Shown: in pieces, positions 1 through 34,677 of the stretch
Layout: the number at the start of each line of letters is the position of its first letter
Numbering within the stretch: position 1 is the first letter of the stretch
Origin: a virus
IMG/VR virus record: IMGVR_UViG_3300009187_000047
Coordinates: 1 to 34,677 of that record
Strand: one strand, 5' to 3'
DNA: 34,677 bases
The notes under the pieces: generated by a model
What the model was told of the DNA's origin: nothing
The model's database searches: none
Seen by the model: the letters and a program-made list of their open reading frames with translations, nothing else
Position numbers and translations under genes: made by a program

Positions 1-786
1 AGTACTTGGTATACGCAATCAAAAGGTTTTTCAAGTGCTCCAGCACAAATACAACCCATTTCAGCATCGGTAGCAACCAACGCTTTAACCATATCCGCCT
101 CCCCGCTGTCTTTGGATTTTCGTTCAACTACTTTAGGTAGCGGCGCTGTTACAACTGTTACAGGAACACCAACCAACTTGGTTGTGCCTACTTCTGCCAC
201 ACTGGGAACAGTTAACGCAGTTCAGTCTAGATTGGTCGTGATCGCTTTAAACAACGCGGGAACAATTGAACTTGCGGTTGTCAATATATCAGGTGGAACA
301 AACCTTGATGAAACAACACTTCTTACAACCACCGCTATTAGCGCAGGCGCAACATCAGCAAGTACCGTTTATTCAACATCTGCCAGAACGTCTGTGGCTT
401 TTCGTGTAATCGGTTTTATTGACAGCACCCAAGCTTCGGCAGGCACATGGGCTACTGCGCCCTCAACTATTCAAGGTGTTGGTGGTCAAGCATTAACTGC
501 TTTAAGTTCGATTGGTTATGGACAGACTTGGCAAAATCCTTCTAGAACAGCGAGTACAACTTACTACAACACCACCGGTAAACCAATTATTTTTACAGCA
601 AGCGGGTCTTTGAGCGGCGCAACTGCGTCTTGTTCTATAACTGTAAACGGTGTTGTTGCTTGCGCCCCGTATTGGACTGGTGCCAGTATACAGTACGCAG
701 TTACTTCTACGGCCATTATTCCCCCCGGGGCCAGTTATTCTTATAGTGGCAACATAGGCAATGTAACAATATCAGAACTTCGTTAA
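1..786 (+). CDS. Tail fibre / adhesin-like virion protein, 5'-partial
   Basis: The reading frame is open from the first base, so only the last 261 residues are present. A TTG at 112 is the first start-like codon, but coding continues upstream of it and I do not take it as the start. The segment is rich in Thr, Ser, Ala and Gly and low in charge. It has alternating beta-strand-like stretches and a 'YGQTWQN...TTYYNTTGKPI' pattern that I associate with C-terminal parts of phage tail fibres and other exposed virion proteins. It is followed after 9 bases by another beta-rich protein and then a glycine-rich protein, which suggests a host-recognition cluster. The receptor cannot be predicted. Structural role is likely; exact function is inference. 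Confidence 0.7.
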   Translation, partial: STWYTQSKGFSSAPAQIQPISASVATNALTISASPLSLDFRSTTLGSGAVTTVTGTPTNLVVPTSATLGTVNAVQSRLVVIALNNAGTIELAVVNISGGTNLDETTLLTTTAISAGATSASTVYSTSARTSVAFRVIGFIDSTQASAGTWATAPSTIQGVGGQALTALSSIGYGQTWQNPSRTASTTYYNTTGKPIIFTASGSLSGATASCSITVNGVVACAPYWTGASIQYAVTSTAIIPPGASYSYSGNIGNVTISELR

Positions 787-795
787 GGATAAAAA

Positions 796-1182
796 ATGAC
801 TATTACACTCAACGGAACAACTGGAACATCTACCCCCGGGCTGGCAATGAGTGGCCCTTATACGGAGGGTGTTGTTCCACTTGGCACTGTTACAACTTCC
901 AGCACACTTTCATTGACAAGTGGGACATTTCAAACTGCAACGTTGACAGCTTCAACTGCCTGCGTATTCACAATGCCTACTGCGGTTGCGGGTTCATCTT
1001 TCGTGCTTTTGCTTAAACAAGCGGCGGCGACAGGAAACGGATCAGCCACATTTACAAGCGTTAAGTGGGGGGTTGTTGGCGCTCCCACAATCACAGTCAC
1101 CGCTGGAAAGATGGATATTTTGACATTTATGAGCGATGGTACAAACTGGTATGGTTCTTATTCTCAAGGATTTACACCATAA
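796..1182 (+). CDS. Small beta-rich tail-fibre-associated protein
   Basis: This is a 128-residue Thr/Ser/Gly-rich protein with no cysteine-rich, catalytic or membrane motif. The start ATG is preceded by AAGGA at a usable distance. The C-terminal half ('GKMDILTFMSDGTNWYG') matches a pattern I know from C-terminal domains of phage tail fibres and trimeric spikes. It lies 9 bases after the partial fibre gene, and its TAA overlaps the ATG of the glycine-rich protein by one base, implying co-translation. I infer a small subunit or tip of the host-recognition apparatus. It could also be a separately encoded fibre C-terminus that acts as a trimerisation domain. Confidence 0.6.
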   Translation: MTITLNGTTGTSTPGLAMSGPYTEGVVPLGTVTTSSTLSLTSGTFQTATLTASTACVFTMPTAVAGSSFVLLLKQAAATGNGSATFTSVKWGVVGAPTITVTAGKMDILTFMSDGTNWYGSYSQGFTP

Positions 1183-1802
1183 TGTTCGCCGCTATAAACA
1201 GTCTTTTTACCGTAGCAAGAGCAGCTCCCGGATCGGTTACGTACACCAGCGGTTCTGGCAATTTTACAGTTCCTGTAGGAATAGTGTCCATAACATACAG
1301 TATTGTTGGCGGTGGTGGCGGTGGTGGCGGTGGATACACGGCTGGAAATACAGATTACGGATATGCATATCCATACTCAGGCGGCGGCGCGGGTAGTGGT
1401 GGCAAATTATTAAATCAAACACTTACTGTAACTCCGGGCCAAGTTATTGCATATTCTGTAGGCGCTGGCGGCCCAAATTCAGGGGTTGGGTTTGGTGGAT
1501 GGAATGGACAAGATGGATCGGCTACAACATTTGGCGCTGCTAGTGCTGGCGGAGGACAAAACGGCACTTATCACAATGAAGGCGGTGGTGGAGGTAACCC
1601 AAACAACGTTACAAGCCGCGGAGCAGCAGGCACTCCAAGCGGAAATGCTGGAAATTGGAATAGTAGTAGCTATTCCGGAGGCGCTGGTGTTTCTGTAAAC
1701 GGCAATACATATGGCACTGGTGGTAATGGTGGCCCAGGGTACTATGCCAGTCCAAATGGTGTTGCCGGTACAAATGGCGTTGTTTACATTTCATGGACAT
1801 GA
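1182..1802 (+). CDS. Glycine-rich adhesin-like virion protein
   Basis: The protein is 206 residues. I chose the ATG at 1182, which overlaps the previous stop codon (TAATG) and has AAGGA about 12 bases upstream. An upstream in-frame ATG at 1065 would run through the preceding gene. After a short N-terminus comes a 'VTYTSGSGNFTVPVGI' strand pair, then a run of nine glycines, and then repeated Gly-rich patches (GGGAGSGG, GGGGGN, GGAG, GTGGNGGPG) separated by short polar segments. Such patches resemble polyglycine-II packing in tail-tip adhesins such as T-even gp38, and glycine-rich fibre domains generally. I infer a receptor-binding tip or fibre adhesin. The homologous family is not identified. 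Confidence 0.6.
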   Translation: MFAAINSLFTVARAAPGSVTYTSGSGNFTVPVGIVSITYSIVGGGGGGGGGYTAGNTDYGYAYPYSGGGAGSGGKLLNQTLTVTPGQVIAYSVGAGGPNSGVGFGGWNGQDGSATTFGAASAGGGQNGTYHNEGGGGGNPNNVTSRGAAGTPSGNAGNWNSSSYSGGAGVSVNGNTYGTGGNGGPGYYASPNGVAGTNGVVYISWT

Positions 1803-1810
1803 GGTGAAAA

Positions 1811-2491
1811 ATTGATCCGATCAGTATTCTCTTTGCCGCAAATGCTTGTGTTGCTGCTATTAAGCAAGGATGCAAGCTGTACAAGGACGCTAAAACTTCT
1901 TTCATGGAAGTTAAGAAGACTGTCGATGAAATTGTCTCAGATGCAAAGCAGGTTCGGAGTTTTTGGCAAAAGCTGTTTGGAACAGACCCAGCCCCGTCCA
2001 AGCCTGTGGCGAAAAAGAAGGAAGCCTACGTTGCCGTTGACGAAACCCAAGTCATGGCAGACATTGTCAGTCAGCTTACAAAGCTGTTCAGGCTTGAAGA
2101 GCAGTTAGCAACGCACATTCGGGAGGCAGAAGAGAAGTCCAGAAACGTCTATGACCCAGAGGCCAACTTGATGGAAGCTGCGTTGCAAAGAGTGATGGCG
2201 CAGCAGCAGATGGCAGAACTGATAGTGACGGTCAGAGAAACAATGGTGTACCAATCCCCGCCTGAGCTGGGTGCGCTGTACAGCAGAGTGTTTGAGATGC
2301 GGGAAATCATTGGTCAGGAGCAGGAACAGGCAAGGTTGAAACAAGAAGCACAGCAGAGGTACAAGCAATGGCAACGGCAGGAGGCAAAACGAAACCTTCG
2401 GGCAAAGTCAGCGTACCTGATCGTGACTTCTATATTCCTCCTGTACGTTTGGATGTGGCTTCTTCTTTTAAACCGATGGGGGAAGACGTAA
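1811..2491 (+). CDS. Coiled-coil protein with C-terminal membrane anchor; probable ATT start
   Basis: From 1811 the product is 226 residues, starting (M)DPIS. The frame has a stop at 1805-1807 and no ATG, GTG or TTG before the ATG at 1904. The intervening codons read as convincing protein (DPISILFAANACVAAIKQG, then a K/E-rich helix). GAGGTG at 1801-1806 sits correctly for an ATT start at 1811. The conservative alternative is ATG 1904 with 195 residues. The middle is charged and helical, with conserved-looking 'YDPEANLMEAALQRVMAQQ'. The C-terminus has one hydrophobic segment (about residues 200-220) followed by a short basic tail, a tail-anchored layout. It opens a lysis-like cassette, so a spanin-like or holin-accessory role is possible. 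No function is established. Confidence 0.65.
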   Translation: MDPISILFAANACVAAIKQGCKLYKDAKTSFMEVKKTVDEIVSDAKQVRSFWQKLFGTDPAPSKPVAKKKEAYVAVDETQVMADIVSQLTKLFRLEEQLATHIREAEEKSRNVYDPEANLMEAALQRVMAQQQMAELIVTVRETMVYQSPPELGALYSRVFEMREIIGQEQEQARLKQEAQQRYKQWQRQEAKRNLRAKSAYLIVTSIFLLYVWMWLLLLNRWGKT

Positions 2492-2673
2492 TGGGTTGGG
2501 TAGCTGCTTTGATTTTGGTGGGTTTGATGCTACCTCTTTTGGGTATGCTGTATCTGGATATTCTGGAAGCCAAGCATGAGGTCAAAGCGCAGGTAGAAAA
2601 GGTAGAGAAACTCAGGCGAGAGCTTGAAAGAAAGGAAAGAGATGATTCCAATAATCGCAACCCTCCTCGGTAG
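2491..2673 (+). CDS. Small membrane protein with coiled coil, candidate i-spanin-like
   Basis: This 60-residue protein starts at ATG 2491, whose first base overlaps the stop of the preceding gene (TAATG). GGGGGAAG is six bases upstream. An in-frame ATG at 2368 would overlap the upstream gene by over 120 bases, so I reject it. Residues about 3-23 form one hydrophobic transmembrane segment. The rest is a strongly charged Lys/Glu heptad-like helix ending in an Arg/Asn/Pro tail. An N-terminal membrane anchor followed by a coiled coil, placed directly before holin and endolysin genes, recalls Rz-type inner-membrane spanins. However, it is much shorter than usual, and no outer-membrane lipoprotein partner is visible. 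The final 32 bases overlap the holin gene. Confidence 0.55.
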   Translation: MGWVAALILVGLMLPLLGMLYLDILEAKHEVKAQVEKVEKLRRELERKERDDSNNRNPPR

Positions 2674-3151
2674 CCTTGCCCAAAACGGACTAGGGTTACT
2701 ATCTAGCGCCATCCAAGCCAAAGGCAAAGAGGTGGTTGAGAACACGCTTGGCGTGAAGATTCCTGATAACCCCAGCGCAGAAGATGTTGCCAAGTTGCGG
2801 GAGTTGCAGTTTGCCCATGAGGAAAAGCTCCTTGAGTTGGGTATTGAGAAAGCCAAGATGGAATTGGCTGAACTTGATCTTCTGGCAAAGGCCGCTCAAA
2901 ACGACGCCGACAACATCACAAACCGCTGGGAAGCGGACATGAGCAGTGATAGCTGGCTGTCCAAGAACATCCGCCCCATGAGCTTAATTGCCATTTTTTT
3001 GGGATATTTCCTGTTTGCCATGATGTCTGCGTTCGGCTATAACGCTAATGAGTCATACGTCACACTGCTCGGCAACTGGGGAATGCTTATCATGGGCGCA
3101 TACTTTGGTGGACGCACAGTTGAGAAACTGGCAGAAATGAGGAAGAAATGA
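2642..3151 (+). CDS. Holin, 3TM type (GTA_holin_3TM-like)
   Basis: The product is 169 residues. I chose the ATG at 2642 (MIPIIATLLG) because AGGAAAG lies just upstream; an ATG 18 bases earlier has no such site. The N-terminus is a hydrophobic or amphipathic helix. The middle is a charged helix with heptad character. The C-terminal third carries 'DSWLSKNIRPMSL' followed by two transmembrane segments (about residues 112-134 and 138-157), ending in a basic tail. The sequence before the first of these segments and the overall layout match the 3TM holin family first noted in gene transfer agents (PF11351), recalled from memory. It would permeabilise the inner membrane for the endolysin encoded next, with which it overlaps by ATGA. 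Confidence 0.75.
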   Translation: MIPIIATLLGSLAQNGLGLLSSAIQAKGKEVVENTLGVKIPDNPSAEDVAKLRELQFAHEEKLLELGIEKAKMELAELDLLAKAAQNDADNITNRWEADMSSDSWLSKNIRPMSLIAIFLGYFLFAMMSAFGYNANESYVTLLGNWGMLIMGAYFGGRTVEKLAEMRKK

Positions 3152-3489
3152 GTTTAAACACAGAACAAGCCGCATTCCTGTTGGACATGTGTAAACTGAT
3201 TCAGTACGCCACAGAGCAAGGTTTCGTTGTCACAGGCGGGGAACTTGCTCGTACACCTGAACAGCAAGCCATTTACTTCAAGACAGGTCGCTCCAAGACC
3301 ATGAACTCTATACACCTAAAGCGTTGCGCCATAGACTTGAACTTCTTTAAGGATGGGAAGATAATCTGGGATAAGGCAACCATTGCGCCGCTGGGAGTAT
3401 ATTGGGAGTCACTGCACACCAAAAACCGCTGGGGCGGAAACTTTTCCAATCTGGTAGATTGCCCTCACTTTGAACGTAACGTGGGTTAA
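3148..3489 (+). CDS. Endolysin, M15-family peptidase-like (L-Ala-D-Glu peptidase type)
   Basis: This 113-residue protein has the signature of the VanY/M15 zinc peptidases used as phage endolysins. 'TGGELARTPEQQ' lies at about 29-40. 'SIHLKRCAIDLN' supplies zinc ligands H56 and D63. 'DCPHFE' at 104-109 supplies catalytic D104 and ligand H107, and 'RWGGNF' precedes it. The size matches single-domain members of the family. There is no signal peptide, consistent with dependence on the adjacent holin, whose stop codon overlaps this start (ATGA). The predicted role is cleavage of peptide cross-links in peptidoglycan at the end of infection. The fold assignment is firm by motif; the exact bond cleaved is inference. 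Confidence 0.85.
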   Translation: MSLNTEQAAFLLDMCKLIQYATEQGFVVTGGELARTPEQQAIYFKTGRSKTMNSIHLKRCAIDLNFFKDGKIIWDKATIAPLGVYWESLHTKNRWGGNFSNLVDCPHFERNVG

Positions 3490-3491
3490 AA

Positions 3492-6098
3492 ATGCCATTA
3501 CAAAAGATACTGCTTAAACCCGGTGTAAACAAGGAAAACACTCGTTATACCAATGAGGGTGGGTGGTATGACTGTGACAAAATTCGTTTCCGCCAAGGTA
3601 CGCCTGAGAAAATTGGTGGTTGGAGCCGTATCTCTTCTTACACATATGAAGGCACTTGCCGCTCATTGTGGTCATGGGCATCTCTTGCTGGAATTACGTA
3701 TGTTGGCGTTGGTACGCATTTAAAGTTTTACATTGAAGCGGCTGGGGCATATAACGACGTGACCCCCATACGTTTGTATTCGCCTGCGCTTTCTGGCCCT
3801 TTCAAAGCGTACCCCCCACAAAACTTTACAGTGACAATTGCGTCACCTGCGGTGTTGACATTTACTTCAGCCGTAACTGACGGCATGCAGGTTGTCTTAT
3901 CAACTACTGGAACACTGCCCACGGGTTTGGTGGCAGGGCAAACATACTACGTTATTGGCACATCTGGCTTAACTTGTAAGCTATCTTTAACCTATGGCGG
4001 CCAAGCAATCAATACCAGTGGTACGCAGGGCGGTACACACAGCATAACATCTAATACGGTTAACGTGACCAGCGCAAGTAACGGCTGCACCACTGGAGAT
4101 TTTGCTAACTTTTCAGGATCGTATGCGCTTAGTAGACAGACGTTTACGCGTTCGACAACAACAAACTTCATACTTACAACAGCTTTAGCAGCCAACACAC
4201 CGGTTGTGTTGTCTTCTTCTGGAACATTGCCAACAGGTTTAGTTGCTGGCGCAATGTATTACATCAACGTTGTTTCTGGCACTACAGTCACTTTTGCGCT
4301 ATCTCCAAACGGAGCACCTGTTGTAACTTCAAGTGCTGGGTCAGGCACATTTTCGCTGTATGTAAACAGCGGGATGACGGCGGATATTTTGAACACATCT
4401 TATCCAGTAGTTGTAACAGGCGTAAATAACTACCTCATATACACAGCTGTTACTGCCGGAACCTATGACACAGGTAACGGCGGTAATGTGAATGCTGCGT
4501 ATCAAATCCCTGTTGGCGCAGAAACAGCACAACCTATTACAGGATGGGGCGCTGGTGGTTGGGGCAAAGGCGCTTGGGGTTCAGGTCAATCGGGCACAAG
4601 AAAACTACGGCTCTGGTATCAAAACAACTTTGGACAGGATTTGATATACGGCTATCGTGGTGGCCCGTTGTACTACTGGAACGCTGCAATTGGCGTAACG
4701 CCCTCTCAGTTCACCGTAACAATTGCCACAAGCACATTTATTTTAGTTAGCGGCACACTTGTGGTTGGAACAGCCGTTGTGTTGACATCCACAGGAACTT
4801 TACCAACAGGCTTAACTATCGGCACTACTTATTTTGCAACCAGCATTTCTGGAAGCACTTTTAAACTTGCCACCACATATGCTAACGCAATAGCAGCCAT
4901 TCCTACGATAATTACGCTTTCTGGGACGCAGTCTGGAACACATTACCTTGCGCCAAACGGAATACCTGTAAGTGCTCTTGGCGGCGCATCCAATGTGCCA
5001 ACCTACGCTAATTTTGTAATGGTGTCAGATGCCAGCCGTTTCACCATTGCCTTTGGGTGTTCGGTTTACGGAGCAACAGATCCAACGATAGATCCAATGT
5101 TGATCCGGTGGACAGATCAGGAATCTGTGGTTAATTGGACTCCGGCAGTTACCAACCAAGCGGGTTATTTGCGTCTGTCTCATGGTTCTCAAATCTTGAC
5201 GGCTGTGCAAACGCGCCAAGAGATTGTTGTTTTTACAGATACATCACTTTATTCACTTCAGTACCTTGGCCCACCCTATGTCTGGGGTACTCAGCTTCTT
5301 GGAGATAACGTATCTATTGCGGGGTATAACACTGCCATCATTGCGTCTGGCATTGTTTACTGGATGGGCGTAGACAAGTTTTATAAATATGACGGTCGAG
5401 TTTCCACGCTACGCTGTGACTTGCGCCAGTTCATTTACAGCGATATCAACCTTGACCAACAGGCGCAGTTCTTTGCCGGAACAAACGAAGGCTTTAATGA
5501 GGTTTGGTGGTTTTACTGTACCGCTGATTCAGCAGTGCTTGATCGTTACGTTGTGTATAACTACGTGGAAGATGTGTGGTACTACGGCTCAATGGGCAGG
5601 ACTGCATGGCTGGATTTTGGGCTGACTAACTACCCGCTTGCCGCCACGTACAGCTACAACTTGGTCTACCATGAATACGGTATTGACGACAACACCACCA
5701 GCACAACGCTACCAATTGAAGCATACATCACCTCATCGCAGTACGACATTGGGGATGGACACAACTTTGGGTTTGTCTGGCGTATCGTGCCTGACCTTAC
5801 CTTCCGTGGGTCGTCTACTACAGGGGAGACTCCGCAAGTCACAATGTACTTACTGCCGCTTCAGAACTCAGGTTCTGGTTACAACGATCCAGTTGAATCA
5901 GGTAATCAGTCTGTTGGCGGTGTTAGCTACGCTAACGTAGACCGTGTCGGTACATACACAGTGGATCAGTTCACAGGGCAGATCTACACAAGGGTTCGTG
6001 GTCGTCAAATGTCGCTGAAGATTTTATCCAACCAAATTGGTACGACATGGCAGCTTGGCGCTCCCCGCATTGACATCAGACCAGACGGAAGACGCTGA
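3492..6098 (+). CDS. Large tail hub / nozzle-like virion protein with three internal repeats
   Basis: This 868-residue protein begins 'MPLQKILLKPGVNKENTRY' and continues with an aromatic- and Gly-rich N-terminus, a pattern I associate with podovirus tail-hub proteins. The later part (about 500-868) is full of W/Y-rich beta strands (WTDQESVVNW, FYKYDGRVSTLRCDLRQF, WWFYCTADS), which suggests a beta-propeller like that of P22 gp10 or T7 gp12. Into this body are set three related modules of 73-80 residues (112-185, 218-290, 407-486), each with a '(T/S)GTLPTGL' core. It starts two bases after the endolysin stop, with no clear ribosome binding site beyond GGGTTAAAA, and ends in a TGATG overlap with the next gene. 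A virion role is likely; the precise position in the tail is inferred. Confidence 0.65.
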   Translation: MPLQKILLKPGVNKENTRYTNEGGWYDCDKIRFRQGTPEKIGGWSRISSYTYEGTCRSLWSWASLAGITYVGVGTHLKFYIEAAGAYNDVTPIRLYSPALSGPFKAYPPQNFTVTIASPAVLTFTSAVTDGMQVVLSTTGTLPTGLVAGQTYYVIGTSGLTCKLSLTYGGQAINTSGTQGGTHSITSNTVNVTSASNGCTTGDFANFSGSYALSRQTFTRSTTTNFILTTALAANTPVVLSSSGTLPTGLVAGAMYYINVVSGTTVTFALSPNGAPVVTSSAGSGTFSLYVNSGMTADILNTSYPVVVTGVNNYLIYTAVTAGTYDTGNGGNVNAAYQIPVGAETAQPITGWGAGGWGKGAWGSGQSGTRKLRLWYQNNFGQDLIYGYRGGPLYYWNAAIGVTPSQFTVTIATSTFILVSGTLVVGTAVVLTSTGTLPTGLTIGTTYFATSISGSTFKLATTYANAIAAIPTIITLSGTQSGTHYLAPNGIPVSALGGASNVPTYANFVMVSDASRFTIAFGCSVYGATDPTIDPMLIRWTDQESVVNWTPAVTNQAGYLRLSHGSQILTAVQTRQEIVVFTDTSLYSLQYLGPPYVWGTQLLGDNVSIAGYNTAIIASGIVYWMGVDKFYKYDGRVSTLRCDLRQFIYSDINLDQQAQFFAGTNEGFNEVWWFYCTADSAVLDRYVVYNYVEDVWYYGSMGRTAWLDFGLTNYPLAATYSYNLVYHEYGIDDNTTSTTLPIEAYITSSQYDIGDGHNFGFVWRIVPDLTFRGSSTTGETPQVTMYLLPLQNSGSGYNDPVESGNQSVGGVSYANVDRVGTYTVDQFTGQIYTRVRGRQMSLKILSNQIGTTWQLGAPRIDIRPDGRR
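3825..4949 (+). repeat. Three diverged intragenic modules (3825-4046, 4143-4361, 4710-4949)
   Basis: Within the nozzle-like gene, three segments encode related modules of 74, 73 and 80 residues. All begin with an F-T strand and share V-V-L-(S/T)-x-(T/S)-G-T-L-P-T-G-L, then G-x-x-Y-(Y/F), then a S-G strand with K-L or F-A-L, and end near G-T-x-x-(I/Y). Modules 1 and 3 also share 'FTVTIA' and a G-T-Q-x-G-T-H ending. The similarity is at protein level; the DNA has diverged. They look like Ig-like or beta-sandwich decorations duplicated within the gene. Confidence 0.8.
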
Positions 6099-6754
6099 TG
6101 GCTGCCTTTGATCCAAAAACACTTGACTTTACCAATCCGGTAGCGCCTAATTTGCCGCTTGCCCCGACTGAGTATGAGCGTCAGTTCCAAGATCAGTTTG
6201 AAAATATTTTGCGCTTGTACTTCAATCAACTGGACAATGCGTTCGGTTCTTTGCTTGGGACAACTGGCGGCAAGTATTTAAAGTTTCCTTATGGTGCTTT
6301 TTCAAGCGGGGTAGATCAAACTACAACAGCCAACACAGCCACCTTGATGACGTTGGATACCACAGATTTTTCTAATGGTGTATCTATATCCTCATCCAAA
6401 ATTACTGTAGCCAACGCGGGTATATACAACCTTCAATTTAGCGTTCAATTAAAAAATGCAGATAGCGCATCCCAAGATGTTTATATTTGGCTTAAACAAA
6501 ACGGCGTAGACATTGCTGGCTCTACAGGTAAAATAGGTATGCCTGCTAGAAAAAGCCCGGGCGACCCGTTTCACGGTATTTATGGATGGAACTACTTTGT
6601 AAGCATGACGGTTGGGCAATACATAGAAATCTACTGGTCAACTACTAGCGCGAATGTTTCTATTCAATATTATCCCGCGTCTGCATCGCCAACCAAACCA
6701 GCCACCCAGTCTGTCGTAGCAACACTTTCATTTGTCTCAAGGCTTCCAACATGA
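6098..6754 (+). CDS. Virion protein with C-terminal C1q/TNF-like jelly-roll
   Basis: This is a 218-residue protein. Residues 1-60 are a helical region with 'YERQFQDQFENILRLYFNQLDNAFG', probably a docking or trimerisation segment. Residues about 75-218 are beta-rich. The pattern 'AGIYNLQFSVQLKNAD' followed by 'VYIWLKQNG' and 'VGQYIEIYWSTTS' resembles trimeric jelly-roll domains of the C1q/TNF type found in phage fibres and head decorations. The start ATG overlaps the stop of the nozzle-like gene (TGATG), so the two are likely made together. A trimeric spike or fibre attached to the hub is plausible. The jelly-roll reading comes from strand pattern and aromatic residues only. Confidence 0.6.
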   Translation: MAAFDPKTLDFTNPVAPNLPLAPTEYERQFQDQFENILRLYFNQLDNAFGSLLGTTGGKYLKFPYGAFSSGVDQTTTANTATLMTLDTTDFSNGVSISSSKITVANAGIYNLQFSVQLKNADSASQDVYIWLKQNGVDIAGSTGKIGMPARKSPGDPFHGIYGWNYFVSMTVGQYIEIYWSTTSANVSIQYYPASASPTKPATQSVVATLSFVSRLPT

Positions 6755-6787
6755 TAAAGTCCACTATCCCCAAACTGCGAGGTAATT

Positions 6788-7891
6788 ATGTCTGGATTTG
6801 AACCTCTTTTACTTGAAGCTGGTGCTGCTGAAGTAGGTACTACTGCGCTTGCTTCTGAAGTACTGGCTCCTGAATTACTGGCTCCTGAATTACTTGGCAC
6901 TTTAGGTTCTGAGTTTGGTACAGAAGCTGCTTTTTCCGGCCTTGGCAGTTTGGGCGGTATGGAAGGTTTGACTGGGCTTACTGGATTGACAGGTGAAGGG
7001 CTTGGTTCGTTGGCCGGAACTGCACAAAGCGCCGTACCTACGTTGGCTGAAAATTTGGCAACAGCGGCTCCAGAAGCTTTGGCGCAAACGCAACAAGCCG
7101 TTTTATCAGCGCAACCCGGCGCAACTCAGCTTGCGCAACCAATGACCGAAGCGCAATACAACTTTTTGCATAACACTGTGGCCGATGTTAGTGGTACGGT
7201 TATGCCACCCGCAGGAGAGATTGCATCCAATGTGCAAGCAGGCTCGGCCATCGACGCGCCATATCAACTGACCCAAACACCAACACCCAATCTACCATCG
7301 GCCATGACAATGGAAGGCGCAGGAACAACTGCACCCACAACCGGCGGTTTAAGTAATCTTTTTAATATGATTAAAGGGGCTGCTGGCAAATTCTCAGATC
7401 TGCCTGTAGAAAAACAAGCACTTTACGGCGGCGCTGGTTTGCTTGGTGCAAACGCACTTTTTGGTAAAAAACAAGGCGTTCCAGCCGCAGAAAAATACTC
7501 TGGCCCTCTGAGCAAGTTCCATTACAACCCATCTTCTTACACGCCCTACGTAGCGCAGCCTCCAGCAAACCCATATCGTCCTGTATATACAAGCTATGCG
7601 CACGGCGGTTTGGCTGATCTGGGCGGTTACTCTGATGGTGGGCGCATGCTCAAAGGCCCCGGAGATGGTATGTCTGACGATATTCCTGCGACAATAGCTA
7701 ATAAACAACCTGCACGTTTGGCCAACGAAGAATTTGTAGTTCCTGCCGACGTGGTTTCCCACCTCGGTAATGGCTCGTCTGAAGCAGGTGCCAAACAGTT
7801 GTACAAGATGATGGACAGAGTTCGTCAAGCACGAACAGGCAACAAGAAACAAGGCAAGCAGATCAAAGCAGATAAGTACATGCCCGTATGA
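6788..7891 (+). CDS. Ejection-type internal virion protein, Ala/Gly/Leu-rich
   Basis: This 367-residue protein begins at ATG 6788 after GCGAGGTAATT. The N-terminal half is low-complexity Ala, Gly, Leu and Glu with small repeats (LAPELLAPELL; GLTGLTGLTG). The C-terminal part has 'GGLADLGGYSDGG', then 'GPGDGMSDDIPA', then 'ANEEFVVPADVVSHLGNGS' and 'LYKMMDRVRQAR'. I know this string as a common signature of internal or ejected virion proteins in environmental podoviruses and in tail-associated proteins. It ends in an ATGA overlap with the GNAT-like gene. Function is inferred as part of the DNA-ejection apparatus. Confidence 0.6.
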   Translation: MSGFEPLLLEAGAAEVGTTALASEVLAPELLAPELLGTLGSEFGTEAAFSGLGSLGGMEGLTGLTGLTGEGLGSLAGTAQSAVPTLAENLATAAPEALAQTQQAVLSAQPGATQLAQPMTEAQYNFLHNTVADVSGTVMPPAGEIASNVQAGSAIDAPYQLTQTPTPNLPSAMTMEGAGTTAPTTGGLSNLFNMIKGAAGKFSDLPVEKQALYGGAGLLGANALFGKKQGVPAAEKYSGPLSKFHYNPSSYTPYVAQPPANPYRPVYTSYAHGGLADLGGYSDGGRMLKGPGDGMSDDIPATIANKQPARLANEEFVVPADVVSHLGNGSSEAGAKQLYKMMDRVRQARTGNKKQGKQIKADKYMPV

Positions 7892-8295
7892 TTGTTCAAC
7901 ACGTCCCCGTTGAGTATGTAGCGCAGACTTGGCCGTTGGTGGAGTCGTATATAGCTTCGGCTGAAAAGTTTGGGGGCGGGGACTACAACACAGACCAGAT
8001 AAAAGTTTATTTGGCAAAGAACTTGTGGACATTGTTGGTAGCAGTGGACGAGAACAATAAAATCCAAGGCGCGGCAACCGTGACTTTTCAGAACTACCCA
8101 AACGATAGGATAGCGTTTATTACTACGATGGGTGGGAACTTGATTACCAGTGACGACATGATGGAGAAACTGAAAGCCGTCCTAAAAGGTTTTGGCGCTA
8201 CCAAGATCCAAGGCGCTGTGCGACCCGCTATGGCAAGGTTTGCAAAGAAATTTGACTTCGTAGAACGCTATGCAATAGTAGAGGTGAAGATATGA
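7888..8295 (+). CDS. GNAT-like acetyltransferase-fold protein
   Basis: The product is 135 residues. The order of elements fits a GNAT fold: an N-terminal 'VPVEYVAQTWPLVESYI' helix, a helix 'NTDQIKVYLAKNL', strands 'WTLLVAVDENNKIQGAATV' and 'DRIAFITTMGG', a helix 'MMEKLKAVLKGFGATKIQGAV', and a final 'FAKKFDFVERYAIVEVKI' strand-helix-strand. The classical acetyl-CoA-binding Q/R-x-x-G-x-G/A loop is not convincing, so activity is uncertain. It overlaps the genes on both sides by ATGA, tightly embedding it among ejection-protein genes. Similar small proteins recur in this position in environmental phages as I recall them. It may modify a virion or host protein, or be a structural relic of the fold. 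Confidence 0.5.
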   Translation: MIVQHVPVEYVAQTWPLVESYIASAEKFGGGDYNTDQIKVYLAKNLWTLLVAVDENNKIQGAATVTFQNYPNDRIAFITTMGGNLITSDDMMEKLKAVLKGFGATKIQGAVRPAMARFAKKFDFVERYAIVEVKI

Positions 8296-9257
8296 AAACG
8301 CAATACTCACGCCGCGAGCTTTATGCTTTGGGTGAATTCCTTGGCGAAAGTGTCACACGCAAAGAAGGCGGTCGCGTAATCTATGGCGGAGGCGGAAGCG
8401 ACGGCGGATCACCCGCACCAACACAAAATACAACGTACTCAACAAATATTCCTGAGTATGCACAGCCGTATGTAGAGACTATGTTGGGCACTGCCCAGCA
8501 GCAAATATATAACTACAACGACCAAGGCGAACCTACGACTATGAAGCCGTACACGCCGTATAGCCAAGACCCAAATGCTTATATAGCAGGGTTTTCACCT
8601 ATGCAGCAAAACGCTATGCAGTCTGCGCAGGGTATGCAAGCAGGGCCACAAGGGTTTCAACAAGATGTTGGCGCATACATGTCGCCATTTATCCAGCAAG
8701 CACTGCAACCTCAGTTGCGTGAAGCAGCGCGGAGTTCTGACATTCAAGGTCAACAACAGCAAGCACAGGCAACACAAGCTGGGGCATTTGGTGGTGGACG
8801 CGACGCAATCATGCGTGCGGAACGTGAGCGCAACCTTGGCCAACTGCAAGGCGACATCGTGTCGCAAGGTATGCAAAACGCATTTAACAGCGCCCAGAAC
8901 CAGTACAACACGGGGTTTGGCCAACAGACAGGCTTGATTGGTTTACAAAATCAACTGGGCGGTCAACAGCAACAGCTTGAACAGTCAAAGATTAACCAGC
9001 AGATTCAGAACTATGCTACGCAGCAGCAGTACCCGATGATGCAGTTGGCCAACATGAATAACTTACTGCGCGGCTTGCCAATGCAGTCCACCACAGTTCA
9101 AGGATACCAAGCGGCTCCCAACCCTCTGACACAGCTTGGCGGTTTGGGTTTGACCACGGCGGGTATTGCTGGAAAGCTGGGCGCTGCAAAAGGTGGTCAA
9201 GTAAAAGAAAAACGCCCAGCAGGTTTGGCTGAGTTGGCACTGATGAAAATGCAGTAA
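8292..9257 (+). CDS. Gln-rich ejection-type internal virion protein
   Basis: The protein is 321 residues. It starts with a short charged segment and 'KEGGRVIYGGGGSDGG'. A central section follows with 'YMSPFIQQALQPQLREAAR', then 'QAQATQAGAFGGGRDAIMRAERERNLG', and then long Gln/Asn-rich helices. The A-T-Q-A-G-A-F-G-G-x-R element is one I recognise from internal virion proteins of marine and freshwater phages. There is no signal peptide or membrane segment apart from a weak Gly/Ala/Leu-rich patch (about 280-300). The C-terminus 'AAKGGQVKEKRPAGLAEL' has the GG-x-V element shared with its neighbours. It overlaps the GNAT-like gene by ATGA. Its role is probably as a component of the ejected channel. 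Confidence 0.6.
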   Translation: MKTQYSRRELYALGEFLGESVTRKEGGRVIYGGGGSDGGSPAPTQNTTYSTNIPEYAQPYVETMLGTAQQQIYNYNDQGEPTTMKPYTPYSQDPNAYIAGFSPMQQNAMQSAQGMQAGPQGFQQDVGAYMSPFIQQALQPQLREAARSSDIQGQQQQAQATQAGAFGGGRDAIMRAERERNLGQLQGDIVSQGMQNAFNSAQNQYNTGFGQQTGLIGLQNQLGGQQQQLEQSKINQQIQNYATQQQYPMMQLANMNNLLRGLPMQSTTVQGYQAAPNPLTQLGGLGLTTAGIAGKLGAAKGGQVKEKRPAGLAELALMKMQ

Positions 9258-9266
9258 GGAATATCC

Positions 9267-11294
9267 ATGATTAACGTCAACCAGATCACATCGGAACTGG
9301 CCAAGATGCCAGACCACGCATTGCAACAATATGCTGCAATGCACAAAAACGATCCTTATACCGTGACATTGGCTTTGTCCGAAGCTAACCGCCGCAAGCA
9401 AATGCGCATGGGTGCTCAGGGTGCTGGCGCTATGCCGCAGCCTAAAGTGGTTGACCAAGATATTGCACAGATGTTTGCACCCCAACAGCAAGCATTGCCG
9501 GAAGACAGTGGTATTGGTCAGCTCCCCGCCCAAAACATGCAAGGCATGGCTGGTGGCGGTATCGTTGCGTTTGATGATGGTGGTCAAGTGCCGGGCTACG
9601 CTGAAGGTGTATTTACGGGATTAAAGAAAAAATACAAAGAACTACGAGGATACGAGTTTGAAGGTGGCCCTGAAACGTTTGAGAAAGCACTTGATGCTGA
9701 AGGTATTAAAGATCCCCGCCAACGTGCGTTTTTAAAATCCATTCACGATAAAGAATCAAACCAAGCACTCAAAGCACCTACCCGTAAAGATTCGGGCGCA
9801 TCTGGCCCTATGCAAGTAACTGAAGGTGCGTGGAAAGATGTTTCCAAAAAAGGCGATGAATTAAAAGACCGCAATGATCCGTATGACAACATGCGTGCCG
9901 GTATTCGCTACGCTTCTACTGGTTGGGAAAAATCAGGGGGCGACCCTGCGTTGGCAAGCACTTACTATTATGGTGGGCCGAATGGTTTTAATAAAGCCAA
10001 AAAAGGTCAAAGCGTAGCAGCACTTGAAGACATGGGGCAAACAACACTGCAGTATGGTAGCGATGTAGCAAACCGTATGAAAAGTTTTTTGCCTAAAAAT
10101 GTTATGCCCGGAAAAGCTGTTGAAGCAGGCTTGCCTACATTGGACGAGCAAAAGCGCCAAGCGTTGTTAAACCAAATTCCCGGTCAAACAGCTAAAGCGC
10201 CAACATACAAAGATGAAAACACTTACTTTGGTGGGTTAGCTGACAGATTGGAAATCCCCCAAGAAGTTCAACGCAATATCTCCAACACACTGAACGCAAC
10301 AAGCGGGTTTACTGCACCTATTGGCGGCGTTAACCGTGCGGCTGCAACTGTTTCCAAAGGGCTTGAGCCTACGGCAGAGATGATTCAAAAAGCCGAACAA
10401 GCTGCGCAAGTTGCCTCCACACCGCGACTATTGCCGCCAGCTAAAGCCGGGCTAGAAGCGCTTGATGAAACGTCTGCGGCTACCCGCGCTGCTGCTGAAA
10501 ATGCAAGGCGGATGCGACAACTTGAAGAAGATCGCAAAGCCGCAGTGGGCGCTCAACAGTCTGTTGAAGCCGCTACTAAAACAACCAATATTGCTGACAA
10601 GACAGCCAAAGAAATTGCTGCCGCCCAAGATGCTGCCATATTAAATCAATCTAAAATGACCGGTGCTGCTCAAGGTCTGGCAGGTATGCAAGCCATAGAT
10701 AAAACAGGTGGTATTCCTAACTTAACTGCCAATCAAGTAGCTGCTTTGACACCTAACGACAGAATAAGCGAAAGTGTTTTTGATCCAACTTACGGCGGCA
10801 CTTTACCGGTAGAAGCTACCAAAACAGCAGGGTTAGAAAATTTGTTGCCAAAAGCTGAAGCTCCTAAAAAGGGCGGCATAGATTTTAACGATCTCATGAT
10901 TAAGATGGGATTGAATTTGATGGCCAGCAAAGACCCCAACGCTATTTCTGGTGTTGGTCAAGCAGGTTTGGGTACGTTGGGAATGATGCAAGCGGAAGAA
11001 AAAGCCAAGTCCGAAGCTGCTTACCGCGAAGCAATGGGCAAGCACTACACTATGCCAGCTTCTGAAATTCAAACATTGGAATGGGCGCGAGACCCCAACA
11101 ACATGAAGTTGCTCAGACAGATTGCGCAAGCAAAAGCCGATCCAAAAGCAAGCGCACAAGAGGCACTGGCTTTCTTGAAAGAGGCCGGAGTGGTGCTCAA
11201 AGAAACAGATCCTGTGTTGTATAACGCCTTACGCAACAAAGTTTTAGGCGGTGCTATTCCACAAATGCAAGAAGGTGCAGGAACGCGCAGTTAA
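9267..11294 (+). CDS. Internal virion protein with SLT-type lytic transglycosylase domain
   Basis: This 675-residue protein starts at ATG 9267 after TAAGGAA. Residues 1-110 are helical and end in 'GGGIVAFDDGGQVPGYAEG'. Residues about 145-240 look like a soluble lytic transglycosylase: 'IHDKESN' gives the catalytic-type Glu E163, 'SGASGPMQVTEGAW' at 176-189 is the G-x-M-Q motif, 'DPYDNMRAGIRY' follows, and 'ALASTYYYGGP' closes the domain. The remaining two thirds are Ala/Lys/Glu/Thr-rich helices. Such enzymes, like T7 gp16, open the peptidoglycan locally while the ejection proteins enter the cell envelope. It lies 65 bases before the giant ejection gene. The domain is supported by motif order; virion location is inferred from context. 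Confidence 0.75.
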   Translation: MINVNQITSELAKMPDHALQQYAAMHKNDPYTVTLALSEANRRKQMRMGAQGAGAMPQPKVVDQDIAQMFAPQQQALPEDSGIGQLPAQNMQGMAGGGIVAFDDGGQVPGYAEGVFTGLKKKYKELRGYEFEGGPETFEKALDAEGIKDPRQRAFLKSIHDKESNQALKAPTRKDSGASGPMQVTEGAWKDVSKKGDELKDRNDPYDNMRAGIRYASTGWEKSGGDPALASTYYYGGPNGFNKAKKGQSVAALEDMGQTTLQYGSDVANRMKSFLPKNVMPGKAVEAGLPTLDEQKRQALLNQIPGQTAKAPTYKDENTYFGGLADRLEIPQEVQRNISNTLNATSGFTAPIGGVNRAAATVSKGLEPTAEMIQKAEQAAQVASTPRLLPPAKAGLEALDETSAATRAAAENARRMRQLEEDRKAAVGAQQSVEAATKTTNIADKTAKEIAAAQDAAILNQSKMTGAAQGLAGMQAIDKTGGIPNLTANQVAALTPNDRISESVFDPTYGGTLPVEATKTAGLENLLPKAEAPKKGGIDFNDLMIKMGLNLMASKDPNAISGVGQAGLGTLGMMQAEEKAKSEAAYREAMGKHYTMPASEIQTLEWARDPNNMKLLRQIAQAKADPKASAQEALAFLKEAGVVLKETDPVLYNALRNKVLGGAIPQMQEGAGTRS

Positions 11295-11359
11295 TGGCAT
11301 AATCAAAACATCTTGGCGCAAAGTCCCGTCAAGGTTTCTCAACTTTTAAAAGTAAAGCT
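11295..11359 (+). other. 65-base spacer before the giant gene
   Basis: This is the longest gap inside the ejection module. It has no gene and no convincing hairpin. Only AAAAGTAAAG precedes the next ATG, a poor ribosome binding site for a large virion protein. I see no promoter I would defend. Confidence 0.4.
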
Positions 11360-14300
11360 ATGGCACAAAGTCTCCCATTACCAGACGGCACATCGGTAAC
11401 TATCAGGGAGGGCGAAACGCCCGAAGAAACATGGGCGCGTGCTATACGGGAATACCCCGAAGCTTTTCAACCACAAAAGCCTAAAGAAGAAAAAAAAGAA
11501 CCAACAATTGGTGGGCAAGCCAAAGAGTTTTTTAAAGGCGTTGTGCCCGGCGGTGTTGGATTATTAGAAACTGCTGGTACAGGTATATCTGCGCTGTTGC
11601 CAGAAGAACAAGAACGTGCCACTCGACGTGCAATTCAAGAATATGCAACGGCAGCTAGAAAACCATTTGAAGCAACGCCCGGTTACGAAGACACAATAGG
11701 GCGTAAGTTGGGCGAAGGGGTGGGGTCATTCTTACCGCTTGTACCTTTGATGGCCGCAGGGCCTTTAGGCGTAGCTGGTGCAGGAGCTTTAAGTTTAGGC
11801 GCGGGTGCAGGTGAAGCGCGTATTGGCGCGGAACAAGCAGGTGCAACCCCAGAACAAATATCAAGAGCTACCTTATTGGGCAATATCCCCGGCGCTTTTG
11901 ATTTATTTACTCCTGCCAGAATCCTTGGCCGTGTAGCTGAACCTATTAAAGCGGGTGCTGTGGCTTTGGTTAAACGCGCCCTTGTTGCTGGTGGTGAAGA
12001 GGCGGCTCAAGAAGCGGCTCAACAAATTGCACAAAATTTAATTGCCAAAGGCGTTTATAAACCAGACCAAGAACTGTTAGCACAAGTTGGTGAATCTGCG
12101 GCCTATGGTGGCGCTGTTGGCGCTATGGTGCAAGGTTTTATGGATTTGGCTTTAGGCCGTAGGGTCAGAGGCGCTCCACCTCCCCCTCCAAAAGGCCCCG
12201 AAGCCGCTGCTGTCCCCGAGCCTACCTTGCGTGGTGAACAGCCAGAAGAAACAGCGGCGGGTACTGAAGAAGCCGCCATACTAAAAGAAGCCCTTGCGCC
12301 CAAGAAGAAGGCGGCAATGGACAAACAACTTGCCAAAGAACAACAAGAGTATCTAAAGAAATATCAGACACTGGCGGCACAGCGTGAGGCTGACCAAGCG
12401 GAACGTGAGCGCATTGCTGCGCTATCTCCAGAAGAATTTGCTGCGGAGCAGATGCAGGGTATTGGTAAACAACCCAAAGTCAAACCGGTTGACCAAGATG
12501 AACTGGCAGCATTGGGTTACCAAACCCAACTACCGTTTGTATCTGGCGAAGTTGAAAATTACACAAGGCAGCAACTGGCGCTTGCAAAAGACAGAGAAGC
12601 TGCGCCAAACATTGGTACGTATGTCTCTTACCTTATGGTTAACCCCAGTATGGCACGGCAAATTGCCATGTCTGAACAGGCTTTACCCGGTCTTTCCGTA
12701 AAACAAGGCCACAGCGTAAAGAGCACGCTGCTTACTGAATTAGAAAAGCAAGATAGAGAAACTGCTGCGGCAGCAGAAAAAGCTAAACAAGCCGGTTATG
12801 AGCGCGGTCGAACTTTGTTAGAACAGCAAGGCGCACAAACAAACCAAGATTTGCTCAGTGCAGCCAGACAAGCGCCGGGTTATCCAGCAAAAGAATGGGA
12901 ACGTGTTGAACGTGAACGGGTTGCCACAAAAGAACAAGCAGAGCAAAACCGCATTGCTAAGTTAACTCCTGAAGAATACAAAGCTGAACTCCGCCAAGTA
13001 AAACAAGAAACGTTGCCTGAAGGTGAAGAGCCTGCTTTGACGGATGAGAACGATCCGTTGATTGCTCAGTTAATGAAAACCTTGCCAACAGACCAAGGCC
13101 GCATAGTGCCGGGGCAAGTGTATGAAGGGTTGGGCGCTACCCGTGGAAAATTAAAAGATTTGCAGTTGCAGTTGGCAATTGCTCGCATGACAAGTAACAC
13201 GCTAACAGCTAAACGGTTACAGGCAGAACTGGATGACCAGCGCAAAAGTTTAAAAGAACCGATTGAGAAAACTGCAACAGGTGAAAAATCCGCAGGGCTT
13301 CCCAACATAACGCCAGAATCAGGCGCTAAACAAGTTGAAGCTGATAAGTTTGCAGATGCACAACGTTCAATTATGTTGGGGCTGGTTAAAACACTTAATA
13401 CCCGCAATCCGTTAAACCCAAGTCAGACGCGCAGAAGCGCAACGCTTAGCCTGCCCGGAGTATTTGATAAGCGTGTCAGTGATGCCAAGGAAGCGTTTGT
13501 TGAAGCGCATACCAATGAGATTGAGGCTCGCCGTGCGGTTTTTGGCTTGCCGCCTATGGCAAATTGGGAACGTGCAGAAGCACGCGCCCGTTCATTAGAA
13601 GCTTTGAATGAATTAGAAAAACGTTGGAATACTTTTGGCGCTCCTGTTGAAGCCATTCAAGTTTTGCAACAGCAAGTGCGCGACGCTACCAATGAGAATT
13701 TGCTCAATGCCGCCAAACGGTTTAATACAGAAAAGCAAGCCGAAAACAGAGAGAAGTTAACTAAACCCGGTCAAAAGTACACCAGTTACAAAGGTGAAAC
13801 TATTGAAGTGCCGCAAGAAAAAGGCCCACAAGTTGCCGCACCAAAAGAATTAAAACTCAAAGGAACTCCCCGCATCCCAACAGACGACAAAGCTGCGGCA
13901 CTTAAATTTATTGAAACAGTCCTGCGTTCTGTGGAACGCCGTATTCGTGGCGTGCCAGTTTCTGGAGAAAAAGCTCCCACACGCGTTGGCAGCATGGACG
14001 ACATTGCCAAACTGTTTGAAAAAGAAAAAACAAACGGCGCTTCTGAAAAGACTGACCCTGCTACTGTTGAGTTGCTGCACCGATTGCGTGACCACTTAGA
14101 AACTTCAACTGACCCCGAATTTATTTCTCTTGCCCGTGAGCAAGCTCAGCAAGTTATGGAGGGCAACTTACCCAACCCATTTGCTGTACGTGATTTGAAT
14201 GAAATGATGTTGGGTCGAGCAGTATCGGGGCGCAGTGCGGCTCCGCCGTTATCCGCAGAAGATACAGCCGCTGTTGTCCGTGGTGAGAAAAAGTACGAAG

Positions 14301-17300
14301 CTCAACCACAAAAAGAGTTGTTCCCTGAAGCTGGTGTTCAAGTGGTACGTGCCACACCGCAAAACTTTCAAAAGATGTTGGACTCTAAAGACATCCAAGG
14401 AATGCGGGACGTACTGACCAAACAAAAAGAAGAGAACACTGCCGCGCTTGAACTTATTAAAAAATACATTCCTTCCTTACAAAAGGAATTGCAATCCGCT
14501 ACTACGGCGCTCAACAATGCGTTGGCAAAGAAAGAAACGCTTACAAAGTCTGCCGCAGAAACTCTACAAGAACCTACATGGTATGCACCTGCTGTTCGCA
14601 AAATTGTTGAGCTTGAATCTGCTTTGCAAGCCATACCCCCGCGCCTTGAGTATTTGCGTAGTATTCAACGAGCCATCAAAGGACTTAACGCAGAAGAACG
14701 TGCTTCTTTGTTGCAGTTAACGGAAGAAGCTAAAACAACTCCCGGCATTTCTAAAAAAGATGCTGAAGAATTTAACGAAATAGTTAAGGCACTTCAATCT
14801 CCAGAAGCATTTAATGCTGAAATAAAAACACTGAATGACGCAGTTAAAAACGCTGCGGGGCTTATTGATAACGCACGCAATGCACTTGATAACTTGATGG
14901 TTAAATACCAAAAAGGTGCGGTTATGCGTGGTTCAATTGAACGCGCCGCAGACAAAGCTACTCAACAAGTTGAGCGTTTAACGGAGAAATACAACGCGCT
15001 TAAACGTCAGGTTGCACAAGAGCGGGTTGCACGAGAAGAAAAAGTTAAAGCGGAAACAACGCCCGAAGAATTGAAAGCAACGCCAAGAGCTGAATACGAA
15101 ACGGCGGCACAACGTGGCCGTGAAGGTATGGGTTTGCCCGGTGTCCGTGCTGAAAAAGACACAATGCGCATGCGTGAAAACATGCACAAAATCCGCAGTG
15201 AAATTGGTAGCCTTAACGAAGAACTAAGCAAAGCTGAGAAAAAGAACGATACAGATCGCATTGAAGAAATAGAAACAAAAATTGCTGATGCCGAAGCACG
15301 GTTGGCTTCTGTGTATCGGGATGCGCCTTTGAACGTTAAGGAACTGTTAACTCCGGAAGAAGAACTTTTACATCGACTTGCAGCCGCTGACCGCGCTGCA
15401 GCCGAAGATGCCGCTGCCGCAGCCAAAAGCAGAAAACGTAAAGGCGAAGCCGCACCCAAGTTGGTTCCAATAGAACAAACCGCTTTACTCAAAGAAGTTC
15501 GCGGTTCAAAAGTTATTCAACCATACAAAACTGCGCGGATAGCTGAAGTTGCAGAAAAAGTAACTGACCGACTTGTTAAACAAAAAACTGAGTTGGCTGA
15601 ACTCCAGCGCCGTATTGCATACCTCAAGGACAACAACAAGCATAAAGTGTCTGGGCGTTTAACTGACACGTTTAAAGACTTACAAAGTAAGGAAGCACTA
15701 CTTAAAGAAAAGCTTAAAAGCACTCAAGCTACGCAAAGAAAAGTTGTCAGCGTTGAAAAAACTGCGGAAACACTGGCAAACAAAGAAGCTCAGAAACAAG
15801 CATTAAGCCAATCTAAAGCAAGTGAAAAAGCATCTGAACGTTTTGCCCGTGGCGTGGAAGTTGAAAGCCCTGACCTGACCGCCACACAACGCCGGTCTAT
15901 TGAAAACAATGATGCTGTTGCAGCTTACGCTGACATTGCCAACGACGTTAGCGCCAGCAAAGTTAACCGCGCTGTTGCACAACGTTTGGCCGAGATGTTG
16001 GCTGGCACAAATATCCGCATTCAAGACAAGGTAGTTGATCGGGACGGCAAAGAAGTTCTTGGTTCTGCTACCAACAAACAAATTATTTTGAACCGCAATG
16101 GTGGTCTGACACAAGAAATTTTGCTGCACGAAGGCACTCACGCCGCTACTGAGCGCGTGCTTCAGATGGATGAGAGCAAGCTCACCCGCACGCAGTTGAT
16201 TGCCAAACGCGAACTCATGGCATTGCACAAGGCTATCCAGAACGATTCACGCATTACCAGCGTTAGCGCCAAAGAAAGCCTGTCTGAGTTTGCGGCTGAA
16301 GTCCTGTCCAACCGTAATTTGCAAGAGCAGTTGCGTGAAAAGAAGTGGAAGTTGTCAAATGCTTGGGCGGGGTTCAAGAGCATTGTCTTGCGTTTGTTGG
16401 GTATTGACCATCCAGAAACTATGCTGGGCGCGGCGCTCCAGTCAGTGGATGCGCTGATGGTTCCGTCTAACGTTAAGTTGGACGTGAAAGAACGTGCAGT
16501 AAATAGGCGCTTGTCACAGAAAGACATTGCCGCATTGCACGACGGTAGTAACTCCATGAAACAGTTTGCCGATCAGTTTGGTCAAGACATCAAAGTAAAA
16601 GACCGCACGCCTGAAGATGTTGAGCGTATTGCAAAAGACTATTTGTTGGACATGCTGCGCAACACTAAAAACTACGTTGCTGCGCCATATACGTTGCGCG
16701 ACTTGATGCGTAAAAATGCGGTGCTTACTAAAGAACAAGAAACGGCAATTGATAAAATTAAAGAACTTAGAAACCAGCTTGCAAAAGACGAAGCCGCATA
16801 TCGTGACGGTGAACCTTATGACGAAGACTCTGAACATTTCAAAGAAATAACAAAACAGCTTGAAAAACAACAACTCGAAATAGATGTCCTTGAAACAAAA
16901 GTGGGTTCGTTGGATTATTTATCAGATACTAGAATGTCAGACGGCAAACAGTACGATGAAAATAACCCACTTCACTATGTTGAAGCAGATGCGCAAACGT
17001 TTGCGTCTTTGAAGGCGCAAAGTGACGGTTTTCTTCGTGACAGAGAAGCTCGGGCTATTAGGGACAAACGCGAACAAGATTTAATAGGTCTTGTAGATTT
17101 GTTGTCAAGCAACCCTTCATATACCTTGGCAGAAAATGCTTTGGTGGCCAAAGCTGCTTCTAAGTTTGCAGTTGTTTCAGATAAGTCGGGGCGTTTAAAA
17201 GTAGCGTCTATTGCAAACAATAACCGCAATGGTGTTGCTGTTGTCAGTCTCGATGCTGCTGATGCAGTTATTCGGGAGCTGCGTGCTGGTAAGAATTTAA

Positions 17301-20300
17301 AAGAAGCATTCCTTGACGGCATGCAAGCCAGTGCTGACCGCGCCATAAAAGAAAACTCCCACAAAGAAGGTTGGCAAAAATTTAATCAAACTGAACGCGG
17401 AGAAACAGCACAAAGTTTAACGGCGCTTTACACGGATGAAGAAATTAACGAAGCATGGGGACAAACCGGTTATGACACTGCAGACCCCGATGAATTAGTT
17501 GAAATGCTTATTGCTGATGGGCTGCTACCTGACAGACGTGTAAAAAATACGGATTTTGAAAAAGCGGCTGTTGAACTTAACAAAGCGTGTGCAGGTACGT
17601 CTTGGTGTACTGGCAGAGATGAGAATTACGCCCGTGACCATATTGCTGGTGGAGATTTCTACGTCTACTATAAACAAGGTCGTCCAGAAGTTGCCGTGCG
17701 TATGGCTGGTAAAAATGAAATTAAAGAAGTACGCGGAAATACCCAAGACCAAGCGTTGAACAAAGAACAACAAGAAATTGCAGAAACTTTTTTAACAAAA
17801 AACAATTTTACAGATTCCGACAAATACTTGTCTCAATTTAAAATTAAACAAAAAGCCGTTGAGATTGCTAAAGGCAATGCTGAATTTACGCCAGAAGATT
17901 TAATTAACAGCGGCATTGTGCGTTTTAACAAAGTGAATGTTGCCGCTTTGTTGGACTTTAATCTTATTGACGGTTACGGAGGGCTTCGTGGAAGTCCTAC
18001 AGAAGAAGTTAAAAAGTTTTTTGAAAACAAAATTACAAAAGTTATTGAAGACGCATATGCAGATGGCCATTTTATTGGGGCAAGGCTTACTGTTGATGAG
18101 AACGGTGTTAGTGCCATAAAATTAAACGGCACAGAATACACCCCTAAATTGGATGAAGTTAAAACTGCAAAATCAGTAAGTTTTTCTGGCGTTGCAGAAA
18201 CAGTTGAACTACCAAACTTAAAAAATGTTGAAGCCTTAAGTGTTCATGGAAGTGATTTTTACAAACTTGATGTACGTTTACCAAAAGTTACGCACCTTCA
18301 ATTTATAAAAGCTTTTGGTGAAGGTGTTGACAACTCAACTATAACGCTTGCCCCAAATGCAATTGTTGATCTTGTTTCTGGTATTACGCGTGATTCTCAC
18401 ATAACAATTAAAAATGCTACTGTTGTTAAAGATGTTGAATCCCCACATGACCAAAAACTGTATCTCAAACTGCCTGACACCAAGTATGTGCCTTTGGACG
18501 ATGCAGAAGGCAGGTTTGTTATCTACGCTCCCAACCATGTTGCTGACAAACCGCCAATTGAAGAAATGGTTGAGCGCGATGCTGAAGAACCGCGCTATGC
18601 TCGTGCGCAAGCCAAAGGATTTGAAGACGAACTGAACGTGGCCAGCCAAGTAATTGCCAAGCCTAAAACTGTTGGTCAACAAATCAAAGCAAACCTTGGT
18701 TTGGGATTCCGTACACAGTACTTGGACAGACTAGCACCGCTGCACCAAGTGGCCAAGGATATGCTGGAGCCGTTGAAGGGTATGCAGATGATGCACTACC
18801 TGTTGGCTTCTGACCAGCGCATGTCCTACGTTCAGCAAGCAGTTGGCAACGGCGTTCCACAACGTGTCGCATATAAGCGCCCTGATGGTCGCACTGAATA
18901 CATTGTTGAAAGCGTGGGCGGCGCTAACTTGGCCAACGTGGTACGCACACTGGCCAAAGCCCCGGGCATGAACGGCGAAGCTGCTAACCAGTTGTTTACG
19001 CTGTATTTGCTTGGCAAACGTGCTGATCGTGTAGGTTACGACAAACTTAATTTTAGTGTCGATGCAAATTTAATTAAACAATCTGTGCGTAACATTGAAA
19101 GCAACGACAAGTTGCGTGATGTGTTTGAAGAAGCGCGTACTGAATACAACAAGTACAACAAAGACTTGATGCACTTCCTGAAAGACACAGGCGTGCTGCC
19201 ACCCAGCGTGGCCGATGAGCTTGCCGCTACTAACGATTACATACCCTACTACCGCGAGCAAAACGGCAATGCCGAGTTGGTGATCGGCAAAGAAGGTGTG
19301 TACCGTATTGGTAACCTTGCAGACCAGCCTCAGTTGCGTGAGTTGATTGGCGGCGAAGACAAGATTCTTGACTTTGCTACAAGCTCTGTTCAAAACACCT
19401 CCATGATTATGGATGTGGGCTTGCGTAACTTGGCTGCAAAAAACGCTATGTTTGAATTGGTTGGCTTGGATTTAGCGCACTTCTTGGGTAAAGATACAGC
19501 AGCGCCAAATGTTGTCAGGTTTAAAGACAAGGGCGAGGAAAAGTTTGTTCGTGTTGATACTGATGCCGTGGGTATCCCCGCTGACTTACTGGTCAAGGGC
19601 ATGGAAGGTATCCCGGTCAGCACTAATGCGCTGGTAAAGGTAATGGGTTTTGCCTCTGGCGTTGTACGCAAGGGTGTTATGTTGAATCCTCTGTACCCAG
19701 TCAAGCAAATATTACGTGACTCTGTTGCTGCCCCGTTATTGGCTGGCGCTGACTTTGCTGGCCCTTTGGGTGCGCTTAGGGCTTTGGGTAACAGTGCAAC
19801 CAAACAAAAACTGGAAGCACGCGCTATTACCGGTGGCCAAGTCTATACAGGCACAAACGAGGACTTGTCTCGCATCCTCAAGGACTTGATGGGTGGGCGC
19901 ATGGGGCTGTCCCAGTTTGTGGCCAAGGCCGAAGCTATTGCAATGGAGGCAGATGCGGCGACCCGTCGGGCACAGTATGACTCATACATTCGCCAAGGTT
20001 TGTCGCAGATGGAAGCCACTGTCATGGCGCTGGAGTCTATGAACTTTAACAAGCGCGGGTTGTCTCCTTCCATGCACTTAGCGGCTACGATGATTCCGTT
20101 CTTTAATTCTCAGTTGCAGAGCTTGGATGTGTTGTGGAGAGCAGCTAGCGGCCAACTACCAATGAGTCAACGTCTGGATATTCAAGGCAAATTATTGCGC
20201 CGGGGTTCTTTGGTTATGGCAACAGCCGTTGCCTACGCCCTGATGATGCAGGACGACGACGCGTACAAGAACGCACGCCCTGATGAAAAGTATGGCAACT

Positions 20301-21136
20301 TCTTTATCCGCATCCCCGGATTGGACGAGCCTATTAGATTCCCTGTGCCGTTTGAAATTGGTTATATTCTCAAAGGTATTCCAGAAGCAATTGTCAACAC
20401 TATGGTATCCAAGCACGGCGGCGAAGAAGCAATGGAAGCGTTTAAACATATTGCCATTCAAACAATACCCGGCGGTTCATCCATGCTGATGCCTGCGCTG
20501 GTTAAACCCATGATTGAAAACGCTACAAATTACTCGTTCTTTGGCCAGCGTGAGCTTGAAACACAACGCGAACAAAAACTACTGCCACAACAACGTTTCC
20601 GCGACAACACATCTGAGTTGGCCAAAGAACTTGGTGCAATGGCTGGCTATTCCCCAATCAAGATTGACAACCTGATCCGTGGGTACACAGGCACGATGGG
20701 CTTGGCAGCAGCTCAAGCGGTGAGCTTTGCAATGCCTGAGAAACTGGGGCCACAAGAAGCCACCAAGCGTCTGTCCGACACACCTGTGATCGGCTCCATG
20801 TTCCAGCCCAACGATGCTGGCGGCATTATCAACGCAACCTACGACCGCATGGAACACATCATGGAAGTCAAGCGTACATACGACGACATGATTAAGAAAG
20901 GTGAGACAGCCGAAGCCAGAGCGTTCTTACAAGAGAACGTGAATGAGATAGCTTCTGCGTCTGTTGCGGGAAATGCCAGAACACAACTGACAAAAATAAC
21001 GCAAGCTATGAATGCCGTTAAAGCGTCCAACATGTCGCCAGACGAGAAGCGAGCTACGCTTGACCGACTGCAAAAGATACGGATAAAGATTGCAGATACT
21101 ATGCGGGGGGTGCTCGATAAAACAGCACCCCAATAA
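11360..21136 (+). CDS. Giant polyvalent ejection protein with HExxH peptidase motif and WCT/leucine-rich region
   Basis: This 3258-residue protein occupies over a quarter of the window. The N-terminus (LPLPDGTSVTIREGETPEE, residues 4-22) is a small phage motif. Hydrophobic Ala/Gly stretches (about 116-170 and 195-265) could contact membrane and are followed by a Pro-run linker near 271-280. Residues about 300-1500 are mostly Lys/Glu/Ala coiled coil. 'LLHEGTHAATERVL' puts a zinc-peptidase HExxH at 1590-1594. 'GTSWCTG' (T2080-G2085) marks a conserved-looking domain ending near 2140, and a leucine-rich-like beta segment lies at about 2255-2375. The C-terminal ~850 residues are helical. They include 'MNFNKRG' (from 2894) and 'PFFNSQLQSLD', which recall LPD38-like domains of polyvalent proteins. 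I infer ejection into the host with several delivered activities. Confidence 0.75.
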   Translation: MAQSLPLPDGTSVTIREGETPEETWARAIREYPEAFQPQKPKEEKKEPTIGGQAKEFFKGVVPGGVGLLETAGTGISALLPEEQERATRRAIQEYATAARKPFEATPGYEDTIGRKLGEGVGSFLPLVPLMAAGPLGVAGAGALSLGAGAGEARIGAEQAGATPEQISRATLLGNIPGAFDLFTPARILGRVAEPIKAGAVALVKRALVAGGEEAAQEAAQQIAQNLIAKGVYKPDQELLAQVGESAAYGGAVGAMVQGFMDLALGRRVRGAPPPPPKGPEAAAVPEPTLRGEQPEETAAGTEEAAILKEALAPKKKAAMDKQLAKEQQEYLKKYQTLAAQREADQAERERIAALSPEEFAAEQMQGIGKQPKVKPVDQDELAALGYQTQLPFVSGEVENYTRQQLALAKDREAAPNIGTYVSYLMVNPSMARQIAMSEQALPGLSVKQGHSVKSTLLTELEKQDRETAAAAEKAKQAGYERGRTLLEQQGAQTNQDLLSAARQAPGYPAKEWERVERERVATKEQAEQNRIAKLTPEEYKAELRQVKQETLPEGEEPALTDENDPLIAQLMKTLPTDQGRIVPGQVYEGLGATRGKLKDLQLQLAIARMTSNTLTAKRLQAELDDQRKSLKEPIEKTATGEKSAGLPNITPESGAKQVEADKFADAQRSIMLGLVKTLNTRNPLNPSQTRRSATLSLPGVFDKRVSDAKEAFVEAHTNEIEARRAVFGLPPMANWERAEARARSLEALNELEKRWNTFGAPVEAIQVLQQQVRDATNENLLNAAKRFNTEKQAENREKLTKPGQKYTSYKGETIEVPQEKGPQVAAPKELKLKGTPRIPTDDKAAALKFIETVLRSVERRIRGVPVSGEKAPTRVGSMDDIAKLFEKEKTNGASEKTDPATVELLHRLRDHLETSTDPEFISLAREQAQQVMEGNLPNPFAVRDLNEMMLGRAVSGRSAAPPLSAEDTAAVVRGEKKYEAQPQKELFPEAGVQVVRATPQNFQKMLDSKDIQGMRDVLTKQKEENTAALELIKKYIPSLQKELQSATTALNNALAKKETLTKSAAETLQEPTWYAPAVRKIVELESALQAIPPRLEYLRSIQRAIKGLNAEERASLLQLTEEAKTTPGISKKDAEEFNEIVKALQSPEAFNAEIKTLNDAVKNAAGLIDNARNALDNLMVKYQKGAVMRGSIERAADKATQQVERLTEKYNALKRQVAQERVAREEKVKAETTPEELKATPRAEYETAAQRGREGMGLPGVRAEKDTMRMRENMHKIRSEIGSLNEELSKAEKKNDTDRIEEIETKIADAEARLASVYRDAPLNVKELLTPEEELLHRLAAADRAAAEDAAAAAKSRKRKGEAAPKLVPIEQTALLKEVRGSKVIQPYKTARIAEVAEKVTDRLVKQKTELAELQRRIAYLKDNNKHKVSGRLTDTFKDLQSKEALLKEKLKSTQATQRKVVSVEKTAETLANKEAQKQALSQSKASEKASERFARGVEVESPDLTATQRRSIENNDAVAAYADIANDVSASKVNRAVAQRLAEMLAGTNIRIQDKVVDRDGKEVLGSATNKQIILNRNGGLTQEILLHEGTHAATERVLQMDESKLTRTQLIAKRELMALHKAIQNDSRITSVSAKESLSEFAAEVLSNRNLQEQLREKKWKLSNAWAGFKSIVLRLLGIDHPETMLGAALQSVDALMVPSNVKLDVKERAVNRRLSQKDIAALHDGSNSMKQFADQFGQDIKVKDRTPEDVERIAKDYLLDMLRNTKNYVAAPYTLRDLMRKNAVLTKEQETAIDKIKELRNQLAKDEAAYRDGEPYDEDSEHFKEITKQLEKQQLEIDVLETKVGSLDYLSDTRMSDGKQYDENNPLHYVEADAQTFASLKAQSDGFLRDREARAIRDKREQDLIGLVDLLSSNPSYTLAENALVAKAASKFAVVSDKSGRLKVASIANNNRNGVAVVSLDAADAVIRELRAGKNLKEAFLDGMQASADRAIKENSHKEGWQKFNQTERGETAQSLTALYTDEEINEAWGQTGYDTADPDELVEMLIADGLLPDRRVKNTDFEKAAVELNKACAGTSWCTGRDENYARDHIAGGDFYVYYKQGRPEVAVRMAGKNEIKEVRGNTQDQALNKEQQEIAETFLTKNNFTDSDKYLSQFKIKQKAVEIAKGNAEFTPEDLINSGIVRFNKVNVAALLDFNLIDGYGGLRGSPTEEVKKFFENKITKVIEDAYADGHFIGARLTVDENGVSAIKLNGTEYTPKLDEVKTAKSVSFSGVAETVELPNLKNVEALSVHGSDFYKLDVRLPKVTHLQFIKAFGEGVDNSTITLAPNAIVDLVSGITRDSHITIKNATVVKDVESPHDQKLYLKLPDTKYVPLDDAEGRFVIYAPNHVADKPPIEEMVERDAEEPRYARAQAKGFEDELNVASQVIAKPKTVGQQIKANLGLGFRTQYLDRLAPLHQVAKDMLEPLKGMQMMHYLLASDQRMSYVQQAVGNGVPQRVAYKRPDGRTEYIVESVGGANLANVVRTLAKAPGMNGEAANQLFTLYLLGKRADRVGYDKLNFSVDANLIKQSVRNIESNDKLRDVFEEARTEYNKYNKDLMHFLKDTGVLPPSVADELAATNDYIPYYREQNGNAELVIGKEGVYRIGNLADQPQLRELIGGEDKILDFATSSVQNTSMIMDVGLRNLAAKNAMFELVGLDLAHFLGKDTAAPNVVRFKDKGEEKFVRVDTDAVGIPADLLVKGMEGIPVSTNALVKVMGFASGVVRKGVMLNPLYPVKQILRDSVAAPLLAGADFAGPLGALRALGNSATKQKLEARAITGGQVYTGTNEDLSRILKDLMGGRMGLSQFVAKAEAIAMEADAATRRAQYDSYIRQGLSQMEATVMALESMNFNKRGLSPSMHLAATMIPFFNSQLQSLDVLWRAASGQLPMSQRLDIQGKLLRRGSLVMATAVAYALMMQDDDAYKNARPDEKYGNFFIRIPGLDEPIRFPVPFEIGYILKGIPEAIVNTMVSKHGGEEAMEAFKHIAIQTIPGGSSMLMPALVKPMIENATNYSFFGQRELETQREQKLLPQQRFRDNTSELAKELGAMAGYSPIKIDNLIRGYTGTMGLAAAQAVSFAMPEKLGPQEATKRLSDTPVIGSMFQPNDAGGIINATYDRMEHIMEVKRTYDDMIKKGETAEARAFLQENVNEIASASVAGNARTQLTKITQAMNAVKASNMSPDEKRATLDRLQKIRIKIADTMRGVLDKTAPQ

Positions 21137-21258
21137 GGCCACCCCGAATACAAGGGGTAGCCTTAGCATTAAACACCCTGAACTTCAGGGCTTGGTTTAA
21201 GCCTTCGGTGCGGACGGCAGCGGTGTCGAGGCAGGGAATAAAGAACCCCTGCCCCGGC
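21137..21258. terminator. Convergent-gene junction with several hairpins, probable bidirectional terminator region
   Basis: The giant gene and the primase-helicase gene end facing each other here. Four hairpins are visible. The first (21134-21165) has a 12-bp stem with one mismatch and an 8-base loop. The second (21176-21190) has a 6-bp stem and a 3-base loop. The third (21189-21203) has a 5-bp stem and shares two bases with the second, so these two exclude each other. The fourth (21230-21253) has a 7-bp stem GGCAGGG/CCCTGCC and a 10-base loop. None has a strong T-tract; only the first has a short TTATT on the minus strand. Their position argues for transcript-end function. No gene or tRNA is seen. 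Confidence 0.5.
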
Positions 21259-24147
21259 TCAGTCTTTTGCCAAGGATATTTGATTGATAAGCGTTTCATC
21301 GACTTCCGTCACAGCGCGGCTGATCTTCATGGCGGACACACGCATGGGTGGTGCGCTGGTCTTAGCCATCATATCTTTCTTAGCTACATACGACACCGTA
21401 AACTGCGCTTCAAGATACCGCTTGAAGTTGGCATAACCAAAGCTCATGTTGGAACAGAATGACTTGAGCATACGCTCTTCAATGAAAAAGTCCACATGCC
21501 CTGCGGTTACGCCGTGCTCGACCCGCCCCATAACTTCTGCGCGTGTGGTGTTCTTGTCTACCATCGAGCCATCCCCCAAATGCGCCAGTGGGCCAGCCTT
21601 CTCGCCGTAGCGCACAACCACAAACTTGCCTTGGTACTCCTGCACAAACGCGTTGAGCACGTCCTCTGCTGTGCGGTAACTGCCTTTGATACTACCGCGT
21701 TGGTGGTTGATACGCTTGCGGAAACTCTCGATGATCTCCACCAAGGGGAACTCGGCAATGCCTGCGTGTTCGCTGTTCATCAATATACCGGCGGCTATGG
21801 CACAGCCAACACCTGCCATCCAGAATCGCTCATCGTTAGGAGCCTTGTACTCGGTGTACATCTGGCGCACAGTCTGAAGCACTAGCGTATCAACCATCTC
21901 AATGTTGTCAACCATGTACTGCGCTAGGACAACACCAGCCACGGCATAGTTGCTACTTAAAGACTTGATAATCTCGATCTCGTCTGCACTCCACTCCAGC
22001 TTCTCGTCCATGATGTACTCGATCAAGCGGCGAAGCTCTCCCTCAGAAGCGTGCTTGCGTGTGCCTGTCAGGTAGTCCACGGCGTGGGTGTTTGATGACA
22101 TGATCGCCATCGCTGCCCATGTAGACAGGTTCAAGCGTTCTTTGTTGGCTCCAGACTCCATGCGCTCTTTGCCGCGCCCCTCGGTCATACTAAGCAAGAA
22201 CGCAGGGAACCACTCAAACTCATCTCGGTTCTTGCTGGTGATCTCGTCCGTGATAAGTGGGTTGCTGTGCAAGAGACCAAGCCTTTGTTGCATCGCAACA
22301 GGAGAAGTGCCTGCGCCTGTACGGTAGTGGGTAGGGTGGCCCCATATAGATGCCGCACCTTCCAGCGCCAGTGACTTGCCAGTACCTGAGTCGGTCGAGG
22401 CACAGTGAACAGTCAGGCCGTGTAGCTTTGTGAAACGCATCAGCGGTGAGCCGGCGCCCACAAGGATGATGGCTAAGTGATCCCACAGTTTCCTGCGCAC
22501 CAGCAGGTCAATGAACCTGCGCCAGTTCTCCAGTGTTCCGGCAGGCTTGGAGTTCATTGTGATGTTCTCAAGCCCGGGCATCGGCACTTCGATGGACTCT
22601 TTATTCGGAGAGTAAATCTTGCCGCCCCACACAAAGGTGTCGTTTGGTTGCCAGCCGCAGTGGTCTGGTACTTCGATTGGTTTCTTTTCGCTGCTCATTT
22701 TTTCCACACATGCCCTCACATAGTCATATAAGTTTTTGTCGTTGCCAGAGCCGAATGCGGCCATGACGTTTTGTTGTGCCAGCGCCTTAACTGTCTCGTC
22801 CTTGCTGACAATGGCTTTCTGCGGGAACGACACCGCTTGTACTTTGTAGTCACGCACCGCGAGCATATGCACAAGATGTTCACCATTATGACTCAAGATG
22901 TCCACAGGGAACACGTCATAAGGCAACAGCATGATCTGCCGCTTGGTTACTTGACCGTTAGCGTCTGTATCTTCCTTCTCCATAAATACGCCGCCCCGAA
23001 CACCGTACGCATAACCCTTGGGTGGTTCAGGGCGGACTACTTTTTTTGTTACTTCACCTTCCCTTGCTGGTAACTCCAGCGTAGTTTCGGTGGTGACCAC
23101 GGCGGTCTCACGTCCAAGTGCCAGCGGGTTTGTAATCTTGCCGCGATACTGACACCCGTCACAAACGCCCGGATTCTCTGAGTCAAACTTAATGCACGGG
23201 TATGGCCCTTTGATCTCAGCCAGCTTCTGGTTCATACGATCATGTGGGTATGGGTGCAGGTCAGACAACCAGATCGCCGCCTTCTCGCCATCGTTGCACT
23301 TCTGTGCAATGCTCAACCACCCACGCCACTGCGGTTCCATACCATCTTCGGTTGCGTTCTCAACGTAGTGCCGAAGCTGTTCACAGCCCCCGCCGTTCTT
23401 TGTCTTCTTGTAAATGTTCTTGAATAGCGTGATGCTGTTCTCAAACAACTTAACTGTGGTGGGCGTATGCGTTGCGTCAGGGCGTTGGCCGGGCAGAGCC
23501 AGCGTGGGTTGATGACGTGGTAATGCGGGTAATGATCTGAGTTGGCTCTCAATGTGGTTGGCCAAGTCTTCAAAATCAAACGTATCGCCCTCGGCTAGTA
23601 TGCGCACTGGGCGCGGTTTAGCGTACTTGGCCTTGTTGTTGTACGTGCCGGGGAAACGCAGTACTCGGGCAGAGTCGGCGGTCACCGTCATGTCGATGCT
23701 CAAGCCTTCTTGTTTGCACAGGCGCTTTAAGTTCTCAGCAACAGGCTTCCATTCTTCAACGGCTATGACATTCGTAAACGGCCAGTAACAGTGCAAACCA
23801 CCGCCTGAGTCCACGATGTATGGTGTGCCAAGTAAGTCCAGACCAGTCTTGACCATGAACTCATTGAGCGACATGGCCGCTGCCTTTTTGGTGTCGTAGC
23901 CATCCATGTCAATGAACAGCGACCGAATGAACCTTGCGTTCTCTGCTGTGCGCTTGCCTTTGTTTTGGAATGTAGACAGCGCAAAGTAGATGTCTTTGTT
24001 GTCACCCCATTTGGTTATGGTGGCAGGGAGTTCCTCCAGATGTTCAACAAAATTGTGCTCCTTCTTTTTTGTAGTTAGCTCTGCCGCACAGTACAACCCG
24101 TTATCCGGGGACGGCAAAACAACCGCTAGAAATTCAAGCGGGGTCAT
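21259..24147 (-). CDS. Bifunctional primase-helicase (AEP primase + DUF927-type helicase)
   Basis: This 962-residue protein has an N-terminal archaeo-eukaryotic-type primase/prim-pol domain. 'LFIDMDGYD' gives the D80-x-D82 metal site, 'SGGGLHCYW' (114-122) is the histidine motif, and 'DSARVLRFPGTYNNK' (158-172) is the third conserved block. A linker follows with a three-Cys cluster ('PCIKF...GVCDGCQY'). The C-terminal half matches DUF927-style helicases: 'STDSGTGKS' is a Walker A at about 583-591, and 'PLITDEIT' is a Walker B. It would lay primers and unwind DNA at the phage fork, so no separate DnaB-type helicase is needed. It is the last gene of the leftward block and starts 15 bases after a 62-residue small protein. 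The family assignment is motif-based. Confidence 0.8.
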   Translation of the reverse strand: MTPLEFLAVVLPSPDNGLYCAAELTTKKKEHNFVEHLEELPATITKWGDNKDIYFALSTFQNKGKRTAENARFIRSLFIDMDGYDTKKAAAMSLNEFMVKTGLDLLGTPYIVDSGGGLHCYWPFTNVIAVEEWKPVAENLKRLCKQEGLSIDMTVTADSARVLRFPGTYNNKAKYAKPRPVRILAEGDTFDFEDLANHIESQLRSLPALPRHQPTLALPGQRPDATHTPTTVKLFENSITLFKNIYKKTKNGGGCEQLRHYVENATEDGMEPQWRGWLSIAQKCNDGEKAAIWLSDLHPYPHDRMNQKLAEIKGPYPCIKFDSENPGVCDGCQYRGKITNPLALGRETAVVTTETTLELPAREGEVTKKVVRPEPPKGYAYGVRGGVFMEKEDTDANGQVTKRQIMLLPYDVFPVDILSHNGEHLVHMLAVRDYKVQAVSFPQKAIVSKDETVKALAQQNVMAAFGSGNDKNLYDYVRACVEKMSSEKKPIEVPDHCGWQPNDTFVWGGKIYSPNKESIEVPMPGLENITMNSKPAGTLENWRRFIDLLVRRKLWDHLAIILVGAGSPLMRFTKLHGLTVHCASTDSGTGKSLALEGAASIWGHPTHYRTGAGTSPVAMQQRLGLLHSNPLITDEITSKNRDEFEWFPAFLLSMTEGRGKERMESGANKERLNLSTWAAMAIMSSNTHAVDYLTGTRKHASEGELRRLIEYIMDEKLEWSADEIEIIKSLSSNYAVAGVVLAQYMVDNIEMVDTLVLQTVRQMYTEYKAPNDERFWMAGVGCAIAAGILMNSEHAGIAEFPLVEIIESFRKRINHQRGSIKGSYRTAEDVLNAFVQEYQGKFVVVRYGEKAGPLAHLGDGSMVDKNTTRAEVMGRVEHGVTAGHVDFFIEERMLKSFCSNMSFGYANFKRYLEAQFTVSYVAKKDMMAKTSAPPMRVSAMKISRAVTEVDETLINQISLAKD

Positions 24148-24162
24148 GAGAGTCCTTCGGGT

Positions 24163-24351
24163 TTATTTGAACAGGTCGAGCTGTGTGTCGTCGTGTATAG
24201 GATATGCGTGTTCTGTTGCGACTGCTGCAAAGCGGCGTAACAACTCCATCTGCCACGTCAATGGTGCGCCCATTGGTGTGTCATTCATATACATTGCAAA
24301 GTACTTAATAAACTCTGAGTTACTTAAAGTGCGAGGTTGTAGTGCTGACAT
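24163..24351 (-). CDS. Small protein of unknown function
   Basis: The product is 62 residues, starting at the ATG whose first base is 24351, with GGAG six bases upstream. A second in-frame ATG at 24363 adds four residues but lacks a good ribosome binding site. The pattern 'LSNSEFIKYFAMYMND' then 'LTWQMELLRRFAAVA' is helical. I have seen short phage proteins of this type beside replication genes, without a known role. It overlaps the end of the helix-turn-helix gene by 28 bases and precedes the primase-helicase. No catalytic, metal-binding or membrane feature is visible. Confidence 0.6.
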   Translation of the reverse strand: MSALQPRTLSNSEFIKYFAMYMNDTPMGAPLTWQMELLRRFAAVATEHAYPIHDDTQLDLFK

Positions 24352-24602
24352 ATTTTTCTCCATGCTTCATCTGCTGTTTTGGAATTCTTTAAAAAAGTAA
24401 GCATTGTTTCAACTCGATGTTCGTAGGCAACAAAAATTTCACCACCTTCAAACCAGTTGTAAACAGTCTGGCGTGACACGCCCAGTGCTTTGGCAATACG
24501 CACAACTGAAAAGTTGAGATGCACTGCCCAGCGCCCAAGCTGATTGCCTTTAGTCTTTTGGGCACGCATGATTGCGTCAATTGTTTTTTGTGAGTAGGCC
24601 AT
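24324..24602 (-). CDS. Small helix-turn-helix DNA-binding protein
   Basis: This 92-residue protein has a clear helix-turn-helix at about residues 32-51: 'VVRIAKALGVSRQTVYNWFEGG'. This resembles the XRE/Cro or MerR-like 'ALGVSRQTVYNW' pattern of phage regulators. The rest is helical. The start ATG at 24602 is followed by a basic N-terminus. It is the first gene after the 128-base intergenic region that holds the best promoter-like sequence of the leftward block. It may therefore regulate its own transcript and that of the primase-helicase. A role as replication-origin binder is also possible. DNA binding is well supported; target is unknown. Confidence 0.75.
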   Translation of the reverse strand: MAYSQKTIDAIMRAQKTKGNQLGRWAVHLNFSVVRIAKALGVSRQTVYNWFEGGEIFVAYEHRVETMLTFLKNSKTADEAWRKICQHYNLAL

Positions 24603-24730
24603 GTTGTTTGAGCGCTAGGACACGCAGATCGGGAAACGCAGTCGTTGGGGTGTGTGTATTTGTATAACGAGAGGGACTACTCCCGCCCAACGCAATGCGA
24701 CCGCCGACTGCGGCCTAGCGAAACTCCTAG
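24603..24730. other. Intergenic region with inverted repeats, candidate control region
   Basis: This 128-base stretch has no gene. It holds CGCTAGG at 24613-24619 and the inverse CCTAGCG at 24714-24720, so a long stem with about 94 bases between the arms is possible. Two smaller hairpins are present: GGGA/TCCC with a 4-base loop at 24673-24684, and GCCG/CGGC with a 4-base loop around 24702-24713. It separates the putative ssDNA-binding protein gene from the regulator gene, both read leftward. It could combine a terminator for the former with a promoter or operator for the latter, or be a replication origin. Confidence 0.45.
24661..24690 (-). promoter_or_regulatory. Candidate sigma70-like promoter for the helix-turn-helix gene
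   Basis: On the minus strand, TTGGGC (24690-24685) and TATACA (24666-24661) are separated by 18 bases. This reads toward the helix-turn-helix gene about 60 bases downstream. Matches to consensus are four of six in each box. A GGGA/TCCC inverted repeat falls inside the spacer and could be an operator. The call is weak on sequence alone. Confidence 0.3.
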
Positions 24731-25699
24731 TTATTCATCGTCCCAATCGGACACCAGATCAGCCAGCTTGCCCTTCTTGGCAGGCACGGCAGAACCCTTG
24801 GAAACTTCTTTGCGAACTTCAGGTTCGTCCTCAGTATCGGCAACGGGTTCAGCCTTGGCTTTCGCTTTGGCTTTAGCGGCAATTGGCTCATACGCGGGAG
24901 CGTCTTCTTCCTTGGTCAACTCACCCATAGGGCGTGCGCCAGCCATTACCATCTTCGGAGCGTTGGGCTTGACACCATCGCTCTGAGCCACAGTCATGAC
25001 CACGGCACGTTGTGCGTCAGCACTCTCAGCTTGCTCCTTGATGATCTCGTACTCGTCGTCAGTCAACCAGCGTACGGGTTTGAAATGCAGCTTGGGGGAC
25101 TCGGCCTTAGTATCGAAGCGCATCTCGGTGACGATCTGCTCAGGATTAACAGGAGGGTTCTGCACCGCCAAGTAGCGTGCATAGGCTTGTAACGGACGCT
25201 TGTCACCTTCTTCTTTACCAAACACCGAAGTGGCTGGCAAAGTCAACTGCATCACATCCCCTGATGGGTTATTGGCCAACACCACAGCAAGACGCTGTTG
25301 GTAGCGGCAAGCACGGCTGTTGTTCTGACCAGAACCCGCGATGTTCTTCGGGCAACTCATGCAGGTTTCAGCTTGCTTGTTCTGAGCAGAAGCGTCAGGA
25401 CGCTCACCGTCATTGCTCCAGCAGTCAGGGCCAGTGATGTTGTCGGCATCGTACTGGGCAGCGTAGAAGATGCGGCTGACCTTGGGGGCAGCTTTCACAA
25501 TGATGACTTCCAAATGGCGATCATCAATCGCGGCGACTTCCTTGCCACCAGCTACCAGACGGAACACGCCGCCTTTGATAGAGATGCGCTTGGTGTTGGA
25601 AACACTGCCGCCTGTGAGGGCTTTGGCTGTGTCGGACAGTTCGTTGTTACGAGCGAATGCAGGTACGTTTGCGGGGGAAAAAAGCGTTATGTTTGACAT
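24731..25699 (-). CDS. Putative single-stranded DNA-binding protein with zinc-type cysteines and acidic tail
   Basis: This 322-residue protein has a beta-rich N-terminal two thirds ('RISIKGGVFRLV', 'LEVIIVKAAPKVSRIFYAAQYD'). It includes four cysteines, C93, C113, C116 and C131, spaced as a plausible zinc site. A Lys/Ala/Glu linker (about 275-300) leads to a C-terminus ending 'SDWDDE'. The combination of an OB-like core, internal zinc cysteines and a strongly acidic tip with an aromatic residue recalls phage ssDNA-binding proteins such as T4 gp32. Context supports this: the gene lies between a helicase and a primase. Its start overlaps the previous gene's region, with AAGTGAG as ribosome binding site. 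The family is not identified directly. Confidence 0.55.
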   Translation of the reverse strand: MSNITLFSPANVPAFARNNELSDTAKALTGGSVSNTKRISIKGGVFRLVAGGKEVAAIDDRHLEVIIVKAAPKVSRIFYAAQYDADNITGPDCWSNDGERPDASAQNKQAETCMSCPKNIAGSGQNNSRACRYQQRLAVVLANNPSGDVMQLTLPATSVFGKEEGDKRPLQAYARYLAVQNPPVNPEQIVTEMRFDTKAESPKLHFKPVRWLTDDEYEIIKEQAESADAQRAVVMTVAQSDGVKPNAPKMVMAGARPMGELTKEEDAPAYEPIAAKAKAKAKAEPVADTEDEPEVRKEVSKGSAVPAKKGKLADLVSDWDDE

Positions 25700-25706
25700 A
25701 TAAAAC

Positions 25707-26111
25707 TCACTTGGTTGGTTTGGATACGACTACGGTGTATTCCGTTGTCGAGTTCAGCCCCGGAGGTACAACCCCCGGGTTTTCTTCTAGAAACTGTGCC
25801 ATGTTTGCCTGCGCAATACGTTTGAACAGCAAGTCAACAGCGCCATGCTCAAGAACAAAGTCCTTGAACGATGACCAGTCGTTTGTTGTGTACGTAGTCG
25901 AGGTACGCATGGATACAGTCCCAAAAGGACTTTTGACAGATGAGACACCAAGTGCCTTCATCTGGTCTTTGATAGCGAACTTGATTTCATCTTGTTGCGC
26001 TTTAAGTAACTCCACCTTGGTGTCGTACTCTTGTGTCAGTGTGTCGATCTCCGCTTTGATTTTGCGATAGACCTTCACCAATTTATCGAACGGGACTTGT
26101 TGTTCGTCCAT
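25707..26111 (-). CDS. Coiled-coil protein, possibly Gam-like host-nuclease inhibitor
   Basis: The product is 134 residues. Residues 1-55 form a charged coiled coil ('VKVYRKIKAEIDTLTQEYD'). They are followed by 'LGVSSVKSPFGTVSMRTSTTY', a short beta hairpin region, then 'DWSSFKDFVLEHGAVDLLFKRI' and 'PPGLNSTTEYTVVVSK'. A long helical hairpin plus a small domain with a K-(S/T)-x-x-G-x-V strand is reminiscent of the Mu Gam family (DNA-end binding, RecBCD blocking), but I cannot show homology. An alternative is an unknown replication accessory. The stop codon lies 8 bases before the ssDNA-binding protein start, and AGGAG precedes its own ATG. Confidence 0.45.
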   Translation of the reverse strand: MDEQQVPFDKLVKVYRKIKAEIDTLTQEYDTKVELLKAQQDEIKFAIKDQMKALGVSSVKSPFGTVSMRTSTTYTTNDWSSFKDFVLEHGAVDLLFKRIAQANMAQFLEENPGVVPPGLNSTTEYTVVVSKPTK

Positions 26112-26179
26112 TTACTTCTCCTGTTTTGTTTGTCTAAGGTTGGACAGTGTACACAATAAATTTAAGTTTGCAACTCCTT
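26112..26179. other. 68-base spacer with palindrome GTGTACAC
   Basis: This gap lies between the SNF2-like helicase stop and the next leftward gene. It is AT-rich and contains the perfect 8-base palindrome GTGTACAC at 26148-26155. On the minus strand a weak TTGCAA / TACACT pair is only 15 bases apart, too close for a confident promoter. It is one of only two gaps over 60 bases in the leftward block, so it could carry a secondary promoter or an operator. Confidence 0.3.
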
Positions 26180-27739
26180 TCAAGAATTTATTTCTATCTC
26201 AAACATCTGGGTAAGAAGTGAGTTATCACTTACCTTAGCCTCCAATGCTTTGAACATTTTCTTTTCAATCGGTGAGCCTTGGATGTGGATAACAGTAACT
26301 TTGTCTGAGTTCTGTCCCTTGCGGTCAGCCCGTGCAATGCACTGGATGTACTGCTCCACGCTCATCAATGGCCCAAAAAATACCACGGTGTCAGCGGCAG
26401 TCAGGGTAATCCCGTGTGCCGTAGCTTGTGGCTGCATTACCAACACCCTTGGTTCTTTGTCGTGCTGAAATCTGTGGATGATGTCGGCACGTTTGTTTGG
26501 TGTGACTCCACCGTGTATGCACTCGTTGGGAATGTTCTTCTTTGTCAGATGTGTCTGGATGCTGTCGATGCTTGAACGGAACAACGCAAAGATGATGACC
26601 TTGCGGTCTGTCTCATCCAGTATCTCTTCCAGCACACCCAAGCGTGGGGCGGCATCGAACTCAATAACCTCCTTGTCATCTGTGTAGACAGCGCCGCAAC
26701 TGATTTGCAACAACTTGGATACACCAGCGGCAGCATTGACTGCGCTGATCGTCTCGCCTGCGGCTTGCACCAGCATGCGATCTTTCAGTAGGTTGTAGTA
26801 CTTGGCTTGCTGTGGTGTCAGTGGTACTTCGCGTGTTGTGGTCAGCACTGGTGGCAAGTCAAGGCATTGCGCTTTGGTAAATCTGATTGCGGGTTGCAGT
26901 GCCTCGTGTACCAACTCGGCGGCGTTATGTTTTGGTGCCCATTTGTACAGCGTGATTTTGTTCATCACTTTGTCGCGCCATGATGTGTAGAAGTTTGGTA
27001 CGCCTTCGGGGTTCACGATCTTGGCCAAGCCATACGCATCTGCTGGTGACTGCGATGCTGGAGTACCAGTCATCATCCATACGTGTGTGTTGGGTTTGAT
27101 GATCGCCTTCAATGACTTCCAACGTTTAGTCGTCACTGTCTTGTATGCGTTGGCCTCATCCACAATCACCAGATCAAAGCGACCATCAGCGTTGATCTCA
27201 TCGGCTATCAAGTTCAGTCCTTCGTAGTTAGCGATAACGAACTCGTAGTCTTGTTGAATCATCTCTATACGCCGACTAGCTTGGGTGTGGTGCGCAACGA
27301 TGGCAGAGCGATGGATGATGCTGTTACTCAGGTCAGCCAACCATGCAGATTGCATGATGGATAGTGGGCACAGAATTAAAACTCTGCGTACATGCTTGAT
27401 CTGCATCAAGTAGTCAGCCGCCCACAGCGCGGCAAGTGTCTTGCCAGTGCCGGGTTCGGAGAACACAAACGCTTTGCGGTGCATCGTCAGAAACGCTGCC
27501 GTCTCAATCTGATGTTGCATGGGCTTATACCTGCCCGGCCATTTGTATTTGCGTGTGATAGGTGAGGGAACGTCCTTCACCCCGAGGTTGCGTAGCACCC
27601 TACATTCATCGAGTCCCCAGTAGACAGCAACATCAAACCCACCGTCATCGCGTTCCATGACTTTGTGCTTTGGGATGATGCTGTACTTATCTGGGTTTCT
27701 GGTTCTGAATACTAGTGCCTTGTCTTCAAGGATTTCCAT
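26180..27739 (-). CDS. SNF2-like superfamily II helicase
   Basis: This 519-residue protein has the ordered motifs of SF2 helicases of the SNF2/RapA type. These are 'SEPGTGKT' (Walker A, 94-101), 'VIVDEAN' (motif II, 191-197), 'MTGTP' (motif III, 223-227), a second RecA-like domain with 'RKVIIFALFRSSIDSI' and 'IHGGV', and 'QCIARADRKGQ' (motif VI, 466-476). The 50-60 residues before the first motif hold 'YKPMQHQIETAAFL' (Q-like motif). It is a compact, single-polypeptide form typical of phage. It probably remodels protein-DNA complexes or branched DNA during replication or recombination. It lies 15 bases after the HNH gene with a GGAG site before its ATG. Confidence 0.88.
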   Translation of the reverse strand: MEILEDKALVFRTRNPDKYSIIPKHKVMERDDGGFDVAVYWGLDECRVLRNLGVKDVPSPITRKYKWPGRYKPMQHQIETAAFLTMHRKAFVFSEPGTGKTLAALWAADYLMQIKHVRRVLILCPLSIMQSAWLADLSNSIIHRSAIVAHHTQASRRIEMIQQDYEFVIANYEGLNLIADEINADGRFDLVIVDEANAYKTVTTKRWKSLKAIIKPNTHVWMMTGTPASQSPADAYGLAKIVNPEGVPNFYTSWRDKVMNKITLYKWAPKHNAAELVHEALQPAIRFTKAQCLDLPPVLTTTREVPLTPQQAKYYNLLKDRMLVQAAGETISAVNAAAGVSKLLQISCGAVYTDDKEVIEFDAAPRLGVLEEILDETDRKVIIFALFRSSIDSIQTHLTKKNIPNECIHGGVTPNKRADIIHRFQHDKEPRVLVMQPQATAHGITLTAADTVVFFGPLMSVEQYIQCIARADRKGQNSDKVTVIHIQGSPIEKKMFKALEAKVSDNSLLTQMFEIEINS

Positions 27740-27754
27740 TGCTTCTCCGTTGTT

Positions 27755-27985
27755 TTATTTGTTGTCGCTTCGGTTTGAACTGCGACTGCGCATGCGAAGA
27801 TTGTTTATAGTAGTTGTCCCTCCGCTACGGATGGGCTTGACGTGATCCACGTCTTTGCCGTCCCCCTTTGTTGCCTTGCCTGCCTTGACCATCATGCGCC
27901 TTGCTTTGACGCGCTCGCCTGTCTTCTTGATTTGCTCAGGCTTGCCTTGATAGTTCTCGTACTCTTTTGCATAGTTTCTTGCCAT
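27755..27985 (-). CDS. Short HNH-type endonuclease-like protein
   Basis: This 76-residue basic protein carries 'DVDHVKPIRSGGTTTINNLRMRS' and then 'SSNRS'. It has D47-H48, a GG turn, N61/N62 and N71-R72 in the spacing of an HNH beta-beta-alpha-metal fold. The CxxC zinc pairs that many HNH proteins use are absent, which is common in the smallest phage forms. The first 40 residues are Lys/Arg-rich. It sits between a Cas4/RecB-like nuclease and the SNF2-like helicase, nine bases from the former. It could nick DNA for recombination or packaging, or be a homing-type remnant. Nuclease activity is inferred. Confidence 0.65.
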   Translation of the reverse strand: MARNYAKEYENYQGKPEQIKKTGERVKARRMMVKAGKATKGDGKDVDHVKPIRSGGTTTINNLRMRSRSSNRSDNK

Positions 27986-27994
27986 GACCCACTC

Positions 27995-28660
27995 CTAATG
28001 TTTCGGGTTGTATTCACACGATTTAACTGGACACCACGGGCACAACGCGGAGGACTTTGGGTTCCACACACCTGTGTTATGGCACTGCTCTAATTTAGCT
28101 ACACGCTCACGATACTTCCACCACTCAGCATCGGCATTGTCGAGCGCCATGCTGTGCTTAACCATATCATTCTTGACCACGAACAGCAATGCTGACTTGA
28201 CTCGGCGTATGTGCGGGAAGTGTTTGAACACCATCATCGACATCAGCTTTAGCTGGTCAATATCTGGGTAGCGGTTGTTGCCTGTTTTGTAGTCCACGAC
28301 AGTGGCGGTCAGGTTCTCATCATCGATTATTAGTAAGTCAGCGATGCCTCGTACCCATCTGCCCTTGTCGTTGAAACTACACGGCTGGAGGTCAGGCGTG
28401 ATACCCATCTCGTACTCGCACAGCTTCCTGCCCGGCTTGGCCAGCAACGCATCCAGAACTTCTTGTGCGTAAGAAAATTGTGGTGGTAGCGGTACGCCAT
28501 CCCGTATATAAACTTCAGCGGCAATGTGAAACTCTTTTCCGTAATATGTAGCCTCAGTTTCCTGAAAAGCATAGTTGTTAAGAACTTTGACTTCGTGATA
28601 CCGGCGGGGGCATCCTTCAAAATCTTTCAGGGCACTGTGGCTCCACGTTACTTGTTTCAT
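27995..28660 (-). CDS. Cas4/RecB-like PD-(D/E)XK exonuclease with Fe-S cysteines
   Basis: This 221-residue protein has the arrangement of the RecB/Cas4 nuclease family. A first cysteine, C17 ('FEGCPRRY'), is followed by H45 in 'YYGKEFH', the catalytic core D108 ('GIADLLII') and D123-x-K125 ('VVDYKTG'), and a Q-L motif at about 136. The C-terminal trio C207, C210 and C215 ('CPWCPVKSC') completes a four-cysteine set that in Cas4 and AddB holds a 4Fe-4S cluster. The predicted activity is ssDNA end resection, probably for phage recombination or host-DNA degradation. Its ATG overlaps the stop of the HExxH gene (TAATG). The fold is well supported; there are no adjacent cas genes or CRISPR repeats. 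Confidence 0.85.
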   Translation of the reverse strand: MKQVTWSHSALKDFEGCPRRYHEVKVLNNYAFQETEATYYGKEFHIAAEVYIRDGVPLPPQFSYAQEVLDALLAKPGRKLCEYEMGITPDLQPCSFNDKGRWVRGIADLLIIDDENLTATVVDYKTGNNRYPDIDQLKLMSMMVFKHFPHIRRVKSALLFVVKNDMVKHSMALDNADAEWWKYRERVAKLEQCHNTGVWNPKSSALCPWCPVKSCEYNPKH

Positions 28661-28971
28661 TAAAACCTCGCTGAGTTGATTGCAATGTTTAATCGTTTGG
28701 CAAACCCTTCAACAAACTCCTCACGCTTGTTGAGCTTGTGTTCTTCCATGTCCCGTAGGATAGCGTGTACCAGTTCGTGCCAGAATGTTTCTCGTACATC
28801 ATCAAGGTTGAACTTGCGCCCAGTCGTGCCGTTGCGTAAGCCCAATTTGATCTTCTGTTCAAGATACATCACACGCCCCATGTCAAGTTTGTCTTGCATA
28901 GCCTCGACAACCTCGACTGAGTACCACTTCTCCCCAATTCTTATTTTCTTTGGCAGTGTTAACTCTGTCAT
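28660..28971 (-). CDS. Small zinc-metallopeptidase-like protein (HExxH)
   Basis: The product is 103 residues. After an N-terminal beta region ('KIRIGEKWYSVEVVEAM') comes 'FWHELVHAIL', giving HExxH at residues 65-69, with possible third ligands E85 or E88 in 'REEFVEGFAKRL'. The size and layout resemble minimal SprT/ImmA-like metallopeptidases found in phages. It lies directly between DNA polymerase and the Cas4-like nuclease with ATGA and TAATG overlaps. A role in clearing protein from DNA or in cleaving a host repressor is possible but unproven. The metal-binding motif is certain; proteolysis is inferred. Confidence 0.7.
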   Translation of the reverse strand: MTELTLPKKIRIGEKWYSVEVVEAMQDKLDMGRVMYLEQKIKLGLRNGTTGRKFNLDDVRETFWHELVHAILRDMEEHKLNKREEFVEGFAKRLNIAINSARF

Positions 28972-30935
28972 TGTTTTGCTTCTCCATATCTACGGTGTGC
29001 ACCACCGTCAGCGGCCAGAGGTATCCCCGGCATGTACTTCGGCTCCAACGTCATCTGCTCCAAGACCCAAGTCTTAGCGTCAGCGACTTCCTCATCAGGC
29101 ACCAACACAATCTGTTCATCGTGTACTGTGCCAACCACGGGGTACTTCTTCGTCACCCTCAACATTCCATCGGTCATGACAATACGCGCTACGGCCTGCG
29201 TAACGTTATTGGTAACCTTCCCTGCATACAGCTTGGTAGCATTTGGCCCGTATACCCACTGGCTCCTACCTTTGTCATCTTTCGTGCGTCTGAGATTGGG
29301 GTAGAGCAAGCTCATCCCGTTTGGCAATTCTATACGCTCTTTGCTGAATGTCAAACACTTATGCTGGTATACCCTACCCCCAAACAAACTGTCCTCGATA
29401 AGCTGTGAGCACATGTCCCAGAAGGTAGCAACGGGGTGGGCAGTGGCGCGGTAGATGTCAATGATCTTCTTGGCGGCAAGGCAGTGCGTCAGTAGCTCTT
29501 GGTCGGTGCAGGTGTGGGGAATCTCCAGCATCTTGGTTACGTTGTCCTCCCAGTCAATGAACCGCTGCGCGTACTCCTGATCGACCCCGAGCGTCTTCGC
29601 AAAGGTTTTCTCATATCGTACAGGGGGCGCACCAAGGAACCCCACAAGAAGCTGGGCCGCGAACGATGCCCACCCGAGTCCATACCCGCAGCCCAAGAGT
29701 GCACTTTTCGCAGACTGCCGCAGATCGGGATGCGACTCTTTACTAAGTCCGGGTATGTTAAACATCTGCGCTCCGAACGCCGCGTAAGGGTCACCACCTG
29801 ACCTGAAGATGTCAAGCATCTCATGGTAATCCGAAAGCCACGCGAGAACTCGCGGCTCAATCTGTGAGAGATCACCGACGACAAGTTGGTAGCCCTCGGG
29901 AGCCATAATTGCTTTGCGTAAGAAACTTCCGCGCTTGAGGTTTTGCATGTTGATTGCGCTGCCCTTTGCCGCTGTCCAACGACCCGAGAGAGCGCCGTAA
30001 TACGATAGCGGAACTGGTAGTTTTCCGCGCTGACTGATGTCAAGGAACCTTTGAGCACGCGTACGTTCGGTTGTTGATTTAACTTTAAGGCGTGCCTCAC
30101 AAAGGAGGGCAACGTCCTCACGTTCACCGTTAAGTAACGCTTGGAAAAGGGCATCATTCTTTGCCAGTGCAAGTGTTTCTTTGCCGGTAGTTTTACTGAC
30201 CTTAGTCGGGGGAGTAACCCCGAGGCTTTGAAGTATGTCAGCAAACTTAGGGTTCGACGCAAGCTCACTCTCTTGTATGCCAAGCCTTTGTAGTAGTCCT
30301 TCACGCAGTTCTCCTTCTTCTGTGAGTGCTTTGATAAGCATCTGTTGGTCAAGCTCAAGCTGTGGTCGTGTGTACATCTTGAGCGTCATGTCGATGAGCC
30401 GTAGTTCCGACGTAGGGTAGCCTTCACTGAAGCGCTTGAAGATTTCTTCACACAGGTATACATCATGCGCACAGTAATCCGCAAGCGCTGCTTCAATATC
30501 TTCTGTAATAACAGCCAGTCCATTAGTGGAGTGAACAGCTTGTCCTTTGGCGGGGAGACCAAAGTCGGACGCCAGCTTCGCAAGGGAATTACCAACTTCC
30601 ACGCCGCGTAAAGCGCGTGCCATTGATAGTGTGTCAAAGATGAAGGCTGGTCTGGCGTTATATACCCACTCCATAATGGATACATCGAACTGTGCGTTGT
30701 GCGCAAGCACTGCGGTTCGTCCCCAATCGACTCCAGAAAAGTATTCAGGTAGGTCTGCTCCTCTAACCCATCTAGTGTCCTCTGTGCTTCCGAACTCATG
30801 GACACAAGCACCGAAAGATATGAATCTTTTATCACGTATGTACTCCTCTGTTGTCATCTTTGATAGTGTGTAGTCTTTGCTGTCCCACCGAGTTTCAAAG
30901 TCAATGGTGATGATGCGGTCAAATGGTTTAGTCAA
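28968..30935 (-). CDS. polA: Family A DNA polymerase with 3'-5' exonuclease, Leu at the O-helix 762 position
   Basis: This 655-residue replicative polymerase has an N-terminal DEDDy exonuclease: D12/E14 in 'IDFET', D84 in 'LAHNAQFD', and D158 in 'YCAHD'. The polymerase domain has motif A 'LVVGDLSQIEPRV' (D355), motif B 'RQSAKSALLGCGYG' (R406, K410, Y418) and motif C 'VHDEQ' (H605-D606-E607). The residue matching E. coli Phe762 is Leu414. The start is TTG at 30935, inside TTGA overlapping the previous stop, with AAGGAGG seven bases upstream. No ATG fits as well. It would copy the phage genome with the primase-helicase and putative ssDNA-binding protein. All catalytic residues are present. Confidence 0.93.
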   Translation of the reverse strand: MTKPFDRIITIDFETRWDSKDYTLSKMTTEEYIRDKRFISFGACVHEFGSTEDTRWVRGADLPEYFSGVDWGRTAVLAHNAQFDVSIMEWVYNARPAFIFDTLSMARALRGVEVGNSLAKLASDFGLPAKGQAVHSTNGLAVITEDIEAALADYCAHDVYLCEEIFKRFSEGYPTSELRLIDMTLKMYTRPQLELDQQMLIKALTEEGELREGLLQRLGIQESELASNPKFADILQSLGVTPPTKVSKTTGKETLALAKNDALFQALLNGEREDVALLCEARLKVKSTTERTRAQRFLDISQRGKLPVPLSYYGALSGRWTAAKGSAINMQNLKRGSFLRKAIMAPEGYQLVVGDLSQIEPRVLAWLSDYHEMLDIFRSGGDPYAAFGAQMFNIPGLSKESHPDLRQSAKSALLGCGYGLGWASFAAQLLVGFLGAPPVRYEKTFAKTLGVDQEYAQRFIDWEDNVTKMLEIPHTCTDQELLTHCLAAKKIIDIYRATAHPVATFWDMCSQLIEDSLFGGRVYQHKCLTFSKERIELPNGMSLLYPNLRRTKDDKGRSQWVYGPNATKLYAGKVTNNVTQAVARIVMTDGMLRVTKKYPVVGTVHDEQIVLVPDEEVADAKTWVLEQMTLEPKYMPGIPLAADGGAHRRYGEAKQ

Positions 30936-31201
30936 TTAAATGCCTCCTTGGGGGGAGCGTCCATAGTGTTTAAGAATCCGAAAAAACTGTTGACTTCCAT
31001 CAGCATATCTGAGGCCTCCATCTCATCACAGTTCAGCGTTGTAAGTCCTGACAGTTCTTCTCCAATCTTAATCATCAGCACAGCTTTGTTTGCATCGGGG
31101 CCATAGCATGAGATTAGCGCCAGCACCACCATCTTGAAGTGTTGCTTCTCGTCGTCGTCCATCAGCGCCAGCCGCGCTTCTATTGTTTGTTCGTCAGCCA
31201 T
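30932..31201 (-). CDS. Small acidic helical protein of unknown function
   Basis: The product is 89 residues, mainly helical and acidic, with 'DDDEKQHFKMVVLALISCYGPDANKAVLMI' across the middle. No metal, nucleotide or DNA-binding motif is visible. It begins inside the end of the VRR-NUC gene (22-base overlap) and its stop overlaps the TTG start of DNA polymerase (TTGA). Its AAGGAGG near the end serves the polymerase, so translation of the two is probably coupled. A regulatory or polymerase-accessory role is a guess. Confidence 0.6.
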   Translation of the reverse strand: MADEQTIEARLALMDDDEKQHFKMVVLALISCYGPDANKAVLMIKIGEELSGLTTLNCDEMEASDMLMEVNSFFGFLNTMDAPPKEAFN

Positions 31202-31482
31202 TCTTTAATCTCCCACAGTTGGTTAATGTTTTCTTCGTTCACGACAAGGGCGTAGCCCCCAGCGTTTTGTATTCTGGTCAACTCACGTTCTTGCAAAGCT
31301 GTTGTTGTCCCCTTTCCTGCCTTGCATTCAATACCAAGGAACTGCCCCTCAAGGCAGCCGATGATGTCAGGTATGCCAGCCCTGCCCATGCCGTTTTGCA
31401 TAGGTGAGAAGTGATACACCCCCATCTGGTCAAGTATCTCCTTGACCTTCTTTTTAACTTTCGCTTCCGGTGTTAACGCCAT
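31180..31482 (-). CDS. VRR-NUC domain nuclease
   Basis: This 100-residue protein has the compact VRR-NUC form of the PD-(D/E)XK fold. It has 'GRAGIPDIIG' with D39, 'FLGIECKAGKG' with E52-x-K54, 'ALQERELTRIQNAGGYALVV' in the position of the conserved Q and Gly, and a C-terminal helix. Phage members are stand-alone and are thought to act on branched DNA such as Holliday junctions. The start ATG follows GGAGGTACAAG, and the gene overlaps the DUF3310-like gene by 29 bases. It is one of three nuclease genes in this block. Substrate specificity cannot be read from sequence. Confidence 0.85.
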   Translation of the reverse strand: MALTPEAKVKKKVKEILDQMGVYHFSPMQNGMGRAGIPDIIGCLEGQFLGIECKAGKGTTTALQERELTRIQNAGGYALVVNEENINQLWEIKEWLTNKQ

Positions 31483-31717
31483 CTTGTACCTCCGCCAGTT
31501 TCATCATGTAGTGTCTGCACTTGCCCAAGTCATCGCTACCATCCTTGCGGCCAGCACGCAGTGCGTACTTGATAACGTTGCCCTTGAGGTATCCAACGAA
31601 TTCTTCATGCGTCAGCACTGACTCCATCAGTTCCCACGGCTGTACTGCCATCTCTTTGTAATGGTTGCCGCTGATCTGCAAGTCGTCAGCCCGTGTTCCG
31701 TTGAAGTGGTTGTCCAT
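31454..31717 (-). CDS. DUF3310-like protein (T7 gp1.7-related family)
   Basis: The product is 87 residues with the DUF3310 pattern: 'NHYKEMAVQPWELMES', 'HEEFVGYLKGNVIKYALRAGRKDGSDDLGKCRHYMMKL'-type helix pair (HYK at 19-21, QPWE at 26-29, GNVIKY from 46). The family includes T7 gp1.7, a nucleotide kinase. The active residues are not fully clear in short forms such as this one. It would contribute to nucleotide metabolism during replication if active. AAAGGAGAG precedes the ATG, and it overlaps the neighbouring ribbon-helix-helix-like gene by 32 bases. Confidence 0.7.
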   Translation of the reverse strand: MDNHFNGTRADDLQISGNHYKEMAVQPWELMESVLTHEEFVGYLKGNVIKYALRAGRKDGSDDLGKCRHYMMKLAEVQDGVNTGSES

Positions 31718-31862
31718 CTCTTCTCTCCTTTATTTTGTTTGATAGCTCTTGACGTAACCACTTGGCACCGCCCAAGCGTTTCCATTCTTCAAAATGTGAT
31801 TTAGTTAGCCGAGCACCTATGTGTTTGCTGTCTCCTGTTAACTCACTCTGCGGTCTTGGCAT
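31686..31862 (-). CDS. Small basic protein, possible ribbon-helix-helix DNA binder
   Basis: The product is 58 residues. I chose the ATG at 31862 (MPRPQSEL) because AAGGA lies seven bases upstream; an ATG 15 bases earlier lacks a site. The sequence 'HIGARLTKSHFEEWKRLGG' followed by 'KWLRQELSNKIKERR' has the strand-helix-helix order of Arc/MetJ-type repressors. It is strongly basic at the end. It may be an early transcription regulator. It overlaps neighbours on both sides. Confidence 0.55.
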   Translation of the reverse strand: MPRPQSELTGDSKHIGARLTKSHFEEWKRLGGAKWLRQELSNKIKERRDGQPLQRNTG

Positions 31863-32019
31863 CGATAGTTCCTTCATGGAATGGTGCGTTCTTTTTCAAA
31901 TACTCTTCAAGCAACCTTAAAAACCCAACTTCAACACACGCACGTATTTCTGCCTGCGTGAACTCGCAAATTATTGTTGCTGTCCCATCTTCATTTTCCG
32001 TAACTGTTTTGACAATCAT
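31843..32019 (-). CDS. Very small protein of unknown function
   Basis: This 58-residue gene was found by translating the gap directly. It starts at ATG 32019 with AGGAG at a good distance and ends at TGA 31845-31843. The product begins 'MIVKTVTENEDGTATIICEF' and continues into a helical half ('AEIRACVEVGFLRLLEEYLKK'). It has no recognisable catalytic or metal site beyond two separate cysteines. It overlaps the zinc-finger-like gene upstream (29 bases) and the ribbon-helix-helix-like gene downstream (20 bases), the same spacing style as its neighbours. This supports real translation. Confidence 0.6.
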   Translation of the reverse strand: MIVKTVTENEDGTATIICEFTQAEIRACVEVGFLRLLEEYLKKNAPFHEGTIDAKTAE

Positions 32020-32149
32020 GCTTTTCTCCTGTTAGTTTGGTTAAAAAAATTAAATGACATTTGGTGCATCGCCAAAGCGTCCCTTGCTCGACTACCACAT
32101 TGCCCCGTTTGCGTAATTTACCAAAGAATGTTCTGATTGCTTCAAGCAT
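31991..32149 (-). CDS. Very small zinc-finger-like protein
   Basis: This 52-residue gene was found by direct translation of a gap. It starts at ATG 32149 with GGAGAAG six bases upstream and ends at TGA 31993-31991. After a basic helix ('MLEAIRTFFGKLRKRG') it has C28-x2-C31, then H44-x-C46, a compact zinc-binding set ('WRCTKC', 'KHDC'). Its start overlaps the previous stop by eight bases, and its end overlaps the next gene by 29. A basic helix plus a zinc knuckle suggests nucleic-acid or protein binding. The target is unknown. Confidence 0.6.
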   Translation of the reverse strand: MLEAIRTFFGKLRKRGNVVVEQGTLWRCTKCHLIFLTKLTGEKHDCQNSYGK

Positions 32150-32411
32150 CGTTCTTCTCCTTGAGTTTGGCTTTTAACTCTGCGTTCTGGCGCAACAATT
32201 CTTCAATCACACGTAAATTGTCTTTGCGTCTGGCCTCTAGTGCGGTTATTACTTGTTGCACCGCAAAATTTAATGAGCTTATTTTATTAGCCAAAACTTT
32301 GGCTTGATACCATGCGTAATCGCTTCCAGTTCCTTCTGTTAACACGCCATCTTCTTCCATGTTCAGTTCTGTGATGGGTGGTGTAATGGGGTTGATGGGT
32401 TTGGTTTTCAT
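32142..32411 (-). CDS. Small protein with C-terminal coiled coil
   Basis: The product is 89 residues, starting at ATG 32411 within an ATGA overlap with the preceding gene. GGAGGAG lies five bases upstream. An in-frame GTG at 32432 lies upstream of this site and is rejected. The N-terminal third is Pro/Thr/Glu-rich and looks flexible. Residues about 35-89 form one long amphipathic helix ('LLRQNAELKAKLKEKN'), probably a dimeric coiled coil. No enzyme motif is seen. Confidence 0.6.
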   Translation of the reverse strand: MKTKPINPITPPITELNMEEDGVLTEGTGSDYAWYQAKVLANKISSLNFAVQQVITALEARRKDNLRVIEELLRQNAELKAKLKEKNDA

Positions 32412-32605
32412 AATTTCTCCTCCTTTAACCACGGTAATTCATCTGCCAACTTACCCTCATGGTATGTACGCAAATCATTCTTGGTGAGAGCGCACTCCCA
32501 AAACTCGGGCGGCGCTGATCGGTCAAGCGCTTCTTCCTCTTCTATGGTTGTGTCATCAAAAAACGCCCGAAAAAACGGTATCACGTAAGGAACTCTAAGC
32601 GTCAT
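32408..32605 (-). CDS. Small acidic protein of unknown function
   Basis: The product is 65 residues, with a hydrophobic N-terminus ('RVPYVIPFFRAFF') and an acidic middle ('DDTTIEEEEALD'). It ends 'LPWLKEEKL', where the GGAGGAG coding the last residues also serves as ribosome binding site for the next gene. ATGA overlaps occur at both ends. The N-terminal patch is too short for a membrane span. The acidic character would suit a DNA mimic or protein-binding inhibitor, which is speculation. Confidence 0.55.
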   Translation of the reverse strand: MTLRVPYVIPFFRAFFDDTTIEEEEALDRSAPPEFWECALTKNDLRTYHEGKLADELPWLKEEKL

Positions 32606-32868
32606 GTGTTCCTCGCTTTCAATCTTGCATCAACAATTGCTTTGCAAGTATGGTCACAAAAGAATGAACGGCATTTAGGGCAAACTGGCATCGTATATGT
32701 CTTATGCTCATACTTGACAGGCTCTTGGTTTTCCAACTCTGCAATTGCTTTGGCGGCTACCAGTTTGGCAAAGGCTTCAAGGTCTTCTAAACTAAAACCC
32801 CACATAGTTAATCTATGTGTATACGCCCCAGAATCCCAAGCCATCTTAATGATTTCATCTTGTTTCAT
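32602..32868 (-). CDS. Small four-cysteine zinc-ribbon-like protein
   Basis: The product is 88 residues, starting at ATG 32868, which overlaps the previous stop (ATGA) and has GAGGGA upstream. A longer ORF from 32922 would run into the neighbour and is rejected. Residues 1-45 include 'MWGFSLEDLEAFAKLVAAKAIAEL', a helix I have seen in small phage proteins. The C-terminal part has C63-x2-C66-x4-C71-x3-C75, a likely zinc-binding knuckle, and ends in a basic helix. The function is unknown; nucleic-acid or host-protein binding is plausible. Confidence 0.6.
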   Translation of the reverse strand: MKQDEIIKMAWDSGAYTHRLTMWGFSLEDLEAFAKLVAAKAIAELENQEPVKYEHKTYTMPVCPKCRSFFCDHTCKAIVDARLKARNT

Positions 32869-33155
32869 GCTTCCCTCGCTTTCAGCATTGCGTCTGCCAA
32901 CGCATATGATGAAGTTGCCCAAATATTAAAAAGTTCTTCTGCTGGCATATCACCCCAAACTCGACTCATCAATCCTTGCAAAGCCTTTGCCGCAAAGTAA
33001 TCACGCAAGGTCATGCCCGATTTATCGAAAGGATCTTTTATTGCATCATTTGGAAATGCTGGCGGGTTTGTTGGTTTGTTGAAGTTACTCATTTGTGCCT
33101 TTACATTTTCTTGTTTAACCTTGCTCTCTCGTTCAGTGTCGTTGAATTCAGTCAT
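32865..33155 (-). CDS. Small phage protein with 'GMTLRDYFAAKALQGL' motif
   Basis: The product is 96 residues. The first 45 are polar and flexible ('NPPAFPNDAIKDPFDKSG'). The rest carries 'GMTLRDYFAAKALQGLM' and a final 'SYALADAMLKAREA' helix. This paired pattern is frequent in small phage and prophage proteins of unknown role. GGGAGAAAGC precedes its ATG. ATGA overlaps link it to both neighbours. No enzyme signature is visible. Confidence 0.65.
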   Translation of the reverse strand: MTEFNDTERESKVKQENVKAQMSNFNKPTNPPAFPNDAIKDPFDKSGMTLRDYFAAKALQGLMSRVWGDMPAEELFNIWATSSYALADAMLKAREA

Positions 33156-33607
33156 GCTTTCTCCCTTAATGTTTTTTGTAGTTGCTTGGCAAGATATTGT
33201 GCAAAGTGCAAATCAATCTCCTCGTCTAACAACACAGATTCATCGAACACAGTTCTTGCCATTTCAATAACATCACTGAACACGCGTTTGTTCAGTCCAA
33301 GTAGTTGATACTTCCTTTGATGTTCAAGCTTTGTGTACGACGTGTTCCAACCACAAGCGTGGCCGTAGCACAGGCGTGGTGACATATGTTCGCGGTGCTC
33401 AAACCCATTGACAACATCCTTGACTTTATGGATGGAGTCGGTATCGCCCTTGCCACATATGTCACACACCATGCCTGTTGGTGCACGTACGTGCTGCTTG
33501 TACACGGCATCAATCTCCTTGACCAGAGCAAGTATCTTTGCTCTAGTCTCGCCGTGTACGTGCGGCCTGTCGGTCTGGTGCATGAAGTCAAACACCTGCT
33601 TCAGCAT
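33152..33607 (-). CDS. Zinc-binding protein of unknown function
   Basis: The product is 151 residues from ATG 33607, with AAGAAGAG upstream. A longer open frame from 33763 is a shadow of the preceding gene. The middle has C48-x2-C51 ('VCDICGKGD'), several histidines, and C80-x4-C85 ('RLCYGHACGWN'), a plausible zinc ribbon or treble clef. The C-terminal third is helical ('VIEMARTVFDES'). A treble clef with interspersed His might be an HNH-like nuclease, but no H-N-H spacing convinces me. It overlaps the preceding gene by 20 bases. Confidence 0.6.
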   Translation of the reverse strand: MLKQVFDFMHQTDRPHVHGETRAKILALVKEIDAVYKQHVRAPTGMVCDICGKGDTDSIHKVKDVVNGFEHREHMSPRLCYGHACGWNTSYTKLEHQRKYQLLGLNKRVFSDVIEMARTVFDESVLLDEEIDLHFAQYLAKQLQKTLREKA

Positions 33608-33857
33608 GCTCTTCTTTCTTGCCGATGGGTATACCGCTGGCGCTAAGTGCAAGTGGTACGAAGCGTAATCCTGCCTTGTGGAAAGCCGCCGCTTCAATCT
33701 CCAGCTTCTTGGTGTTGATAATCTGCACTGCCAGTTTAGCCACAGCAGATGCCCTATGCGCATCGCTCAAGCCGTTGCGTAGCAAATCAAACTCATCAAA
33801 CAACGCATCACACAGTCCTGCACTTGTCTTCTCCGTTATTTTTAATTGTTCACTCAT
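33588..33857 (-). CDS. Small helical phage protein
   Basis: The product is 89 residues, starting at ATG 33857, with GGAGG five bases upstream; an upstream ATG at 33896 lies inside the small membrane-protein gene. The central 'LFDEFDLLRNGLSDAHRASAVAKLAVQIINTKKLEIE' is the common core of a small phage family without known function. The last 25 residues are Ala/Gly/Ser-rich and flexible. It is probably co-translated with the 39-residue membrane protein gene, which it overlaps by eight bases. Confidence 0.6.
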   Translation of the reverse strand: MSEQLKITEKTSAGLCDALFDEFDLLRNGLSDAHRASAVAKLAVQIINTKKLEIEAAAFHKAGLRFVPLALSASGIPIGKKEEHAEAGV

Positions 33858-33969
33858 CTCGTCCTCCATTCTGAATAAAAAATATCGCCCAACCAATCAA
33901 GCCGCAGATGGCAATCACAGCTACGGCACCAAACCCCATGATGGTCACAGTTATAAGTACATCCCACAT
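33850..33969 (-). CDS. Very small single-span membrane protein
   Basis: This 39-residue gene was found by reading the gap directly. The ATG at 33969 overlaps the previous stop (TGATG), with GGAGG seven bases upstream, and TGA lies at 33852-33850. The product is one hydrophobic helix (about residues 4-32: 'VTIMGFGAVAVIAICGLIGW') with a short charged tail ('NGGRDE'). It could affect the host membrane early in infection or anchor a small complex. The overlaps on both sides support it as a real gene. Confidence 0.6.
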   Translation of the reverse strand: MWDVLITVTIMGFGAVAVIAICGLIGWAIFFIQNGGRDE

Positions 33970-34187
33970 CACATCACCTCCACTTCTGCATACGTTTCAA
34001 TCCATACCTTTGCACCACAAGACAGCGGTTTGTCAGGGCTATACAGCACAGTGCTTGGGCCTCGTATCTCCACTGCGTGTGCGTACCTGTTTTCTTTGTA
34101 CGTCTTGACAGTCAGCACAGGGTCGTTCGTGCCATTCTTTGCGTTGGCTTTGATGACGTGCTGGTTTACGTGGATCATTGTTTTCAT
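33969..34187 (-). CDS. Small beta-rich phage protein of unknown function
   Basis: The product is 72 residues, starting at ATG 34187, with GGAGG five bases upstream; an ATG 12 bases earlier lies within that site. The pattern 'MIHVNQHVIKANAK', 'DPVLTVKTYKENRYAHAVEI' and 'GPSTVLYSPDKPLSCGAKVWIET' is one I have seen repeatedly in phage genomes without function. It is probably a small beta barrel. It follows the regulator-like gene by one base, and its stop overlaps the membrane-protein start. Confidence 0.65.
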   Translation of the reverse strand: MKTMIHVNQHVIKANAKNGTNDPVLTVKTYKENRYAHAVEIRGPSTVLYSPDKPLSCGAKVWIETYAEVEVM

Positions 34188-34188
34188 A

Positions 34189-34638
34189 TCAACCTCCAAA
34201 GATTTTCTTCAGAGAATCATACAAAGCCCGTGCCTGCATCACACTTAAACTGTTTATGATTTCTGTCTCTCTTCTTGCCCACGACACCGACAAACGCACT
34301 GGCGTAGTATCGACCTTGAGTGCGGCTATGCCTGCGCTAGGTTGCTTGCTCTTAATTTGTACAATCTTGTTTGTTCGCTTGCCTTCTGCTTTGAATTGTC
34401 TTGTGGACTTCAGCGGTACGTACTTAGGCACAGAGGTTCTAAGCCTGCTGTTATGGTCTCTTGTCATTTGATTCTGCTTCACAAACTGCGTGAGCAATGA
34501 CCCAACAGATGACCGCTTGAATCCCCTCACCTCAAGCGCATCGCATACCTCACTGCTTGTTTTGTTTGGGTTGTCTCGCACGTAGATAAACGTCTCTTGC
34601 GTCACATTGTTGGTTGGTGTGAATATTTGTTTTGGCAC
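34189..34638 (-). CDS. Winged-helix-like DNA-binding protein, possibly 5'-partial
   Basis: The product is 149 residues from a GTG at 34638 with AGGAG six bases upstream. The frame stays open to the right edge, so a longer protein cannot be excluded. Residues about 15-60 ('ETFIYVRDNPNKTSSEVCDAL', then 'GFKRSSVGSLLTQFVKQNQM') have the helix order of a winged helix-turn-helix. The rest is basic (many Lys/Arg) and ends in 'ALYDSLKKIFGG'. It is probably a transcription regulator or nucleoid-type protein at the head of the small-gene cassette. No catalytic motif is seen. Confidence 0.6.
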   Translation of the reverse strand: MPKQIFTPTNNVTQETFIYVRDNPNKTSSEVCDALEVRGFKRSSVGSLLTQFVKQNQMTRDHNSRLRTSVPKYVPLKSTRQFKAEGKRTNKIVQIKSKQPSAGIAALKVDTTPVRLSVSWARRETEIINSLSVMQARALYDSLKKIFGG

Positions 34639-34677
34639 TTGCTTCTCCTGTGTTTGTTGTGCGTCTTGTTCCCACTC

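Follow-up and report, generated by a model that had tools for sequence, protein, structure and literature searches.

Architecture of the giant protein

In the window, the whole 34,677-nucleotide stretch of viral DNA analysed here, one gene encodes a giant protein in which a zincin-like metallopeptidase domain lies between a variable N-terminal half and a conserved C-terminal module (C-module) with an LPD38 domain. A zincin motif precedes the C-module in nearly all related giants, and homologues of the domain are found in virion ejection proteins with solved structures. Sequence comparison establishes the domains, the conservation of the predicted metal-site residues and the association with a transglycosylase gene. 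We tentatively favour the interpretation that the giant is an ejected protein of an ejection gene cluster, in which the C-module would serve delivery, the payload varies, and the zincin would act after ejection on the ejected proteins.

The single open reading frame starts with ATG and encodes 3,258 residues, confirming the 9.8-kb gene described in an earlier note made from the sequence. From comparison with IMG/VR relatives, the chain consists of an N-terminus rich in Ala/Gly, a long middle part that varies, the zincin, and then, towards the C-terminus, a WCT/GDFY domain with a beta-rich region (residues 1860-2390) and the C-module. The WCT/beta insert between zincin and C-module was absent from the earlier note. 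The features are as follows.

11360..21136, plus strand: giant ejection-type polyvalent protein, 3258 aa (open reading frame; full-length or near full-length IMG/VR homologues)
11360..12259, plus strand: N-terminal module, residues 1-300, rich in Ala/Gly, with a borderline peak of hydrophobicity (composition, hydropathy; conserved in several giants)
14360..15859, plus strand: residues 1001-1500, helical, partly heptad-periodic at about 1001-1200 and 1301-1500 (periodicity against shuffles)
15878..16474, plus strand: predicted zincin-like metallopeptidase domain, residues 1507-1705 (alignments, AlphaFold2 model, structural comparison, PDB profile matches)
16127..16141, plus strand: HEGTH motif, residues 1590-1594 (motif count, alignments)
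16286..16288, plus strand: E1643, predicted third metal ligand, in a downstream helix (invariant in alignments A1 and A4)
16937..17749, plus strand: conserved WCT/GDFY domain, residues 1860-2130 (alignment A5; mostly found beside the zincin)
17747..18529, plus strand: beta-rich region, residues 2130-2390 (AlphaFold2 model; weak similarity to a beta region of a tailspike)
18632..21133, plus strand: conserved C-module, residues 2425-3258 (~830 residues), proposed virion/delivery module (conservation; BcepIL02 gp70 homology)
20255..20788, plus strand: LPD38 domain (PF18857), residues 2966-3143 (Pfam)

In the hydropathy profile, the Ala/Gly-rich N-terminus shows a single peak, itself borderline, at residues 121-145 (19-residue mean 1.5-1.6). 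The Ala/Gly-rich sequence noted earlier is thus present, and its proposed membrane compatibility comes down to this one peak. Helical periodicity exceeds that of shuffled sequences mainly in the two stretches listed above and is absent from residues 201-700, where proline makes up 3-10%. About 400 residues of coiled coil are plausible; the more than 1000 claimed earlier find no support.

Polyvalent proteins are single chains from phages or mobile elements that unite at least two disparate domains, and the giant has three such parts: the zincin, the WCT/beta region and the LPD38 module, the last providing its only Pfam match above cutoff. Several enzymatic activities had been suggested for this chain. 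Only one enzymatic domain is identifiable in it, and the transglycosylase, which in the T7 gp16 family belongs to the chain itself, is encoded by a separate upstream gene. Pfam and PHROG searches across the full chain gave no match to a single-subunit RNA polymerase domain such as that of an N4-like virion RNA polymerase (vRNAP).

Polyvalent proteins with zincins and LPD38, zincin-LPD networks and a proposal of autoproteolysis are already published (Iyer et al. 2017, PMC5512222). The window giant resembles those proteins as a multidomain phage giant with a mid-chain zincin, LPD38, a late-gene context and proposed co-injection with DNA. It differs from them in that its zincin subfamily matches no Pfam model, its clade adds the WCT/beta insert, and it has no second recognisable enzyme.

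A predicted zincin-like metallopeptidase domain

The giant contains exactly one HExxH, the HEGTH motif reported earlier, where 0.025 would be expected from composition. In an alignment of 27 diverse homologues (A4), the only zero-entropy columns among 205 are H1590, E1591, H1594, E1643 and G1681; some of these sequences were retrieved with an HExxH-containing pattern, and the invariance by itself is therefore biased. The first four residues are also invariant in alignment A1, which combines sequences retrieved by the complete second half of the giant with the match from Serratia phage Parlo, and which by construction holds only sequences with HExxH, as its members were excised around one. The unbiased check of retention is a scan with the C-module alone, in which every end-complete member of the window's zincin family retains HExxH.

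An AlphaFold2 model of residues 1480-2400 has a mean pLDDT of 84, mostly 76-94 across the zincin domain. Strands, HExxH helix and glutamate helix are arranged in zincin order: three strands (1551-1555, 1568-1570 and 1574-1578) precede the HExxH helix (model positions 106-123, residues 1585-1602), and E1643 sits on a second, downstream helix (1641-1650). When Foldseek-ranked chains were compared by VIA-align, the region matched M34-type zincin catalytic domains (Z 7.3, 147 aa, 4.2 Å), as well as PPEP-3 and N4 vRNAP (Z about 6-7 for zincins). Such Z values are modest; the tool itself notes that values below 8 can arise by chance. Foldseek alone gave no significant match of the zincin model in the PDB. 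In BFVD the region matched, among others, large polyvalent proteins, internal core proteins and an N4-type virion polymerase. The possibility that the HEGTH segment is a plain, unconserved helix fails because the model places the motif within a zincin-like fold and the glutamate predicted as third ligand does not vary. The predicted fold and metal site thus support a genuine zincin-like metallopeptidase domain, as the earlier note had proposed.

The C-terminal module and the proposed ejection gene cluster

The C-module is the best-conserved part of the giant, with 46 invariant columns in 51 sequences. Its LPD38 domain scores 98.5 bits against a gathering cutoff of 27, in agreement with the LPD38-like C-terminus recognised earlier. 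A Metal_CEHH match at residues 2861-2965 fell below cutoff and was disregarded. The module is homologous to the C-terminus of the DarB-like protein BcepIL02 gp70 (HMM 1e-20; HHalign 7e-12 over ~670 columns; reversed controls negative). As in BcepIL02 gp70 and JC1 gp69, an HExxH lies upstream of the LPD38-bearing module and the giant gene closes the virion cluster; the HExxH region of BcepIL02 is at best distantly related to the window zincin. In JC1 (PMC9144972), gp69 is most similar to the Bcep22 DarB homologue, has LPD38 and was detected in CsCl-purified virions by 51 unique peptides. There, a transglycosylase-like domain, a methylase/helicase and LPD3 are fused into the one chain, whereas in the window the transglycosylase is separate and the rest are absent.

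Foldseek with the C-module model (mean pLDDT 68) gave no match with E < 0.001, and comparisons of the module with N4 vRNAP and T7 gp16 gave none. The C2 domain of N4 had been considered as a homologue after a weak vRNAP_dom_2 match in one relative (L019), and no match was found. T7 gp16 was likewise considered as a homologue, and in the two parts compared no relationship was found: its HERLH does not align, and neither zincin nor C-module has a significant HHalign or HMM match to it.

As to a possible prophage context, about 85,000 bacterial and archaeal genomes yielded only 3 weak C-module matches (contigs L179-L181), while relatives occur in more than 500 viral-contig stretches. This distribution suggests that the C-module lineage is mainly lytic.

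Upstream of the giant, the same late cluster includes the following genes.

3492..6098, plus strand: virion structural protein, 868 aa, start of the cluster (phrog_3287, E 8e-60)
8292..9257, plus strand: candidate smaller ejection protein, 321 aa (weak PHROG match to DNA ejection protein, E 0.025; conserved position)
9267..11294, plus strand: SLT transglycosylase protein, 675 aa, directly upstream of the giant (PF01464; upstream position in 52/58 loci)

The SLT domain scores 30.6 bits against a cutoff of 21.3, and the giant indeed follows a transglycosylase gene, as stated earlier; the count of 52 among 58 related loci covers only loci with more than 2 kb upstream of the giant. Within the cluster, a 135-aa gene (7888-8295) looks acetyltransferase-like by eye, with no support from Pfam, and an annotated acyltransferase occupies a similar place in Bcep22-like phages and Parlo. 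Further downstream, the gene at 25707-26111 matches a minor head protein family as well as Mu Gam-like end protection. With reading frames running off both ends, the window record looks like a fragment, and no terminase, portal or capsid gene was seen among the window genes scanned.

By homology and gene order, the window giant is very probably packed in the virion head and ejected into the host with DNA. The ejected polyvalent protein proposed earlier stands to this extent; because the evidence comes from virion-associated relatives such as JC1 gp69 and from gene order, we infer the presence of the window protein itself in virions.

The adjacent SLT gene could also suggest that the zincin works beside the transglycosylase, either by helping to breach the cell wall or by removing periplasmic proteins from around the channel, and the corresponding region of PhiM1 gp48 is annotated as wall-degrading. 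Proteins are the usual substrates of HExxH zincins of this type, which counts against a role on the wall. N4 gp50 and T7 gp16 are moreover assigned to the inner membrane or cytoplasm (PMC12633501), and we consider this role very improbable.

Pairing of the zincin with the C-terminal module

The C-module-only scan, which was not selected on HExxH, gave 62 untruncated, non-duplicate giants. All 62 have HExxH or HExxxH upstream of the C-module: 22 belong to the window zincin family, 3 have a divergent HExxH, 37 have HExxxH and none lacks a motif. These giants are related and do not represent 62 independent events, though several distinct subtypes are involved. With all sets pooled, the motif is present in 116/117 giants, and the lone exception is cut at its 5' end; as a control, shuffled 750-aa upstream stretches average 1.5/117, and the C-module itself has 0/117. 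Among named phages, 7/8 full-length giants have the motif; Bacillus phage Page has the C-module and no zincin motif, and no motif was found in the short gene of HTVC010P. Giants without HExxH had suggested that the zincin is an optional payload, an idea rejected since they carry HExxxH. Zincins of the HExxxH type in polyvalent proteins were described in 2017 (PMC5512222).

This pairing bears on the rather unlikely alternative that the zincin is an effector cutting host proteins (of defence, envelope or transcription) right after entry. Iyer et al. list this option (PMC5512222), and the variable parts of the giants hold other candidate effectors, such as InPase and LPD3 in CF418P1. The zincin subtypes differ among giants (HExxH, HExxxH), as would also be expected if they tracked host targets, and this counts against a self-directed role. 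However, a host-specific effector would not normally be paired almost constantly with a delivery module regardless of payload, and compact ejection-channel proteins, e.g. PhiM1 gp48, also contain homologous domains.

A linker motif (aromatic, S/R/A, R/T/P/K/A) lies beside the zincin in 40/116 giants and at the C-module junction in 60/116 (shuffles 14 and 11); it was picked after looking, in related sequences, and serves only as a lead. Such motifs flank both zincin and C-module in many giants, for example L132, L136 and L154, and may be processing sites.

Zincin relatives in virion and ejection proteins

Profile searches of the PDB with the zincin matched 9sfn_G, an internal virion protein (5e-14), 23sg_S, gp10 (7e-6), 8vb2_A, PhiM1 gp48 (4e-5), and 11fw_A, N4 vRNAP (1.5e-4), with HExxH and the downstream glutamate aligned in the displayed matches. 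HHalign against full N4 vRNAP gave 7.5e-5 at HELVH 2228, and reversed sequences gave nothing comparable. Like the window giant, PhiM1 gp48 (8VB2), 9SFN chain G and 23SG gp10 are virion ejection proteins with a homologous HExxH...E domain; unlike it, they have about 1,240-1,340 aa, and no C-module match was found in them. N4 gp50 (vRNAP), of about 3,500 aa, is similar in size and is also the last ejection gene, and its homologous zincin (C1) precedes a helical domain at the C-terminus; the window giant lacks its RNA polymerase, and the C-module is not detectably related to N4 C2. The nearest match of the zincin in a named phage is the DarB-like protein of Parlo (HMM 9e-20), which has two HExxH motifs and, in contrast to the window giant, no C-module match.

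In PhiM1 gp48, the zincin profile matches residues 380-513 (8vb2 chain A), which include HEAAH and, further downstream, a glutamate. This match falls inside residues Asp268-Asp528 of this tetrameric ejection protein (TEP), which its authors termed endolysin/exotransglycosidase-like, and we found no mention of a peptidase in the main text of their paper. Residues 380-513 are thus a candidate for re-annotation.

That wording, and the fact that the literature sampled reports no activity for any homologue, would fit a zincin fold kept for structure or metal binding only, with no protease activity. We regard this as quite improbable, as E1591, the general-base glutamate, shows the same invariance as the metal ligands, and structural retention alone would not need that glutamate.

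Cleavage before or during packaging, in which the zincin would cut the giant or other head proteins like a maturation protease, has a precedent in phage P1 DdrB, which has a C-terminal zincin and is processed before packaging (cited in PMC5512222). Such cleavage is less likely here because N4 vRNAP is packaged unprocessed (PMC5512222), and PhiM1 gp48, which has a homologous domain, forms part of the pre-ejection complex in the model of the virion; we give this alternative little weight. The N4 observation also counts against self-processing of the giant, as does the fact that no gp69 fragments are reported in the parts of the JC1 paper available to us (PMC9144972).

Proposed role after ejection

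In the interpretation that we favour, the giant would close a podovirus-type ejection gene cluster as its last and largest protein, taking the place that T7 gp16 or N4 gp50 occupies. Judging from its relatives, it would be packed in the virion and threaded into the host ahead of the DNA or together with it. The LPD38-bearing C-module would be the conserved virion/delivery part and the N-terminal half a flexible, variable payload, with an intact zincin between them. Our favoured guess is that after ejection the zincin cuts the ejected proteins themselves, which would release the payload, dismantle the channel, or both. Self-directed action after ejection is favoured because the zincin accompanies the delivery module whatever the payload.

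A bolder version, which we consider unlikely, makes the zincin an obligatory part of a widespread ejection architecture spanning LPD38 giants, N4-type polymerases and PhiM1-type tetrameric proteins; it would cut ejected proteins after entry at the linkers beside the zincin and C-module, releasing payload or shutting the channel. Such linker cutting, if it occurs, would explain the dismantling of a transient ejectosome, and the PhiM1 region termed endolysin-like would be a protease.

The N4 preprint (PMC12633501) raises as an open question how such ejectosomes are inactivated or taken apart once the DNA has entered. A zincin that is nearly always found with a delivery module, and has homologues in solved pre-ejection structures, is a concrete candidate for this step. 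The sequence links three literatures, on polyvalent proteins, DarB-like giants and ejectosome structures; in a limited literature search we found no statement of the near-constant pairing of zincin and C-module or of the link to the PhiM1-type solved domains.

The WCT/GDFY domain and the beta-rich region

The WCT/beta insert has no counterpart in many relatives, in which the zincin directly precedes the C-module. The WCT domain had no match in the phage collection and nothing convincing in Pfam, and BFVD gave only weak PcfJ-like structural matches. In L012, L107, L128, L131 and their relatives, a distinct domain (AEGVAGIKFFD ... YNYVDF), ART-like by eye and with no Pfam match, stands between an HExxxH zincin and the C-module. 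The WCT/beta insert itself (16937-18529 in the window) nearly always adjoins a zincin.
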